From contig NZ_LGKN01000003.1 of the NCBI RefSeq assembly GCF_001306175.1, forward strand, positions 124,001 through 188,000: 64,000 nt of DNA, written 5' to 3'. Positions 1 to 64,000 of the stretch are shown one piece after another. Below the pieces are notes generated by a model. That model saw only the letters and a list, made by a program, of their open reading frames with translations, did not search any database and was not told the origin of the DNA. The stretch is from Ardenticatena maritima. GTDB lineage: Bacteria > Chloroflexota > Anaerolineae > Ardenticatenales > Ardenticatenaceae. Position numbers and translations under genes: made by a program. The stretch's first letter is position 1; every line of letters starts with the position of its first letter.

Positions 1-837
1 TGAGACAGCTAATGTTACTTTTGAAGAACGTTTGTCTTCAATTTGTTTATATTTTTGTTTTAAATTTACAGATTCTTCGGTGAAGTCTCCTTGAAATAGA
101 TACCAAATTCGATCATTCTCTGGGGCACCCTCACTTACGATCATTTGACCGTCTAGATGAATCTTTTCAAACGTGCGTACAAGTTGGCCATTGTAAAGAA
201 TCGAAAGCTTCTTAAGATGCTTAAGAAACAAAATAGCCTCAGGAAGGAAGGATTCTAACTCTTGGCGAAATCGCTGTGGTCCATCTGGGGGGACAGATTC
301 AACACGTAAGGAACTCCGTAAATGAGATCCTTTTTCATATGCCCATGGCAAGATGAAGCGAGTTCTTGGTAAATGTCCTTTTTGGCATGTGGTGCATCCA
401 CCACATGCCATAATACGTTTCTCTTCGGGATTATCCTCGCGGATTTTCCAGTGTCGCCCTGCAGAGATAAGCTCTGGATAATCGGTAATCTGGTAAACAG
501 CGATAAAGCCAATACCAAAAGCGCCAATGGTATCTTGTTGCCAGCGTTTGTCTCCTGAAGCCACAGAACGAAAACGATGAAAGTCACATTTATAGCCTCG
601 TTCCTTTTTCCAAAGACATATTTCTTCTTCCGCATGACCACAATCGCTGAACACACTATCATTATCTACGATAAGTGCTTTATCCGTAATATCAAAAGAC
701 AGAGATGTCGCACGCGCGTCATCTGCATTCTGAATCAATTCACTGGCTAGAGTGCGATACCCTTGCAAATCGCGCAGTTTTGCACCAATGAAACCCAAAT
801 AGTCAACAGAGCGAGATAAGGGCCGATCTGCAGTCAT
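1..837 (-). CDS. Sacsin/Hsp90-like GHKL ATPase, N-terminal part (runs off window)
   Basis: The frame is open from an ATG at 837 to the window edge (279 codons, no stop), so only the N-terminal part is present. Near residues 28-38 it has the GHKL N-box ELIQNADDARAT. Around residue 96 it has the G1-type motif GAFGIGF. This pairing is typical of sacsin/NO VEIN-type Hsp90-like ATPase domains. A CxxC-type pair (ACGGCTTC) follows. The start is supported by an AAGGAGAAGGA ribosome site. The DNA is visibly richer in A+T, and uses different codons, from all other genes here, which suggests horizontal transfer. Such ATPases are often N-terminal modules of very large proteins and recur in defence islands. 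A defence role here is inference, because the C-terminal part and downstream genes are not visible. Confidence 0.75.
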   Translation of the reverse strand, partial: MTADRPLSRSVDYLGFIGAKLRDLQGYRTLASELIQNADDARATSLSFDITDKALIVDNDSVFSDCGHAEEEICLWKKERGYKCDFHRFRSVASGDKRWQQDTIGAFGIGFIAVYQITDYPELISAGRHWKIREDNPEEKRIMACGGCTTCQKGHLPRTRFILPWAYEKGSHLRSSLRVESVPPDGPQRFRQELESFLPEAILFLKHLKKLSILYNGQLVRTFEKIHLDGQMIVSEGAPENDRIWYLFQGDFTEESVNLKQKYKQIEDKRSSKVTLAVS

Positions 838-890
838 AGTCTTCCTTCTCCTTAATAATTGCAACTATTTGTCTAGATTCGGGGATCTGC

Positions 891-1373
891 TCACTGCAAG
901 TAAAATCCCACATACTCGCGCACTTCCCCCAGTTCTCTGTCAAAGTCCAGGCGGCCTTCTCGGCGGGGATTGCCCTGCGCGTCCACCAAGGGGTCGGCGG
1001 CCAGAGCGACCAGGTGGAGCACCTCGCCGGGGGGCGGGGGCGGCGCAGGCCGGTCCACCAGGCGCAGAAAGCCGTAGTCCAGGCAGAGCGGGGCCTTGCG
1101 GTCGGGCAGCGCGGCGAACTCCCAGGGCAGGGCGTCGGCCGCTTCGTCCGCGTCCAGGAGCAAAAGCCCGTCGGGGTCCGCGTCCAGGCGTTCCAGCAGG
1201 GCTTGGCCGCCCAGGGCGCGGAAAAGCGCCAGCCCAGGCGTGTTTGTATCGTCATCGTGCTGAAAGGTTTGCAGGTCTGGCAGCGCGCTCAGTGGCGTCT
1301 CGGCGACAGTCTGGTCGTCCAGCGTGGTGCGTACAACGCCTTGCCAGGTGCGCAGGCGGAGCAGAACGGCCAT
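891..1373 (-). pseudogene. Truncated CHAT-domain (caspase-like) protein, N-terminal part only
   Basis: The frame encodes about 160 residues. It resembles the N-terminal half of CHAT proteases: a segment reading ALPWEFAAL, then a short strand and a proline run (PAPPPPPGEVLHLVALAADP). That is the layout seen before the catalytic core in the full-length CHAT protein at 25269-27041. The reading frame stops before any catalytic His-Gly or Cys motif, so no protease can be made. The G+C-rich coding character collapses at about position 905-915, just before the stop. This suggests that the 3' part was replaced by the A+T-rich DNA carrying the GHKL ATPase. ATG 1373 is preferred over ATG 1379 because it sits 6 nt after GAGGG. 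It could instead be a small regulatory protein cotranscribed with the ATPase. Confidence 0.6.
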
Positions 1374-1766
1374 GAGCATCCCTCACGTGTCGGTCGAATA
1401 TAGCGCGGTGATAAGGCAACTATACGCCAGCGTTGAATGGGCGTCAATCTGTTGGGGCGGGGGCGTGTTGGGTGGTGATGTGTTGCCTCGATATACTCCT
1501 CTTCACTTCAATGCCCCCTCCTCAAAGCCTTCTCAATCTCGCGCTGGAAAGCTCGATGGCGGGGGAAACGCTCGCGAATAGTGCGTATTCCATGAGTGTG
1601 AGGTGCTGGCGTGCAAGGTCCACAGCCAGAGCTGCTCCACGTTGGGCGATAACGCCTTGCGTGGTTGTCCGGAAAGGAGCACCAGGAAGAAAGAGTGCAC
1701 CAATGCTTGGTCGCTGCTGTTGCTGCTCCAGCTAAGCACATCCTTCTCGGCAACGCCGGCATGCAT
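1374..1766. other. Gene-poor stretch of about 390 bp
   Basis: No convincing gene lies here. On the minus strand, a frame that runs past the end of the nuclease gene finishes at 1508 with a charged helix-like tail (RAFQREIEKALRRGH). It has no start of its own and upstream it is only a shadow of the nuclease gene. It might be a decayed remnant. The part next to 1373 should hold the promoter of the CHAT fragment, but I see no clear hexamers. Confidence 0.4.
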
Positions 1767-2906
1767 TTACCGTTCACAGCCAATCCCGTCATGGTCGCCG
1801 TCGAAACGGTGGGGGTCGGGTGGTAAGACGCGAAAACGCCGATAGGGAATGTCGCCGCAATCCAAATCCGGGGGCGGTGGTGGAATGCAGACATCCGGAT
1901 ACGAGGGATCGCATTGATTCGCCGGGGGCGGCGGTGGCGGCGCGGGCGGGATGGGTGTGGGCGGTGGGACCGGGGTGGGCGGCGTCGCCCAAAGACCGCG
2001 CCCGGCGGCGATGGCTTCGCGTTGGAGGGCGACAAACCAATCGGCGCACGCCACATCCGGCGGCACTGTGAGCACCTGCGCATACCCTTGCCGCACAAGT
2101 TCCGCATTCACAAACGTGTCGCCGGCCACCACGTACCGCAACAAGCGCCCGTAGCGGTCGGTTTCGCTCACGTCACGCACCAGCAGAAGAGCGCCGTTGC
2201 CCAGCAAGCGGCGGTTGGCTTCGGTTGCGGCTGCATACAACGCATCTCCTCGCTCGGGCGTGTCAACGCCAATGTAGCGCACACGCACCACACGACCGTC
2301 CAGCAACACATCAATGGTATCGCCGTCCACCACACCGACCAACTGGGCGGATTGTGCGGGGCGTCCCGCAAGGCAAGATACTCCTGTGGACGCCACCACC
2401 GGCGAAGGTGTGGGCGTCGCCGTCGGCAAAGGCGGCGCGGCTACAATGGGCACGTGTGCATCTGCACCAAACGCTTGCACCACCCACGCCGCAACCCACG
2501 CTTTGCGTCCGTTATCCAGCAGAATGTACCACCATTCGCCTGTGCGGTCGCGCCCCACGATGGGGGCGGTTGCCCCTGAGGGCAGTTGCGTCACAGCCGG
2601 GTATGCTGTGCTCGGCCCGACGCGCACGTTCACAGCGGGAGAGGTGACGACCATGTAGGGCGTTGGCGTGGGCTGAGGGGTGCGCGTCGGCGTGTGTGTC
2701 GGGCGTGGCGTGTGAGTGGGGCGTGGGGTGGGAGAAGGCGTGCGCGTTGCCACAATCGCGGTGGGGCTTTGGCGTGCACTGCGCGGCTCGCTCTTTCGAT
2801 CGTCGCTGATTTTCTCCACGACGTGAAACGTGACCACGCAAAGCAGCAGCCAGAACACAAGCGGAAGCCGAGGAAACGAGGACGGTTGCGGATTCTGGGT
2901 TTGCAT
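1767..2906 (-). CDS. Secreted SH3-thermonuclease-Excalibur protein
   Basis: This 379-residue protein begins with a membrane anchor or signal segment (residues 13-30). A Thr-Pro-rich linker (about 52-83) follows, then an SH3-like domain (about 85-145). A staphylococcal-nuclease-type domain (about 188-308) comes next, with the motifs VVDGDTIDVLL, RYIGVDTPE and DRYGRLLRY. Arg210, Glu218 and Arg254 match the catalytic Arg, Glu and Arg of the family. A proline-rich stretch leads to a C-terminal Excalibur-type calcium motif (DGDHDGIGCE). Together these indicate an extracellular or surface-tethered Ca-dependent nuclease that could degrade extracellular DNA. ATG 2906 has an AGAGGTG ribosome site; the in-frame upstream extension lacks one. 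It is transcribed alone. Confidence 0.85.
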   Translation of the reverse strand: MQTQNPQPSSFPRLPLVFWLLLCVVTFHVVEKISDDRKSEPRSARQSPTAIVATRTPSPTPRPTHTPRPTHTPTRTPQPTPTPYMVVTSPAVNVRVGPSTAYPAVTQLPSGATAPIVGRDRTGEWWYILLDNGRKAWVAAWVVQAFGADAHVPIVAAPPLPTATPTPSPVVASTGVSCLAGRPAQSAQLVGVVDGDTIDVLLDGRVVRVRYIGVDTPERGDALYAAATEANRRLLGNGALLLVRDVSETDRYGRLLRYVVAGDTFVNAELVRQGYAQVLTVPPDVACADWFVALQREAIAAGRGLWATPPTPVPPPTPIPPAPPPPPPANQCDPSYPDVCIPPPPPDLDCGDIPYRRFRVLPPDPHRFDGDHDGIGCER

Positions 2907-3060
2907 ACACACCTCTTTTCGCGCGTCGGCGCGCTCGCAACACTTCGGGAAACCGCGCAAGGAGAAAGGGAAATGAGTGTATCATCATTGGCCCCAAACG
3001 CGAAAAGCGCCTTGTGGTGCGTGCAAGAGGAAACCGGGCGGGCATAAGTGAGCACAACAC

Positions 3061-3090
3061 AAAATCCCCACCAAGGCAGTGGGGATTTTT
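3061..3090 (-). terminator. Intrinsic terminator after the BtrH-like gene
   Basis: The inverted repeat AAAATCCCC / GGGGATTTT has an 11-nt loop and a T run on the minus-strand side. It lies just downstream of the stop at 3121 and could work in both directions. Confidence 0.75.
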
Positions 3091-3120
3091 GTGGTTGGTT
3101 GGGGCTTGGTGGCGTGCTCC

Positions 3121-4140
3121 TCACCGACGAGAAACACCCTCCACTTCCACCGCCTCCGCCAGCCGCGCCAGCCACGCTTCTTCGGCGTCGGCGATGGCGG
3201 CAAGCGCCTCGGCCGCTTGCGTGAAACCGTCCCAATCGTTCTCGATGAACGTGCGCTTGAAAATCTGCGCCAGCGCTTGCCAGCGCCGCCCAATGGCTTC
3301 GGCCTCTTCAGCCAGCGCCGCCAGCGCGGGGACCCACGCCGCCGCTTCGCGCAAGAACTGCGCATAGAGCAGGCGGAACGCACCGCCCCCTGTGCCGCGC
3401 TTTTCAATCGTCTGGTAGGCGAACCGCGCCACCCACTGCGGATTGGGGGCGTGGCGGCTCTCCGGCAGGGCGGCGATGTAGCGCCGCATGGCGGGCAAGC
3501 CCACCGCCTCGGGCGTGTCGGGCGCGAGCATCTCCTCCACAACGACGCGCACCGCGCGGCGAATGAGCGGCGCGCCCATGTGCAGGTGCACACGCGGCGC
3601 GGGCGCCCAGTGGTACGCTTCGGTGAGCGGCGAGGGGTTGGGACCCATGGCGCGCTGGAGCGCATCCAGCGGCACGGGTTGCGGCTCGTCGGCGATGACG
3701 TCCGCCAGCCAGGCGGTGTTGGCCTCCACGTCAAGCCCGACGATGACGACGCCATGCCCGGCAAAATGCACGCCGTCGTAGTAGGGCAGCGGTTGAATGT
3801 CGGTTTGCGCCAGAAGCGGGCGACCACGTTCAAGCGCCTCGCGCATGGCGTGGGGGTCCCAGCGGCGCGCCCATGTGAGCGGCGCGCCCACGTTGGCGTA
3901 GAACTTGCCTTCCAGGTCGCGGGCGCGCCCGTTGAAGCGCAGGGCGGGCGGCTGGTCGGGGTCGGGCCAGAGGACGAAGCCCAACCCGCTCCCCAGCCCA
4001 AAAACCATGGCTTCGCTGAGATGGACGCCGTCGTAGGCGAGCACGTCGCGCACGCTGGTGGATGAACAGTGCACACCCACGGCGTGCGGCAGGGGCAGCA
4101 GCGTGTTCGGTTTAGGCGTCCTCGGTTGCGTCTTCACCAT
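3121..4140 (-). CDS. BtrH-like protein (BtrH_N plus DUF4872 type)
   Basis: The 339-residue protein matches the butirosin protein H family. It has a papain/C39-like N-terminal domain with Cys25 in the motif HCSSTSVRD, then LGSGLGF, a His in GHGVVIVGLD and an Asp in WLADV. A helical C-terminal half follows. BtrH itself is an acyltransferase that moves a gamma-glutamyl-aminobutyryl group from a carrier protein to an aminoglycoside. Most relatives have no known substrate. The gene overlaps the end of the R2lox gene by 29 bp, and its ribosome site GAGGAG lies inside that gene, so the two are probably translationally coupled. ATG 4140 fits that site better than the TTG at 4146. No aminoglycoside genes are nearby, so the substrate is unknown. 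Confidence 0.75.
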   Translation of the reverse strand: MVKTQPRTPKPNTLLPLPHAVGVHCSSTSVRDVLAYDGVHLSEAMVFGLGSGLGFVLWPDPDQPPALRFNGRARDLEGKFYANVGAPLTWARRWDPHAMREALERGRPLLAQTDIQPLPYYDGVHFAGHGVVIVGLDVEANTAWLADVIADEPQPVPLDALQRAMGPNPSPLTEAYHWAPAPRVHLHMGAPLIRRAVRVVVEEMLAPDTPEAVGLPAMRRYIAALPESRHAPNPQWVARFAYQTIEKRGTGGGAFRLLYAQFLREAAAWVPALAALAEEAEAIGRRWQALAQIFKRTFIENDWDGFTQAAEALAAIADAEEAWLARLAEAVEVEGVSRR

Positions 4141-5023
4141 ACACAATCTCCTCTAACGATTTGGTGCGGGCGTGCATCAATCGCATGAACCGTTTCTGGA
4201 ACTGGCGTGTGGCGTATTCCTGAAACTCATCACGCGAGAGCCCGAACGGCATCGCGCCGTAGCGGCTTTCATGGCGGTCAAAAATTTCGTGCACCACGCC
4301 CAGCGCCACCGGCAGAAGCGTCCCCATGGTCTGCTCAATCGCGTTCCAAACGGGGTCGCCGTGTTCGGCTACCAGGCGCGAGAGGAAGTAGATACCAAAC
4401 GCAATGTGGCGCGATTCGTCGCGCTTGATGTGCACAAGGCCGGCGATGGTGCCGGGCATCAGGTTGTTGCGTTCCAGCGCGGCGTGCCAGGCGTGATAGC
4501 CCGTTTCGGCGAGCACGCCTTCCACAATCATGTTGTAGGTCACCGAGGCAACCGCCTGGTTTACGGGCGAGGGCTCTTCTTCCAGGCGGTGCAGGGCGTT
4601 CGGGAGCGCCTCGTAGAAAATGCGGCGGTAGTTTTCGCCGTGGTACTCGTGTAAATCGCGGGTGACGCCGATGGCTTCAAAGAAGCGGGCGAAAAAGTCC
4701 ACATGCTTGGCTTCTTCCCAAAGGAATGAGGTGAGGTAGATTTCATCTTCCAGCCGCCCCTCGCGCGCGACGGTTTGCAACAGCGGCAGCAAGTCGAGCG
4801 TGACGGCTTCCTCACCGGCTTCAAAGAGCGCCGCCAGTTGCAAGATGGCGTCTTGTTCGGGGTCGGAAAGGCGGTTCCAGTCGGCGGTATCTTGCGAAAA
4901 ATCGAGGTCGGCGGGGTTCCAGACGCCCAGTTTTTTGGCGCGTTCCCACAAACGCAGGGCGGCGTGCTGGCGGTTGAGGGCGCCGCGCGTGGCGGTGAGA
5001 AACTGCGTGCGGGTGTAGTCCAT
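4112..5023 (-). CDS. R2-like ligand-binding oxidase (R2lox)
   Basis: The 303-residue protein has the ferritin-like four-helix fold of ribonucleotide reductase R2, but belongs to the R2lox group, which binds a Mn/Fe pair and a long-chain fatty acid. Putative metal ligands are Glu72, Glu104 with His107 (EEAKH), Glu168, and Glu203 with His206 (DESRH). Val74 and Tyr163 lie at the spacing of the Val-Tyr pair that forms the ether cross-link in known R2lox proteins. The physiological substrate of R2lox is not known. The start at 5023 follows a strong GAGGAGG site; an in-frame codon 21 nt upstream lacks one. The gene overlaps the BtrH-like gene downstream, suggesting a shared pathway. Confidence 0.88.
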   Translation of the reverse strand: MDYTRTQFLTATRGALNRQHAALRLWERAKKLGVWNPADLDFSQDTADWNRLSDPEQDAILQLAALFEAGEEAVTLDLLPLLQTVAREGRLEDEIYLTSFLWEEAKHVDFFARFFEAIGVTRDLHEYHGENYRRIFYEALPNALHRLEEEPSPVNQAVASVTYNMIVEGVLAETGYHAWHAALERNNLMPGTIAGLVHIKRDESRHIAFGIYFLSRLVAEHGDPVWNAIEQTMGTLLPVALGVVHEIFDRHESRYGAMPFGLSRDEFQEYATRQFQKRFMRLMHARTKSLEEIVYGEDATEDA

Positions 5024-5085
5024 ACGCTTCCTCCTCTCTGGCACGGTTGCTCGGGGTTGCGGTGAAAGTATAGCCGCAAAAGAAA

Positions 5086-5117
5086 AACCTGTCAGGCCGT
5101 TGCCGACCTGACAGGTT
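5086..5117 (-). terminator. Intrinsic terminator after acnA
   Basis: On the minus strand, AACCTGTCAGG pairs with CCTGACAGGTT across a 10-nt loop, followed by TTTCTTTT. It lies 24 bp past the acnA stop. Confidence 0.88.
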
Positions 5118-5140
5118 CGGGTGGAGATACGCGAAGCGGC

Positions 5141-7927
5141 TTAGTTGCGGCTTTCGCGCAGCATGTTGCGCAACACCGTGTGGAGAATGCCGCCGTTGCG
5201 GTAGTATTCGACTTCCACGGGCGTATCCAGGCGCACAATGACCTCGAAGGTCTTGGTCTCGCCGCTTTCGGAGTCGGTGGCTTGCACGGTCAACGTCTGG
5301 CGCGGTTGCAGGTCGTTGTCAATGCCGAGGATGTCGTACACTTCGCGCCCCGTCAGCCCGAGCGATTCGGCGTTTTCGCCTTCCTTGAATTGCAGCGGCA
5401 GGACGCCCATCCCCACCAGGTTGCTGCGGTGGATACGCTCGAACGATTCGGCGATGACCGCTTTGATTCCCAGCAGGTAGGTGCCTTTGGCCGCCCAGTC
5501 GCGCGAACTACCGGTGCCGTATTCCTTGCCGGCGATGACCAGCAACGGCGTGCCGTCTTGCTTGTAGCGCATGGCGGCGTCGTAAATCCACATTTCTTCG
5601 CCCGTGGGGAAGTAAACCGTCCAGCCGCCTTCCTTGCCGGGCACCAGTTTGTTGCGCAGGCGCACGTTGGCGAACGTCCCGCGCATCATCACTTCGTGGT
5701 TGCCGCGGCGTGCGCCGTAGGTGTTGAAGTCCTTGGGCTGGACGCCCTTGGAGAGCAGGTATTGCCCGGCGGGGCTGTTCACCAGAATGGGACCGGCGGG
5801 CGAGATGTGGTCGGTGGTGATGGTGTCGCCCAGCAAGGCGAGCACGCGCGCCCCACGGATAGGCGTCAGGTCGGGCACGTCGAGCGGGAAGTCCATGAAG
5901 AAGGGCGGTTCCTGGATGTAGGTTGAATTCGGATCCCACTCGTAAATTTTGCCCTTGGGAATTTCGAGCGCCTTCCAGTGCTCATCGCCTTCAAAGACGT
6001 TGGCGTACTCTTCGCGGTACATTTCAGGCTTGAGGGCGCGGCGAATGTACGAGCGGATTTCTTCCTGCGTCGGCCAGATGTCGCGCAGATAGACGGGTTG
6101 CCCGTTGGGGTCGTGCCCGATGGGTTCGTGCTCGAAGTCAATATCCACCGTGCCCGCCAGCGCAAAGGCGATGACCAGCGGCGGCGAGGCGAGGTAGTTG
6201 GCGCGCACGTAGGGGTTGATACGCCCTTCAAAGTTGCGGTTGCCGCTGAGCACAGCGCTTACCACCAGGTCGTTTTCGGTGATGGCGTTGGCAATGGCTT
6301 CTGGCAGCGGACCACTGTTGCCAATGCAGGTGGTGCAGCCGTAGCCGACGATGTGGAAGCGCAGCGCTTCGAGGAAGGGCAGCAACCCCGATTCTTCCAG
6401 ATACTTGCTCACCACGCGCGAACCAGGTGCAAGGCTGGTTTTGACGTGCGGCTTGACCGTCAAACCGCGCTCCACGGCTTTCTTGGCGAGCAAGCCCGCG
6501 CCAATCATCACCGAGGGGTTGGACGTGTTGGTGCACGAGGTGATGGCGGCGATGACCGTCGAGCCGTGCGTGATGTGGGCGTCCACGTCGTCAATGCTGA
6601 ATTCGACTTCGTGGTTCTTGTAGAGCGAGGTGCGTTCGGTGCTGGTGGGCAGTTCCTTGCCCGTTTCGAGCGCCTCAATCACCTCGGGGTCAATGCCGGT
6701 GGTGTCCACCTCGCGCCCAAAGGTTTTCTTCATGTCGAGCCAGAACGAGCGCTTGATGTCTTTCAGCAAAATGCGGTCTTGCGGGCGCTTGGGACCAGCC
6801 ACGCTGGGCTGCACGGTGCCCATGTCGAGTTCGAGCGTGTCGGTATAGACCGGTTCGGGCGCGTCATCAGTGCGGAAGAGCCCTTGCTCCTTGGTGTAGC
6901 GTTCGACAAGGTCCACCAGTTCTTCACTGCGACCGGTGCCGATGAGATAGCGCAGGGTTTCTTCGTCCACGGGGAAGAAGCCCATGGTTGCGCCGTATTC
7001 GGGCGCCATGTTGGCAATGGTCGCGCGGTCGGCGAGGCTCAGTTTGCTGACGCCGGGACCGTAGAATTCGACGAATTTCCCGACGACGCCTTTCTGGCGC
7101 AGCATTTGGGTGATGGTGAGCACCAGGTCGGTCGCCGTCGCGCCTTCGGGCAGTTCACCGTAGAGTTTGAAGCCCACCACTTCGGGGATGAGCATGTAGA
7201 TGGGTTGCCCCAGCATGTTGGCTTCGGCTTCAATCCCGCCGACGCCCCAGCCAAGCACACCCAGCCCGTTGATCATGGTGGTGTGCGAGTCGGTCCCCAC
7301 CAGCGAGTCGGGGAAGGCCACACGCTCGCCGTTCACTTCGACCAGGTGCACCACCTTCGCCAGATATTCGAGGTTGACCTGGTGGATGATACCGGTGGCC
7401 GGCGGCACCACGCGGAAGTTGTCGAACGCCGTTTGCGCCCAGCGCAACAGCGTGTAGCGCTCGCGGTTGCGTTCGTATTCGCGTTCCGCGTTGAAGAAGA
7501 GCGCATACGCCGAACCGAACGCATCCACCTGCACGGAGTGGTCAATCACCAGGTCGGCGGGGATGTGGGGATTGATGCGGGTCGGGTCGCCACCGTAGCG
7601 CTGCATGGCGGAGCGCATCGCCGCGAGGTCCACCACGGCGGGCACACCCGTGAAGTCTTGCAGGACGACGCGGGCGGGCAAGTAGGGCACTTCGCGCGCC
7701 GGCACGTTCTTCGCGTCATAGCCCGCCAGTGTCGCCACGTCCTCTTCCGTCACGCGGAAGCCGTCCACCTGCCGCAACACCGATTCCAGCAGGACGCGGA
7801 TGGAGTAGGGCAACCGCGAGATGGTGCCGAGCCCCTCTTCTTCGAGGCGGCTCAAGCGATAGATGACAGCTGGGCCACTGCCGGTTTCAAAGGTATCTTT
7901 TGCGCCGAATGGGTTTGGTAAAGTCAT
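5141..7927 (-). CDS. acnA: Aconitate hydratase A
   Basis: The 928-residue protein is full length for the AcnA/IRP1 type. It interconverts citrate and isocitrate in the TCA cycle with a cytoplasmic [4Fe-4S] cluster. Cluster cysteines are visible in [11 protein letters not shown] and [13 protein letters not shown]. The substrate-binding motifs [18 protein letters not shown] and [11 protein letters not shown] are intact. The start has a GAGGTG site. The gene follows the GYD-protein gene by 26 bp on the same strand and probably shares its promoter. A strong terminator follows. Together with sucA/sucB at the other end of the window it indicates an oxidative TCA cycle. Confidence 0.98.
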
Positions 7928-7953
7928 AGGCTCACCTCTTTTGGTTGAACAAT

Positions 7954-8370
7954 TTATTCCTCCGATGGTGTGACGGAACCTCCTGTCCAGGAGGGTGCGT
8001 CGCTTGCGGGAAAACTTTCTTCCAGCGCTTCATCCACAGGGTCGAAGGTCGCTTCAAATTGCCGGCTTTGGCGTTCAAACGTCGTGGCTAGTATGTCAAA
8101 CGCCTCGCTTTCGACCGCCGGCCAGATTTCCGTTTTGGCGTAGCCGACGGAGCGGAGCACCATGGCGGCTTTGAGCGCGTGCTGATTGTCGGGTGCTTCG
8201 AGAATGTAGAGCGTGTCGTAAGGACCCAGGAGCGAATAGCGCGCGTGTATCTGGGCATTGGGGCAAAGCGCGGCAAGTTTGGCGCGTGCTTTGCGTTCCA
8301 GCGCAGTGAACGAAATCGTTGCGTGTGTTGGGTGTGGTGCCAGTGTGCAGGCAATCAGGTATGTCGCCAT
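7954..8370 (-). CDS. GYD-domain protein with [12 protein letters not shown] tail
   Basis: The 138-residue protein has a GYD-type ferredoxin-like domain: [10 protein letters not shown], then a [14 protein letters not shown] strand and a helix rich in Ala. Its C-terminus carries the short motif [19 protein letters not shown], which recurs as a tail on many small bacterial proteins. The function of GYD proteins is unknown. It is the first gene of a probable two-gene unit with acnA. The start has a GGAGGGG site, and a clear -10 box lies about 40 bp upstream. A link to aconitase activity is only suggested by position. Confidence 0.7.
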
Positions 8371-8411
8371 GCGCCCCTCCCTGTGGTTCTGACATTTGAG
8401 ACGGCGCGCCT

Positions 8412-8440
8412 ATTATACCAGAGTTGGCGGATGGCAAAAG
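8412..8440 (-). promoter_or_regulatory. Promoter of the GYD-acnA unit
   Basis: Read on the minus strand there is a perfect TATAAT at 8417-8412, with CTTTTG 17 bp upstream as a weak -35. An alternative TTGCCA lies only 14 bp upstream. Confidence 0.6.
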
Positions 8441-8530
8441 AGCGTTGCGGCGGAGCACGCCCATCGAACGCGCGCTCAATCGCCGCGGTGGTGAAATAAG
8501 CGCATGTTGGGGTGGGAGAAGAAGGCTATT

Positions 8531-8558
8531 TTGTGCGCCTTGCTAAATCCGATACAAT
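8531..8558 (+). promoter_or_regulatory. Promoter of the BMP transporter operon
   Basis: TTGTGC (8531-8536) and TACAAT (8553-8558) are separated by 16 bp. The pair lies 58 bp before the start of the substrate-binding lipoprotein gene. Confidence 0.5.
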
Positions 8559-8615
8559 GGCTCGGCGAGCCTTTGCTCAGAAAGGCCGAAAATTGAAAGA
8601 TGCAGGAGGAGAAGT

Positions 8616-9689
8616 ATGCGCAAACGAACATTGTTGTTCATCTTGCTGTCGCTTCTGGCGCTCCTGCTGGCGGCTTGTGGTGGTTCATCGGAAGAGCCCG
8701 CAGCCGGCGGCGAGGAAAGCGCACAGACCACCGAGGAAACCAGCGGTGGCGAAGAAGCCATGACGTTCAAGGTCGGTCTCGTGACGGACGTGGGCGAGAT
8801 TGACGATAAGTCGTTCAACCAGTCGGCGTGGGAAGGCGTCTTGCGTGCACAGGAAGAGTTGGGCGCGGAAGTGGATTACATCGAAACCAAAGACGCCAAG
8901 GACTACGAAGAAAACATCCGCCTCTTCGCCGACCAGGGCTACAACGTCATCGTGACGGTCGGTTTTGCGTTGGGTGAAGCCACCGCCAAGATGGCCGAAG
9001 AATACCCCGACATCTACTTCATCGGCGTTGACCAGTTCCAGGCGCCGGGCACGGAAAAGCCCAACCTGGCTGGCTTGATCTTCAATGAAGACAAGGCGGG
9101 CTTCCTGGCGGGCGCGCTGGCGGCGCAAATTACCAAGAGCGGCAAGATTGCGGCTGTGCTGGGGACCGACCTGGTGCCGCCTGTGGTGGCGTTCAAGGAA
9201 GGCTACGAAGCCGGTGCCCGCTACATCAACCCCGATATCGAAATCATCTCGACCTACCACCCCGGCGGTCTGGATGTGGCCTTCACCGACCCCGAATGGG
9301 GCGCAGCGACGGCCAAGCAAGCCATTGACCAGGGCGCTGATGTCATCTTCGGCGCCGGCGGCAAGACCGGCAACGGGGCGTTGATTGAAGCCGCCTCGCA
9401 CGAAGGCGTCTACTGCATTGGTGTGGACACCGACCAGTGGCTGACGGTGCCCGAAGCGCATCCCTGCCTCGTTTCCAGCGCGATGAAGCTGATCACGCCG
9501 GGCGTCTTCGACCTCATCAAGATGGCGAAGGAAGGCAACTTCCCGAGCGGCAACTACGTGGGTGAAGTCGGTTTGGCGCCGTTCCACGACTTTGAAGACA
9601 AGATCCCGCAAGAAGTGAAAGACAAGCTGAAGGAAATCGAAGAAGGCTTGCGCAACGGCACGATCGAAACCGGCTACAACCCCGGCTGA
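8616..9689 (+). CDS. BMP-family substrate-binding lipoprotein of an ABC importer
   Basis: The 357-residue protein starts with a lipoprotein signal peptide ending in the lipobox LLAACGG. An acidic low-complexity linker follows, then the Bmp/Med domain (starting near FKVGLVTDVGEIDDKSFNQS). Relatives bind purine or other nucleosides at the outer face of the membrane and hand them to the permeases. The start follows an AGGAGGAG site. It is the first gene of an apparent importer operon with two permeases and a double ATPase downstream. The substrate is inferred from the family; add and pgeF elsewhere in the window fit nucleoside use. Confidence 0.93.
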   Translation: MRKRTLLFILLSLLALLLAACGGSSEEPAAGGEESAQTTEETSGGEEAMTFKVGLVTDVGEIDDKSFNQSAWEGVLRAQEELGAEVDYIETKDAKDYEENIRLFADQGYNVIVTVGFALGEATAKMAEEYPDIYFIGVDQFQAPGTEKPNLAGLIFNEDKAGFLAGALAAQITKSGKIAAVLGTDLVPPVVAFKEGYEAGARYINPDIEIISTYHPGGLDVAFTDPEWGAATAKQAIDQGADVIFGAGGKTGNGALIEAASHEGVYCIGVDTDQWLTVPEAHPCLVSSAMKLITPGVFDLIKMAKEGNFPSGNYVGEVGLAPFHDFEDKIPQEVKDKLKEIEEGLRNGTIETGYNPG

Positions 9690-9827
9690 TGGCCTCTTCG
9701 GTGGGCGTCCACGTTTCATACGTGGGCGCCCACTTTCCGTTGAAGAGGAGAGTGGGTGGCGCAAACGTCTCCCTGTTTGTTCCTCCCCCTCTGCTCTTCA
9801 CAATTCTCAAAGCGAGGAAAAACGAAG

Positions 9828-10941
9828 ATGGCTGATGCAAAGATAGCAAACGGAACACCCCCAACGCTTTGGCAGCGGTTTGTGCAGGCGTTGACGATTC
9901 CCCTGTTGGCTGTGGTGCTAGCCATGGTGGTCGGGGCGATCATCATCGTGATTGCCGGCGCGGACCCCGTGGGAGGCTACACGGCTATGTTCCGCGGGGC
10001 GTTGGGCTCGGCGCGCGGTCTGGCGCGCACCTTTGAAAAGGCGACCCCGTTGATTTTCTCCGGGCTGGCGGTGGCGTTTGCCTTCAAGGCGGGCTTGTTC
10101 AACATCGGCGCGCAAGGGCAGCTGATTTTGGGCGCGATTGCCGCCGCCTACGTTGGGTTTGCGTTTGAAGGGTTGCCCCCCGTTGTGCACTTGCCGCTGG
10201 CGTTGGCGGCTGGCATGCTGGCGGGCGCGATTTGGGGCGCTATTCCGGGGGCGCTCAAAACGTTCACAGGCGCGCACGAAGTCATCACGACGATTATGCT
10301 CAACTTCGTCGCCATCAACCTGACGGACTACCTGGCGAATGGCCCCTGGAAAGACCGTTCGCCGGGCAACATCGTTGCGCGTACACCCGCCATTTTGCCC
10401 TCGGCGGAATTGCCTTCGATTGGCGTGGTGCCGCTGGGCTTGCTGATTGCGATTGTCATGGCGGTGCTGGCGTGGTGGGTGTTGGGCAACACCACCTTTG
10501 GCTACGAAATCCGCGCAGTCGGGTTGAATCCGGCGGCGGCGCGCTATGCGGGCATGTCGGTGGGGCGCACCGTGATTGCCAGTATGGCGATTAGCGGCTT
10601 GCTGGCTGGTTTGGGGGGCGCGGTTGAGACGCTCGGCATTATTGGCCGCTATCAACCCGGCTTCAACACAGGGCTGGGGTTTGACGGCATTACGATTGCC
10701 TTGCTGGCGCAAACCAGCCCGCTGGGCGTCGTCCCCCGCCGCGTTGTTGTTTGGCGTGATGCGCGCCGGCGCGAACCAGATGCAGTTGTATGGCGTGGAC
10801 GCTGAGATTATCGGCATTGTGCAGGGCACAATGCTGCTCTTTGTCTCGGCGCCCATCATCATTCGCAAACTCTTCCGCTTGCGTGCGCCCGAAGGGGGCG
10901 AAGAAGTGGTGCTCAGCACCGGCTGGGGCAGTTCGGGCTGA
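9828..10941 (+). pseudogene. Nucleoside ABC permease 1 (frameshifted as sequenced)
   Basis: The gene encodes a BmpB/YufP-type inner-membrane permease with many hydrophobic helices. The frame is coherent from ATG 9828 (MADAKIANG) to about 10725 (LLAQTSPLGVV). It then shifts: the expected continuation (PAALLFGVMRAGANQMQLYG) is in the +1 frame and runs to the stop at 10941. The shift lies at a run of five C at about 10732-10736, where four C would restore a product of about 370 residues. In the unshifted frame translation ends at 10805. A homopolymer sequencing error is the likeliest cause, because the downstream part is perfectly conserved in character. A real null mutation or slippage cannot be excluded. 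Confidence 0.85.
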
Positions 10942-10990
10942 GTTGTTTTTGACCTGAGACCATATCCTTGAAGGCTTGCGAGGGATATTG

Positions 10991-11989
10991 ATGCCAAATG
11001 ATGCTTTGACAATGGTACGCCAACGGAGTTCGTGGTTGCTGATAGCCGGCGTCGCGGCGCTGATTTTCGTTTCGTATGGCGCCACGCCTGCGGTGACGAC
11101 GGCTCTGCTGGCTTCGACAATTCGGCAATCAACGCCCTTGATTTTGGGGGCGTTGTCGGGGATTTTCTGTGAGCGCTCGGGCGTCATCAACATTGCCATT
11201 GAAGGCATGATGCTCATGGGCGCGTTCGTGGGCTTTTTGGCGAATGTCTACACGGGCAATTTGTTCCTGGCTGTGCTCGCCGCGATTCTCATGGGGGCGT
11301 TGATGGGGCTGGCGCATGCGTTCATGTCCATCACGCTCAAGATGGACCAGATTATCAGCGGCACGGTGCTCAACATTCTGGCGCTGGAATTGACGGGGTT
11401 CTTTTATCAACAAGGGTTGACGACACAGGGCAAGTTGACGCCCATTCGTATCCCCGTGCTGGCTGACATTCCACTCATTGGACCGGTGTTGTTTAATAAT
11501 CCACCCATCACCTACCTCTCGCTGGTGCTGGTGGTGGTGGTGCACATTCTGCTGTTCCGCACGGTCTGGGGGCTGCGCACCCGCGCTGTGGGTGAACACC
11601 CCAAAGCCGCCGACACCGTCGGCATTGACGTTATCCGCATGCGCTACATCAACGTCATCATCGGCGGCATGATTGCCGGGCTCGCCGGCGGCTACCTCAC
11701 GCTGGAAGCGGTGGGCTCGTTTGAGCGTGCGATGACCAACGGGCGCGGTTTCGTGGCGTTGGCGGTGATGATTTTCGGTAAATGGACGCCGCTCGGCGCC
11801 TGGGGCGCGGCGTTGCTCTTTGGGTTTGCGAACGCTTTGCAAACACAGTTCCAGTTCCTGGGGATTAGCACCATTCCACATCAGTTTGTCGGCATGTTGC
11901 CCTACATCTTGACGATTGTGGTGTTGGCCGGCTTCGTCGGGCGTGCTCGCCCACCCGCTGCCATTGGCCAGCCCTACGAGAAGGAGTAA
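10991..11989 (+). CDS. Nucleoside ABC permease 2
   Basis: The 332-residue polytopic membrane protein belongs to the BmpC/YufQ-type permease family. It has the conserved start of the permease core (ERSGVINIAIEGMMLMGAF), repeated hydrophobic helices, and the GLRTRAVGEHPKAADTVGI loop that contacts the ATPase. It forms the transmembrane pore with permease 1. ATG 10991 has GAGGG six bases upstream and is preferred over the TTG 15 bp earlier. It follows permease 1 by 49 bp and ends 3 bp before the ATPase gene. Confidence 0.92.
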   Translation: MPNDALTMVRQRSSWLLIAGVAALIFVSYGATPAVTTALLASTIRQSTPLILGALSGIFCERSGVINIAIEGMMLMGAFVGFLANVYTGNLFLAVLAAILMGALMGLAHAFMSITLKMDQIISGTVLNILALELTGFFYQQGLTTQGKLTPIRIPVLADIPLIGPVLFNNPPITYLSLVLVVVVHILLFRTVWGLRTRAVGEHPKAADTVGIDVIRMRYINVIIGGMIAGLAGGYLTLEAVGSFERAMTNGRGFVALAVMIFGKWTPLGAWGAALLFGFANALQTQFQFLGISTIPHQFVGMLPYILTIVVLAGFVGRARPPAAIGQPYEKE

Positions 11990-11992
11990 GCC

Positions 11993-13543
11993 ATGAGCGC
12001 CGAAGTGGTCTTGGAAGTTCGCAATATCACCAAAACGTTCCCCGGTGTGGTGGCAAACGACAACGTGAGCCTGACGCTCCACCGGGGGGAAGTGCTGGCG
12101 TTGCTGGGGGAAAACGGCGCGGGGAAATCCACGCTGATGAACATCATCTACGGATTGTATCATCCCGACAGTGGCGAGATTATCGTCAAGGGCAAAAAAG
12201 TGCAGTTGGGCAGCCCGCGCGAAGCTATTGAGCATGGCATTGGCATGGTGCACCAGCACTTTATGCTGGTGCCCGTGATGAGCGTGGTGGAAAATGTGAT
12301 GCTGGGGATTGAATCCACCAGCGGCCCCTTCCTCAACAAGCGCGAAGCCGCCGAACGCATTCGCCAGATTTCCGAACAGTACGGGCTCAAAGTAGACCCC
12401 TACGCAATTGTTGAGGATTTGCCGGTTGGGGTGCGTCAGCGTGTCGAAATCATCAAAACCCTCTACCGCGAAGCCGACATTCTCATTCTGGACGAACCGA
12501 CCGCGGTTTTGACGCCTCAGGAAGTCGACGAACTTTTTGAAATCATCGAAGCGTTGACGTCGCAAGGGAAGTCGGTGATTTTCATTTCGCACAAGCTCAA
12601 GGAAGTGCTTACCATTGCCGACCGCATTACTGTTTTGCGGCGTGGGAAGGTGGTTGGCACAGTACGCCCCGAAGAGACCAACGAGCAACAGTTGGCGGAG
12701 ATGATGGTGGGGCGTTCGGTGTTGTTGCGTGTCGAAAAACCGCCCCGCGATGCCGGTATGCCTGTGCTCGAAGTGGAAGACCTCTGGGTGCGTGATGATA
12801 CCGGCCATATGGCGGTGCGGGGTGTCTCTTTCACCCTCTACGCGGGCGAAATTCTGGGGATTGCCGGCGTGCAGGGCAACGGGCAAACCGAATTGGTGAA
12901 GGCGCTCAGCGGCTTGAAGCATGTCGAAAAAGGGCACATTCGCATTGCCGGTCAACCCGTGACAAACCTTTCACCGCGCACCTTCTACGAGTTGGGCTTG
13001 GGGCACGTGCCCGAAGACCGTCAGCACGATGGATTGATTTTGAGCCTGCCTATCAAGGACAACATCATCCTCAACACCTACTACAAGCCGCCCTATTCCG
13101 AAAACATGGTGCTCAAACATGACGTGATTGCCGAAACGGCGGAGCGCCTGGTGAAGGAATTTGACGTGCGCACACCGGGGATCTACACCCGCGCCGGGGC
13201 GTTGTCGGGTGGGAACCAGCAAAAGGTGATTATCGCTCGTGAATTTTCGCGCCCTATTCGCGTGCTGTACGCTGTCCAGCCGACGCGCGGGCTGGACGTG
13301 GGCTCTATCGAATACATCCACCGGCGTTTGGTGGAGAAGCGGAATGAGGGCGCGGCGGTCTTGCTGGTTTCAACAGAGTTGGACGAGATTTTGTCGCTTT
13401 CGGACCGTGTGGCGGTGATGTATGAAGGGCAAATCATGGCGATTTTGCCTGTCGAGGAAGCCACTGCGGAGCGCCTGGGGTTGTTGATGGCGGGTATCCG
13501 TGAAGAGTCCACGCCGCCGAAAACGCCCGCCGCCAACGATTGA
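11993..13543 (+). CDS. Double-domain ATPase of the BMP-type importer
   Basis: The 516-residue protein has two fused ABC nucleotide-binding domains, as in sugar and nucleoside importers. The first has a full Walker A (GENGAGKST), the typical HQHFMLVP Q-loop region, and Walker B (LILDEPTAVL). The second has a degenerate Walker A (GVQGNGQTE), the signature LSGGNQQK, and a degenerate Walker B region reading RVLYAVQPTRGLDVG. Only the first site is expected to be fully catalytic, as is usual for this family. It energises transport through the two permeases upstream. The operon order (binding protein, permease, permease, ATPase) places the ATPase last, whereas many relatives place it second. Confidence 0.94.
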   Translation: MSAEVVLEVRNITKTFPGVVANDNVSLTLHRGEVLALLGENGAGKSTLMNIIYGLYHPDSGEIIVKGKKVQLGSPREAIEHGIGMVHQHFMLVPVMSVVENVMLGIESTSGPFLNKREAAERIRQISEQYGLKVDPYAIVEDLPVGVRQRVEIIKTLYREADILILDEPTAVLTPQEVDELFEIIEALTSQGKSVIFISHKLKEVLTIADRITVLRRGKVVGTVRPEETNEQQLAEMMVGRSVLLRVEKPPRDAGMPVLEVEDLWVRDDTGHMAVRGVSFTLYAGEILGIAGVQGNGQTELVKALSGLKHVEKGHIRIAGQPVTNLSPRTFYELGLGHVPEDRQHDGLILSLPIKDNIILNTYYKPPYSENMVLKHDVIAETAERLVKEFDVRTPGIYTRAGALSGGNQQKVIIAREFSRPIRVLYAVQPTRGLDVGSIEYIHRRLVEKRNEGAAVLLVSTELDEILSLSDRVAVMYEGQIMAILPVEEATAERLGLLMAGIREESTPPKTPAAND

Positions 13544-13561
13544 GCGTGGAGCCGTGTGAAG

Positions 13562-13593
13562 AAAAAAGCCCCCGCCGCGCGGCGGGGGCTTTT
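13562..13593. terminator. Bidirectional terminator between importer operon and nnr
   Basis: A long G+C stem (AAAAGCCCCCGCC / GGCGGGGGCTTTT) is flanked by A and T runs. It sits between convergent genes and can stop transcription from both sides. Confidence 0.9.
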
Positions 13594-13612
13594 GGTTTTT
13601 CGGGCAAGGGCT

Positions 13613-15322
13613 TTATTCGCCCGCAATGTTGGCAAGCGCCGAGATGGCGTGTGTCAGCCATTGCGCCACCTCGGTCGCCAGGACGCCCCGGTCGGTCTCG
13701 TACTCGTCCGCCAGCAAACGCCCCGCAAGCCCATGCAAGAAGACGCCCAGGCGTGCCGCGTCGTAAGGGGCGAGCCCCTGCGCCAGCAAGCCGCCAATCA
13801 ACCCCGCCAGCACGTCGCCGGTGCCTGCGGTTGCGAGCACGGGCGTGGCAAACGGCGACACACTAACGTGCCCATCCGGCGCGGCAATGATGGTGTAGGC
13901 GCCTTTGAGCACAACGGTTTGTTGCCATTCTTGCGCTTTTTGCTGCGCCAGTTGGAGACGGTTCGCCTGCACATACGACGGTTCAACCCCGCAGAGACGC
14001 GCCATTTCGCCCGGATGCGGCGTGAGCACGAAGTGATTGGGGGGCAGGCGCGGCGCCCATTCTTCATCGAACGCTGCCAAGGCGTTCAGCGCGTCGGCGT
14101 CAATCACGGTGGGGGGCAGTGTCGGGGCTTCTGGTTCGGGGGTGGCGTGTTCTTTGATGAAGCCGATGCCGCTCGGTCGTGGCGCAACATGCGCGCGAAG
14201 CCCCAACAGCGCCCATACAAACGCAAAGGTCATCTCTTCTTGCCCCAAACCGGGTCCCAAAACCAGAGCGTCGTAGGCGGGAATCTCGTCGGCGAGGACT
14301 TTGATGGCGTCCGGTTTGAGTGCGCCCAGGTCGTGGGGGAGCATGAGCCAGGTGCAGTTGGTGAGGTCTTGCTTGGGGGCAAGCGCCATCGCCACCAGGT
14401 CGGGTACACCGAGCGTAATCAACCCCGCGCCACTGCGCAGGGCGGCCATGGCTGCCAGACCGGGGGCGCCGGGGTAGTTGACGCTACCGCCAATGATGAG
14501 CACCCGCCCGAATGTGCCTTTGTGCCCCAACAAGGAGCGTTCCGGCAAGAGCGTGGCGGCGAGCGCCGGCGTCACCAGCTCGGCGATAGCGGGGCTGGCT
14601 TCTTTGACGGCTTCGGGAATGCCGATGTCGGCGACGATGATGGCTTTTTGCATGGTGGCGGCGGGCGAAAGCAGTTGCCCGACTTTGGGACCGGCGAATG
14701 TGATGGTGATGTCCGCCGGCACCGTCGCGGGGTCCACGGCGCCGGTGTCGCTGTTGATGCCCGTCGGGATGTCCACAGCCACAACGCTCAGGCGGTGCGG
14801 AATTTTGATGGAAAACGAGGGGTCTTCGGTGAACCAGACCAGCGGCGCGTCGTCGAATTGGCGCGAACGTTTTTGTTCTTCCTGCACAATCTTCAAGATG
14901 TCGGCGAGTGTGCCTTCGATGGGGCGGTTGAGCCCTGTGCCCAAGAGGGCGTCAATGACGATGTGCGCCCGCTCAATGGCACGTTGCAGGCGGTGCAGGT
15001 CTTCTTCGGCGGGAAAAATCGCGACACCTGTGGCGCGCGCTTGCTCGGCTTGTTGGTCTTGTTCGGGGCGTTTCCAGAGGAACGCCGTCACGCTGAAGCC
15101 GGCTTGCGCCAAAAAACGCGCGGCGACGAGCCCATCGCCCCCATTGTTGCCGGGTCCCGCAAGCACGACAACGCGCGTCTCTTCCGCAGGCCACAACATG
15201 TGAATCACACGGGCGACCGCTGCCCCTGCTTCTTCCATCATCTCCGCATAGGAATGACCAGCCGCATCGGCGGCGCGTTCAAGTGCCCGCATTTGTTCGG
15301 TGGTGTACACATAGATTGCCAT
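13613..15322 (-). CDS. nnr: Bifunctional NAD(P)H-hydrate epimerase / ADP-dependent dehydratase
   Basis: The 569-residue protein fuses both NAD(P)H repair activities. The N-terminal YjeF epimerase domain (residues 1 to about 220) has the motif GPGNNGGDGLVAARFL. The C-terminal ribokinase-like dehydratase domain (about 235-569) has HKGTFGRVLIIGGS and the anion-hole motif GTGDVLAGLIGG. It repairs hydrated, inactive NADH and NADPH in the cytoplasm. The start follows an AAGGAG site. The histidine phosphatase gene lies 21 bp upstream on the same strand, so the two are probably cotranscribed. Confidence 0.95.
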   Translation of the reverse strand: MAIYVYTTEQMRALERAADAAGHSYAEMMEEAGAAVARVIHMLWPAEETRVVVLAGPGNNGGDGLVAARFLAQAGFSVTAFLWKRPEQDQQAEQARATGVAIFPAEEDLHRLQRAIERAHIVIDALLGTGLNRPIEGTLADILKIVQEEQKRSRQFDDAPLVWFTEDPSFSIKIPHRLSVVAVDIPTGINSDTGAVDPATVPADITITFAGPKVGQLLSPAATMQKAIIVADIGIPEAVKEASPAIAELVTPALAATLLPERSLLGHKGTFGRVLIIGGSVNYPGAPGLAAMAALRSGAGLITLGVPDLVAMALAPKQDLTNCTWLMLPHDLGALKPDAIKVLADEIPAYDALVLGPGLGQEEMTFAFVWALLGLRAHVAPRPSGIGFIKEHATPEPEAPTLPPTVIDADALNALAAFDEEWAPRLPPNHFVLTPHPGEMARLCGVEPSYVQANRLQLAQQKAQEWQQTVVLKGAYTIIAAPDGHVSVSPFATPVLATAGTGDVLAGLIGGLLAQGLAPYDAARLGVFLHGLAGRLLADEYETDRGVLATEVAQWLTHAISALANIAGE

Positions 15323-15343
15323 GGCGTTTTGCTCCTTCTCAGG

Positions 15344-16069
15344 TTAGTACGTGAGGCATTCACTCGGTAAATGACCAATAAAGTTGGTGTAGTGAATGGC
15401 GATTTCATGCGGTTGGATAAATTCCAGGCGTGTGATGCCGGTGTTGTTGTGGTAGAAGTAAGCCGGCAACGGCTCGCGAAACGGCGCGCCAACCAGCACA
15501 CGAACCAGCAACGTCAAGAAGATGCCGTGGCTGACCAGCCCCAGGCGTGCTTCGGGGTGCGCCGCGGCGTATGCGCGCAAGCGTTCGGCGACGCGCTGGG
15601 CGCGTTCGTGGGCTTGGGCGAATGTTTCCACTGTGGTCTGATGCCACCAGCCCCGTTCGGTGATGCTTGGGGGCAAATGCGCGTCTGGCAGGAGCGCCAG
15701 AATCTCCTCGCGGGTCATGCCTGGGAGGGGCTGCTGTTGGTCGTCCACACTATCGAAAATGCCCCCGACTTCGTGGATATCGTCCCAGACTTCGACGGGA
15801 AGAGATGCTTGCCTGGCAATGGCTTGCGCGGTTTCGATGGCGCGGCGCATGGGGCTGACGACGAGATGCGTGAGCAACGCTCTGCCGTGTGGGTGCTGGG
15901 TGTACGGTTCGGCGGCGTGAGCGATGAAGCGCGCCAGATGTTCAGCCTGCACGCGCCCCAAATCGGTGAGGGCGGGATCGGGGTCGCGCAGGCTCAGGTC
16001 TATGACGTCGGCGTCGCGAAAACGGGCGTTGTTGACCGATTCAGCATGTCGGATGAGATACAGGTTCAT
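15344..16069 (-). CDS. Histidine phosphatase family protein
   Basis: The 241-residue protein starts with the phosphohistidine motif LYLIRHAES, followed by VVSPMRRAIETAQAIA and a later catalytic His in LGLVSHGIFLTLL. These define the phosphoglycerate mutase-like branch-1 histidine phosphatases. The exact substrate cannot be read from sequence: broad-specificity phosphatases, alpha-ribazole phosphatases and phosphoglycerate mutase-like proteins share these motifs. It is cytoplasmic and has no signal peptide. It lies 21 bp upstream of nnr on the same strand. Confidence 0.88.
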   Translation of the reverse strand: MNLYLIRHAESVNNARFRDADVIDLSLRDPDPALTDLGRVQAEHLARFIAHAAEPYTQHPHGRALLTHLVVSPMRRAIETAQAIARQASLPVEVWDDIHEVGGIFDSVDDQQQPLPGMTREEILALLPDAHLPPSITERGWWHQTTVETFAQAHERAQRVAERLRAYAAAHPEARLGLVSHGIFLTLLVRVLVGAPFREPLPAYFYHNNTGITRLEFIQPHEIAIHYTNFIGHLPSECLTY

Positions 16070-16090
16070 AGCGCCTCACATGCAGGTATC

Positions 16091-16121
16091 AAAACGGTTC
16101 TCTGTTGGAGAGAACCGTTTT
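16091..16121 (-). terminator. Terminator of the replication-gene cluster
   Basis: AAAACGGTTCTCT and AGAGAACCGTTTT form a perfect 13-bp stem with a 5-nt loop, 10 bp downstream of the stop at 16132. Confidence 0.85.
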
Positions 16122-16131
16122 GGTGTCTTCG

Positions 16132-17523
16132 TCACATGTTGGGGGGGTGCGGTTTGCGTTTGGCTAGCCCTCGGTAGGGCGGGATGTCAAGTTTGATGAG
16201 ACTGCCCGCACCGACCATTTTCATCTCCATCATGCGTTCCAGCAAGCGCGGGTCTACTGTTTCAACATTGTTCATGGTAATCACGGTGGGCAACCGTGCC
16301 ATGTAGCGGTGGTTGAAGAGTTGGAACAATTTTTCTTGCGCCCAGGGGGTGGCGCTGTGGGTCCCCAAATCATCCAGCACCAGCAATTCGGCGCGGCGCA
16401 CTTGCTCGAACCGCTTGTCATAACTGACGGGGCTGGACGGGTTGAAGGTGGCGCGCAAATGGTCTAGCAAATCGGGCACGACGATGAACAGCGCTTCGTG
16501 CCCGTGGGCGACGGCTTCGTTGGCGATGGCGGCGGCGAGGTGGGTTTTCCCCACGCCGTACCCCCCCACAAAGACGAGCCAGCCGCTGGGGTTTTGGGCA
16601 AAGCGGCGTGCAATCCGTACCGCCTGGAACAGTTTTTCGCGGTCTTCGCCTTTGAGTTCGATGGCGCGCAGGTCGAATGTCTCAAAGGTCATGTGGCTGA
16701 GTAGATGGAGCGTCGAAAGGTCCTGGTGTTCGTCTGAGCGCCCGTGGCGGTAATCCGGCGCTTTGATGTGCACGATTTGGCTCAGCGATTGGTCTTCCAG
16801 CCGTGAGCGGATGCGGCTTTCGATTTCGTCCAGAGCGTGGTTGGTGGTCACCACGGTGGGCAGTTGGGCGTTGTAGCGATAGTTGAAAATCTGGAAGAGT
16901 TTTTCTTGCGCCCAGGGTGTGGCGGCGTGTGTGCCCAGATCGTCGAGGATGAGGAGCGGCGCGGTGCGAATTTGCTCAAAGCGTTCGTCCTGGGTTTCTT
17001 CGTTGTTGGGGTTGAACGCCGCACGCAAGTAATCCAGCAAGTCGGGGACGACGAAGAAGAGCACTTCTTCGCCCCGTTTCAGGCGCTCATTGGCGATGGC
17101 GGCGGCGAGGTGCGTTTTTCCGCACCCATAATTGCCCAGCAACACCAGCCAACCGCGCGGACGCTCGGCGTATTGGCGGCAAATGTCATAGGCGAGCCGC
17201 AGGCTTTGGCGCTGGTGTGGTTGCAGCCCGATACCGTCGGGGTGGAAGGTCTCGAAGGTCATATGTTTCAGCAAGCCGAGGGCGCTAAACCGCTCGATAG
17301 TGGAGCGGCGTTTTTGCAGAAGTTCTGTGCGTTTGCAGGTGCACGGAATGGCGCGCCCAAATAAGGGGTGCCCCGGCGGCACGTCCTTACGCACAAACCC
17401 CGCCCCTTTGCAAATCGGGCAGACGTCGCGCTGGGCGGGGGTTGGGTTATTCGAGTTCGTCGAGGAAACGGCGTCGAGTTTCGTCAAACGACTCTGTTCC
17501 AGAATGTCGCGGATGTCTTTCAT
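16132..17523 (-). CDS. Tandem DnaC/DnaI-like AAA+ helicase loader (two ATPase domains)
   Basis: The 463-residue protein has a putative zinc site (Cys35, Cys38, Cys61, Cys63) followed by two nearly duplicate IstB/DnaC-type AAA+ domains. Domain 1 has Walker A GNYGCGKTH (130-138) and Walker B LLILDDLGTH (190-199). Domain 2 has Walker A GGYGVGKTH (320-328) and Walker B LLVLDDLGTH (380-389). Long stretches such as HLAAAIANE, VVPDLLD and ATPWAQEKLFQ are repeated almost exactly, so the duplication looks recent. Ordinary loaders carry one such domain. It would load DnaB on DNA. ATG 17523 is chosen for its AAGGAA site. It overlaps the DnaD gene by 77 bp and lies downstream of dnaB. Confidence 0.85.
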   Translation of the reverse strand: MKDIRDILEQSRLTKLDAVSSTNSNNPTPAQRDVCPICKGAGFVRKDVPPGHPLFGRAIPCTCKRTELLQKRRSTIERFSALGLLKHMTFETFHPDGIGLQPHQRQSLRLAYDICRQYAERPRGWLVLLGNYGCGKTHLAAAIANERLKRGEEVLFFVVPDLLDYLRAAFNPNNEETQDERFEQIRTAPLLILDDLGTHAATPWAQEKLFQIFNYRYNAQLPTVVTTNHALDEIESRIRSRLEDQSLSQIVHIKAPDYRHGRSDEHQDLSTLHLLSHMTFETFDLRAIELKGEDREKLFQAVRIARRFAQNPSGWLVFVGGYGVGKTHLAAAIANEAVAHGHEALFIVVPDLLDHLRATFNPSSPVSYDKRFEQVRRAELLVLDDLGTHSATPWAQEKLFQLFNHRYMARLPTVITMNNVETVDPRLLERMMEMKMVGAGSLIKLDIPPYRGLAKRKPHPPNM

Positions 17524-18154
17524 CGTCTTTTCCTTCTCGTGCCCACCGTTCGAGAATTGCACGGATGTAGCGCCAGTTGCGTTTGTTGCGTTCCGCCGCC
17601 AACCGAAAGGCTTCCTGAATCCAGGTCTCGGGATATGTTGCGGCGGCTTCACGCAGTTCTTCGGCAATCACCGGTTGCAGAAGCCCGATGTTGTCTTCAT
17701 AGAGTTTGAAGATGAGTGGTCGCTCATCGGGTACGGTGGTTGGTTCGACAGGTTGTACCAACACGTTGGTTTGGCGCAAGCGGGCTTCAATCGCCGCTCG
17801 CGCCTGGCGTCCGCGTGCGGTGTTGAGAAAGTACCACGTTTCGCTTTGCCCTTTGTGTTCGACACGGAGCGCCAGCAGTGTGCCGCGATAGACGGCGCGT
17901 TCAAGGGCTTCCGCCAAGGTTTCTTCCGGCGGTTGCCCGGGGCGTTTGATGCTTTGGAGCAATACCCCGTCGGCTTGCAGTTCCGGCTCGCGAAGATAGG
18001 CGCGCTTGGGTTGGCGATAGAGGCGCCAAAAACAGTGTAGCGTCAGTTTCAACTCTGCCAAATCGTCAATGTGCGGTAGCAGTTCGCTGAAAAACAAATC
18101 CGGCAAAGGTGTGAAACGCAGGTTGCCGTCGGGAAACCCGTCGAAAGTCTTCAT
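17447..18154 (-). CDS. DnaD-domain primosomal protein
   Basis: The 235-residue protein has an N-terminal winged-helix-like region (FTPLPDLFFSELLPHIDDLAELKLTLH). Its C-terminal DnaD/DnaB_2 domain (about 150-215) is recognisable by YEDNIGLLQPVIAEELREA and the ending NWRYIRAILERW. DnaD proteins remodel DNA and help bring the helicase and its loader to the origin or to restart sites. It lies between dnaB (8 bp upstream) and the tandem DnaC-like gene (77-bp overlap), so the three probably form a primosome operon. The C-terminal tail (DETRRRFLDELE) is charged. A gene symbol is not given, because the equivalence with Bacillus DnaD is by domain only. Confidence 0.85.
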   Translation of the reverse strand: MKTFDGFPDGNLRFTPLPDLFFSELLPHIDDLAELKLTLHCFWRLYRQPKRAYLREPELQADGVLLQSIKRPGQPPEETLAEALERAVYRGTLLALRVEHKGQSETWYFLNTARGRQARAAIEARLRQTNVLVQPVEPTTVPDERPLIFKLYEDNIGLLQPVIAEELREAAATYPETWIQEAFRLAAERNKRNWRYIRAILERWAREGKDDERHPRHSGTESFDETRRRFLDELE

Positions 18155-18162
18155 GGCGCATC

Positions 18163-19545
18163 TCAGAAAATAATATCGTCCAGGTCGCCTTCAATGGGAC
18201 CAAAATCTTCTTCAACGTAAATGGTTTCGAGATTGCTGAATTTGGCGTTTTCGCGCACAAACCGCAATTCCACCACGCCGGTAGGACCGTTGCGGTGCTT
18301 CGCAACGATAATTTCGGCGATGTTGGGTTTGTCGGTCTCTTTATTGTACACCTCATCGCGGTAGATGAACATGACCACGTCGGCGTCCTGCTCAATGGAA
18401 CCACTTTCGCGCAGGTCGCTGAGCATGGGGCGCTTGTCGTGTCGGCTTTCGACCTGGCGGCTCAACTGCGAAAGCGCCAAAACCGGCACACGCAGTTCGC
18501 GCGCCAATGCTTTGAGCGAGCGGCTGATTTGCGAGATTTCTTGCACGCGGTTTTCGGTGCGCCCTACGCCGCGCATCAGCTGCAAGTAGTCCACGACTAT
18601 CAAGTCAAGCCCGTGCTCGCTGGCGACGCGGCGGGCTTTGGTGCGCAGTTCGATAGGGCTGATGGCGGGGGTTTCATCAATGAAGATGCGGGTGTTGCGC
18701 AACGTATCCACCGCCATTGAGACACGCTGCAAATCTTCTTCGGTGATGGGACCGACACGCAGCTTTTGGGCGTTGATGCCGGTTTGGCTGGAAACAAGGC
18801 GTTGCACCAGCTGGTCGGCGCTCATTTCCAGGCTGAAGAACGCCACACGCGCGTTTTGTTGCAGGGCGACGTTCTCGGTAATCGAAAGCGAGAACGCGGT
18901 TTTCCCCATGCTGGGGCGGGCGGCGAGAATGATGAGGTCGCCCGGCTGAAAACCGCCCAGCAGGCGGTCCAGGTCGGTAAAGCCGGTGGGCAACCCGACC
19001 GGGTGGCGTTCGATGAACAGCTTTTCGACCTGCTCATAAAATTCGCCCAGAATTTGCTGGATGGGAATCATCGCGCCGGTCAGGCGGTGTTGTGAGACGG
19101 CAAAGAGCAACGACTCGGCGCGGTCGATGATTTCGGAGATATCGTCCTCGCTGTTTTCGTAGGCGAGGCGGGCGATGTTTTCGGCGGCTTCAATCAGGCG
19201 ACGGAGCACCGCATTGCGTTCGACGATGCGCCCGTAATGTTCGATGTGCAGGGCGGTGGGGACTTTGAGCGCCAGTTCGTGGATGGCGGCGATGCCTCCC
19301 ACGTCGCTGAGCCGCCCCATGCGCTCCAATTCGTCGGCAATCGTCAATTCGTCGGCGGGTTCATCGCGCTCATGCAGATTGAGGAGCGCCTCGTAAATCC
19401 AGCGATGTTTTTCGCGGTAAAAGTCTTCGGGGCGCAAAAACGGTGCTATTTTGGTAATCGCCTCAGGGTCAATGAGCATTGCCCCCAAGACGGCTTCTTC
19501 GGCTTCGATGTTGTATGGCAAAATGCGCGTTGGGCGTTCAGTCAT
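18163..19545 (-). CDS. dnaB: Replicative DNA helicase
   Basis: The 460-residue protein is full length for DnaB. The N-terminal helicase-binding domain starts with LPYNIEAEEAVLGAMLIDPEA. The RecA-like motor domain has Walker A ARPSMGKTAFSLS, the Walker B strand LIVVDYLQLM, and the arginine-finger region QEISQISRSLKALA. It unwinds DNA at the replication fork as a hexamer. No intein interrupts it. It is the first gene of the dnaB-dnaD-DnaC-like unit. Confidence 0.97.
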   Translation of the reverse strand: MTERPTRILPYNIEAEEAVLGAMLIDPEAITKIAPFLRPEDFYREKHRWIYEALLNLHERDEPADELTIADELERMGRLSDVGGIAAIHELALKVPTALHIEHYGRIVERNAVLRRLIEAAENIARLAYENSEDDISEIIDRAESLLFAVSQHRLTGAMIPIQQILGEFYEQVEKLFIERHPVGLPTGFTDLDRLLGGFQPGDLIILAARPSMGKTAFSLSITENVALQQNARVAFFSLEMSADQLVQRLVSSQTGINAQKLRVGPITEEDLQRVSMAVDTLRNTRIFIDETPAISPIELRTKARRVASEHGLDLIVVDYLQLMRGVGRTENRVQEISQISRSLKALARELRVPVLALSQLSRQVESRHDKRPMLSDLRESGSIEQDADVVMFIYRDEVYNKETDKPNIAEIIVAKHRNGPTGVVELRFVRENAKFSNLETIYVEEDFGPIEGDLDDIIF

Positions 19546-19610
19546 GGCATGTTTCTCAAAAACAAATTTGTTTCAATCAACCGTATGAGCGTTTGATGAC
19601 ACAAACAAAT

Positions 19611-19647
19611 GAGGCGCGTTCAATTGGGTGGGGCTTGAACGCGCCTC
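19611..19647 (-). terminator. Terminator after the bifunctional nuclease gene
   Basis: GAGGCGCGTTCAA pairs with TTGAACGCGCCTC across an 11-nt loop, followed on the minus strand by ATTTGTTTGTG. A second small hairpin (GCAAGGG / CCCTTGC) lies just after the stop at 19672. Confidence 0.7.
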
Positions 19648-19671
19648 GTGCAAGGGAAACCCCCTTGCAGA

Positions 19672-20166
19672 TTATTCGTCGTCGAAGTCAATGTCCAGGC
19701 TTTCGACGAAATCCTTGAAGACGGAAAGCTTTTCTTCTTCTTCGGGCGAAAGTTCTTCGTGCCCAGGTTCAGGTGTGATGCCGGCTTCGTCCATGACATG
19801 CTCTTCGACAAAGATGGGCGCATTGACGCGCACAGCAAGGGCGATGGCGTCGCTCGGACGCGAGTCAATGGCGATTGTCTCGCCGTTCACGTCGAGCATG
19901 ATGTTGGCGTAAAAGGTGTCATCGCGCAGGTCGTTGACGACGATGTATTCAACGCGAGCGCCAAGCGTTTCGATGACGTTTTTGAGCAAGTCATGGGTTA
20001 GAGGGCGCGCGACACGAATACCTTGCAGGCTCAACGTAATGGCGTCGGCTTCATAGGGACCAATCCAAATGGCAAGATGCCGCTCGCCTTCCTGCTCTTT
20101 GAGCACCACAATGCGGTGCTGAGAAATGAGACTGACGCGAATGCTATCAATTGTGACCGGAATCAT
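19672..20166 (-). CDS. Bifunctional nuclease (BFN / DUF151) family protein
   Basis: The 164-residue protein has the BFN domain: [45 protein letters not shown] and the highly conserved [13 protein letters not shown]. The C-terminus adds an acidic tail ([25 protein letters not shown] in two pieces) often seen in this family. Characterised relatives cleave DNA and RNA. The biological role in bacteria is uncertain. The gene stands alone between terminators, with a GAGAGG-like ribosome site. Confidence 0.9.
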
Positions 20167-20267
20167 AGCGCCCTCTCCTTTATGGGTTCACAAGGGAAGT
20201 TGCTCGGTGCAAATAGTATACCACAGCCGGCGCTCGGCTTCAAGCATTTGCCTGCTTGACCGACAAA

Positions 20268-20298
20268 GCAACACCCCCGTTGATGACGGGGGTGTTGC
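20268..20298 (-). terminator. Terminator after the DsbA-like gene
   Basis: GCAACACCCCCGT and ACGGGGGTGTTGC form a near-perfect stem with a short loop just beyond the stop at 20305. On the minus strand it is followed by TTTGTCGG, so the T run is short. Confidence 0.7.
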
Positions 20299-20304
20299 GG
20301 TGAA

Positions 20305-21009
20305 TCATGGCAAGGCGGCTTCGATGCGCTGGCGGAACTGGTCTTCGGGCAGTGCGCCTTCGATTTTTTGCCCGTTGATGAAGAAGGTCGGTGTGGCGAC
20401 AACGCCTTCGCTGTTGGCTTCGCGTGTCAACCGCTGGACTTCCGCCAGGTATTTTTGGCTGTCCAGACATTCGGCGAAAACGTCCAGGTCAAGCCCAACC
20501 TCGGTGGCGTATTCTTTCAGCCGCACGTCGGTGAAGGCGCTGCGCCCGTATTGCTCCTGGGCGCGGAACAGACGGTCGTGATAGGGCCAGAACATGCCTT
20601 GTTCCTGTGCACAGAGGGCGGCTTGCGTTGCCATAACAGTCGGTTCGCCCAGGAAGGCGACGGGGTGCACTTCAAAACGCACTTGCCCCTGCTCTACGTA
20701 TTCCAGAATGGGGTCCAGCAGTGTTTTGTGTGCCGTCAGACAGTGGGGGCATGAGTAGTCGCTAAATTCGACGATTTTGACCGGCGCGTCTTCGGGACCG
20801 ACGGCGCGTCCCACAGCCCCCAACTCGGCAAAGCGCCCACTGACAGCCTGCACATCAGGCGCTGATGCCCCACTGCGGTTGGCGAAGAACGCCAGCAAGA
20901 TGATCAGCACGAACAAAAGCCCCCCGCTCCCCAGCCAGAAAGCCGGTTTTTGGAAAATATCTTGTTGTTTTGTGGGCGATTGAGTTTTTTGACGTTTGAC
21001 TTTGGCCAC
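20305..21009 (-). CDS. Membrane-anchored DsbA/thioredoxin-like protein
   Basis: The 234-residue protein has a Lys/Gln-rich cytoplasmic N-terminus, one transmembrane anchor (WLGSGGLLFVLIILLAFFA), and an extracytoplasmic thioredoxin fold of the DsbA/DsbG type. The redox motif is CPHC in FSDYSCPHCLTAHK, and the cis-Pro loop reads VVATPTFFING. It probably makes or reshuffles disulfides in exported proteins. A GTG start at 21009 is chosen because a strong AAGGAGGAG lies 6 bp upstream. The in-frame ATG at 21051 would overlap moeA and has no such site. It follows moeA closely on the same strand. Confidence 0.9.
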   Translation of the reverse strand: MAKVKRQKTQSPTKQQDIFQKPAFWLGSGGLLFVLIILLAFFANRSGASAPDVQAVSGRFAELGAVGRAVGPEDAPVKIVEFSDYSCPHCLTAHKTLLDPILEYVEQGQVRFEVHPVAFLGEPTVMATQAALCAQEQGMFWPYHDRLFRAQEQYGRSAFTDVRLKEYATEVGLDLDVFAECLDSQKYLAEVQRLTREANSEGVVATPTFFINGQKIEGALPEDQFRQRIEAALP

Positions 21010-21047
21010 AGAATACTCCTCCTTTTGCAAAATGTTGGGGTATCGCC

Positions 21048-22385
21048 TCATGCCTCGTACTGAGCGACCGTTGGGTCAATCAGCGGCAAGGCATGTTCGG
21101 GCACATCCAAAAGTTCGACCTCAATCCACGTCCCAGCGGGGACATGGGCGGTCGTTTCGGGTATGATAGCGAAAGCATTTGCCCAGACAAGCGCACTCAG
21201 GATGCCGGAACCTTGCACGCGCAGGCTGTCGCCTTTGGTGCTGACGCGCAACTCACCGCTTTCGGCGTCACGCCAGACACGGGCGCGCATGTAGTGCCGC
21301 CGACCGCTGTTGCGGACATCTTCTTGCAAACGGGCTTTGATGGTGGGGCGCAGAATTGGCGTGAGCCCGGCCATTTTGCGGATGGCGGGGCGCGCAAAGA
21401 CTTCAAACGCCACATACGCCGCCACCGGGTTGCCGGGCAACCCCAGCAGGGGCACGGAGCGCCCATCGGGGGCGCGCAGCAAGCCAAAGGCGAGCGGTTT
21501 TCCCGGCTTGATGCTCACTTGCCAGAAGTGCATTTCGCCTTCGGCAGCCAGCACGTGCTTGACGAAATCGTAATCGCCGACGGAGACGCCGGCTGAGGTG
21601 ATGAGCATGTCCACGCCCAGCGCAAGCGCTTCGTGCACTTTGCCGGTCAACGCTTCAACGGTATCGCGGGCAATGCCGAGCGGCACCGGAATTCCCCCTG
21701 CGCGGCGCACCAGGGCAGCGTTGACATACTCGTTGGAGTTGCGAATTTTCCCTGGCGCGAGTGGTTCTCCCGGTTGCACCAACTCGTCGCCGGTCGCCAA
21801 AATGCCCACGCGCGGCTGGCGCACGCACGGCACTTCGGGGAAGCCCAACGAAGCGAGCACGCCCAACCCCGCCGGGGTCAGCCGTGTGCCGGCGGGCAGC
21901 ACGACCGTGCCTTGGCGCACGTCTTCGCCGGCTTCGCGCACGTTGTCGCCGGGGCGCACGGGGTTCAAAATGGCAACCTGTTCGGGGGGACGCTCTTCGG
22001 GCGCCCATGTATCGCTGGTTTCCTCAAAGCGCACCACAGCGTCGGCGCCTTCGGGCACCGGCGCGCCGGTCATGATGCGCATGGCTTCGCCTGCACGAAG
22101 CGGGCGGGTGGGCGTTCCGCCTGCGGCAATCGTCGCGACGACGCGCAGGAAAACCGGTTGGTCGGGGGTGGCGTGTTGGACGTCGGCGGCTTGCACAGCG
22201 TAGCCGTCCATGGCGGAGTTGCGAAAGGGGGGGACATCGTGCGGGGCGCGGATATCCTCGGCGAGGACACGCCCCAGCGCCTCATGCAGTGCGATGCGTT
22301 CCGCCGGCAGGCGTTGAAACGCAGTGAGAATGTCGCGGCGGGCTTCTTCGACGGTACGATGTTCAACGACGGGTGTTTTGTTCAT
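21048..22385 (-). CDS. moeA: Molybdopterin molybdenumtransferase
   Basis: The 445-residue protein has the MoeA N-terminal domains (ALGRVLAEDIRAPHDVPPFRNSAMDGYA), the MoaB/MogA-like domain with TSAGVSVGDYDFVK and GLPGNPVAAYV, and the C-terminal beta domain. It inserts molybdate into adenylylated molybdopterin in the cytoplasm. This serves the SUOX-like molybdoenzyme encoded at 31.5 kb. It ends 38 bp before the GTG of the DsbA-like gene, so the two may be cotranscribed. The HxlR regulator gene lies 18 bp upstream on the same strand. Confidence 0.95.
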   Translation of the reverse strand: MNKTPVVEHRTVEEARRDILTAFQRLPAERIALHEALGRVLAEDIRAPHDVPPFRNSAMDGYAVQAADVQHATPDQPVFLRVVATIAAGGTPTRPLRAGEAMRIMTGAPVPEGADAVVRFEETSDTWAPEERPPEQVAILNPVRPGDNVREAGEDVRQGTVVLPAGTRLTPAGLGVLASLGFPEVPCVRQPRVGILATGDELVQPGEPLAPGKIRNSNEYVNAALVRRAGGIPVPLGIARDTVEALTGKVHEALALGVDMLITSAGVSVGDYDFVKHVLAAEGEMHFWQVSIKPGKPLAFGLLRAPDGRSVPLLGLPGNPVAAYVAFEVFARPAIRKMAGLTPILRPTIKARLQEDVRNSGRRHYMRARVWRDAESGELRVSTKGDSLRVQGSGILSALVWANAFAIIPETTAHVPAGTWIEVELLDVPEHALPLIDPTVAQYEA

Positions 22386-22403
22386 GGATACCTCGCAATC
22401 CAG

Positions 22404-22739
22404 TTATGTTTTCAGCCACGTTTCGCCGTATTCTTGCAGTTGGGCGATGATGGGCACCAGCGCGCGCCCTTTTTCGGTCAGGCTGTATTCCACGTGCGGC
22501 GGGGTTTCGGGAATGACGGTGCGCGCCACAATGCCTTCCTGTTCCAAAAATTTGAGCCGCGCCGAGAGGGTGCGCGGGCTGATGTTGGCGATGGCGTTGC
22601 GCAGTTCGTTGAAACGGCGCGCCTCTTCGCGGAGTTCGCGCAGAATGAGCAAAACCCAGGGGTCGCCGACAAGCGCCGCCGCACGCGCAATGGGGCATTT
22701 GGATTGAGAAAGTTGATGCTCGGTCTTTTTATGGGGCAT
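22404..22739 (-). CDS. HxlR-family transcriptional regulator
   Basis: The protein has about 111 residues and one winged helix-turn-helix of the HxlR type: CPIARAAALVGDPWVLLILR, FNELRNAIANISPRTLSARL and the wing PPHVEYSLTEKGRAL. HxlR proteins act as dimers and often sense redox or electrophile stress through a Cys near the N-terminus; a Cys is present just before PIARA. ATG 22739 is used; a GTG at 22751 is also possible. It is 18 bp upstream of moeA on the same strand, so it may autoregulate that unit. Confidence 0.9.
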   Translation of the reverse strand: MPHKKTEHQLSQSKCPIARAAALVGDPWVLLILRELREEARRFNELRNAIANISPRTLSARLKFLEQEGIVARTVIPETPPHVEYSLTEKGRALVPIIAQLQEYGETWLKT

Positions 22740-22890
22740 GGTTGTATCCACCCACGTGCGAAATCGGTGTTGGATACCGACATCATATTCAAGCCGCGCC
22801 TGTTGCCAAGTTTCAAATTGGTAGCAAGTAGCACGTGGGGGGTGCGCCCTTTCCAGGTGGTGCTTTTTTTCATGGAAAAGCGCAGGTGAG

Positions 22891-22938
22891 TATAATGAAA
22901 GGTGCTACTTGACAGAATGTTGACAATCGAAGGTTGTC
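22891..22938 (+). promoter_or_regulatory. Promoter and possible operator of the WYL regulator
   Basis: TATAAT lies at 22891-22896 with a weak -35 (TTTCAT) 17 bp upstream. Downstream there are two direct TTGACA copies 11 bp apart (22909 and 22920). An inverted repeat GACAA-N7-TTGTC follows (22922-22938), next to the start codon. Autoregulation by the WYL protein is an inference. Confidence 0.45.
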
Positions 22939-22951
22939 GAGGATACCCCCC

Positions 22952-23962
22952 ATGTCTGAGTCTATTCGCGATAAGCAAGCCCGTTTGTTCCGCCTCACCC
23001 ATTTGCTCTATCGGCACCCCCAGGGGTTGCGCGTGCGCGACATTGCCGAGATGTTTGGTGTTTCGGTGCGCACCATTCAGCGCGATTTGAAGGCGCTGGA
23101 AGAGGCGGGCGTGCCGTTGTGGAGCACCGAGGATGAAGAGCCCAACGCCCCCCGCTATGGGATTGTGGAAGGGTTTTATATTCCCCCGTTGCAGTTGACA
23201 CTGAGCGAAGCCACGGCGCTCTATCTGGCGGCGCGGCTCTTTTGCCGCAACGCCGATGAAAGCACGCCGGAGATTGCGCAAGCCTTTGCCCAACTGGCAA
23301 CGGTTTTGCCGGAAACGCTGGCGCGCGCCTTGCAGGATACCATTCAGGATTTGACGAAGCGCGGCGAAGACCGCCAGTTTCGCCATGTGTTGGAAACGCT
23401 GGCTTTGGGCTGGGCGACCGGGCGAAAGGTGCGCATTCGCTACCGGGCGGCATCGCGTGAGGAGAGCCGCGAGCATGTGATTGCCCCTTATCTGCTGGAA
23501 CCGGGCAACAAAACGGTCTATGTGCTGGCGCGTCTGGAAGGGCGCGATGACCGCGAGCCGCTTATTGTCACATTCAAGATGGAGCGCATTTTGCAGGCGC
23601 AACTGCTCGATGAGACCTATGAACTCCCCGAAGATTTCTTGCCGTCCTCAGTCTTGCGGCATGCGTGGGGCATTATCTGGAATGACGAGGTCGAAGAGGT
23701 GGTGCTGCGGTTTGCGCCCGAAGTGGCGCGGCGCGTGGATGAAAGTATCTGGCACCCGTCGCAGGTGGTTGAACCGTTGCCCGATGGCGGGCGGTTGATG
23801 CGGTTGCGCGTGAGTGGAACGCTCGAAATCGAGCCCTGGATCAAGTCGTGGGGGGCGGCGGTGGAAGTGCTGGAACCGGCCTCTTTGCGGCGCAAACTGG
23901 CGGAAGAAGCGCGACAATTGGCGGCTTTGTACGCTGATGAGCAAGATGCGCAAGGCGCATGA
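22952..23962 (+). CDS. WYL-domain transcriptional regulator
   Basis: The 336-residue protein has an N-terminal winged HTH (LRVRDIAEMFGVSVRTIQRDLKAL, about residues 20-60), a WYL domain (about 140-220, starting near ATGRKVRIRYRAAS), and a C-terminal WCX domain ending in WIKSWGAAVEVLEP. WYL regulators sense a ligand, sometimes nucleotides or single-stranded DNA, and control stress or defence genes. ATG 22952 is used instead of an upstream TTG. It is divergent from the HxlR gene and convergent with the PRC/BON gene. Its target is not apparent. Confidence 0.9.
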   Translation: MSESIRDKQARLFRLTHLLYRHPQGLRVRDIAEMFGVSVRTIQRDLKALEEAGVPLWSTEDEEPNAPRYGIVEGFYIPPLQLTLSEATALYLAARLFCRNADESTPEIAQAFAQLATVLPETLARALQDTIQDLTKRGEDRQFRHVLETLALGWATGRKVRIRYRAASREESREHVIAPYLLEPGNKTVYVLARLEGRDDREPLIVTFKMERILQAQLLDETYELPEDFLPSSVLRHAWGIIWNDEVEEVVLRFAPEVARRVDESIWHPSQVVEPLPDGGRLMRLRVSGTLEIEPWIKSWGAAVEVLEPASLRRKLAEEARQLAALYADEQDAQGA

Positions 23963-23986
23963 TGCCGTGAGGGGCGAAAGCAAAAC

Positions 23987-24015
23987 AGCCCGCTTGGTTT
24001 GCAAGCGGGCTGGCG
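23987..24015. terminator. Terminator between the WYL and PRC/BON genes
   Basis: AGCCCGCTTG and CAAGCGGGCT form a 10-bp stem with a 5-nt loop between convergent genes. T-rich DNA flanks both sides. Confidence 0.7.
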
Positions 24016-24031
24016 TTCTTTTAGGGCGCGT

Positions 24032-25108
24032 TTAGCGCATGACGATGACGGGCAACGGTTCTTCTTTGAACGCGTCCGGGTCAACGGTGATGTGGTCAAT
24101 CACGGCGGCAATGCCGGGCGTTTGCCGCACGATTTTCAGGATGAGGTCCTGGATGGTTTCATGCGGCACCGTGCCGATGACCGTTGCCACGCGGTTGTTG
24201 ACCACCACGTCCACCGGATAGAGCCCCGCCACGGGGTCGGCGAGCAACCGCGACTGCACGCGCAATTCAAGTTCGCGGTCGGTGGTGATTTCATTGGTGA
24301 CGCTCAGCACGCCTTCCACCTTGCGCACAGCGGCTTCGATGCGGCGGCGGTCTTCAGGCGAGTGGGTATGCCCGCGCACCAGCACGTGCCCTTTGTCCAC
24401 AAAGACGCTCAGGGCGTCCACCGGAATGCCCAGCGCCTCAATGGCTTCGCGCACCGCTTCGCCCAATTTGATGTCGGGTGTGCGCGGCGTGTAGGGCGGC
24501 AGGGCGTGCAACTCTTTCTTCTCCATGTCGAGTGTGATGGCTTGATGTTGCCACTCTTGCACCTTTTCAGCCGGCACCACGACGCGCCGCTTGCGAATGC
24601 CGGGCAGGCGAACGACCACGTAGAGCGGTTGCATGGTCGCCGGGTCAATCGCGATGTGGTCAATCGTCCCCACACGTTCGCCATCTTTGGTGTAGACCGC
24701 CGAGCCGCGCCCCACCAGCAGCGTTTCTTCGCCGACGCCCCGGTCAATGTGCAGGCGCACCGTCGGGCGAGGGAGTTCTTTGAGCGTTGGACCGGCGTAT
24801 GGGTCGGACCAGATGAGCACGTTTTGGGCGTTGTAGCCGGTTTCGTTTGCCCACTCCGGCGTGCTGAATTCCTTGTGTTCAAAGATGCGGCAGTTGCGCA
24901 CAAATTCGCTATCCACAGAGAGATGCACGGTGCCGTCTTCATCCACACGCTCGATATGGCGGGCGGAGATAACACGCGCCCGTTTGAAGATGGTGCCGCT
25001 TTCCACAACAATATCGCTCACCGCGCGCGTGCGCGAGTCGAGAATCACGTATTTCAACGTGCCGATTTCACCGTCGGTAGCGAGAACGGGTGCTCCGATA
25101 CGCAGCAT
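24032..25108 (-). CDS. PRC-barrel and BON domain protein
   Basis: The 358-residue protein appears to contain two PRC-barrel-like units and two BON units. The first PRC unit (residues 1 to about 85) starts MLRIGAPVLATDGEIGTLKY. The second (about 130-180) includes GSAVYTKDGERVGTIDHIA. The BON units (about 215-275 and 285-350) include VDALSVFVDKGHVLVRGHT and VNNRVATVIGTVPHETIQDL. PRC barrels bind protein or RNA partners; BON domains bind membranes or lipids and are usually exported. There is no signal peptide here, so it is predicted to be cytoplasmic or membrane-associated. The combination suggests a stress-related envelope or scaffold role, but no specific function can be assigned. Confidence 0.75.
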   Translation of the reverse strand: MLRIGAPVLATDGEIGTLKYVILDSRTRAVSDIVVESGTIFKRARVISARHIERVDEDGTVHLSVDSEFVRNCRIFEHKEFSTPEWANETGYNAQNVLIWSDPYAGPTLKELPRPTVRLHIDRGVGEETLLVGRGSAVYTKDGERVGTIDHIAIDPATMQPLYVVVRLPGIRKRRVVVPAEKVQEWQHQAITLDMEKKELHALPPYTPRTPDIKLGEAVREAIEALGIPVDALSVFVDKGHVLVRGHTHSPEDRRRIEAAVRKVEGVLSVTNEITTDRELELRVQSRLLADPVAGLYPVDVVVNNRVATVIGTVPHETIQDLILKIVRQTPGIAAVIDHITVDPDAFKEEPLPVIVMR

Positions 25109-25268
25109 GGCGTTTCACCTCCTCTTGCGTTGGCTTATCGTCTGCAAGATAGGGGGGAAGTATTGGAACAATGTTGGAAAACTTGTAATCCCCTGTTAGA
25201 AGGTGCTGTTTTTTTGACATTCAGGCGGCTTTTCGTAAGGTGCCCTTTTGTCAGCAAGGAGCAATGAG

Positions 25269-27041
25269 ATGATACGACGCTTCCGATTGCGTTTGGAACA
25301 GACAAATGAAGACGACATTTTGCTGATTGCGTTCGATACGCCCGCCGGTGATGTGGTCGAGCGCCGACGCGCCCCATTTGCGCCGGGCGAATTGGTGCGG
25401 TTGCTGGACGAATTGGAACGCACCGCCACCGTAGCGGACGCCGACGACCTGTTGGCGGTACAGTTGGGCGAGCGCCTGTTTGCCTGGTTGTTTGCCGAGC
25501 AGGTGGGCGCATTGTGGCACGAAAGCCGCGCGATTGCCCACGCGCACGGCGACGCCTTGCGCCTGGAACTCTATTTGCCGCAGGCGTTTCAAGCCTGGCC
25601 GTGGGAATTGCTGCGCGACCCCGAGGGGGATTTTTTGGCGTTTTCTTCGCTGACGCCGGTGGTGCGTTTTGTGCCGACGCCGCACACAAACGAACCACCC
25701 ATGCTTGTTGAACCGCCGTTGCGCCTGCTGGCGGTTTTCGCTTCGCCCGAGGGGATGCCGCCGCTGGATGTTGCCGCGGAAGAAGCGCGTTTGCAGACGG
25801 CGCTGGAGACCGTTTCGCCGGCGGGAATGTTTACCCTGCACGTTGTGCGCAACGCCACCCCCGGCATGTTGCACCGCGCCGTGCGGCGCTTCCAGCCGCA
25901 TGTGGTGCATGTGGCGGCGCATGGCGACCCGTCGGGGCGTATCTTTCTGCAAAGCGATAGCGGCGCGCCCGTGGCGATGGGGGGGCGTGAGTGGGCGCGC
26001 TTGCTGGCGGATGTCCCCACGGTGCGGCTTCTCTGGCTGAACAGTTGCCACAGTGCCGATGAGCGGGCGCATGTGCCCACGCTTGCCGAGCGGTTCATGG
26101 AGTTGGGCGTGCCGGCGGTGGTGGCGATGCACCGCGCGATAAGCGACGCCGCCGCCATCACCTTGACGCAGACCGTGTACGAGGCGCTTGCCGAAGGCTG
26201 GACGCTGGAAAGCGCCCTGGCGCATGGGCGCAAAGCCTTGGCGCAAGCGCACGGGCTGGATTGGAGCACGCCGGCGCTCTATTTGAGCCGCGCCAATAGC
26301 CGGCTCTGGTCGGTTGTGGGGGCTGCGCCGCAGCGTGATGAAGTGGTGCTGATTGAACCGGAGGAAGCGACGCCGACAACCCCGCCGCCCGATTTGACGC
26401 TCGATGTGCTGGCGGAGCTGGAAGTGTGCGCCCTGCCGCCCCTGGACGCCTGGGTTGGTCCTTTGGGTGAAGAACGGTGCGTCTCGGTGGGGGCGCTCTG
26501 GGTGAGCCGCACGCCGATTACCAACGCCCACTACGCCGCGTTTGTGGCGGCAACGGGGGCGGAACCGCCGCCGCACTGGGGCGGCATGACGCCGCCCGCC
26601 GAGTTGCGCGACCATCCGGTGGTGTTTGTGGCGCGCGCGGAAGCCGAAGCGTTTGCCGCCTGGCTGGGGGGGCGCTTGCCGACGGAGGAGGAGTGGGAAC
26701 GCATTGCACGCGGCGACCGGGCGCGCATTTTCCCCTGGGGCGATGAATGGTGCGCCACCTGCGCCCATACCGCCGAGCAGGGCGCGCGTTCGACTGCGCC
26801 GGTGGGGCGTTATCCCGACGGCGCCACGCCGGAAGGCGTGCTCGACCTGGCGGGCAACGTCTGGGAATGGACGGCGACAACCGAAGAGGGTCAAGCGATT
26901 GCCAAAGGCGGCTCATGGTTCGAGCCGGCGGAAGCCGCCCGCACGTGGGAGCGGCTTTACGCCGACCCTGTACGCGGCTATGACGATGTGGGCTTTCGCG
27001 TGGTGTGGGATGAAGCCCCGCAGGAGACGCGCAACGTGTAA
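25269..27041 (+). CDS. CHAT protease fused to a formylglycine-enzyme-like (FGE/C-lectin) domain
   Basis: The 590-residue protein has an N-terminal CHAT protease domain (about 1-345). The catalytic pair is His218 in VAAHG and Cys260 in WLNSCHS. A linker leads to an FGE-sulfatase/SUMF1-like domain (about 405-582) with TPITNAHYAAFV, RLPTEEEWERIA, the typical GNVWEWT, and a C-terminal GGSWFEPAE / DVGFRVVW. The cysteines that make true FGE catalytic are absent after GGSW, so this domain probably binds a ligand instead of making formylglycine. CHAT enzymes are caspase-like effectors activated by a sensor; here the sensor may be in the same chain. ATG 25269 follows AAGGAG. No partner gene is adjacent. 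A homologous truncated CHAT gene lies at 891-1373. Confidence 0.9.
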   Translation: MIRRFRLRLEQTNEDDILLIAFDTPAGDVVERRRAPFAPGELVRLLDELERTATVADADDLLAVQLGERLFAWLFAEQVGALWHESRAIAHAHGDALRLELYLPQAFQAWPWELLRDPEGDFLAFSSLTPVVRFVPTPHTNEPPMLVEPPLRLLAVFASPEGMPPLDVAAEEARLQTALETVSPAGMFTLHVVRNATPGMLHRAVRRFQPHVVHVAAHGDPSGRIFLQSDSGAPVAMGGREWARLLADVPTVRLLWLNSCHSADERAHVPTLAERFMELGVPAVVAMHRAISDAAAITLTQTVYEALAEGWTLESALAHGRKALAQAHGLDWSTPALYLSRANSRLWSVVGAAPQRDEVVLIEPEEATPTTPPPDLTLDVLAELEVCALPPLDAWVGPLGEERCVSVGALWVSRTPITNAHYAAFVAATGAEPPPHWGGMTPPAELRDHPVVFVARAEAEAFAAWLGGRLPTEEEWERIARGDRARIFPWGDEWCATCAHTAEQGARSTAPVGRYPDGATPEGVLDLAGNVWEWTATTEEGQAIAKGGSWFEPAEAARTWERLYADPVRGYDDVGFRVVWDEAPQETRNV

Positions 27042-27064
27042 GCAAGCCACAATCGGCATGTGTC

Positions 27065-27090
27065 AGCCCGCGTTGCAACGCGGGCTTTTT
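27065..27090 (+). terminator. Terminator of the CHAT-FGE gene
   Basis: AGCCCGCG and CGCGGGCT form a perfect stem with a TTGCAA loop, followed by TTTT, 24 bp after the stop. Confidence 0.85.
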
Positions 27091-27164
27091 GGTTGGGGCG
27101 GGCGCTGTTCGCATGCATGTATCTTTTGATTGAAATATCCGCGTTCTTTTTCCAGGTGTTTGTC

Positions 27165-27192
27165 TTGCGAGGGCTTTTCTTTACGATACACA
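27165..27192 (+). promoter_or_regulatory. Possible promoter of the HAD phosphatase gene
   Basis: TTGCGA and TACACA are separated by 16 bp and end 32 bp before the start codon. Confidence 0.35.
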
Positions 27193-27224
27193 CCAGCCAA
27201 GCATAACTGTTTGAGAGGTGGAAC

Positions 27225-27899
27225 ATGCCATTTCGAGCCGTGCTCTTTGACATGGACGGTGTCCTTTTTGATACGCAACGTGTGTACGCCGAGGCGTGGG
27301 TGGCGGCGGCGCGGGCGCTGGGGTATGCGCTGGACGAGGAAACCTACACGGCGCACATTCTAGGGCATGATGGCGACCACGGCGAAGCCGTCATGCAGCG
27401 CTTGTTTGGCGAGACGTTCCCCATCGAAGAGTTTCGCCGTCGCCGTCGTGCGTATGCGCAAGACGTGTTGGCGAATGGCGGTGTACGGCTCAAGCCCGGT
27501 GTGCTGGAACTGCTCGACCTGCTCGATGCGCATGGTGTGCCGCGTGCCGTGGCAACGTCCAATGCGCGTTGGGTGGCGGAGCAGTTTCTGGCGCAAACGG
27601 GGCTAGCGCCACGTTTTCAGGCGGTGGTGGGGCGTGAAGATGTTCAGCATGCCAAGCCGCACCCCGAAATTTTCCTCAAAGCCGCCGCCGCGCTGGGCGT
27701 CGAGCCTGCCCATGTGGTGGTGCTGGAAGATTCCGGCGCGGGGTTGCAAGCCGCTGCGCGCGCCGGCATGACGCCCGTCTTCGTCCCCGACATGATGCAA
27801 CCGCCGGATGAGGTGCGTGCGCTGGCGGCGCATGAGTTCGCCTCGCTCCATGAAGTGGCGTCCTGGTTGGCGATGCACCTGGCTGGGCAAAAATGCTAA
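27225..27899 (+). CDS. HAD-family phosphatase (beta-phosphoglucomutase-like)
   Basis: The 224-residue protein has the HAD motifs in order: DMDGVLFDT (motif I, nucleophile and acid Asp), ATSNARW (motif II), a Lys in AKPHPEIF (motif III), and VLEDSGAGLQAAARAG (motif IV). The helical cap inserted after motif I (about 16-80) places it with the beta-phosphoglucomutase/phosphoglycolate phosphatase group. The substrate is a small phosphate ester that cannot be specified. The start has a GAGAGGTGG site. It stands alone. Confidence 0.9.
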   Translation: MPFRAVLFDMDGVLFDTQRVYAEAWVAAARALGYALDEETYTAHILGHDGDHGEAVMQRLFGETFPIEEFRRRRRAYAQDVLANGGVRLKPGVLELLDLLDAHGVPRAVATSNARWVAEQFLAQTGLAPRFQAVVGREDVQHAKPHPEIFLKAAAALGVEPAHVVVLEDSGAGLQAAARAGMTPVFVPDMMQPPDEVRALAAHEFASLHEVASWLAMHLAGQKC

Positions 27900-27902
27900 C
27901 AT

Positions 27903-27935
27903 TCTTCTAACACTCCGCCAATGCTCTTCTAACAC
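27903..27935 (+). promoter_or_regulatory. Direct repeats upstream of the Hsp20 gene
   Basis: TCTTCTAACAC occurs at 27903-27913 and again at 27925-27935, a 22-bp period (two helical turns). It lies about 70 bp before the small heat-shock gene. It could be an operator. It does not match the CIRCE element. Confidence 0.35.
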
Positions 27936-28003
27936 GCGGTGTTTACTTTTTGGGGCGGATTTCGACGGAGAAAGAAAAACCTTGACGAAAGGAGGTGAGG
28001 CGT

Positions 28004-28441
28004 ATGCTGAACCGCTGGGATCCGTTCCGCGAAATGATGACACTGCGTGATGCCATGAACCGACTGCTCGAAGAATCGTTCATGACGCCGACGACTCGCA
28101 CGGTGGCTGAAACGATTTATCGCCTGCCGGTGGATGTGTGGGAAACGCCCGATGCGTTCGTCGTGCAAGCGGTTGTGCCCGGTCTCTCGCATGAAGATAT
28201 CAACATTGAATACAGCGATGGTTCGCTGGTGATTTCGGGCGAAATTCCGTTCGTCGAACATGAAAACGCGACCTACCATCTGCGCGAACGCTGGTACGGC
28301 AAGTTCCAACGCGTGCTGACCTTCCCGACACCGATTGATGCGGACAAGATCGAAGCCGAACTCGAAAACGGTATCCTGACGATTACGCTGCCCAAGACGG
28401 AAGATGTCAAACCGCGCCGCATTACGGTGAAGTCGGCCTAA
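28004..28441 (+). CDS. Small heat-shock protein (Hsp20/alpha-crystallin)
   Basis: The 145-residue protein has a short N-terminal arm (MLNRWDPFREMMTLRDAMNR), the alpha-crystallin domain (about 40-130, with DAFVVQAVVPGLSHEDINIE and ENGILTITLPK), and a short tail. It is an ATP-independent holdase that keeps unfolding proteins soluble. ATG 28004 is preferred over the GTG at 27995, because a perfect AAAGGAGGTG lies at the right distance. A terminator follows, so it is monocistronic. It is probably induced by heat. Confidence 0.95.
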   Translation: MLNRWDPFREMMTLRDAMNRLLEESFMTPTTRTVAETIYRLPVDVWETPDAFVVQAVVPGLSHEDINIEYSDGSLVISGEIPFVEHENATYHLRERWYGKFQRVLTFPTPIDADKIEAELENGILTITLPKTEDVKPRRITVKSA

Positions 28442-28470
28442 CGTCATAGGGCATCACCTCCTCAACACCA

Positions 28471-28509
28471 AACGCGAGGGCTCACCTGAGCCCCCGCGTT
28501 TTTTCTTTT
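28471..28509 (+). terminator. Terminator of the Hsp20 gene
   Basis: AACGCGAGGGCTCA and TGAGCCCCCGCGTT form a stem with one mismatch region and a 2-nt loop, followed by TTTTCTTTT. It also lies beside the end of the convergent spondin-domain gene. Confidence 0.85.
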
Positions 28510-28523
28510 GGTGCAACGGTTGG

Positions 28524-29294
28524 TTATGGCGTGCGGCGCAGAAGCCGCGTTCCCACACCGAGCACGAGCAGCGCACCACCGAGCAGGAGCAGGTAGAGCG
28601 TCAGCGGCTGTGCGGCGTCGCCTCCTGTTTCGGGAAGGGTTTCGGGCGCTGCCATGTCGCCAACCATGGCGATGTCAAAGCGGGCGACGGCGCCTTCCCA
28701 TGCGTACTCTGCCCCCAGGTCGGCGTTGCCTTGGATGCCGGGGTGCATGGCGATGGGCGCTTGCGGTTCGGTAGGCACATGCCCTTCACCACCCAAACCG
28801 GGAACGTCGGCTGCTGATTCGGTGTTTTCTTCTGTACCGGCGTCATACGCCATGGCTTCGATACTGCCTTCTTGCAAGGGCACGGCATCCAGCCCGGTGA
28901 AGCCGTCGTTGGTGAAGGCCAACATGGTGAGCGCGGTCAGGGCGTCGCCGTCGTGTGCTGTGATGCGAATGGTCATGCTCTCGCCGGGCGCAATCATGCC
29001 ATCGCCCACCTGCACGTCGGTTGCCGCATCCGCCAGCGCCTCGGCGAGCGGCTGGGTGTTGCCCGTTTCCGCCAGGGCTTGCAATTCAGGCGACGCCAGG
29101 TCGCCGACCATCCAGACGTGTTGCATGGCGTCGTGCGTGGCGAGCAGGGGCGGCGTCAGGACTTGGGCGTTGGTCAGGTTGGTGATGGTGATATCGTACG
29201 CATAGGTCATCATTTGGGCGTTGGTGGGTGTGGTGCCGAGCAGGACGAGAAGCGCCAGGACGAACGAGAGGGCGGAAAAACGTAAAAACTTCAT
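28524..29294 (-). CDS. Secreted spondin-domain protein with LPETG sorting signal
   Basis: The 256-residue protein has a signal peptide (MKFLRFSALSFVLALLVLLG, cleavage after TNA). A Spondin_N-like domain follows (YDITITNLTNAQVLTPPLLA, SMTIRITAHDGDALTALTML), then an acidic linker. The C-terminus has a Gram-positive style cell-wall sorting signal: LPETG at residues 220-224, a hydrophobic segment, and a basic RRTP end. It would be anchored by a sortase or kept by its C-terminal helix. No sortase gene is in the window. ATG 29294 has AAGGAG upstream. It is divergent from the response-regulator operon and shares the box array between them. Confidence 0.8.
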   Translation of the reverse strand: MKFLRFSALSFVLALLVLLGTTPTNAQMMTYAYDITITNLTNAQVLTPPLLATHDAMQHVWMVGDLASPELQALAETGNTQPLAEALADAATDVQVGDGMIAPGESMTIRITAHDGDALTALTMLAFTNDGFTGLDAVPLQEGSIEAMAYDAGTEENTESAADVPGLGGEGHVPTEPQAPIAMHPGIQGNADLGAEYAWEGAVARFDIAMVGDMAAPETLPETGGDAAQPLTLYLLLLGGALLVLGVGTRLLRRTP

Positions 29295-29323
29295 GGGGTA
29301 AACTCCTTTTTTCTGATGGTTCG

Positions 29324-29338
29324 CTGAGACGGTCTCAG
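29324..29338. promoter_or_regulatory. Palindrome upstream of the spondin-domain gene
   Basis: CTGAGACGGTCTCAG is a perfect 7-bp inverted repeat around one base. It lies 30-44 bp before the start codon, within the probable leader. It could be an operator for another regulator or a leader hairpin. Confidence 0.4.
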
Positions 29339-29352
29339 TATGCACCCTTTTG

Positions 29353-29433
29353 CTTACGAAAGGCTTACAAAAGGCTCACGAAAGGCTTGCGTTTCCTGTT
29401 TGTAAGCCTTTTGTAAGAAATACGTGCTATACT
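29353..29433 (+). promoter_or_regulatory. Divergent promoter with phased 11-bp PhoP/PhoB-like boxes
   Basis: Three contiguous direct copies of CTTACRAAAGG (29353-29363, 29364-29374, 29375-29385) are followed by a degenerate fourth (29386-29396). Two inverted copies then follow (29396-29406 and 29407-29417). The 11-bp period and the TTACRA core resemble the direct repeats bound by PhoP/PhoB-type regulators. A -10 box TATACT lies at 29428-29433, and the inverted copies cover its -35 region, as in activated promoters. The response regulator encoded just downstream is of the right family, so autoregulation and control of the divergent gene are likely. Confidence 0.7.
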
Positions 29434-29467
29434 TGAGAGGCTTCATACAACAGTTGAGGGAATGAGC

Positions 29468-30154
29468 ATGGCTCATATTTTGCTTGTCGAAGACGAAACC
29501 AGCATTGCCGAGGTTGTCCAGCGCTATTTGGAACGCGACGGCTACCACGTCACAGTGGCGCATGACGGCGCGGCGGCGCTGCAAGCACTGGACGCAGTCG
29601 AACCGGACTTGATTGTGCTCGACTTGATGTTGCCCCACGTGGATGGCTGGCATATCTTGCGCTGGGTGCGCTCGCAAAGCAACGTACCTGTGATTATCCT
29701 GACGGCGCGCCGCGATGAACCCGACCGCATTGCCGGGCTTGACCTGGGCGCGGATGATTACGTCGTCAAGCCGTTTAGCCCGCAAGAACTGGTCAGCCGT
29801 GTGCGGGCGGTCTTGCGCCGTGCCAAACCGTCGCCGGAGATGCCGCCGCTCGTCTTTGACGGTGGCGCGCTGGTGATTGACCCTGTGGCGCGTGAAGTGC
29901 GCGTGCGTGGTGCGGTGTGCCATCTCACCGTCCGCGAATTCGACCTGTTGTGGGTTTTGGCTTCACACCCGCGCCAGGTCTTCTCGCGCGACCGCTTGTT
30001 GACGCTGGTGTGGGGAAGCGATGAGTTCATAGACCCCGGCACAGTGACGGTTCACATTCGGCGCGTGCGTGAGAAGATCGAACCCGACCCTTCGGCGCCG
30101 CGCTACATCAAAACGGTGTGGGGTGTTGGGTATCGCTTTGAGGGGGACGCATGA
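29468..30154 (+). CDS. OmpR/PhoB-family response regulator
   Basis: The 228-residue protein has a receiver domain (1 to about 118) with the acidic pocket LLVEDE, the phospho-acceptor Asp in LIVLDLMLP, the Thr in IILTARRDE and the Lys in VVKPFSPQEL. The C-terminal winged-helix domain (about 130-226) contains LTVREFDLLWVLASHP and TVTVHIRRVREKIE, ending TVWGVGYRF. It is the DNA-binding half of a two-component system with the kinase that overlaps it by 4 bp. ATG 29468 is 7 nt from GAGGG; ATG 29462 is too close. Confidence 0.95.
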   Translation: MAHILLVEDETSIAEVVQRYLERDGYHVTVAHDGAAALQALDAVEPDLIVLDLMLPHVDGWHILRWVRSQSNVPVIILTARRDEPDRIAGLDLGADDYVVKPFSPQELVSRVRAVLRRAKPSPEMPPLVFDGGALVIDPVAREVRVRGAVCHLTVREFDLLWVLASHPRQVFSRDRLLTLVWGSDEFIDPGTVTVHIRRVREKIEPDPSAPRYIKTVWGVGYRFEGDA

Positions 30155-31431
30155 ATGAAGGGCGTTTGTTGCGCCGGCGTGTTCCATCCTGGTTGAGCGT
30201 GCCGCCGCTGGTCTATGCCGTCGGTGTGGCGTTGGCGGCGCTTGTGGCGCTGGTGGTGTTCGTGTTTGCCATGCAGCCGCCCCCACGCGATTTCTGGCTG
30301 ATGGGGCTGTTTCTGGGCGGGACGGCGCTCGCTTCGGTGGGCGTTGGCTATGGGGCGTATCGTCTGGGGTGGTTGCGGCACGCGCCTTCCTTGCATTGGG
30401 CGTTGCTGAGCAGTTATGTGCTCGCCAGCCTGCTCACCTTTTTGAATGTGTGGCTCATTGCGCGGCTGATGTTTGCCAGCCAGCACGATTTGCAACTGGC
30501 GACCATTTTGCTCTTCTTCGCCGGGCTGATTGCCGTTTCATTGGGGGCGATGGTTTCGTTGACCCTGACGCGCCGCTTGCGCACCTTGCGCGATGCGGCT
30601 GTGCGCGTTGCCGAGGGGGCGTTTGAGGTGCGGGTGGCGGATGACGGGCGCGATGAAGTGGCGCAACTGGCGCAAGCCTTCAACCACATGGCGGCACAAC
30701 TTGCCGCCGCCGAGCGTGCTCGCCGCGAAGCGGAAACATTGCGCCGCAATTTGCTCGCCTGGGTTGGGCATGATTTGCGCACGCCGCTGGCGTCGTTGCG
30801 CGCCATTTTGGATGCGCTGGTGGATGATGTGGTGCCTGACGCCGACGAGCGCATGCGCTATCTGCAAACGGCTCGCCGTGATGTGGCGGGGTTGGCTGCG
30901 CTCATTGAAGATTTGTTTGAAATGGCGCAGTTGGATGCCGGCGGCGTTCCCCTGGATATGGCGTGGGGGGCGCTGACGGATATCCTCTCGGATACACTGG
31001 AAAGTGCGCAGGTGCTGGCGGCGCGGCAAGGTGTGCGCCTGGAAGCCCACGCCGAGAGCGATATTGACCCCGTCTGGATGGATGCGCTCAAAGTGGCGCG
31101 CGTGGTGCAAAATCTGGTCACCAACGCCATTCGGCATACACCGGCGGGCGGGGCGGTGTTCATCACCGCCAAACGCGAGGGAGAGATGGTTGTGGTGAGT
31201 GTCCGCGATACGGGCGAAGGGATTGCCCCCGAACAGTTGCCCCACGTCTTCGATCAATTTTACCGCGGCGACCAGGCGCGCCGACGCGCCACAGGCGGCG
31301 CGGGGTTGGGGCTGGCGATTGCGCGGGCGATTGTGGAGGCGCATGGCGGCGCGATTGAGATTGAGAGTGCGCCGGGAGAGGGAACGTGCGTGCGGTTCAC
31401 CCTGCCGCGCACGCCTGCCGGGCATGAGTGA
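30151..31431 (+). CDS. Membrane sensor histidine kinase
   Basis: The 426-residue protein has four predicted membrane helices in its first 130 residues, with only short outer loops. A HAMP-like segment follows (TRRLRTLRDAAVRVAEGAFEVRV). The dimerisation domain has the H-box WVGHDLRTPLASLRAILDAL. The catalytic domain has N-box VVQNLVTNAIRHTPAGG, G1 DTGEGIAP and G2 GAGLGLAIARAIV. It partners the overlapping OmpR-type regulator. The lack of a large external domain suggests that it senses a membrane or redox signal. The SUOX-like gene follows after 80 bp. Confidence 0.94.
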   Translation: MNEGRLLRRRVPSWLSVPPLVYAVGVALAALVALVVFVFAMQPPPRDFWLMGLFLGGTALASVGVGYGAYRLGWLRHAPSLHWALLSSYVLASLLTFLNVWLIARLMFASQHDLQLATILLFFAGLIAVSLGAMVSLTLTRRLRTLRDAAVRVAEGAFEVRVADDGRDEVAQLAQAFNHMAAQLAAAERARREAETLRRNLLAWVGHDLRTPLASLRAILDALVDDVVPDADERMRYLQTARRDVAGLAALIEDLFEMAQLDAGGVPLDMAWGALTDILSDTLESAQVLAARQGVRLEAHAESDIDPVWMDALKVARVVQNLVTNAIRHTPAGGAVFITAKREGEMVVVSVRDTGEGIAPEQLPHVFDQFYRGDQARRRATGGAGLGLAIARAIVEAHGGAIEIESAPGEGTCVRFTLPRTPAGHE

Positions 31432-31511
31432 ACTGCTGAGCGTTGGCGTGACGTACATGGTAAGAGAAGCGCCGCTCAGCGCGAACCGAACGGAGAGAGG
31501 AGTTGGATCGC

Positions 31512-32639
31512 ATGAAACGTCTTGATCGTCGAGCATTTTTGCGGGTTTCCGCCGGTGGAGCGGCGGCGTTGGTGCTTGCGGCGTGTGGACGCCAAACCAC
31601 ACAACCGCCGTCATCCGCTTTGCCCACGTCCACAGCGTCAACCGCGGCGCGTCCGCCTACCGCCACCGCCGAAAGCATGGGTGGGAATGCCGTTGCGCCG
31701 ACGCCTACGCTCCCCGATGGCGTGCCCACGGAAGTGCGGATTACGCCCAACGATGAATTTTACGAGGTGGATATTGGGCGCGGGCAACCCAAGATTGACC
31801 CCGACACCTACCGCCTGCGCATTACCGGGTTGGTCGAACGCGAACTCGAACTCTCGCTCGATGAACTGCGCCGCCGCTCGGCGGGGGCGCACATGCGCAC
31901 CATGGAGTGTATCTCCAACCCCGTGGGGGGGAATCTCATTGGCAACGCCGTGTGGGAAGTCATCCCCCTGCGCGAACTTCTGGAAGAAGCCGGCGTCAAG
32001 CCGGGGGCGGTGGAAATTATCACCCGCGCCGCCGACGGCTTCCACACAAGTGTGCCGCTCGATACGGCGCTGGACCCACTGGCGTATCTCGCCATCAGCA
32101 TGAACGGGGAACCGCTCCCGCGAGGGCATGGCTTCCCTGTGCGTTGTCTTTGGCCTGGGCGCTACGGCATGAAACAACCCAAATGGCTGGTGGAGATTGA
32201 AGTGACCGACCAGCCCCATACCGGCTATTGGGAGCAACAGGGGTGGAGCAACGACGCCTTCATCAAGGTCAACTCGCAAATCGAACTGCCGGGTGACCAG
32301 GAGCGCTTTACCGTGGGCGAGCAAGTGCTCATCAGTGGGCGGGCGTTTGCCGGGCGGTCGGGTGTTCAGCGGGTGGAAGTGAGTACCGACAATGGCGAAA
32401 CCTGGCACGATGCCAACCTGGTGCAAGCGCCTGAGCACCCCGAACTCGTCTGGACTATCTGGTGGTATGTGTGGGATACGCGCGGCATGCCCACGGGGCG
32501 CTATGTGCTGAAAGCCCGCGCCACCGACGGCGAAGGCAACACGCAGGAAGGCACGCGAAGCGGGCTCTTTGGCGACACCTTCCCTGATGGCACCTCGCTC
32601 ATTCATGCGCGCGCTATCTTCCTGGATGAGACATCATGA
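31512..32639 (+). CDS. Sulfite-oxidase-like molybdopterin enzyme (exported)
   Basis: The 375-residue protein has a Tat-like N-terminus (RRAFLRVSAGGAAALVLAAC) with Cys25 as a possible lipobox Cys. A Thr/Pro-rich linker follows. The oxidoreductase molybdopterin domain (about 75-240) includes MECISNPVGGNLIGNAVWE, where the Cys is the expected Mo ligand, and PVRCLWPGRYGMKQPKWL. A C-terminal Mo-co dimerisation domain follows (about 255-370). Relatives oxidise sulfite or reduce oxidised methionine; the reaction here is not proven. A pentaheme cytochrome overlaps its end by 4 bp and is the likely electron partner. It sits downstream of the two-component pair. Confidence 0.9.
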   Translation: MKRLDRRAFLRVSAGGAAALVLAACGRQTTQPPSSALPTSTASTAARPPTATAESMGGNAVAPTPTLPDGVPTEVRITPNDEFYEVDIGRGQPKIDPDTYRLRITGLVERELELSLDELRRRSAGAHMRTMECISNPVGGNLIGNAVWEVIPLRELLEEAGVKPGAVEIITRAADGFHTSVPLDTALDPLAYLAISMNGEPLPRGHGFPVRCLWPGRYGMKQPKWLVEIEVTDQPHTGYWEQQGWSNDAFIKVNSQIELPGDQERFTVGEQVLISGRAFAGRSGVQRVEVSTDNGETWHDANLVQAPEHPELVWTIWWYVWDTRGMPTGRYVLKARATDGEGNTQEGTRSGLFGDTFPDGTSLIHARAIFLDETS

Positions 32640-33235
32640 TGACACCGCGACGTTGGGCGTTCTTCATTGGGCTGGTTGTGCTGGCTTTGGCGGCGGGCAC
32701 GGGGGGTGCTGTCGCGTTGGAAGAACACGACCCCTTTTGCGCGGCTTGCCACACCGAGCCTGAAACAACCTACGTACGCCAGATTGAGATGGCGCAGACG
32801 CAGGGGTTTGCCGAAACGCTGGCGGCGTTTCACGCGCTCCCAACGGATGCCGACGCCGATGGTGTGCGGTGTATTGATTGCCACGGCGGGGTTGGCGTGC
32901 GTGGGCGCGTCATGGCGCTGGCGACGGCGGCAGGCGACACGGTGAAGTTTGTGAGCGGGCGCTACGAACAGCCCGCCCACCTGAGCGAGCCCTTCCCGGA
33001 TGAAACTTGTATCCAATGCCACGCCGACTACGCCGACGACCCCGCATTCGAGAACCATGTGCATTGGGCGTTCGCCGAGGAAGGCGCGCCGACCGATATT
33101 CGGTGCGCCGATTGCCACGTGTCGCACGCCCCCGGCAATGATTTCGACCTGTACCTCTCGCGTCCGGTGGTGTTCCCATTGTGTGAAGAATGCCACGCCG
33201 CTTTAGGGCGTGGTCCCACCGACATGGGGCAATGA
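32636..33235 (+). CDS. Pentaheme cytochrome c (NapC/NirT-like)
   Basis: The 199-residue protein has one N-terminal membrane anchor (WAFFIGLVVLALAAGTGGAVA) and five CxxCH heme sites: CAACH, CIDCH, CIQCH, CADCH and CEECH. This is the layout of membrane-anchored NapC/NirT/NrfH-type cytochromes that carry electrons between the quinone pool and exported oxidoreductases. The start overlaps the stop of the SUOX-like gene (ATGA), so the two are translationally coupled and probably act together. The terminator follows 25 bp later. Confidence 0.92.
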   Translation: MMTPRRWAFFIGLVVLALAAGTGGAVALEEHDPFCAACHTEPETTYVRQIEMAQTQGFAETLAAFHALPTDADADGVRCIDCHGGVGVRGRVMALATAAGDTVKFVSGRYEQPAHLSEPFPDETCIQCHADYADDPAFENHVHWAFAEEGAPTDIRCADCHVSHAPGNDFDLYLSRPVVFPLCEECHAALGRGPTDMGQ

Positions 33236-33259
33236 GTGCAAAGGCGTCAAAACGCCGCT

Positions 33260-33296
33260 CCCCCGGCGGGTTGTGCGAGCCTGCCGGGGGTTTTTT
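33260..33296 (+). terminator. Terminator of the two-component/SUOX/cytochrome operon
   Basis: CCCCCGGC and GCCGGGGG are followed by six T and CT. Confidence 0.88.
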
Positions 33297-33312
33297 CTGT
33301 GGGCGCAAAAAA

Positions 33313-33340
33313 GCCCCCCTCGTCGCCTGACGAGAGGGGC
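33313..33340 (-). terminator. Terminator of acs
   Basis: Read on the minus strand, GCCCCTCTCGTC and GACGAGGGGGGC form a stem with one mismatch, followed by a run of six T. It lies 24 bp past the acs stop. Confidence 0.85.
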
Positions 33341-33364
33341 TGGGGGGAGGGAAACAAGCAGGCG

Positions 33365-35431
33365 TTAGAACGCTTCGGCGAGTTCGTCGCCTTGCACCAT
33401 CTGGCGGATGACTTCGACCACTTCGGGGTTCGCCAGCGTGGTCACGTCGCCCACGTCATGCCCGTTGGAGATAGCAGCCAGGACGCGGCGCATGATTTTC
33501 CCACTGCGCGTCTTGGGCAAGTCGGGCACGATGTACACATTCTTCGGGCGCGCAATCTTGCCGATGATGGTTTCGATAGCACGCACGATTTCCTGGCGGA
33601 TTTCTTCGCTGGGTTCGTAGCCCGGTTTGAGCGACGCATACACGTCGGGCACACGCCCCTTCACTTCGTCATGGCGCGGCACCACAGCGGCTTCGGCTAC
33701 CGCTTCCACCGTCAGCACGGCGCTTTCAAGTTCCTTCGTGCCCAAGCGGTGCCCGGCGACGTTGATCACGTCGTCCACGCGCCCAAGGATGCGGAAGTAG
33801 CCGTCGGCGGCTTGCGTGGCGGCGTCCCCCGCGAAGTAGGGCCAATCGCGCCAATCTTTGCTGTTGGGGTCTTTGTTGTACTTGGCGTAGTAGGTGTTGA
33901 TGAAGCGGTCGGGGTCGCCCCAAATGCCTTGCGTGATGCTGGGCCACGGGTTGCGAATGACGATGTTCCCCGCTTTGCCTGCACCGGGTGGAATTTCATT
34001 GCCTTCATCGTCCAGAATGGCGGCGTAAATGCCGGGCAAGGCGGGTCCGGCGCTCCCGGGTTTCATGGGGTGCAGGGCGGGAATGGTGGTGCAGAGGAAG
34101 CCGCCCGTTTCCGTCTGCCACCACGTATCCACGATGACCGCGCGCTCTTTCCCCACCACGTGGAAGTACCAGCGCCACACGTCCGGCTCAATCGGCTCGC
34201 CGACCGTGGTCATGTGCTTGAATTCGTAGTTGTAGCGCAGCGGCGCTTCGGGGTCGGCTTTGCGCAACATGCGGATAGCGGTGGGCGAGGTGTGGAAGAT
34301 GTTGACGCCCAATTGTTCCGCAATGCGCCATGGACGGCCGGCGTCGGGGTAGGTGGGCACACCTTCGTAGATGACACTGGTTGCCGCCACGGCGAGCGGT
34401 CCATAGACGATGTAGGAGTGCCCTGTAATCCAGCCGATGTCTGCCATGCACCAGTAAACGTCTTCGGGGTGAATGTCCTGAATGTTCTTTGAGGTCCAGG
34501 CGGTGTATGCCAGATAGCCGCCGGTGCTGTGGACATGCCCCTTGGGCTTGCCGGTGGTGCCGCTGGTGTACATGAGGAAGAGCGGCGCTTCGGCGGGCAT
34601 TGAAACGGGCTTCACCCGTGCGCCCCGGTGGGCTTTCAGTAGGTCGTCCACAAAGACGTCGCGCCCTTCGACCATGGGGGCTTTGGATTGGTACTGGCGT
34701 GGATAGCGCCGCCAGACGAGTACCTTTTCGATGGGGCTGCCCATTTCAGCGGCAACCTGGACGGCTTCATCGGCTTTGACCTTGTGGTCGAGCATTTTGC
34801 CGTTGCGGTAGTAGCCGTCCATCGTGATGAGGATTTTACTGCCCGAGTCCACCGCCCGTTCGGCGCAGGCTTTGCCGCTGAAGCCGGCGAAGACGACCGA
34901 GTGAATGACGCCCAGACGCGCACACGCCAGCATGGTGATGGGCAATTCAAGCACCATGGGCATGTGAATGGTCACGCGGTCGCCTGCTTTCAAGCCCAGC
35001 GATTGGAGCATGGCGGCGACTTCGTTGACGCGCACAAAGAGTTCCTGGTAGGTGAGCACGAGGTGCGGTTCATCTTCCGGCTCGGGCACAAAGATGAAAG
35101 CGGCTTTGTTGCGGTATTTGGGCAAGTGGCGGTCAACGCAGTTGTAGCAGGCGTTCAACTTGCCGCCCACAAACCACTTCCAGAAGGGCGGATTGCTGGT
35201 GTCGAGCGTTGTATGCCAGTATTGGTCCCAGTCGAGCAGGTCGGCGTATTCTTTGAAGCACTCCGGGAAGTTTTCCTCGCTGAAACGCTCGTAAATGGTT
35301 TCATCCGTCATGTTCGCTTGGGCGATGAAGTGCATGGGGGGATAGTAGTAATCTTCTTCGCCCCAATGTACCGCCACTTCCGCTTCGGTGACTTCCGCTT
35401 CGGTGTAGTCAGTGCGAATTTCATCCGCCAT
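33365..35431 (-). CDS. acs: Acetyl-CoA synthetase
   Basis: The 688-residue protein is full length for the AMP-forming acetate-CoA ligase. It shows the acyl-adenylate motif YTSGTTGKPKGHVHSTGG, the WWQTETGG acetate/ATP pocket, the hinge motif FRILGRVDDVINVAGHRLGT, and the catalytic Lys in TRSGKIMRRVL, which is the usual acetylation target. It converts acetate, ATP and CoA to acetyl-CoA for the TCA cycle. ATG 35431 follows AAAGGAGG; the longer upstream frame lacks a site. A good promoter lies about 110 bp upstream. It is monocistronic. Confidence 0.97.
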   Translation of the reverse strand: MADEIRTDYTEAEVTEAEVAVHWGEEDYYYPPMHFIAQANMTDETIYERFSEENFPECFKEYADLLDWDQYWHTTLDTSNPPFWKWFVGGKLNACYNCVDRHLPKYRNKAAFIFVPEPEDEPHLVLTYQELFVRVNEVAAMLQSLGLKAGDRVTIHMPMVLELPITMLACARLGVIHSVVFAGFSGKACAERAVDSGSKILITMDGYYRNGKMLDHKVKADEAVQVAAEMGSPIEKVLVWRRYPRQYQSKAPMVEGRDVFVDDLLKAHRGARVKPVSMPAEAPLFLMYTSGTTGKPKGHVHSTGGYLAYTAWTSKNIQDIHPEDVYWCMADIGWITGHSYIVYGPLAVAATSVIYEGVPTYPDAGRPWRIAEQLGVNIFHTSPTAIRMLRKADPEAPLRYNYEFKHMTTVGEPIEPDVWRWYFHVVGKERAVIVDTWWQTETGGFLCTTIPALHPMKPGSAGPALPGIYAAILDDEGNEIPPGAGKAGNIVIRNPWPSITQGIWGDPDRFINTYYAKYNKDPNSKDWRDWPYFAGDAATQAADGYFRILGRVDDVINVAGHRLGTKELESAVLTVEAVAEAAVVPRHDEVKGRVPDVYASLKPGYEPSEEIRQEIVRAIETIIGKIARPKNVYIVPDLPKTRSGKIMRRVLAAISNGHDVGDVTTLANPEVVEVIRQMVQGDELAEAF

Positions 35432-35543
35432 GGAAGCGCCTCCTTTCGGCTGTTCAATTGTTTCTGCTGGCTTTGGGGGAAACCGAGGTTCAGCACACGG
35501 GTCATGGAAGGCGTGATGAACAGGCGAGCCGTGGCTGTTCGCT

Positions 35544-35572
35544 ATCATACTAAAAGAAACAGCGGCGGGCAA
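35544..35572 (-). promoter_or_regulatory. Promoter of acs
   Basis: On the minus strand TTGCCC and TATGAT are separated by exactly 17 bp. Confidence 0.6.
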
Positions 35573-35610
35573 CAACCACAGAACTGATAGATTGCACCTT
35601 TCCAATACGG

Positions 35611-35625
35611 TAGGCGTCGCCTACT
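35611..35625. promoter_or_regulatory. Palindrome between the acs and kinase promoters
   Basis: GTAGGCGTCGCCTAC has two perfect 7-bp arms around one base. It lies between the two divergent promoters, so it could serve as an operator for either. Confidence 0.4.
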
Positions 35626-35663
35626 CATTCAGGTAGGTTTGTCAGGTCATCATGCGCCGGGCA

Positions 35664-35692
35664 TTGACCGAACGGACGCCTTTTTGTATGCT
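35664..35692 (+). promoter_or_regulatory. Promoter of the NarL-type two-component pair
   Basis: TTGACC (35664-35669) and TATGCT (35687-35692) are separated by 17 bp. They lie 40 bp before the kinase start. Confidence 0.65.
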
Positions 35693-35732
35693 ATACCCCA
35701 GTGATGCGCCCCATCTGCATGAGGAGAAGGGT

Positions 35733-36401
35733 ATGGCTGAGCCTCGCTTGTCGGATATCCTGACGATTGCCGAAGAAGAGTTGAGCCGCATTGTGCTGGA
35801 TATCCACGATGGCCCTGTGCAGTATATCTTCACGGCTCTTTCAATTTTGACGGGCATTCAGGAAGAGATTGCCCACGATCCGGCAAAAGCCGACCTGATG
35901 CCCGATTTGGCGCGGGTGGCGGTATTGCTCGAATCCTCGCTCTACGAAATCAAGTCGTTTTTGGGGGCGTTTCGCCCGCCGGAATTTCGGCGGCGTTCGC
36001 TGGCGGCGATTATTCAGGGGTTGGTGCTGCAACACGAAGAGGCAACCAATACGCGCGTTCACCTCACGCTTGAAAATGTGCCTGAGACGGTGGCGTTGCC
36101 TGTCAAAATCACCATTTATCGCCTGGTGCAGGAAGCGCTCGCCAACGCCTACCGCTATGCGGGCGTTGATGAGTTTTACGTGCGCCTGCGTGGTGAAGAC
36201 GGCTGGCTTTGGCTGGAAGTGGAAGACTACGGCAAGGGGTTTGAATTGCCCGACCTGGACGCCCCCGTGCAGGAAAATGATGCGCATATCGGCTTGCGCG
36301 GCATGAAGGAGCGTGTGCAGTTAGTGAAGGGGCATTTTGAATTGTACAGCCGTCCCGGCGAAGGAACACGCATTGTGGCAAAGGTGCCGACGTATGTCTG
36401 A
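35733..36401 (+). CDS. Cytoplasmic NarL-type sensor histidine kinase
   Basis: The 222-residue protein is small, with only a HisKA_3 dimerisation region and a catalytic domain. The phospho-acceptor is the His in LDIHDGPVQYIFTALSIL. The ATP domain has YRLVQEALANAYRYAG (N-box), EDYGKGFEL and GLRGMKERV. No membrane helix or sensor domain precedes it, so the signal must come from a partner protein or a soluble ligand. ATG 35733 follows GAGGAGAAGG. It overlaps the regulator gene by 8 bp. Confidence 0.92.
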   Translation: MAEPRLSDILTIAEEELSRIVLDIHDGPVQYIFTALSILTGIQEEIAHDPAKADLMPDLARVAVLLESSLYEIKSFLGAFRPPEFRRRSLAAIIQGLVLQHEEATNTRVHLTLENVPETVALPVKITIYRLVQEALANAYRYAGVDEFYVRLRGEDGWLWLEVEDYGKGFELPDLDAPVQENDAHIGLRGMKERVQLVKGHFELYSRPGEGTRIVAKVPTYV

Positions 36402-37035
36402 ACAAGAACGCATTCGCGTCGTGTTGGCGGACGATCACGCTTTGGTGCTGGAAGGGCTGGTGGCGCTCCTCGACCGCACGCCCGATATCGAAGTCGTCGA
36501 AACCGTGACCAACGGCGATGAATTGCTGGCGGTGTTGGAGCGTCAGTCCGTGGATGTCGTCGTGCTGGATTTGGAAATGCCCTACCACGGCTTCACAGCC
36601 CTGGAAGAAATCCGCAAGCGGCGGTTGCCTGTGCGGGTGCTGGTGCTCACCGCCTTTGGCGATGGCGAAAGCATGCAACGCGCGATTGAACTGGAAGCCG
36701 AAGGGTTTGCCCTCAAAACAGAGCCGCCGCGCCAAACGGTCATGGCGATTCGGCAGGTGGCGGCGGGCATGCTCGTCTACCCGCGCGCGGCGCACCGCTT
36801 GATGGCACAACAACGCGGTCATCAAACCGACCTTTCACAGCGCGAGTGGGAAGTGTTGGAACAGGTGGCGCGGGGCAAAACGAACGCTGAAATTGCCGCC
36901 GCGCTCTATGTCAGCGAGAACACGGTGCGTTTTCACCTCAAAAATATCTTCGAGAAGTTGCATGTCTCCAATCGAACCGAAGCGGCTGCGTGGTATTTTG
37001 AGCACCGCGACCGTTATAAGCCCATACGCCGCTGA
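36394..37035 (+). CDS. NarL/FixJ-family response regulator
   Basis: The 213-residue protein has a receiver domain (1 to about 120) with the acidic pair in VVLADDHALVLEGL, the phospho-acceptor Asp in VVVLDLEMP and the switch Thr in VLVLTAFGD. The Lys lies in FALKTEP. The LuxR-type HTH (about 145-205) reads LSQREWEVLEQVARG and VSENTVRFHLKNIFEKL. It is paired with the overlapping cytosolic kinase. Its 3' end overlaps the convergent GH5-like gene by 22 bp, with no room for a terminator between them. Its targets are unknown. Confidence 0.94.
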   Translation: MSEQERIRVVLADDHALVLEGLVALLDRTPDIEVVETVTNGDELLAVLERQSVDVVVLDLEMPYHGFTALEEIRKRRLPVRVLVLTAFGDGESMQRAIELEAEGFALKTEPPRQTVMAIRQVAAGMLVYPRAAHRLMAQQRGHQTDLSQREWEVLEQVARGKTNAEIAAALYVSENTVRFHLKNIFEKLHVSNRTEAAAWYFEHRDRYKPIRR

Positions 37036-38747
37036 CGTCGGCGTTTCCACCAGCGCGCCCCTCGCCATAGCAGGAAAAGCCCCACCACCACAACCACATA
37101 GACCGAGCGCCAGAAGGGCTTGAAGAAGCGCGCCCACGGCGTCGGCGCGGGTGCGTCGAGGGCGGCGTCGGGACGCACGAGCGCGGCGGCGGGTTTGGGG
37201 GTGCCGTCGCTGTGCAGAATGCCCATGTGCGCTTGTGGGAAGCGCCGCCAGGGTTGCCAGCCGAACACTGAACGCGGGACGTGCTCAAAGTCGTACAACG
37301 TCCAGACGAGGAAGCCGCTCATGTCGCTGGCATAGACACCGCGCAAGACGTCCGCGATGTAGGCGGCTTGTTCGGCTTCGGTGTGCCCGTTGGGGAAGAA
37401 GGCGCTGTTCCAGGTCGAAAGCCCAAATTCGGTGAGCAAGATGGGCTTGGTGGTGCGTTGGTGCAGTGCGGCGTAGGCGTCTGGCAGCGTGGCGGGGTCT
37501 TCGTAAAAGTGGAATGAAACCACGTCCACCATGTCGAGCAGTTGGTCGGCGTTTTCGGCATGCGCCCAGCCGATGGTGATGAGGTGATGCGGGTCAAGGC
37601 GTCGCAAGCGGCGGGCGACGTGCGTCAACCAGCCGTTGACGATGGCGGGGTCGGTGCCTTCGTAGTCCAGGTCGGGCTCGTTTTTGATATCCCACGCCAG
37701 GATAGCGGGATGCCTGCTCAGCGGCTCCACAATCGCGTCCAGATGGCGGTCGGCGTGGGGCCAGAGCAGGGGGGCATAGTCATTGCGGAAGTCGAAAAGC
37801 GTCACGATGACTTTCAACCCGTGCGCCTCGGCGCGGTCGAGAAAATCGCGCAAGCGGGCGCGCATGAGTGGGTCCACGGTGGGACCGCCGAACGTCTCGA
37901 AGGGGATAAAGATGCGCAGGGTGTTCAACCCCAGGTCTTCGATGCGGAGCAAGTCGGTTTCCACGGTGGCGGCGTCGTAGTTCGTCCAGAATTCGCTCCA
38001 AGGGGCGTCGGCGGGGTAGTAGTTGACGCCCGCCACGGTGAACGGCTTGCCGTCGTGCATGAGGCGGTTGCCCTCGGCGTAGACCATACCCGGCAGTGGG
38101 TCGGTGTGTGGTGGGTCGAGGCGATTGGGCAACAGGCGCGCTTGGCGGCGTTCCCACGCCCGCACGCGCCAATTGCCGTCTTCCAGAAACATGACGACGT
38201 CATACGTCGCCGTCATTTCGTGTAGCCGCTGAATACCTGCTTCATCTTCCAGGATTTGCACAATGTTGATGTTCTCATCAGTAAACGATGCAATGGAGCC
38301 GTCGGCGGAGTAGAAGTGCAAGGTAAGCGTGTGCTCGGTGTCCACCTGGGTCATGTGCCAGCCGTCGTTGGCGACGCGGCGCACCGTTTCGCTCACGTTG
38401 TCCAGCGTTGGCCCGACAAAGTAGGTGCGCAAGCCATACGGTTGCCCGCGCAGGTGAGAGATGTTCCACTGCAACCAGGCGCGCAGATACGCCCCTTCGA
38501 TGAGCCGCCGTGTGAGGGGTTCCATTTCGCGCCCGGTGTCGGGGTCGTCGGGTTTCCAGACAAGTTTGACGTACAAGTCGGGCGGTTTGTTGGGCACGAT
38601 GTTGAGCGCCTGCGCCGGGTCGGCGCCTTGCTGGAAGTAGGCTGCAAGCGCCGCCACGCCGGCTACGACGGCGTACACGATGCCGCCGAATACCAGCGAG
38701 AGGATGAGCCAGAGCAGCAGTTTCAGGCGGTGCTTGGAGATGCTCAT
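37014..38747 (-). CDS. Membrane-anchored GH5-like glycoside hydrolase
   Basis: The 577-residue protein has an N-terminal membrane helix (about 10-35), a unique domain (about 50-205), a cellulase-like TIM barrel (about 225-520), and a C-terminal membrane helix with a basic tail. Catalytic candidates are Glu357 in IKNEPD (acid/base) and Glu440 in LLTEFG (nucleophile), spaced as in clan GH-A, family 5-like enzymes. The barrel would face the outside. It is the last gene of a three-gene operon, overlapping the Ig-like lipoprotein gene by 4 bp, and may trim or remodel a cell-surface polysaccharide. The true substrate is unknown. Confidence 0.82.
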   Translation of the reverse strand: MSISKHRLKLLLWLILSLVFGGIVYAVVAGVAALAAYFQQGADPAQALNIVPNKPPDLYVKLVWKPDDPDTGREMEPLTRRLIEGAYLRAWLQWNISHLRGQPYGLRTYFVGPTLDNVSETVRRVANDGWHMTQVDTEHTLTLHFYSADGSIASFTDENINIVQILEDEAGIQRLHEMTATYDVVMFLEDGNWRVRAWERRQARLLPNRLDPPHTDPLPGMVYAEGNRLMHDGKPFTVAGVNYYPADAPWSEFWTNYDAATVETDLLRIEDLGLNTLRIFIPFETFGGPTVDPLMRARLRDFLDRAEAHGLKVIVTLFDFRNDYAPLLWPHADRHLDAIVEPLSRHPAILAWDIKNEPDLDYEGTDPAIVNGWLTHVARRLRRLDPHHLITIGWAHAENADQLLDMVDVVSFHFYEDPATLPDAYAALHQRTTKPILLTEFGLSTWNSAFFPNGHTEAEQAAYIADVLRGVYASDMSGFLVWTLYDFEHVPRSVFGWQPWRRFPQAHMGILHSDGTPKPAAALVRPDAALDAPAPTPWARFFKPFWRSVYVVVVVGLFLLWRGARWWKRRRQRRMGL

Positions 38748-40057
38748 GGTTCACCAGCCTCACGTGCCGCTTGTTGGGCGCGTTCGATGACGGCTTTTTC
38801 CACAACGAAGGTGGTTTCGCCGCGCCCCACGCCGGCTAGCACTTCAACGGTATAGGTGCCAGGTTGCAGAAAGCGCAAGCGCAATTCGGCGCGGGCGTGC
38901 CCGGCTTCGGCGGGGGCACTCAACCACTCTTCTTGTCCGCTTTCGTGGGTCAGGTGGTAGAGCACAGGCGTGCCGTCCGGGATGTATTGGTTGAGTTGTC
39001 CAAGCAGGGGTCCCGCGTCCAGGTAGAGCGCGCCGTTGGGTTCGTCCAAATGGGGCGTGACCGTGAAGCGATTGACGGCGGGACCGGGCGTGAACGCCAC
39101 GGTCAGCGGCTTGCTGCGCACGCCGTACACCGACCCCACAATCTGGAAGACGGCGGGCTCATCAGGTGCCTGGATGGGGGCTTCGGCAACGCCGTTGACG
39201 GTGACGCTGGGAATGAAGCGGGGACCGTCGGGCGTTTCGGCAACAAATGTGACGATGGTGCCGTCGGGAACGACGTTGCCGAATTGATCGCGGATGGTGG
39301 ATGTGCGCACCGTGATGAGTGAGCGATCGTCAGCCGGCTGTGTAGATGGCTCGGCTTCCAGGGTGAAGGGCGTCGGCCAGCCGGGAATTTCCAGCAAAAG
39401 CCCTTCGGGACCCACGGCTTCCCCGGATTCGACGGCGATACGTGTTTCGCCCGCTTTTGTGCCGCTGTACAGGCGAATCCAGGCGAGCAAGTGCTCCACC
39501 GGCTGTACGCGCGTTTCCAGTCGCCCGCCGGGGTGCAGGGCGCGGATTTCCACCGGCGTGCCGTCGGCGACCGGGTTGTCGAAACGGTCTTGCGGCAGGG
39601 TGACGGTCATGCTCCAATGTGCGGCGTCGGCGATGATGGAACGCGCCCCCACGAGCGGCACGAGCGGTTCTACAGGCTCACCGGCGAGCAGGCGTGTTTC
39701 CGCTTCACCCACGGCGTGCCCGCTGGTGGCGACCAGACTCACCAGTCCGCTGTGCCGCGTGAATTCGGGGGGCAGGGTGATGGTGAGGTAGCCGCCCTGC
39801 AACAGACCGCGGAACGCCCATGTGCCAAAAGTGCCCGTGGCTGTCAGCAGGATGGGCGTGCCATCGGGCGCGTTGACGGGTCCGATGGTGACGGGCAACG
39901 GTTCGCCGACGGGGGCTTCGGCGGCGACGCTGATGGGCAGTTCCCCGTCAAGCAGGAATGGCGCGGGCGGCGTTTCTTGCTTGCGGCACGCCAACGCCAG
40001 CAGGGCGAGCATGCCCAGGAAGATGAAGCAGCGTGTGCGGCGGTGTTGGGTACGCAT
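38744..40057 (-). CDS. Lipoprotein with Ig-like (invasin-type) repeats
   Basis: The 437-residue protein has a basic N-terminus, a lipoprotein signal (FIFLGMLALLALAC), and several beta-rich repeats. The repeats carry phrases typical of bacterial Ig-like domains, such as DRFDNPVADGTPVEIRA, DQFGNVVPDGTIVTFVAE and QYIPDGTPVLYHLT. Such domains serve in adhesion or as spacers on surface machines. The ATG at 40057 shares its A with the stop TAA of the upstream gene. The 3' end overlaps the GH5-like gene, so all three genes are coupled. No enzymatic motif is present. Confidence 0.75.
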   Translation of the reverse strand: MRTQHRRTRCFIFLGMLALLALACRKQETPPAPFLLDGELPISVAAEAPVGEPLPVTIGPVNAPDGTPILLTATGTFGTWAFRGLLQGGYLTITLPPEFTRHSGLVSLVATSGHAVGEAETRLLAGEPVEPLVPLVGARSIIADAAHWSMTVTLPQDRFDNPVADGTPVEIRALHPGGRLETRVQPVEHLLAWIRLYSGTKAGETRIAVESGEAVGPEGLLLEIPGWPTPFTLEAEPSTQPADDRSLITVRTSTIRDQFGNVVPDGTIVTFVAETPDGPRFIPSVTVNGVAEAPIQAPDEPAVFQIVGSVYGVRSKPLTVAFTPGPAVNRFTVTPHLDEPNGALYLDAGPLLGQLNQYIPDGTPVLYHLTHESGQEEWLSAPAEAGHARAELRLRFLQPGTYTVEVLAGVGRGETTFVVEKAVIERAQQAAREAGEP

Positions 40058-43000
40058 TAGAAACTTGCCCCCACGAATGAGTGTACCGTGACGCGAATGC
40101 TGTGGTAGCCGAGCGCTTCTTGCAGGTCGGGCGGCAGGATGATGCGCTCGCTCCAATCGGCTTCAAACGAGGTCTCTTCGCGCAGGATGTTGGCGAAGAT
40201 GTCGCCTTTGTCGAGAATGGTTTCCACGTCGGCGGCGGGGGTGATGGGAACGTCGAACCGTTGCGTGCGCTGTGGGCGAATGCTCTCTGATTGGTAGAAG
40301 TGGTCTACCCACACAACCTGATTGCGCTCGTCGTAGTATGTGATGAGAAGGTGCGGGATGGTGGCTTCCAACGTCCCGTTGTTGATGAGTTCCCCTTGCA
40401 GGCGGTACGCGCCATCTTCTTGCACCACCTGCACGTCTTGCACCCCCACACCGCGGTAGAGATCACGCCCTGTGACAAGGGCTTTGGCGTACACTTCAAA
40501 ATTCGCGATGGGCGCGCGGATGTCGGGCGGCGTGAAGGCGTTGGGGTCGAATTCGAGCGCGCCGGGTTGGCGTTCTTCGATACGCATGCCGGCGACGCCT
40601 TCAAAGTCAATGCGGAAGGGTGTCACTTCCTTGGGCAAAATTTTGTGGATGATGGCGTATTGGGCGTTATACCAGGTGAGTGCGTTGTTGTCTTCATCGA
40701 ACAGGTAGGACGTGACCGTGAGGTCGGCGGGGTCAACGTCGGTGTTGATGAGTTCACCAACCACCGAGTAGCGGTCGTTGACTTTGACCAGGCGCGCCGA
40801 GAGGATTTGGAGTTCGGGACGGTCGAGAATGTCCGCAAATGCAGTTGTGCGGTCGGTGACGCGGCGGCGTTGCTGCGACCCCCAGGCGACCGACGGCTGG
40901 CGGAAAAATTGGTCGGGTGGGATGCGAATGTCGGACTTGGGAAAGAGCAAGTACCATTTGCCGTTGCGTTTGACGAGCGTATGCGTTTGTGTGGTGCGGT
41001 ATTCTTGCAGGGCGGTAATCCAGATGGTGTCGGCGCGAACGACTACGCGGTCGGGTTCTTGCCGCACAAAAGACGTATAGACCGAATCGAGTTTGGCATA
41101 CGACGCTAGCAGCCCCCCGACAACCGAGAGTTCCAGGCGGTATTGCTCATAACTGGGGCGCGTTTCAGGGTCCAGGCGTTCGTAGGCGTCGCCAAAGCGG
41201 CGGAAATCAAGGTCGTCGTAGTAGGCTTCGACGATGCGGAGCGGGTCGTTGATGCGGTTGCGATAGGAGCGATACCCCAGGAGCGCCCCCGCGAGAACGA
41301 GGCAGACCAGCAGGGTCAGGCGTACCTGGTGCGCCGACGGCGGGGCTGGTTTGGGGCGTGGGATGCGCTGCAACCAGGTCATCCAGACTTGCCACGGAAT
41401 TTCGGGCGAGTCGTCTTCTGTGGGCAGATATGAATGCCGCAAGAGCCAATCGTCGAAGCGCCGCCACCAATCACGCAGCACGTTGCGCTTGGGCACCCCC
41501 GGAAGGGCAAACCAGAGGCGCACGCCCAGCCGCCAGAAGCGCGCCGCAAGCGCAATCGCGCCCATTTCGTCCAGCAGGCGGCGCAGCGGCGGTCCCCACA
41601 TGAACGCGGTCATGGCGAAGAACGAGAGGAAAATCATGCCCATGGGGATGGTGCCCCACATGATGCGCTGGTACATGGGAATTTCTTTGCGCGGCAGAAC
41701 TTCGGGAAGCGGGGGAATATCGCCCCGTTCCCATACCATGATGCCGTTTTCCAGCCGTTGAATGCGATGCCAGCCTGAGAAGTAGAGCAGTGGGTCGTAG
41801 AACTGGTCGTTCGAGAAGACGAATTTGAGGTTGTACTTGTCGGGAACCGCCAAAAACTGTTGAAGCGAACCGATGCCCGGAATACCGCTGTATTTTGCCC
41901 CTTCCAGACGCTCCACCGGCGTGGTGGTCAATTCGGGCAAACGGCGCGCTGAGTGGTAGTTGCCGTCCACGCTGGTCGCGGTGGTTTGTGCCGACAGCCA
42001 CGCCATTTGGTCGCCAAAGCCCAGCGTGATGTAGCGCCAGCGCCAATGTTCGTCTTTTTCCAGAAAGCTGACGATGGGCGCCATGTCAATCGCCGCAGGC
42101 TGAAACTTGCGGAACTGGGTCAGATTGGCGGTGAAAATGGCAAAGCCCAGATACGCCACCACCAGCGCGGCTTGCACAAGCCGCCAGGTCAGGTCGCCGA
42201 ATTGTTCGCGCAGATACTTGGCAAGCCCCCGATGGCGCAGGCTCACCACAAACTCGCCCAGCAGTGGCAACATGAGAATAGTCGCCCAGAAGGTGAAGCG
42301 GTCGAGAGTGAGAATGTCGAACGCGCCGCGCAAAATCAGGCGCGGGATGGGGGTGGTGCCGCCTGTGCCCAGAATGAAGAGCAACCAGAGTGAAAGCGCC
42401 ATAGGCCAGGCGCGGGTGGTGAAGCCTTTGTAGAAGACATAGGGCAGGGCAATCAGCGTTGTGCCGTAGGGCACCAGCCAGAAGACAAGCCCCGCGGCGG
42501 TGTTTTCCAGAAAGTTGTCGCGCGAGGCGTGCGGGATGGGCACCTGGTTGATGGGGTCAACGCGGCTCCAAATCCAGTAGGGCAGCACCACGATGAGCAG
42601 GATGGGAATCAAGCCGCCGCCGTAAATGCCGGAGCGCAATGTGGCGGGAATGATGCGCCGCAAGCGCCGAATGATCAGCGGCTTGATGTTCTCGCGCGTC
42701 ACCACGGTGGGGTGGGCGCGGGGTTCGTCGGGCAGGGGTTCGCGGAATTTTTCAACAATCGCCAAGACGATGACGGGACCCGCAAAAAAGACCGCGCCGA
42801 AGAGCGTCGTCACGTGGTGCCCTGCGGTGGTAGCGGCATTGACAATCCAGGCGATGATGAGGATGCGCGGGTCGCCGTCGCGAATCCAGCGGTAGGCGTA
42901 GGGCAGCGCGTTCAGCAAGAAGCCCAGCGAAAAAGTGGTGGGCAATTGCCCAAAGACGTGCACGGTCTCGTTGATGCTGGATGCGAAAACAGCCAGCAGC

Positions 43001-43437
43001 GCGGCATAGCCCGCGGCTTCTTCACTCACCCAAATTTTCGAGAAGCGATAAATGCCGATGACGACCATGAAGAGCGCAAACAACTGCGTGATGATAAAGC
43101 CGTTCAGCAGCCCCACCGCAAACGAAAGCAGGGCGATCGATTGCTGAGACCCCGGCGGATAGGAGACCATGGGGAAGCCTGTGTACCAGCGATATTCCCA
43201 GTGGTCGAACCAGGCGCGGCGATAGTGGTCGCCAAAGAAGATGTGAATGTAGGCGTCATAGGTGCGCTTGAATGTGCCGCTGAGGAGCAAGCCCCCATGA
43301 AACGCCAGCACCAGCGCCAACGCCAGCAAGAGATGCGGGTTGAGGTCCCACATGGAGATGTACATGCGGTCGAGTTGTTGCCGCATGCGTGTGCTCAGGT
43401 TGTTGGCGGCTCTACCGACGCTTTGAGTTGTGCTCAT
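40057..43437 (-). CDS. Large polytopic membrane protein, GT-C-like, with extracytoplasmic C-terminal domain
   Basis: The 1126-residue protein has about a dozen membrane helices up to residue 620. An acidic first loop (TYDAYIHIFFGDHYRRAW, Asp61) resembles the catalytic loop of GT-C glycosyltransferases. A conserved soluble loop (about 455-570) includes HWRWRYITLGFGDQ. A last helix near 706-723 is followed by a soluble C-terminal part of about 400 residues with two beta-sandwich-like repeats. The N-terminal part resembles uncharacterised membrane proteins annotated as 6-pyruvoyl-tetrahydropterin synthase-related, a name without functional basis. It is the first gene of a coupled operon with an Ig-like lipoprotein and a GH5-like enzyme. 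Surface glycan assembly is an inference. Confidence 0.7.
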   Translation of the reverse strand: MSTTQSVGRAANNLSTRMRQQLDRMYISMWDLNPHLLLALALVLAFHGGLLLSGTFKRTYDAYIHIFFGDHYRRAWFDHWEYRWYTGFPMVSYPPGSQQSIALLSFAVGLLNGFIITQLFALFMVVIGIYRFSKIWVSEEAAGYAALLAVFASSINETVHVFGQLPTTFSLGFLLNALPYAYRWIRDGDPRILIIAWIVNAATTAGHHVTTLFGAVFFAGPVIVLAIVEKFREPLPDEPRAHPTVVTRENIKPLIIRRLRRIIPATLRSGIYGGGLIPILLIVVLPYWIWSRVDPINQVPIPHASRDNFLENTAAGLVFWLVPYGTTLIALPYVFYKGFTTRAWPMALSLWLLFILGTGGTTPIPRLILRGAFDILTLDRFTFWATILMLPLLGEFVVSLRHRGLAKYLREQFGDLTWRLVQAALVVAYLGFAIFTANLTQFRKFQPAAIDMAPIVSFLEKDEHWRWRYITLGFGDQMAWLSAQTTATSVDGNYHSARRLPELTTTPVERLEGAKYSGIPGIGSLQQFLAVPDKYNLKFVFSNDQFYDPLLYFSGWHRIQRLENGIMVWERGDIPPLPEVLPRKEIPMYQRIMWGTIPMGMIFLSFFAMTAFMWGPPLRRLLDEMGAIALAARFWRLGVRLWFALPGVPKRNVLRDWWRRFDDWLLRHSYLPTEDDSPEIPWQVWMTWLQRIPRPKPAPPSAHQVRLTLLVCLVLAGALLGYRSYRNRINDPLRIVEAYYDDLDFRRFGDAYERLDPETRPSYEQYRLELSVVGGLLASYAKLDSVYTSFVRQEPDRVVVRADTIWITALQEYRTTQTHTLVKRNGKWYLLFPKSDIRIPPDQFFRQPSVAWGSQQRRRVTDRTTAFADILDRPELQILSARLVKVNDRYSVVGELINTDVDPADLTVTSYLFDEDNNALTWYNAQYAIIHKILPKEVTPFRIDFEGVAGMRIEERQPGALEFDPNAFTPPDIRAPIANFEVYAKALVTGRDLYRGVGVQDVQVVQEDGAYRLQGELINNGTLEATIPHLLITYYDERNQVVWVDHFYQSESIRPQRTQRFDVPITPAADVETILDKGDIFANILREETSFEADWSERIILPPDLQEALGYHSIRVTVHSFVGASF

Positions 43438-43717
43438 CGTTGCCTTTTCTGGCTCGCTTGCATGTGGAAATTGTACCTCTGCTGACGGATACTATGAATT
43501 TTGAGGGTGAATAGTGCATGAAGACTTCAAATCGCATGTGTGAAGGTTCTTTCAAAAAACAGGCATGGCGTCTTCATGGCACGCATGTTGGATATTCGAC
43601 CAATCGCGCTCGGTTGGCTACAATTCAAAGCAGAACAAGCCTGTCGCCTTGGTACAGTCCCCCACGTTGCACACAGGCGCGAGTGTATCAACCACCCAAC
43701 CCGCCGAAGGAGGGCGC
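43438..43717. other. Divergent intergenic region upstream of the MoxR gene
   Basis: The 280 bp separate the membrane-protein operon from the MoxR/VWA genes. TACAAT at 43620-43625, with a weak TTCGAC about 18 bp before it, could drive the MoxR gene. On the minus strand TACAAT (43475-43470) could drive the membrane operon. No gene is apparent. Confidence 0.45.
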
Positions 43718-44656
43718 ATGTTTCAGTCCATTGATGATGTCAAGCACCGCCTCAAAGCCGCCAATTACCTCGCCAGCGATGATATCGCCACTGTGGTTTT
43801 TCTCGCCGACCAGTTGGGCAAGCCGCTTCTGGTGGAAGGACCGGCAGGCGTGGGCAAAACCGAACTGGCGAAGGCGATTGCCGACGCGCTCGGCGCGGAG
43901 TTGATTCGATTGCAATGCTACGAAGGGTTGGACGAAGCCAAAGCCCTGTACGAGTGGCAATACGCCAAGCAGATGCTCTACACGCAGGTTTTGCGCGACC
44001 GTGTGGGAGAACTGCTTGCCGACACCCAGACGCTGCGCGAAGCCTTTGAGCGCATTGCCGAAGAAGAAGATTTATTCTTCTCGGAACGCTTTTTGCTCCC
44101 GCGTCCGCTGTTGCGCGCACTCATGGCGGAACAACGCCCCGTTTTGTTGATTGACGAAGTGGACAAAGCCGACCCCGAGTTTGAAGCCTTCTTGCTGGAA
44201 GTGCTGAGCGACTTCCAGGTGAGCATTCCCGAATTGGGGACGATTCGCGCGCGCACCCAACCGTTTGTCTTGCTAACGAGCAACCAGGCGCGCGAATTGT
44301 CCGACGCCTTGAAGCGCCGCTGCTTGCACCTCTTCATCAACTACCCCTCTTTCGCCGAGGAGTTGGGCGTGGTGCGCATGCGCGTCCCCGAAGCAAGCGA
44401 AGCCCTTGCCGCTGAGTTGGTGGCGTTCGTGCAGGAAGTGCGCAACCTGGCATTGAAGAAAGTGCCGGGCTTGAGCGAAACGCTGGATTGGGCGCGGGCG
44501 TTGGCGTTGCTCAATGTGCACCATTTGGGCGTGAAAGAGGTTGAGCGCACGCTCGGCGTCATCATCAAGCATGAAGGCGACCAGATGCGCACGCGCCAAT
44601 CTATCCCTGAATTGTTGCGGCGGGCGCAACTGCGGTTGCGTGAGTGGGAAGAGTAA
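43718..44656 (+). CDS. MoxR-family AAA+ ATPase
   Basis: The 312-residue protein has Walker A GPAGVGKTELAKAIA, Walker B PVLLIDEVDKADPEFEAFLLE, a sensor-1 Asn in VLLTSNQARELSDALKRRC, and the C-terminal helical lid. MoxR ATPases act with VWA proteins as chaperones that activate metalloenzymes. CoxD, for the molybdenum CO dehydrogenase, is the closest functional model. ATG 43718 follows GAAGGAGGG. The VWA gene begins 13 bp downstream. Confidence 0.93.
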   Translation: MFQSIDDVKHRLKAANYLASDDIATVVFLADQLGKPLLVEGPAGVGKTELAKAIADALGAELIRLQCYEGLDEAKALYEWQYAKQMLYTQVLRDRVGELLADTQTLREAFERIAEEEDLFFSERFLLPRPLLRALMAEQRPVLLIDEVDKADPEFEAFLLEVLSDFQVSIPELGTIRARTQPFVLLTSNQARELSDALKRRCLHLFINYPSFAEELGVVRMRVPEASEALAAELVAFVQEVRNLALKKVPGLSETLDWARALALLNVHHLGVKEVERTLGVIIKHEGDQMRTRQSIPELLRRAQLRLREWEE

Positions 44657-44669
44657 GGCGGAGGGCGTT

Positions 44670-46094
44670 ATGGACGATGTGCTTGTGGGCTTTATTCGCG
44701 TGTTGCGGGCGGCGGGTGTGCGCGTCTCAACCAGCGAGGCGCTGGACGCCATTCAGGCGGGGCGTCTTGCCGGCATTCAGAACCGCCGTTTGCTCAAATC
44801 GTCATTGCGGGCGGCGCTCATCAAACGCCAGCAAGACATTCCACTTTTTGATGACTTGTTCGACCGCTACTTCGACCCCAATGTGGAAGAATTGCCCATC
44901 TCGCCGCAGATGGGGCAGGGAGGACAGCAAGGCGACCACCCCTTGAAGCCCCACGAACAGTTTATGCAAGCCTTGCGCGAAGCCATGGAGCGGCTCGGCT
45001 TGCCGCAACTCGACCACCTGACGGAAGCCCTGTTGACGGGGAATGTGATGGTCATCACCGCCGAAATGCTGCAACACATGACGCCGGAACAATTGCAGCA
45101 ACTGGAATCCCTGTTGCAGCGGGGGCGGCTGACGCGCTACATTCTCGACCAGATGGGTTGGCAGCGCATTCAGCAGCAAATTGGGGAACTGGCGCGCGAA
45201 TTGCAGGCGGCGGGCGAGTTTGAACTGGCGCAGAAGGTGCGCGAGCGGCTGTGGGAGTTGCAAGAACTCTTCCCGCGTTGGGTCGCCGAGCAGGTGAACG
45301 AGGCGTTTGAGCGCATGAGCCCCGCGGCGCAACAACAGCCTGTCTCGCGCGATTTGGAGCGCAAGGAGTTTGCACGCTTCACCGAAGAGGAAATCCGCGC
45401 CATGCAGGAGATTGTGGACGAATTGGCGCGCAAGTTGCGCGAAGATTTTGCGCGGCGCATGCGGCGCGGCGGTATTCGGCGGCTGGATGTGAGCCGCACG
45501 CTCCGCGCCAGTTATCAGACAGCGGGCGTGCCGATGGAATTGGTCTTCAAGGAGCACCGCCGCAACAAATTGCGGTTGGTGGTGTTGTGTGATGTCTCCT
45601 CATCGGTGCGTAATGCGTCGCGGTTCATGTTGCAACTGGTGTATAGTTTGCAACAACAGCGCGGGCATGTGCGCTCGTTCGTCTTCATCGCCGATGTGGA
45701 CGAAGTGACGGAGTTTTTCGAGCGCAATTCGGTGGACGCCGCTGTGGAAATGGCGACGGGCGAAGCCAATATCCGCTACTGGGCGCATAGCGATTTTGGG
45801 AGTGTCTTCCGCCAGTTTTTGGACGAGTATGGCGATGCGCTCACCTCGCGCACAACGGTGATGATTCTGGGCGATGGGCGCAGCAATTATTTTGACCCGC
45901 AATTGGATGCGCTGGCTGAAATTCGGCGTCGGTCGCGCCAGGTGATTTGGCTCAATCCAGAATCCCAATACGCATGGGGCATTGGCGACAGCATTATTGA
46001 TTTGTACGCCCGCGAGTGTGATGTGCTGACCGAGTGCCGTAATCTGGAACAATTGCGGCAGGTGATGGCGTATCTGACGCGCTCGGTGGCGTAG
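44670..46094 (+). CDS. CoxE-like VWA-domain protein
   Basis: The 474-residue protein has a helical N-terminal half rich in Gln, Leu and Arg, and a C-terminal VWA domain of the CoxE type (about 300-470). The metal-ion adhesion motif is DVSSSVRNAS, with a later Thr/Asp region (TTVMILGDGRSN). Such proteins work with MoxR ATPases to mature enzymes. ATG 44670 follows GGCGGAGGG. It forms a two-gene unit with the MoxR gene. No CO dehydrogenase or other molybdenum hydroxylase lies in the window, so its client is unknown. Confidence 0.9.
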   Translation: MDDVLVGFIRVLRAAGVRVSTSEALDAIQAGRLAGIQNRRLLKSSLRAALIKRQQDIPLFDDLFDRYFDPNVEELPISPQMGQGGQQGDHPLKPHEQFMQALREAMERLGLPQLDHLTEALLTGNVMVITAEMLQHMTPEQLQQLESLLQRGRLTRYILDQMGWQRIQQQIGELARELQAAGEFELAQKVRERLWELQELFPRWVAEQVNEAFERMSPAAQQQPVSRDLERKEFARFTEEEIRAMQEIVDELARKLREDFARRMRRGGIRRLDVSRTLRASYQTAGVPMELVFKEHRRNKLRLVVLCDVSSSVRNASRFMLQLVYSLQQQRGHVRSFVFIADVDEVTEFFERNSVDAAVEMATGEANIRYWAHSDFGSVFRQFLDEYGDALTSRTTVMILGDGRSNYFDPQLDALAEIRRRSRQVIWLNPESQYAWGIGDSIIDLYARECDVLTECRNLEQLRQVMAYLTRSVA

Positions 46095-46121
46095 GCAACC
46101 GAGCGCGTTCTTCCTCTTCCG

Positions 46122-47651
46122 CTAGTGCAGTGCCCCCACAACGGCTTCCACAGCGCGGCGAAGCGTGCCGCTGACAATCATCTCGCGTGCGGCTTCAATG
46201 TCCGGCGTCATGATGCGGTCGCGGTCGAGGGGCGGGATGCGGGTGCGCAGGGCGTCGAGCGCGGCTTTCACGCCCGGACCAGGTTCCAGCGGCTTGTGGA
46301 AGTCGAGCGCCTGGGCGGCGTTGACGAGTTCGATGGCAATCACCCAACGGGCGTTTTCCAGCACCATGCGCGCTTGCCGTGCGGCGGTTGTGCCCATGGA
46401 GACGTGGTCTTCCTGGTTGGCGCTTGTGGGAATGGAATCCACCGAGGCGGGATGCGCCAGCACCTTGTTTTCGGAGACCAGGCTGGCGGCGGTGTACTGT
46501 GAAATCATCAAGCCGGAATTGAGCCCCCCTTGGCGCGCCAGAAACGCCGGCAATCCCGAAAGCGCCGGGTCGAGCATGTACTCGATGCGGCGCTCGCTGA
46601 TGTTGGCGAGTTCAGCAATGGCAATTTTGGCGTAGTCCATGGCGAGCGCCACCGGTTGCCCGTGAAAGTTCCCCGCTGAGATGACGTCATCATCTTCGGC
46701 AAAGATGAGTGGGTTGTCGGTCACGCTGTTGATTTCACGTTCGAGCACGTCAGCCACGTGGGCGAGGGCGTCGCGGCTGGCGCCGTGCACTTGGGGAATA
46801 CAGCGCAGCGAGTAGGCGTCTTGCACTTTGTCGCAATTTTCATGCGATTTGTGGATGGGGCTGTTCGCGCCCAACTTGCGCACGTTTTCGGCGACCAGCG
46901 CCGCGCCGGGGTGCGGGCGCACACGCGCCACCCGTGGGTCAAACGGGCGCAGGCTTCCTTTCAGGGCTTCCAGGCTCATCGCGCCGGCAATGTCCGCCAC
47001 CGTGCACAGGTCAAACGCGTCGTACACCGTCAGCAGACCAACCGCGGTCATCGCCTGCGTGCCGTTGACCAGCGCCAACCCCTCTTTGGCTTCTAGCACC
47101 ATGGGCGTCAACCCCGCGGCGCGCAAGGCTTCCCCACCGGGCAGAACGCGCCCCTGATACTCGGCGCGCCCTTCGCCGATGATGGGCAGGCACATGTGCG
47201 CCAGCGGGGCAAGGTCGCCACTGGCGCCCACCGACCCTTGCGAGGGCACAATCGGGTGCACCCCACGGTTGAGCATGGCAATCAGCAGGTCAAGCACCTC
47301 TTCGCGGATACCACTGTGCCCCAACGCCAGACTTTGGGCGCGGAGCAGCATCATCGCACGCACAACCTCGGTGGGGAAGGGGTCGCCAACACCCATGGCG
47401 TGGGAAAGCAGCAGATTGCGTTGGAGCAAGCGCGTATCTTCGGGGCTGATGCGTACTTGCGCGAATTTGCCAAAGCCGGTCGTCACACCATAGACCACGC
47501 GCTCTTCAGCCAGCACCTGCTCGATGTAGCGTCGCGAGGCGCGCACCTGCTCGCGCGCCTCATCATCCAGCGCCACGGGGGCGTGATGACGGGCAACCTG
47601 CACCACGTCTTCAAGCGTCAAGGGTTGACCAATCAGAATCGTCGCAGACAC
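46122..47651 (-). CDS. hutH: Histidine ammonia-lyase
   Basis: The 509-residue protein is full length. It has the Ala-Ser-Gly triad that forms the MIO cofactor, in GSVGASGDLAPLAH, and the catalytic Tyr region RVVYGVTTGFGKFA. It turns histidine into urocanate and ammonia in the cytoplasm, the first step of histidine breakdown. The start is GTG with an AAAGGAG site. No other hut gene is next to it, so the rest of the pathway must be elsewhere. Confidence 0.97.
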   Translation of the reverse strand: MSATILIGQPLTLEDVVQVARHHAPVALDDEAREQVRASRRYIEQVLAEERVVYGVTTGFGKFAQVRISPEDTRLLQRNLLLSHAMGVGDPFPTEVVRAMMLLRAQSLALGHSGIREEVLDLLIAMLNRGVHPIVPSQGSVGASGDLAPLAHMCLPIIGEGRAEYQGRVLPGGEALRAAGLTPMVLEAKEGLALVNGTQAMTAVGLLTVYDAFDLCTVADIAGAMSLEALKGSLRPFDPRVARVRPHPGAALVAENVRKLGANSPIHKSHENCDKVQDAYSLRCIPQVHGASRDALAHVADVLEREINSVTDNPLIFAEDDDVISAGNFHGQPVALAMDYAKIAIAELANISERRIEYMLDPALSGLPAFLARQGGLNSGLMISQYTAASLVSENKVLAHPASVDSIPTSANQEDHVSMGTTAARQARMVLENARWVIAIELVNAAQALDFHKPLEPGPGVKAALDALRTRIPPLDRDRIMTPDIEAAREMIVSGTLRRAVEAVVGALH

Positions 47652-47763
47652 CGTTGTCTCCTTTCGCTCTTTTTGGGAAATGGTTGCCTCTATTCAACGC
47701 AAAGCCGGGGCGTGGGCAAATGGGCGCTTGTGCGGCGACGGCGCCGCCTGCACGCAGCACGGT

Positions 47764-48102
47764 TTAGGGCGTTGTCTCCTCATCTGACGCGACGGGGATA
47801 CGCAACTCTTGCCCGATTTGAATCCAATCGGGGTTTTCCAGGTCGGGATTGGCGGCGATGATGGCTTCCACGGTTGTGCCGTACCGCTCGGCGATACTGA
47901 GAAGCGTGTCGCCTTCTTGCACAACGTAGAGGATGACGCGCGGCGTGGGCGTCGGCGGCGGCAGTGGAATGGTGCTTGTGGGGGGCGCAATCGCCGTCGC
48001 AATCGGGATGGGCGTGGCGAGCGGGCGGACGCTGTTGGCGTTCGCCCCACAAGCGGGAAGCGCGACGAGGATGAAAAGTAGCACAGGTACGGCGCGGGAC
48101 AT
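47764..48102 (-). CDS. LysM-domain lipoprotein
   Basis: The 112-residue protein has a lipoprotein signal (VPVLLFILVALPACG) and a Thr/Pro linker. A single C-terminal LysM domain follows (YVVQEGDTLLSIAERYGTTVEAIIAANPDLENPDWIQ in two halves, ending GQELRIP). LysM binds peptidoglycan or chitin-like glycans, so the protein probably links the membrane to the cell wall. The start follows AAGGAGGTG; the longer upstream frame is not supported. It is monocistronic. Confidence 0.9.
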   Translation of the reverse strand: MSRAVPVLLFILVALPACGANANSVRPLATPIPIATAIAPPTSTIPLPPPTPTPRVILYVVQEGDTLLSIAERYGTTVEAIIAANPDLENPDWIQIGQELRIPVASDEETTP

Positions 48103-48278
48103 GGGCACCTCCTTCTCAGCGTTGACGACGTGGCGCATTCTATGCGGCGCAGTGATGAAGACAAACGTGTATAGCCATTGTTGAACATTTTGCAGTTGCC
48201 GAGTTTTGCCCCTCATGCTAGACTCGCCGACCCTTTTCAAAGAGCAAGAACCTCTGTGGAGCGACGAGGAGGCGCGAG

Positions 48279-49295
48279 ATGATGGACCTGGAGACGATTC
48301 GGGCGTTACCCAAAGCCGAATTGCATGTGCACCTGGATACGTGTGTGCGTGTTGAAACCGCACGCGAACTGGCGCGCAAATATGAGATTGATTTGCCTGA
48401 GCCGCTGGAAATTTTCATGATCGCACCACCGCGTTGTGCCGACCTGGCTGACTTTCTGCGGCGTGTAGACCCCCAACTGGCTGTTTTGCAGACCGAGGAA
48501 GCCCTGGAACGCGTCGCGTATGAACTGGTGGAATCGTGGGCGCACGATGGCGTTGTTTATGGTGAAGTGCGCTATGCGCCCCAACTCTGCACCCGCGAGG
48601 GGTTGAGCATGGACGCCGTGGTCGAAGCCGTAGCGCGTGGGTTGAAAGCCGGCGCGGCTGATTTTGGCGTGACAGTGGGGCAAATTCTCTGTTGCCTGCG
48701 CCACGAGCCGCCCGATTTGAGCGAAGAAGTGGCGCGGCTGGCTATTCGACACCGCGACCGCGGCGAAACTCTGGTGATTGGGCTGGACCTAGCCGCCGAC
48801 GAAGCCCGCTATCCGGGCGCACCACACCGCAAAGCCTTTGAACTGGCGCGCGAAGCCGATTTGCCGCGCACCGTCCACGCGGGCGAAGCCGCTGGTCCTG
48901 AAAGCGTGCGTGAGGCGCTGGACGTGCTGGGCGCGATGCGCATTGGGCACGGTGTGCGCACCGTCGAAGACCCCGACTTGCTCGCGCGTGTCCACCGCGA
49001 AGGCGTTTTGCTGGAAATGTGCCCCACCAGCAATGTCCAGACACGCGCTGCCGAAAGCCTGGAAGCCCACCCGATTGACTACTGCTATCGCCTGGGCGTC
49101 AAAGTCAGCGTCAGCACCGATTCGCGCACGATTACGCCCACCACCGTCTCGCGCGAATACGCCCTTTTGAGCCGCCAGTTTGGGTGGGGTGTGGAACACG
49201 TGCGCACCACCACGCGCTACGCGCTCGAAAGTGGCTTTGGCGACGCCGAAGCGCGCCGCGCCCTGTTAGACCGCGTCATGCAGGTGGTGGTATGA
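48279..49295 (+). CDS. add: Adenosine deaminase
   Basis: The 338-residue protein has the zinc-site motifs of adenosine deaminases: KAELHVHLD at the N-terminus, TVHAGEAAGPESVREAL, HGVRTVEDP and VSVSTDSRTI near the C-terminus. It turns adenosine into inosine in the cytoplasm. The usual HLDG is HLDT here, a small change next to the metal His. The start follows GAGGAGG; the two ATG codons are adjacent. It overlaps pgeF by 4 bp. Adenine deaminase activity is an alternative. Confidence 0.92.
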   Translation: MMDLETIRALPKAELHVHLDTCVRVETARELARKYEIDLPEPLEIFMIAPPRCADLADFLRRVDPQLAVLQTEEALERVAYELVESWAHDGVVYGEVRYAPQLCTREGLSMDAVVEAVARGLKAGAADFGVTVGQILCCLRHEPPDLSEEVARLAIRHRDRGETLVIGLDLAADEARYPGAPHRKAFELAREADLPRTVHAGEAAGPESVREALDVLGAMRIGHGVRTVEDPDLLARVHREGVLLEMCPTSNVQTRAAESLEAHPIDYCYRLGVKVSVSTDSRTITPTTVSREYALLSRQFGWGVEHVRTTTRYALESGFGDAEARRALLDRVMQVVV

Positions 49296-50065
49296 GCCTG
49301 GAACGGGTGCTGCTTGGCGAAATTCCCGCGTACCGTTTCACGCGGCTGACGCGCGTGCGCCATGCGATTTTCACACGGCACGGCGGCGTTTCGCAACCGC
49401 CGTTCGACACGCTCAACGTGAGTTGGGCGGTTGGCGACGATGAAGCCGCCGTGCGCGAAAATGTGCGCCGACTCTACGCGGCGCTGGGCGCGGACGCCAC
49501 GCGGGCTGTACGTGTGCGCATGGTACACGGCACACGTGTGGCGCTTGTCGGCGCCGCCGATGCGGGCAAGCGCCTTCCCGATACCGATGGGCTGATTACC
49601 GCCGAACGTCGTTTGCCGCTGGCAATGACCTTTGGCGATTGCCAGCCGCTTGTGCTGTACGACCCCGAGCACCACGCCGTCGGGTTGGCGCATGCGGGCT
49701 GGCGCGGCACGCTGGGGGGGATTGCCCTCTCGCTGGTGCGGGCGATGCAGGTGGCGTTTGGCGCGCGCCCGGAGCGTTTGCAGGCTTTTTTGGGACCGGC
49801 GATTGGGGTTTGTTGCTACGAAGTGGGCGAAAATGTTGCGCGGGCGGCACGCACCTGGCCCGGTGGCGACGCCTGGCTCCACGAGCGCGACGGGCGGCTC
49901 TTTTTCGACCTCTCGGCGGCGAATCGCGCCTTGTTCCAGCGCATGGGTGTTGAGGTCATCGAAGATGCGGGCTTGTGTACCGCCTGCCGCACCGATGAAT
50001 TTTTCTCCTATCGGCGCGAAAAGCCCGCCACGGGGCGTTTTGGCGTCATCGTTGAGTTGTCATAA
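49292..50065 (+). CDS. pgeF: YfiH/LACC1-type purine nucleoside phosphorylase (polyphenol-oxidase-like)
   Basis: The 257-residue protein has the DUF152 motifs RHGGVSQPPFDTLNVS, MVHGT, TFGDCQPLVLYDP, GLAHAGWRGTLGG and GPAIGVCCYEV. The His and Cys residues in these form the metal/active site. Members phosphorolyse adenosine and inosine and can deaminate adenosine; they were earlier annotated as laccase-like. The start overlaps the stop of add (ATGA). The pairing makes a compact purine-nucleoside breakdown unit. It has no signal peptide. Confidence 0.93.
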   Translation: MSLERVLLGEIPAYRFTRLTRVRHAIFTRHGGVSQPPFDTLNVSWAVGDDEAAVRENVRRLYAALGADATRAVRVRMVHGTRVALVGAADAGKRLPDTDGLITAERRLPLAMTFGDCQPLVLYDPEHHAVGLAHAGWRGTLGGIALSLVRAMQVAFGARPERLQAFLGPAIGVCCYEVGENVARAARTWPGGDAWLHERDGRLFFDLSAANRALFQRMGVEVIEDAGLCTACRTDEFFSYRREKPATGRFGVIVELS

Positions 50066-50098
50066 CTTCCGAGATGAAATGCGCCGCCTGCAAAGCGG

Positions 50099-50848
50099 CT
50101 ACCATTCCAGCACAGAGACGGGGCTTTGGTGGGCGAGCGCCAGCCCCGCACGGAATGAAAGCCCCAATGGCGGATACCCCAACGCATGCGCGGCGTCATC
50201 TCCAAAGAGAGCCACCAGGATGGTGGCGTAGTTGTCGGTGTCGAGCAGGGGCGTCAGCACGTCGCGCGTATAGGCGGCGTCGTCATCGGGGAGGCGTGGT
50301 GTGGACGCGCCGGCAAATTGGAGCACCACTTGCTCCTGGCGCAAATGTTCGCGGAGCGTGCGGGCGACGCCGTGTTGCGCCACGTAGCAGGTGCGGGCAA
50401 ACGCTGCCAAGGCGGCGACGCGGGCGTTTTCCAACGATGGGGGTTCGCTTGTCCAGAGCAAGCCAACCGCCCACCCCCGCTTGAGCAAGGGCGTGATGTC
50501 AAAGGTCGCCGCGTATTCGGTCGTGTAGCGGTTCGTCCATTGCCCGTGGGCGTCATCGGCGAGTACCAGCGCCACACGCAGGGAAGGGAGAGGGCATGCA
50601 AGCGTTGCGCTTTTCTGCATGAGCGCGTGGGCGGCGTGAGTATCCGCATCCATTGCGAGATACGCATCCAGACACGTGGCGACATGCTCTTTCCCCATAG
50701 GGTTGAGCGCCATAAGCGGCAAGGCGATGTCGCCGCGTTCGGCGTCGAGCATGGTGCGCAGGTAGGCGCGGAACCGTTCCATGCCGCGCGGCTGGTCGTA
50801 CAAGCGCCGTTGTTCGTTGAGCAAAGGCACATATGCGATTGATGCCAT
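50099..50848 (-). CDS. Uncharacterised protein
   Basis: I do not recognise this 249-residue protein. It is a plausible gene: ATG 50848 heads a long frame with normal codon bias, though the upstream sequence (GGGTGTCAA) holds only a weak site. It is soluble, without signal or membrane segment, and has alternating helix and strand signals such as PSLRVALVLADDAHG and YATILVALFGDD. Its C-terminal phrase GYPPLGLSFRAGLALAHQ gives no family match. It lies convergent with pgeF and divergent from the Trm112-like gene. No function is proposed. Confidence 0.65.
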   Translation of the reverse strand: MASIAYVPLLNEQRRLYDQPRGMERFRAYLRTMLDAERGDIALPLMALNPMGKEHVATCLDAYLAMDADTHAAHALMQKSATLACPLPSLRVALVLADDAHGQWTNRYTTEYAATFDITPLLKRGWAVGLLWTSEPPSLENARVAALAAFARTCYVAQHGVARTLREHLRQEQVVLQFAGASTPRLPDDDAAYTRDVLTPLLDTDNYATILVALFGDDAAHALGYPPLGLSFRAGLALAHQSPVSVLEW

Positions 50849-50919
50849 TTGACACCCCTCATGCTTCACGCTAGGCTACCACCGTCATGGACCCACTGGA
50901 TTGTGAGGAGGAAGCAAAA

Positions 50920-51273
50920 ATGAGCAAGAAAAAACTGTTGGCTGCAGCGGCTGTTGTGCCTGTGGCTGTGGCGGGCGTTCGCCGTTTCCTGGATAAAACG
51001 CAAAGCCAGCCCGCCCCGTCTGCGCCGACACCTGCAACAACCGCGATGGATGAAGCCGAATTGGGGGGCGAAGTCAACCCCGATTTGTTGAAAATTTTGG
51101 TTGACCCCGCCGATAAAGGTCCGCTGGAATTGAGCGAAGATGGCAAATTCCTGGTCAATCCGCGCAACGGCTATCGCTATCCCATTCGGCGCGGCATTCC
51201 CGTTATGCTGTTGGAAGAGGGGCGCAAGTATCAGGACCCCTCGTTGGTGAAACAGCCCGAAGGCGAACAATAA
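50920..51273 (+). CDS. Membrane-anchored Trm112-like protein lacking its cysteines
   Basis: The 117-residue protein has an N-terminal hydrophobic segment (LLAAAAVVPVAVAGV) and a Trm112-type domain (about 53-103). The sequence LLKILVDPADKGPLELSEDG replaces the CPxCKGPL of zinc-binding members, and VNPRNGYRYPIRRGIPVML replaces the second Cys pair. All four zinc Cys are therefore gone, while the fold signature is kept. Trm112 proteins activate methyltransferases. The anchor and loss of zinc suggest a different role. ATG 50920 follows GAGGAGG. Confidence 0.78.
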   Translation: MSKKKLLAAAAVVPVAVAGVRRFLDKTQSQPAPSAPTPATTAMDEAELGGEVNPDLLKILVDPADKGPLELSEDGKFLVNPRNGYRYPIRRGIPVMLLEEGRKYQDPSLVKQPEGEQ

Positions 51274-51297
51274 CGCCAGCGGTGGTGAGAAGAAAAC

Positions 51298-51325
51298 AAG
51301 CCGCCCTCTTTGCAGGGCGGCTTTT
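51298..51325. terminator. Terminator between the Trm112-like gene and the pterin operon
   Basis: AAGCCGCCCT and AGGGCGGCTT form a 10-bp stem with a 6-nt loop between convergent genes. Confidence 0.75.
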
Positions 51326-51342
51326 GCATGTGTGGCGGCTGT

Positions 51343-52038
51343 TTAGAGAACGCCTTTCGGCGGCAACAGGCGCAAATCTTCCACACCACTTTGCGGGTGG
51401 TCGAGGATGTGGAGTATCCAGGCGGCGACTTCCTCAGGCGTGAGCATGTTGCGGCGGTCCCATGCGCCTGGCACGGCTTCCCACAGTGGTGTTGCGGTTG
51501 CGCCGAGCGTCAGGTGGGTGACGTGAATGCCGCGCGGGCGCACTTCGTTGCGCAACGCTTCGGCAAAGCCGCGCACGCCGAACTTGGTGGCGCTGTACAC
51601 CGCCCAATTGGCGAACCCTGTTGCACCGGCAATGCTCCCTGGGATGACGATATGCCCGCCGTCCGCCATGTGCGGGAGCACAAGTTGCACCGTTTGAATC
51701 AGCCCCGTCAGATTGACCTCAATCATCGCACGCCACGCTTCAGGCGGCATCGCCTCGAATGCGCCGACGTGCGCCAGCCCGGCTGATGGAAAGAGCAGGT
51801 GGACGCTCTGCGCGGGTGCCGCAATGTGCGTGCGCACGGCGTCTTGCAAAGCGGCGGCGTCGCGCACGTCAACCGCGACGGGGCGACAGTGGTCGCCGTA
51901 TGTCTGGGTCAGGGCGTCCAGTGGTTCGGTGTGGCGCGCCAGGGCAATCACGCGCCACCCACGTTCCAGCAACGCCTGCGTGAGCGCCTTCCCAATGCCT
52001 TTACTGGCGCCGGTGATGAAAGCGGTTTGTCTGCTCAT
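51343..52038 (-). CDS. Short-chain dehydrogenase/reductase (possible sepiapterin-reductase-like)
   Basis: The 231-residue protein is a classical SDR. It has the cofactor motif [11 protein letters not shown] near the N-terminus (Arg at ALARH suggests NADPH), the NLTG segment in [11 protein letters not shown], the catalytic Ser in VIPGSIAG, and YSATK (YxxxK). The substrate cannot be read from motifs. Its start overlaps the folE stop by 4 bp in an operon with a PTPS gene, and a sepiapterin-type reductase is the missing third step of tetrahydrobiopterin synthesis. That role is inferred from context. Confidence 0.8.
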
Positions 52039-52685
52039 AGGTGTTCTCCACGTTGTACGAGGTTGACAAATTCGTTGCGTGTGCGTGGGTCGGTGCGGAA
52101 AATGCCGCGCATGGCGCTTGAAACCATGCGCGCGTTGGCTTTCTTCACGCCGCGCATCATCGAGCACATGTGCATGCCTTCGACCACCACCGCCACGCCT
52201 TTTGGCGAAAGCGTTTCTTCCAGAAAATCGGCAATCTGCACGGTCATGCGTTCTTGCACTTGCAGGCGGCGGGCGAACATGTCCACCACGCGCGGAATTT
52301 TGCTCAGCCCAATGACGCGCCCGTTGGGAATGTAGGCGACGTGGGCATGCCCGAAGAAGGGGAGCAGGTGGTGTTCGCAGAGGCTGTAAAACTCGATGTC
52401 GCGCACAATCACCATTTCATCGTAGGAAATGTCGAACAGGGCGTCGTTGACCAGTTCTTCGGGGTCTACGTAATAGCCCGCCGTGAGTTCGGCATACATG
52501 CGGGCTACCCGTTCCGGCGTGCGTTCCAGTCCTTCGCGTGTGGGGTCTTCGCCAATCGCTTCCAGCAAGGCGCGCACAGCCTGGGCGGTGGTGTCGGTGT
52601 TGGCAAGCGCGGCGGTGCGCGCCTGGGCGCGTATAGCGGTATCCAATTGGTTGAGGATGGGATGTTCGTCATGTGCGTGTGTCAT
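52035..52685 (-). CDS. folE: GTP cyclohydrolase I
   Basis: The 216-residue protein has all FolE motifs: [14 protein letters not shown], the zinc Cys and His in [33 protein letters not shown], and CSMMRGVKK with the second zinc Cys. It turns GTP into 7,8-dihydroneopterin triphosphate in the cytoplasm. Its position between a triple-PTPS gene (29 bp upstream) and an SDR gene (4-bp overlap) suggests use for a biopterin-like cofactor, in addition to or instead of folate. The N-terminal 30 residues are variable. Confidence 0.97.
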
Positions 52686-52714
52686 GGTTTTGCTCCTTCC
52701 ACATATCCCGTTGG

Positions 52715-53971
52715 TTATTTTTCGGCGCCCTGAAAGTGTGGGGCGCGTCCGTATTCAAAAAGGTTGTTGGGGGTCTCCCAAATGGCGATGTGATGCAAAC
52801 GTTCGCCGAAAGCATGCGCAAAAGCGTTCCACAGGTAGGTGAGCAGGTTTTCGGTCGTGGCGACGTGCGTTTGGAAAAAGGGGATGTCGGCGTCCAGACG
52901 TTTGAACGCCACTTGTTCGATGACCGCTTGGGCGGCGCGGTCGGTTTCGACAAGGTCGGCGGCAATGCCCCACCGTTCATCGAGCGGGGCGCGCAGCGTG
53001 AGCACAACGCGGTACGAGTGCCCATGCCCATGTGGGTTGGCGCATTTGCCGTAGAGCCGCCGATTTTCGGCTTCGCTCAGGTTGGGGTTTGCCATGCGGT
53101 GCGCCGCGGAGAAGGTGTATTCGCGGATGAAGTCGCGCCACGGTTCGCCTTCGGTGGCGGCGCGAAAGTCGGGTAGTTCGGCGAGTTCGGCGCGCAGTAC
53201 GGCGATGTCGGGAACGAGGGTGGCGGCTTCTTCGCGCAAGCGGTCGAACAGCACGCCGACAATCGTTTCGGTGGTGGCGGCCTGGTTGCGGAAGTAGGGC
53301 AGGTCATCGTTGAGGTGGCAATGGTCGAATTCACGGCGCACGGTCTCCACCAGGGTGTCGAGATGGTCGGGATGGGCGAGCCAGCCAAATTCGGGGTGGC
53401 GTGCGCCGCCAAAGGTGGTGGTGAGGACGTAGTTGTGCCCGTGTGTGCGCGTGCAGACGCCAAAGCGCGCGCGGTTTTCATCCGCGGAGACGTGAGGGCT
53501 GGCGGTGCGGTGGGCGGCGCTGAAGAGGGTTCGTCGCCCGATGCGGATGTCGCCGCGAAGCCATTCGGCAAAGCGGTGTTCGTCTTCGTGCAGGCGCAAG
53601 CGTTCCAGCCGGATATCCGGCGGCAGGTGCGGCGCAATGGCGTCGGCCAGCGCGTCCGCGATGGCTTCCAGAGTAGCGGGGCGTGTGGTGAAGTAGGGCG
53701 TTTCGATGTTGAGGTGGCGGTGGTCGAACGCTTCAAGCACCGTGTTGACCGTCTGCTTGAGGTCCACCACGTTCATGGTCATGCCTGTGTCGGGGTTGAC
53801 GGTGCCGCTGACGGTCACAAAGAGCGTGAAGTTGCTCCCGTAGCCGTGCGGCGACGCCAGGCGTCCGAACAGGCGGCGATTTTGCTCTGCCGACCAATCG
53901 GTGCGCCACAGTTGGCGCGAGGCGCAGAACTCGAAGCGCTTGGTTGTCCAGATGCGTGGTTGAAGCGTCAT
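52715..53971 (-). CDS. Three-domain 6-pyruvoyl-tetrahydropterin synthase (PTPS) fusion
   Basis: The 418-residue protein contains three consecutive PTPS/QueD-type T-fold domains (about 11-133, 147-265 and 284-418). Domain 2 is intact: zinc His154 in SAAH, Cys173, His177 and His179 in THGHNY, and Asp216-His217. Domain 1 lacks the first zinc His (CASR replaces AAH), has Leu38 where Cys is expected and HGYGS for HGHNY, but keeps Asp83-His84. Domain 3 keeps His291, Cys310, the HGHGH site and Glu399, but lacks the Asp-His pair (VAFKRLDAD). Usual PTPS proteins have one domain and assemble as two trimers. Its start overlaps the upstream membrane-enzyme gene by 4 bp. PTPS makes 6-pyruvoyl- or 6-carboxytetrahydropterin from the FolE product. 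Confidence 0.9.
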
Positions 53972-54807
53972 GAACGTATCTCCTCGGAGTGGGTTGCTTG
54001 ATGCAGAAGGCGGCGACGCCAGGCGAGCAGAAGCAGGGCATACGCGTTCAGGACGACGCCGAACACAAAGGGGGCGCGCGCCACCCGCCGACGCCACGCC
54101 AGCAGGGCGAAGAGCGCCAGTTGGCTGCCGAGCCCCAGCGCCGACAGCGCCGTCATGAAGCGACGGGGCGGCAAGGTGAAGGTGCGCCCGGTCGCCAGGC
54201 GGTCAAGCCGCGCCACGAGGCGGTCTTGCCAGCCGTAGATGAGCAGGTACGCACGTTGGAACAGGCGCGTCGCGCGTGGGGGGTCCCACGGGTAGGGGCG
54301 TGCGTGGCGTTCGTCCGGCAGGCTGGTGCGTTCGCCGGGCAGGGTGTGGCGATAGAGCACGTAGTAGTAATTGTAGAGCGAGCATTGCAACAGCATGCTC
54401 ACCAGCCCCGCCGCAGCGGCAAGCCAATCACGGGGGCGGTTGCCGCGCCGATACGCCACCGCAGCAAACAGCGCCGCGTTGACGACAAAATCCGCCACGG
54501 AGTCCGCGTAGCGCCCCAGGCGCGAGGGGCGTTGGCGAATGCGCGCCAGCGCGCCGTCCATGCCGTCCAGCAGGTGCTTCACCAGCAGAAGCAGGGCGGC
54601 AACGCGGTCGAGGCGGGGCGTGTTGCGCAGGAGCGCCAGCGCCGCGCCAATGCCCGCGGCGAGAAAGCCGCCCGTCAAATGCAGCGGCTGGATGGGGCTT
54701 TGTGCCAGGCGCGCGACCGCGGCGTGGGTGATTCGCCCGCCAAAGCCGCTGAGATCGTAGAAGGCGTATTCAGGCGGAAGTTTGGTGGCGATGGGTTGTC
54801 TGTTCAT
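53968..54807 (-). CDS. CDP-alcohol phosphatidyltransferase family membrane protein
   Basis: The 279-residue protein has the CDP-alcohol phosphotransferase signature: DGALAR followed by a G and two Asp in RLGRYADSVADF (pattern DG-x2-AR-x8-G-x3-D-x3-D). Several membrane helices precede and follow it. It transfers an alcohol-phosphate from a CDP-activated donor to a second alcohol, as in phospholipid or inositol-lipid synthesis. It is the first gene of the coupled pterin operon, which is odd for a lipid enzyme. The acceptor is unknown. Confidence 0.85.
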   Translation of the reverse strand: MNRQPIATKLPPEYAFYDLSGFGGRITHAAVARLAQSPIQPLHLTGGFLAAGIGAALALLRNTPRLDRVAALLLLVKHLLDGMDGALARIRQRPSRLGRYADSVADFVVNAALFAAVAYRRGNRPRDWLAAAAGLVSMLLQCSLYNYYYVLYRHTLPGERTSLPDERHARPYPWDPPRATRLFQRAYLLIYGWQDRLVARLDRLATGRTFTLPPRRFMTALSALGLGSQLALFALLAWRRRVARAPFVFGVVLNAYALLLLAWRRRLLHQATHSEEIRS

Positions 54808-54950
54808 GCAGGGCGCTCCGTCTCCTCGGTCAGGTGTGAACGATAACTATGACCGAGGCGGCGCGTCTGTCAAGGTGAAATGGCGGGGATTCGCTGTTTG
54901 GGTAGGCTGAAACACCAAAACGCACCGCTGTTGTGGGCGGGGCGCTCTTG

Positions 54951-55286
54951 CTACCGCTCGACGTAGGGGACGTAAACGTTGCACGTAGCGGGCGTGGGTG
55001 TCGGTGTGGGAGTGGGCGTCGCCGTTGGTTCGGGATAGGGGTAGGGTTGCGGCGCGGTGTGGGCGGTTGGTGTGGCTTGCGCCGCCACAGGGTACGGGTA
55101 GGGCGTTGGCGTGGCTGGCGCACAGGGGTTGGGTTCAGGGTAGGGACCGGGATAGGTGGAGAGCGGGTTGGCGTGCGCCACAACGCCCGTGGGGGACGCA
55201 GTGCTCATGTTGACGGCGCGCATGGCGAAGGGCAGGGCAATCGCTAACGCAAGCGTGATGAACAGGCTCAAGCGGAATGGGCGCAT
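54951..55286 (-). CDS. Small secreted Pro/Tyr/Thr-rich protein
   Basis: The 111-residue protein has a signal segment (LSLFITLALAIALPFA) and a low-complexity body of PYPEP and TPTP repeats, ending in a Cys-containing CNVYVPYVER. Proteins of this composition are common in Chloroflexota as surface or extracellular linkers. The start follows AAGGAG, which supports a real gene. No function is proposed. It is divergent from sucA. Confidence 0.65.
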   Translation of the reverse strand: MRPFRLSLFITLALAIALPFAMRAVNMSTASPTGVVAHANPLSTYPGPYPEPNPCAPATPTPYPYPVAAQATPTAHTAPQPYPYPEPTATPTPTPTPTPATCNVYVPYVER

Positions 55287-55416
55287 GGTTCGCTCCTTTC
55301 TTCAACTCTACGCCGCCATCCTACACCATATGCGGGCGCGCGTCTATCCCCTTTTGGTCATATTTTAGTCCTATTTTTTTTGGCACCACCATGGCGCACG
55401 GCGCGAAAAACAAGGT

Positions 55417-55444
55417 TTTACACAACCCCAAATTGGGGTATAGT
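55417..55444 (+). promoter_or_regulatory. Promoter of sucA-sucB with a palindrome in the spacer
   Basis: TTTACA (55417-55422) and TATAGT (55439-55444) are 16 bp apart. The spacer and -10 edge contain ACCCCAAATTGGGGT (55425-55439), an inverted repeat whose 5-bp arms ACCCC and GGGGT flank AAATT. A repressor bound there would block the promoter. Confidence 0.55.
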
Positions 55445-55538
55445 TAGAGTGCCCTGTGCGCATATTCAAACGTGGCTCGCTCTGTCGAGCCATTTTCAAT
55501 GTTGAACCGATGATGTGTGGAGAGATTGAAAGAAACCT

Positions 55539-58325
55539 ATGGAACCACAAGTGACAATCCCCTCACTTACAGGTCCAAATGAAGCCTACATTGTAGAACT
55601 GTACGAACGCTATCTGCATGAACCGGGCAGTGTTCCGCCCGAATGGCAGCAGTTTTTCCGCTATTGGGCGCCCGCCGCTGCCGTGGGGCGTGTTGCCGCG
55701 CCTGAAACGGCCACCCCGCCGGCGGAGTTGCGCCGCAAAATCGTCGCCGCCCACGAACTTGCCAACGCCATTCGCCAATTCGGCTTGTTGGCGGCACGGC
55801 TCGACCCGCTGGGCAGTGAACCGCCGGGCGACCCCGCCCTGGAACTCGCCACCTACAACCTCACCGAAGACGACCTCGCGCATTTGCCGTCCGACATTGC
55901 GGGCGGTCCCATCGCCCAGCGCACCACAACGATGCTGGAAGCCATCGAAGCCTTGCGCGCCATCTACTGTGGCACCATCGGCTACGATTTCGAGCATATC
56001 CACGTGCCCGAAGAGCGTGAATGGTTGCGCGCCGTTGTCGAGGAAGGACGCTTTACGCCCGAACACGACCCCATCAACGAGCGGGCGTTGCTGGAACGGC
56101 TGACGCAGGTGGAAGTGTTCGAGCGCTTTTTGCACCGCACGTTCCCAGGGCGCACGCGCTTTTCCATCGAAGGGTTGGATATGCTCGTGCCGATGTTGGA
56201 TGAAATCATCGGCACGGCTGCGGAAAGCGGCTATCGCCACATTGTGCTGGGTATGGCGCACCGTGGGCGCTTGAACGTGTTGGCGCACAACCTCAACAAG
56301 CCCTACGAAGAGATTTTGACCGAATTCTACGGCTCGGATCCCTTGCCCGCCTCGGCGATTGAAGCCGCAGAAGAAGGCTACACAGGCGACGTGAAGTATC
56401 ACCTGGGGGCGCGCCGTGCGTTGGATGGGGGTGAAACTGTTGACCTGCAAGTCACGCTGGCGCCGAACCCCAGCCACCTCGAATTTGTCAACCCCGTGGT
56501 GTTGGGCATGGCGCGCGCCGAACAGACCGAACGCGGCGAGCCTGGTCGCCCGTCGCTCTACCCTGTGCGTGCCTTGCCGGTGCTCATTCACGGGGACGCT
56601 GCGTTTATCGGCGAAGGCATCAGCGCCGAAACGCTCAACCTCTCCCGCCTGACGGGCTATTGGGTGGGGGGCACGGTGCACATCATCGCCAACAACCAGG
56701 TGGGCTTCACCACCGACCCCCACATGGGGCGCTCCACCCTGTTCGCGAGCGACCTCGCCAAAGGGTTCAAGATGCCCATTGTGCACGTCAACGCCGATGA
56801 CCCGCTCGCCTGTCTCACGGCGGTACGGCTGGCGATGGCGTATCGCCGCCAGTTCCGCAAAGATTTTGTGATTGACCTCATCGGCTATCGCCGCTGGGGG
56901 CACAACGAAGGCGACGACCCCACGTTTACACAGCCCCTGCTCTACAAGAAAATCAAAAACCACCCCACCGTGCGCACGCTCTGGGTGCAGCACATGGTGG
57001 CGCATGGCACGTTGACGCAGGAAGACGCCGACGCGCTCGAACAAGCCCACATGGAGCGCCTGCAATCCATCTGGAATACCATTCGCGAGCGCGACATCAA
57101 GCACGACGTGCCCGAACCTGTCAAACCGGGGCGTTTTGGTCCGCTGGATACGACTGTTCCGCTGGAAACCCTGCGCGACATCAACCGCGCCCTCTTCACC
57201 GTGCCCGAGGGCTTCAACATTCATCCGCGCCTGGCGCGTATCGTTGAACGCTGGCGCCAGGCGTTGGAACCGGACGGCGACGGCATGGTGGAATGGGCGC
57301 ATGCCGAAACGCTCGCGTTCGCCACAATCCTGGCGGACGGCACGCCCATTCGCCTGACGGGGCAGGATAGCGAGCGCGGGACGTTCAGCCAGCGCCACCT
57401 GGTCTGGCACGACCAGGAGACGGGGCGGCGCTATACGCCCATACAGGCGTTCCCGCACGCCAAAGCCGCTTTCGAGGTCTACAACAGCCCCCTTTCAGAA
57501 GCGGGTGTGCTGGGCTTTGAATACGGCTACGACGTGCAAGCCCCCGATGCGCTGGTGTTGTGGGAAGCGCAATACGGCGATTTTGTCAACGTGGCGCAGG
57601 TCATCATTGACCAGTTCATCATGTCCGCCAAAGTCAAATGGCACCAGACGCCCGCCCTCGTCATGCTGTTGCCGCATGGCTACGAGGGCGCCGGTCCTGA
57701 GCATTCCAGCGCACGCCTGGAACGCTTCCTGCAACAAGCCGCGCAAGGCAATGTGCGCATTGCCAACTGCACCACCGCCGCCCAATACTTCCACCTGTTG
57801 CGCCGTCAGGCGAAATTGCTTCACCTTGACCCGCGCCCGCTCATCGTGATGACGCCCAAGAGCCTGTTGCGCCACCCGTTGGCGCGTTCGCACGTCTCCG
57901 ACCTGGCGCAGGGCACGTTCCAAACCGTCATTCAGGATGAAGCCGCTTTGCAGCGGGCGGAGCGTGTGCGCCGCCTGGTGTTGTGCAGTGGGCATATCTA
58001 CGTTGACCTGGTGGGGGCGGAGCAGTACAAAACCGCCGAACACGTAGCCGTGGTGCGCGTCGAGCAACTCTACCCCTTCCCCGAAGAAGAATTGCGCGAC
58101 GTGCTGGCGGCATACCCCAACGTGGAAGAAGTTTGCTGGGTGCAGGAAGAACCGCAAAACATGGGCGCGTGGGAATACATGTTCCCCCGCCTGACCGAAC
58201 GAGTCTTGCCCGATGGCTTGCCGCTTTGCTACGTGGGACGCCCACGCTGGGCAAGCCCCGCCGAAGGCGCGCCCGAATGGCACGCCCGTGAACAGGCGCG
58301 TATTGTCGCCGAAGCATTGCAATGA
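55539..58325 (+). CDS. sucA: 2-oxoglutarate dehydrogenase E1 component
   Basis: The 928-residue protein has the N-terminal E1 segment (YERYLHEPGSVPPEWQQFF), the thiamine-diphosphate region HRGRLNVLAHNLNKPYEEI, the Mg/ThDP motif GDAAFIGEGISAETLNL and IIANNQVGFTT, and the C-terminal transketolase-like part with PHGYEGAGPEHSSARLERF. It decarboxylates 2-oxoglutarate and passes the succinyl group to E2. It is followed 48 bp later by sucB. E3 (lipoamide dehydrogenase) is not in the window. Confidence 0.97.
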   Translation: MEPQVTIPSLTGPNEAYIVELYERYLHEPGSVPPEWQQFFRYWAPAAAVGRVAAPETATPPAELRRKIVAAHELANAIRQFGLLAARLDPLGSEPPGDPALELATYNLTEDDLAHLPSDIAGGPIAQRTTTMLEAIEALRAIYCGTIGYDFEHIHVPEEREWLRAVVEEGRFTPEHDPINERALLERLTQVEVFERFLHRTFPGRTRFSIEGLDMLVPMLDEIIGTAAESGYRHIVLGMAHRGRLNVLAHNLNKPYEEILTEFYGSDPLPASAIEAAEEGYTGDVKYHLGARRALDGGETVDLQVTLAPNPSHLEFVNPVVLGMARAEQTERGEPGRPSLYPVRALPVLIHGDAAFIGEGISAETLNLSRLTGYWVGGTVHIIANNQVGFTTDPHMGRSTLFASDLAKGFKMPIVHVNADDPLACLTAVRLAMAYRRQFRKDFVIDLIGYRRWGHNEGDDPTFTQPLLYKKIKNHPTVRTLWVQHMVAHGTLTQEDADALEQAHMERLQSIWNTIRERDIKHDVPEPVKPGRFGPLDTTVPLETLRDINRALFTVPEGFNIHPRLARIVERWRQALEPDGDGMVEWAHAETLAFATILADGTPIRLTGQDSERGTFSQRHLVWHDQETGRRYTPIQAFPHAKAAFEVYNSPLSEAGVLGFEYGYDVQAPDALVLWEAQYGDFVNVAQVIIDQFIMSAKVKWHQTPALVMLLPHGYEGAGPEHSSARLERFLQQAAQGNVRIANCTTAAQYFHLLRRQAKLLHLDPRPLIVMTPKSLLRHPLARSHVSDLAQGTFQTVIQDEAALQRAERVRRLVLCSGHIYVDLVGAEQYKTAEHVAVVRVEQLYPFPEEELRDVLAAYPNVEEVCWVQEEPQNMGAWEYMFPRLTERVLPDGLPLCYVGRPRWASPAEGAPEWHAREQARIVAEALQ

Positions 58326-58373
58326 GCGCGAACCCAAGTCCAACTGTGAGAAGGTGTGAACCGAGGTGAACCG

Positions 58374-59615
58374 ATGAAACTCGAAATCCGAGCCCCACAA
58401 CTTGGCGAATCCGTTGTCGAAGCCACCGTCGGGCGGTGGCTCAAAAAAGAGGGCGAACCTGTCAAAGCGGGCGAGGTGCTCGCCGAACTCGAAACCGATA
58501 AAATCAACGTCGAAGTCGCCGCCGAGCAGGACGGCGTGCTGGTGAGCATTGTACGCCATGAAGGCGACGACGTGGCGCCGGGCGACATCCTCGCTTATCT
58601 GGAAACCGACGCCACAGCCGCGGCAACCGCCGCACCCGAACCCGCCCCGCGCGAAGCCGCCGCGCCGCCGCCGGCGTCCCAACCGGCCTCTTCACCCGCT
58701 GAAGACATCAAAGCCACACCCGTGGCGCGCCGTTTGGCGGAAGAAACCGGCGTTGACTTGCGGCAGGTGCAGGGCAGTGGACCCTCTGGGCGCATTACCA
58801 AAGAAGACGTGCTCGCCGCCTCGCAGCAGCGCACCGCGCCCACACCCGAACCCAAGCCAACCCCGCCGCCCGCACCCGCGCCTGCCCCTGTTGCGCCGCC
58901 GCTGGTACAGCCTGGGCGTCGCGAAGAGCGTATCCGCATGTCGCGCCGCCGCCAGACCATTGCGCGCCGCTTGCTGGAAGCCAAGCAGAACACCGCCATG
59001 CTCACCACCTTCAACGACGTGGACATGAGCGCCGTTATTGAACTGCGCAACCGCTACAAGGAGCACTTCCAGGAAAAATACGGCGTGCGTCTGGGCTTCA
59101 TGTCCTTCTTCACCAAAGCCGTGGTGAGCGCCCTCAAAGCCTTCCCCTTGCTCAATGCCGAAATTCAGGGCGATGAAATCGTGGTGAAGTACTACTACGA
59201 CATCGGCATTGCCGTTGGCGCGGAAGGGGGGCTGGTGGTGCCTGTCCTGCGCGACGCCGACCGCCTGACCTTCTACGAAATCGAAGCCAAAATCCGCGAA
59301 TTTGCGAAGAAAGCCAACGAAGGCACCCTGACGCTTGAAGAATTGCAAGGCGGCACGTTCACCATCACCAATGGGGGCGTGTTCGGCTCGCTGCTCTCAA
59401 CGCCGATTCTCAACCCGCCGCAAGTCGGCATTTTGGGCATGCACCGCATTGAAGAGCGTCCTGTGGTGCGCAATGGCGAAATTGTCATTCGCCCGATGAT
59501 GTACCTCGCGCTCAGTTATGACCACCGCATTGTGGACGGGCGCGAAGCCGTGCAATTCCTGGTGCATGTGAAAGAGATGATCGAAAACCCCGAACGGTTG
59601 TTGCTGGAAGGCTAA
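58374..59615 (+). CDS. sucB: 2-oxoglutarate dehydrogenase E2 (dihydrolipoyl succinyltransferase)
   Basis: The 413-residue protein has a lipoyl domain (1 to about 78) with the lipoylated Lys in [11 protein letters not shown], an Ala/Pro linker, an E1/E3-binding domain (about 105-150: [20 protein letters not shown]), a second Pro-rich linker, and the catalytic domain with [13 protein letters not shown] (His and Asp of the active site). ATG 58374 follows CCGAGGTG. It completes the SucAB pair. Confidence 0.97.
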
Positions 59616-59635
59616 CCAACCTTGTGAGAAGCGCC

Positions 59636-61048
59636 ATGCGTTCGCTCGATGCGTTGCAAAAACTGACGCTCTTTTTCCTGACCGCCTTCTTCGCCGTGGC
59701 GTTGACGACGGGCTATTGGGCGGTTGTGCGCGCCGACGACCTTAACGCGCGCAACGACAATTTGCGCCGTTTGGAACGTGAGCGGCGTGTGGCGCGTGGC
59801 GCTATGCTGGCGCGTGACGGCGAAACCGTGCTGGTGGAAACCACATTCGACGAAGAGGGGCTGGCGCAGCGCATGTACCACATGCCTGCGCTCGCCCCCA
59901 TTACCGGCGTGTGGAGTTTGCGCTACGGCAACAGCGGGCTGGAAGCCGCTTACGATGAGTGGCTGGCGGGGCGCAAAGGCGAACCGTTCACCCAACTGCT
60001 CGACAACCTGCTCCACCGCCCCGTGCGCGGGTACGACCTGGTGCTCACCGTAGACCCCGCCCTGCAAGCCGAAGCGGTGCGCTTGCTGGGCGAGCGGCGC
60101 GGCGCGGTGGTGGTCAGCAATGTGGAGACGGGCGACATTCTCGCGCTGGTGAGTCTGCCCACCTACGACCCCAACACCTTTGAGGATGACGCCGAGGCTT
60201 TGCAACAAAGCCCCGCCAATCCACTGCTCAACCGCGCCACACAGGGGCTCTACACGCCTGGCTCGGTCTTCAAAATTGTGACGTTGGCGGGGGCGTTGGC
60301 GAAAGGCAAAACCTCGCTCGATGAACGCTGGCAAGACCCCAACGGCATTTTCTTCGTGAATGGCTTTCCCATTCGCGATTTTGAAGAGCCGCCGCAAGAC
60401 GAATTCGATACGGCGCACGCCCTGGCGTACAGCAGCAATGTGGTGTTTGCCCAATTGGGCTTGCGCCTGGGGGCGGATGCCATGCGTGAAGCCGCACGCG
60501 CGTTTGGGTTTGGGGAACCGCCCCCCATTGCGATTGAAGCCGAAGCGAGCCGCCTGGGGCGCGATGATTTTCTGCTGGACGATGTGGGGCTGGCGAGTAC
60601 CGCGTTTGGGCAGGGGCAGGTGCAGATGACGCCCTTGCATGTCAACCTCATCACAGCGGCGGTTGCGCGTGATGGGCAGTTGCCGCGCCCGCGCCTGGTG
60701 CAGGCTATTCGCACCGCCGACGGCGACACCCTGCAAACCATTCGCCCCATGACCTGGAAGCGCGCCGTCAGCCGCCGTGTTGCGGAGCAGGTGCGCGAGG
60801 CGATGGTCGTTGCAGCGCGCGACGGCTACGCGCGCGCCGGTGCGCCGGCTTGCACCGCGATTGGCGGCAAGACGGGCACAGCGCAGTTGGGGGGAACGCT
60901 CGCGCCGCATGCCTGGTTTACCGCCTTTGCCCCTGCGGAGCAACCGCGCTATGCCGTCACTGTGCTTGTGGAAAACGGCGGGTTGGGGGGCGATGTCGCC
61001 GCCCCCATTGCGCGGCGGTTGATCGAGATGCTGGTGTGTACGCCGTGA
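59636..61048 (+). CDS. Penicillin-binding protein (class B-like transpeptidase)
   Basis: The 470-residue protein has an N-terminal membrane helix (LTLFFLTAFFAVALTTG), a coiled region, and a transpeptidase domain (about 140-470). It has the three active-site motifs TPGSVFK (SxxK), YSSN (SxN) and GGKTGTAQ (KTG). It cross-links peptidoglycan outside the membrane. Class B enzymes usually have a larger N-terminal part, so this one is short. ATG 59636 is used, 20 bp after sucB; a GTG 12 bp earlier is also possible. Confidence 0.92.
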   Translation: MRSLDALQKLTLFFLTAFFAVALTTGYWAVVRADDLNARNDNLRRLERERRVARGAMLARDGETVLVETTFDEEGLAQRMYHMPALAPITGVWSLRYGNSGLEAAYDEWLAGRKGEPFTQLLDNLLHRPVRGYDLVLTVDPALQAEAVRLLGERRGAVVVSNVETGDILALVSLPTYDPNTFEDDAEALQQSPANPLLNRATQGLYTPGSVFKIVTLAGALAKGKTSLDERWQDPNGIFFVNGFPIRDFEEPPQDEFDTAHALAYSSNVVFAQLGLRLGADAMREAARAFGFGEPPPIAIEAEASRLGRDDFLLDDVGLASTAFGQGQVQMTPLHVNLITAAVARDGQLPRPRLVQAIRTADGDTLQTIRPMTWKRAVSRRVAEQVREAMVVAARDGYARAGAPACTAIGGKTGTAQLGGTLAPHAWFTAFAPAEQPRYAVTVLVENGGLGGDVAAPIARRLIEMLVCTP

Positions 61049-61061
61049 AAGCAGGTACGCG

Positions 61062-61394
61062 ATGGATGAGTTTTACGCCAAATTAGCCGAAATGGAGCGC
61101 GAAGGGGTGCCGCTGGCTGTGGCAACGGTGGTACGTGTGCGCGGTTCCGTACCCCGCGAAGTCGGCGCCAAGATGGTCATTCACCCCTACGGGCAGCATT
61201 ACGGCACAGTCGGGGGCGGATGCGGCGAAGCCGATGTCATTCGCGCCGGCATGGATGTCATTCACACGCGACGCCCGCGCTTGATCGAAATTGACCTGAC
61301 CGATGATGTGACCATGCAGTCGTTGGGGGTGTGTGGGGGCGTGATGGATGTCTTCATCGAACCCTGGCCGCCGCAGGAGCCCGACCATGCCTGA
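61062..61394 (+). CDS. XdhC/CoxI-family small domain protein
   Basis: The 110-residue protein is a stand-alone XdhC_CoxI domain: AVATVVRVRGSVPREVGAKM, then GTVGGGCGEADVI and SLGVCGGVMDVFIEPW. XdhC proteins bind molybdenum cofactor and deliver it, after sulfuration, to molybdenum hydroxylases. Here the small domain and the Rossmann domain are on two overlapping genes. It begins 13 bp after the penicillin-binding protein gene and overlaps the next gene by 8 bp. Confidence 0.88.
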   Translation: MDEFYAKLAEMEREGVPLAVATVVRVRGSVPREVGAKMVIHPYGQHYGTVGGGCGEADVIRAGMDVIHTRRPRLIEIDLTDDVTMQSLGVCGGVMDVFIEPWPPQEPDHA

Positions 61395-62226
61395 GGACGA
61401 CCTGCGCCGTGCGCTCTATGCGGCAATCCAGCGGCGCGAGCCGGTGGCGCGTGTGGTGCTCATTGCTGGACCAGAGCCGCTTGTCGGGCGGCAGGCGCTG
61501 GTGTGGTTGCAGGGCGACCCGTTGGGCGCACTTGGGCTACCCGAAGCGGTCTGGGCGCAGGTTGTGCGCGATGCCCGCATAGCGATTGAACAGCGGCGGC
61601 ACACCACGCAGACCTACGCGCTGGATGCAACCACCACCGTCCAGGTGTTCATGGAAGTGATTGGGCGACCGCCCACGCTTCTCATCGTCGGCGCGGGGCA
61701 CATTGCGCAACCGCTGGCACAGGTGGGGGCGCTGTGCGATTTTCGCGTCATCGTGGTGGACGACCGCCCCGCCTACGCTCGTCCCGACCGCTTTCCTACC
61801 GCCGACGAGGTGCTTGCCATCCCGTTCGATGACCTTCCCGCCCATGTTCCGCTGGACCGCGATACCTACGTGGTGCTGGTGACGCGCGGGCACCAGCATG
61901 ATGTTGATGTGCTCTTGCGCATTCTCGATGCCCCGCTCGCCTATATCGGCATGATTGGTTCGCGGCGGCGCATTCAGGGCGTGTTTGCGTTGCTGAAAAC
62001 CACCCACCACCTGACGGATGAGCAACTCTCGCGCGTGTATGCGCCCATCGGGCTGGATATTGGCGCTGAAACGCCCGCGGAGATTGCGGTTGCCATCATG
62101 GGGGAGATCATCCTCGTGCGGCGCGGCGGCACGGGGCGACCGCTGTCGGATGCGTTGTGGGTGGGGAAGCGGCGCGTGCATGTATGGCGCACTCAACGGA
62201 ACCGTGGCACAGGGGATGCACAATGA
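61387..62226 (+). CDS. XdhC-family protein with Rossmann domain
   Basis: The 279-residue protein has an N-terminal divergent XdhC_CoxI-like part (1 to about 85) and the XdhC Rossmann domain (about 97-265). Motifs are [43 protein letters not shown] and [10 protein letters not shown], ending [20 protein letters not shown]. It should act with the small domain protein upstream in cofactor delivery. No molybdenum hydroxylase gene is in the window. The end overlaps the YigZ-type gene by 4 bp. Confidence 0.9.
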
Positions 62227-62858
62227 GCGAACGCTACCCGATTCCCGCCGGTGTTCACCGTGTTGAAGAAATCATCAACCGCAGTCGTTTTATCACCACG
62301 ATAGGGCATGCCCCAACTGTGGAAGCCGCCCGCGCGTTCATTGCACACGTGCGCGAGGAATTCGCCGACGCCACACACAACTGCTGGGCGTATGTGGTTG
62401 GACCGCCGGGCTCCACGGCGCAGGTCGGCATGAGCGACGATGGCGAACCGCACGGCACGGCGGGGCGTCCCATGCTGACGGTGCTGTTGCATAGCGGCGT
62501 CGGGGAGATTGTGGCGGTTGTCACGCGCTACTACGGCGGTATCAAACTGGGCAAAGGGGGGCTGGTGCGGGCGTACAGCGGCGGCGTCAAATTGGCGTTG
62601 GAAACGTTGCCGCTGGTTGAAAAAGTCCCACGGCGGCGTCTGGTGCTCACGTTCGATTATTCCTTCCTGACGCCTGTTCAGCGGCTTTTGCCCTCGTTTG
62701 AAGCGGATGTGCGCGAAGAAACGTACACCGAGCACGTTCGCCTGGCGCTGGATGTCCCCGAAGAACAGGCGGATGCTTTCATCGAAGCCGTGCGGGAATT
62801 GACGCATGGTCGCCTGAATGTGGAACCCGCACCTGGTGAACCCCATTCAATCGGCTAA
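62223..62858 (+). CDS. YigZ/IMPACT family protein
   Basis: The 211-residue protein has the IMPACT N-terminal domain (1 to about 125) with [20 protein letters not shown], the conserved [14 protein letters not shown] and [20 protein letters not shown]-terminal DUF1949-like ferredoxin fold follows. Members bind nucleic acids or ribosomes and are linked to translation control; the function in bacteria is unclear. The start overlaps the XdhC gene (ATGA), so it probably belongs to the same transcription unit. Confidence 0.93.
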
Positions 62859-62882
62859 ACCAATCGCACAAAGGAGCGCACA

Positions 62883-63797
62883 ATGCCTGAGATTGCCATC
62901 ATGATTGAAGGGCAAAATGGCCTCAATTGGGAGCGCTGGAAGCGCATTGCCCATGCCGTGGAAGATTTGGGCTTTGTAGGGCTCTATCGCTCCGACCACT
63001 TCACCAACGCCAACCCACCCGACAAAGACTCGCTGGAACTGTGGGTCTCGTTGACCTGGCTGGCGAGCCACACCTCGCGTATCGAGTTTGGTCCCCTGGT
63101 CACGCCGGTTTCGTTCCGCCATCCCGTCTTTACAGCCCGCATGGCGAAAGATGTGGACGATTTGTCAGGCGGGCGGCTGGTGCTTGGTGTGGGGGCTGGC
63201 TGGCAAGAGCGCGAGCATGCCATGTTCGGCTTTGATTTGCTTTCGGTGCGTGAACGGTTCGCCCGTTTTGAAGAAGGGTTGGAAGTCATCACCCGCCTGC
63301 TGCGCTCTGAGGAGCGCGTCACGTTTTATGGGCGTTACTACCACTTGCAGGATGCCATTCTCTTGCCGCGCCCGCACCGACCGGGGGGACCGCCTGTGCT
63401 GATTGGCGGCAACGGCCCGCGGCGGACGTTGCCGCTGGTGGCGCGCTACGCAGATGAGTGGAACGCCGTGTTCATTCCGCCTGCACGCATTGCCGAATTG
63501 AATGCGCGGCTGGATGAGTTGCTGCGTGCAGAAGGTCGGCGTCCCAGCGACGTGCGCCGCTCATTGATGACGGGGCTCATCTTCGGGCGTGATGCAACCG
63601 AACTGGCGCGCAAGTTGGAAGGGCGTCCACCGGCTGACGAGTTGCGGGCGCGCGGGCTGATTGTGGGCATGCCGTCGGAAGTGCGCGAGCAAATTGCCGC
63701 GTTGGACACCGTGGGTGTCCAGCGTGTCATGCTCCAATGGCTCGGTCTGGACGATGTGGACGGGCTGGCGGCGCTCGCCGAGGCGCTGCTCCACTGA
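62883..63797 (+). CDS. Luciferase-like (LLM class) flavin/F420-dependent oxidoreductase
   Basis: The 304-residue protein is a TIM-barrel member of the LLM family: AIMIEGQNGLNWERWKRIAHAVEDLGF, the segment GLYRSDHF, IEFGPLVTPVSFRHP, RLVLGVGAGWQEREH and PPVLIGGNGPRRTL. Whether it uses F420 or FMN cannot be settled by eye. The substrate is unknown. The start follows AAAGGAG. It is the last gene of the plus-strand series, 24 bp after the YigZ gene. Confidence 0.9.
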   Translation: MPEIAIMIEGQNGLNWERWKRIAHAVEDLGFVGLYRSDHFTNANPPDKDSLELWVSLTWLASHTSRIEFGPLVTPVSFRHPVFTARMAKDVDDLSGGRLVLGVGAGWQEREHAMFGFDLLSVRERFARFEEGLEVITRLLRSEERVTFYGRYYHLQDAILLPRPHRPGGPPVLIGGNGPRRTLPLVARYADEWNAVFIPPARIAELNARLDELLRAEGRRPSDVRRSLMTGLIFGRDATELARKLEGRPPADELRARGLIVGMPSEVREQIAALDTVGVQRVMLQWLGLDDVDGLAALAEALLH

Positions 63798-63817
63798 CAG
63801 CGTACCGGCTGCATGAA

Positions 63818-63853
63818 AAGACCTGGCAGGCTTTCAACGTCTGCCAGGTCTTT
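63818..63853. terminator. Terminator after the luciferase-like gene
   Basis: AAGACCTGGCAG and CTGCCAGGTCTT form a 12-bp stem with an 11-nt loop, followed by TGTGTG. It lies between convergent genes. Confidence 0.8.
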
Positions 63854-63879
63854 GTGTGTCGCGTGGGCGCAGGTGGGCG

Positions 63880-64000
63880 CTAGCGCCCGCGCCACCAATC
63901 CTTCCGCGAGCGGGGGTCCATGAATGTGCCGTTATCGCGAATGGCAACGCGAATTTCCGAACCGCGGGCGCGCCCGATGGGTTGGCCGCCCATCACCGCC
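63880..64000 (-). CDS. C-terminal fragment of an uncharacterised protein (runs off window)
   Basis: A minus-strand frame enters from the window edge and ends at a TAG at 63882-63880. The visible 40 codons end with RVAIRDNGTFMDPRSRKDWW and a basic tail. The composition looks like real coding sequence and the terminator at 63818-63853 follows it. No family can be named from so short a piece. Confidence 0.55.
   Translation of the reverse strand, partial: AVMGGQPIGRARGSEIRVAIRDNGTFMDPRSRKDWWRGR

Follow-up and report, generated by a model that had tools for sequence, protein, structure and literature searches.

A three-domain PTPS-family polypeptide with complementary losses of catalytic residues in Ardenticatena maritima

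Here we describe a 418-residue polypeptide, encoded in a 64,000-nucleotide stretch of Ardenticatena maritima DNA (the window), in which three domains of the 6-pyruvoyl-tetrahydropterin synthase (PTPS) family lie in one chain. The zinc triad, the catalytic Cys and the Asp-His pair of PTPS are complete in the middle domain (D2) and divided between the first (D1) and third (D3). With a probability of about one half, we read this protein as a PTPS-II-type chain for tetrahydrobiopterin-like synthesis that would form a pseudo-trimer with one decayed site, D2 pairing with D2′ and D3 with D1′ of a second copy. The residue patterns suggest that each working site probably draws its residues from more than one domain.

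Domain architecture and catalytic residues

The chain and its domains occupy the following window positions; residues are given in alignment order, zinc His1-Cys-His2-His3 and then Asp-His.

52715..53971, minus strand: triple PTPS (6-pyruvoyl-tetrahydropterin synthase family) polypeptide, 418 aa; three Pfam PTPS domains and an AlphaFold model
53555..53971, minus strand: domain 1 (aa 1–139), R19-L38-Y44-S46 / D83-H84; zinc His and Cys lost, Asp-His kept
53138..53554, minus strand: domain 2 (aa 140–278), H154-C173-H177-H179 / D216-H217; full set
52718..53137, minus strand: domain 3 (aa 279–418), H291-C310-H316-H318 / A355-F356; zinc ligands and Cys kept, Asp-His replaced

The open reading frame starts at an ATG at 53971, preceded by a Shine–Dalgarno sequence (GAGGAG), and its stop codon ends at 52715. 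The Pfam PTPS profile (PF01242) recognises three domains in the 418-aa chain, which scores 230.7 bits (cut-off 22.4), and a six-frame search of the genome with the PTPS profile returns three separate matches at this gene, each of 71–83 bits and all above the same cut-off. The presence of three PTPS (T-fold) domains in tandem, proposed in a preliminary description made from the DNA letters, is thereby confirmed. The closest solved relatives of D3 are the rat and human PTPS, and entries 1b66 and 3i2b are the top sequence and structure matches for the likeness to PTPS-II.

The same description had D2 intact and D3 with a zinc site and Cys but without Asp-His, and the alignment agrees on both counts. 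For D1, it rightly noted that Cys is lost and Asp-His kept, but the loss that it confined to the first zinc His extends to all three zinc His. Between the window chain and its counterpart in a second Ardenticatena genome (G425), dN/dS is 0.14–0.16 in each domain, which argues that purifying selection acts on D1 and D3 as it does on D2.

Prediction of the monomer structure, a check suggested at the outset, yielded a compact and confident AlphaFold model (pLDDT 87.4, pTM 0.87, 16 aligned sequences). Taken alone, D2 of the model superposes on QueD (Z 15) and D1 on rat PTPS (Z 12.7). Together, D1 and D2 superpose on the tandem T-folds of uricase over approximately 220 residues (Z 11–12, r.m.s.d. 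4.5–5.6). In a model of a two-domain relative (L076; pLDDT 88.7, pTM 0.81), the two domains together instead match bimodular QueF (183 residues, Z 10, r.m.s.d. 5.6), and uricase is matched by one domain only among the VIA-align matches listed.

Relatives and the direction of loss

A search for relatives in about 1,160 Chloroflexota genomes returned four further triple chains (in G425, G311, G785 and G798), bringing the total to five and ruling out that the triple is unique to this genome. In all four, D2 retains its full set and D3 is devoid of Asp-His; the preliminary description had suggested looking for such chains by profile search. A separate scan of contigs yielded no more than a single triple and a single two-domain protein, as its patterns were narrow. 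The triple of G425 is 84% identical to the window chain and has the same residue pattern (D1 RLYS-DH). The pattern of losses recurs in G311 and G785, from two divergent families of the class (D1 R-QH-DH and R-HN-DH, respectively), and partly in a third family represented by G798, the D1 of which is shortened and has lost both Cys and Asp-His. Across the five triples, D1 lacks Cys in every case and keeps Asp-His in four; D2 is HCHH/DH throughout; and D3 is HCHH throughout, with DH replaced by AF (window chain and G425), DY (G311 and G785) or QE (G798). Because the pattern is kept in G425, recurs in G311 and G785 and is partly present in G798, it reflects more than chance.

The search also identified approximately 43 two-domain PTPS proteins, mostly from the class of genome G118, that join a D1-like to a D3-like domain. 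These uncharacterised proteins occur in Chloroflexia and Herpetosiphonaceae. In a tree of the domains, D1 of the window chain is kin to the N-terminal and D3 to the C-terminal domains of the two-domain proteins; D2, which sits on a long branch, is not placed by the tree. Losses in the two-domain proteins are confined to Cys in the first domain (replaced by Y, A or G) and to Asp-His in the last (replaced by DF, DY or HL); the two are combined in a single clade and in one additional protein. In two reading frames for two-domain PTPS (L036 and L037), about 55–100 residues lie between two complete domains.

A direction of loss is apparent in the multi-domain proteins counted together: 17 of 48 have a broken zinc/Cys half in their first domain and none has one in its last, and Asp-His is broken in the last domain of 29 of 48 and in the first domain of one. 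On a tree built without the catalytic-residue columns, the deep branches of which are weak, zinc/Cys changes number five in the first domain and none in the last, and Asp-His changes three in the last and one in the first. A Fisher test done by hand on these nine changes gives 6/126 = 0.048 (one-sided), so the directional trend rests on few events.

In three genomes (L040, L041 and L042), two adjacent single-domain PTPS genes, both complete, are followed by a short-chain dehydrogenase (SDR) gene; these adjacent pairs are likely to represent the state before fusion. The triple would then be the end of a series running from single genes through adjacent pairs and two-domain fusions. Fused subunits with shared sites should be free to shed complementary halves, and within a single phylum the family displays such loss stepwise: intact, half-eroded and fully split forms are all extant.

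Genome context and likely function

The triple gene is the second of four in an operon, with 4-bp overlaps at two junctions; in operon order its companions, with the triple between the first two, are:

53968..54807, minus strand: CDP-alcohol phosphatidyltransferase (PF01066), overlapping the start of the triple gene by 4 bp
52035..52685, minus strand: FolE, GTP cyclohydrolase I (Pfam 267 bits, TIGR00063), 29 bp downstream of the triple gene
51343..52038, minus strand: SDR (PF00106), overlapping folE by 4 bp

FolE makes the substrate of PTPS, and it neighbours PTPS in nearly all relatives. The order PTPS-FolE-SDR is found in most of them, and an SDR gene is a frequent neighbour across the phylum. 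The sequence match of the SDR is generic, sepiapterin reductase (2bd0, 5e-18) being one of many matches, and the protein is a candidate for a sepiapterin-reductase-like step. The CDP-alcohol phosphatidyltransferase gene lies directly upstream of the triple in four of the five genomes, and no match to it was found at the two-domain PTPS loci. In the Herpetosiphonaceae locus L076, a reductase-like reading frame (6515–7372) replaces the SDR after the two-domain PTPS and FolE. Elsewhere in the window, a 256-aa reading frame (50099–50869, minus strand) has no Pfam or NCBIfam match.

PTPS classes differ in the motif around the catalytic Cys, CxxxHGH in PTPS-I and CxxxxxHGH in PTPS-II (PMC5041015). 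D3 has the PTPS-II motif. D2 has the PTPS-I spacing in the window chain and CxxxxxHGH in G311, G785 and G798. The ExxHGH motif of PTPS-III is absent from all three domains and the genome contains FolB (111.9 bits), which argues against a PTPS-III role in folate synthesis. A QueD role in queuosine synthesis was rejected on genome content, as the QueE model has no match in the genome and QueC has a weak partial match only. Given the FolE and SDR neighbours, the presence of FolB, the failure to find QueE and the PTPS-II motif of D3, tetrahydrobiopterin-type synthesis appears to be the likeliest role. Searches of the genome for tetrahydrobiopterin users (aromatic amino acid hydroxylase, NO synthase and the fatty-acid-hydroxylase family, including alkylglycerol monooxygenase) returned no match. 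A Pterin_4a (pterin-4a-carbinolamine dehydratase) domain lies in a 351-codon open frame (L167, G000:C5:402790-403059), and no pterin-dependent hydroxylase was found. The genome also encodes a second, single-domain PTPS-like protein (L001, G000:C4:667442-667798), in which HTH takes the place of HGH and Cys is missing from its usual position; the model nearest to it is TIGR03112, and it scores below the cut-off of that model.

The triple chain passes the NCBIfam QueD equivalog cut-off (112.7 versus 89.25 bits) by summing three stretches. Multi-domain chains of this kind may therefore be misnamed QueD, a possible mis-scoring that the fusion explains.

Proposed site pairing, alternatives and known systems

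PTPS is a dimer of trimers in which each site lies between three adjacent monomers (PMC7546909), and an intersubunit catalytic triad is named in the title of a paper that it cites (Burgisser 1995). In the mechanism that we propose, the three T-folds of one chain would replace the three subunits of the trimeric PTPS ring, and two chains would replace the hexamer. Each PTPS site would combine the zinc/Cys half of one subunit with the Asp-His of another, and fusion would end the equivalence of the three sites in a chain. If zinc/Cys and Asp-His come from different subunits, all of the D1 and D3 losses in the window chain fall on one site; this composite site would have decayed, its zinc/Cys half in D1 and its Asp-His half in D3. 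Two sites per chain would stay whole, so each chain is predicted to carry two zincs and to work at two sites. Composite sites that share residues between domains had been envisaged in the preliminary description, and the idea gains backing from the like-directed losses in the five triples and the approximately 43 two-domain relatives. Ring closure, domain pairing, activity and product are all predicted for the triple.

The favoured pairing would run across two rings, D2 with D2′ and the zinc/Cys of D3 with the Asp-His of D1′. We favour it because alternation around a ring of three members is impossible for a two-domain chain, because it accommodates G798, in which only D2 has the full set, and because of the chain pairing in the rat enzyme. 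Papers on rat PTPS reportedly name the Cys of chain A with the Asp-His of chain B. The rat PTPS structure entries contain two chains each, so that, if the threefold axis is crystallographic, A and B would belong to different trimers. The D3 of G798 may be without a partner, since Asp-His is lost in its D1 too. The family makes the identity of the Asp-His donor subunit testable, one domain being mutated at a time. A fuller version, somewhat less likely than not, is that of a naturally evolved single-chain pseudo-trimer that would function as a dimer, in which four sites would be live, in two kinds (D2–D2′ and D3–D1′), and two would be dead; it would stand at the end of a traceable series within one phylum.

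The live sites could instead lie between neighbours inside one ring, the Cys of D2 working with D1 and D3 with the Asp-His of D2, while the closing D1–D3 site is dead. This arrangement is consistent with the same residue pattern, and the uricase-like, side-by-side packing of D1 and D2 in the model is in keeping with it. We nevertheless consider it rather unlikely: the two-domain model pairs like bimodular QueF and, among the matches listed, not like uricase, the two-domain chains meet the difficulty of alternation noted above, and the D2–D1 site of G798 would be lost. The opposite ring direction, in which Cys would work with the Asp-His of the following domain, is also unlikely and would strand D2 residues that are conserved in all five triples. 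It is improbable, too, that D2 is the only catalytic domain, self-paired in a dimer, with D1 and D3 as structural or regulatory pseudo-domains carrying leftover residues. D2 is indeed the sole domain complete in all five triples, and G798 has degeneration in D1 as well as in D3. Leftovers, however, would not persist as selectively as the HCHH of D3 (five of five) and the Asp-His of D1 (four of five), and the two-domain relatives are split in the same way without any D2.

Two further explanations appear remote. The chain might combine two activities, D2 (CxxxHGH) serving as a QueD in queuosine synthesis and D3 (CxxxxxHGH) as a PTPS-II, as the PTPS-I spacing of the Ardenticatena D2 and the score above the QueD cut-off would allow; against this stand the QueE and QueC results, the CxxxxxHGH motif in D2 of the three more distant triples, and the summing of three domains in the QueD score. 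Equally far-fetched is a decaying paralogue heading for loss. Catalytic residues have gone from two of the three domains, but each domain has a dN/dS of about 0.15, genomes from four families share the pattern, and the gene belongs to a compact operon that includes 4-bp overlaps.

The cross-ring arrangement that we favour can be set against known systems. PTPS-II of rat and human (PF01242, TIGR00039) has the fold common to each domain of the triple and the CxxxxxHGH motif seen in D3. The known PTPS-II enzymes assemble as homohexamers of single-domain chains, all of their sites being complete and alike, whereas the triple has three unequal domains in one chain. The two-domain PTPS of Chloroflexia and Herpetosiphonaceae resemble it in their like-directed losses and in their FolE and, often, SDR neighbours; they differ in having no middle domain, in a first domain that keeps its zinc residues and loses only Cys, and in their modelled packing. 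The preliminary description knew of no three-domain PTPS, and we found no description of tandem, fused or triple PTPS in the open-access literature searched, so the many characterised triples that would have counted against its reading did not turn up.

Other T-fold proteins offer precedents for divided sites. In bimodular QueF of Vibrio cholerae and Escherichia coli, catalytic elements are split between tandem T-folds and the site is interdomain (PMC5372742); it differs in having two domains, a different chemistry and no tunnel. Plant GTP cyclohydrolase I, in the pterin branch, is likewise bimodular with tandem T-folds, and its separate domains are inactive (PMC5372827); it too has two domains and is a different enzyme. 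The principle of a split site is thus already known with two T-folds, and what the open-access papers searched do not describe is a set of three domains with conserved, complementary losses. Uricase resembles the triple in having tandem T-folds side by side in one chain, as in the superposition of D1–D2 described above; it forms a four-domain ring, and differs in having two domains per chain, no metal cofactor and another reaction.
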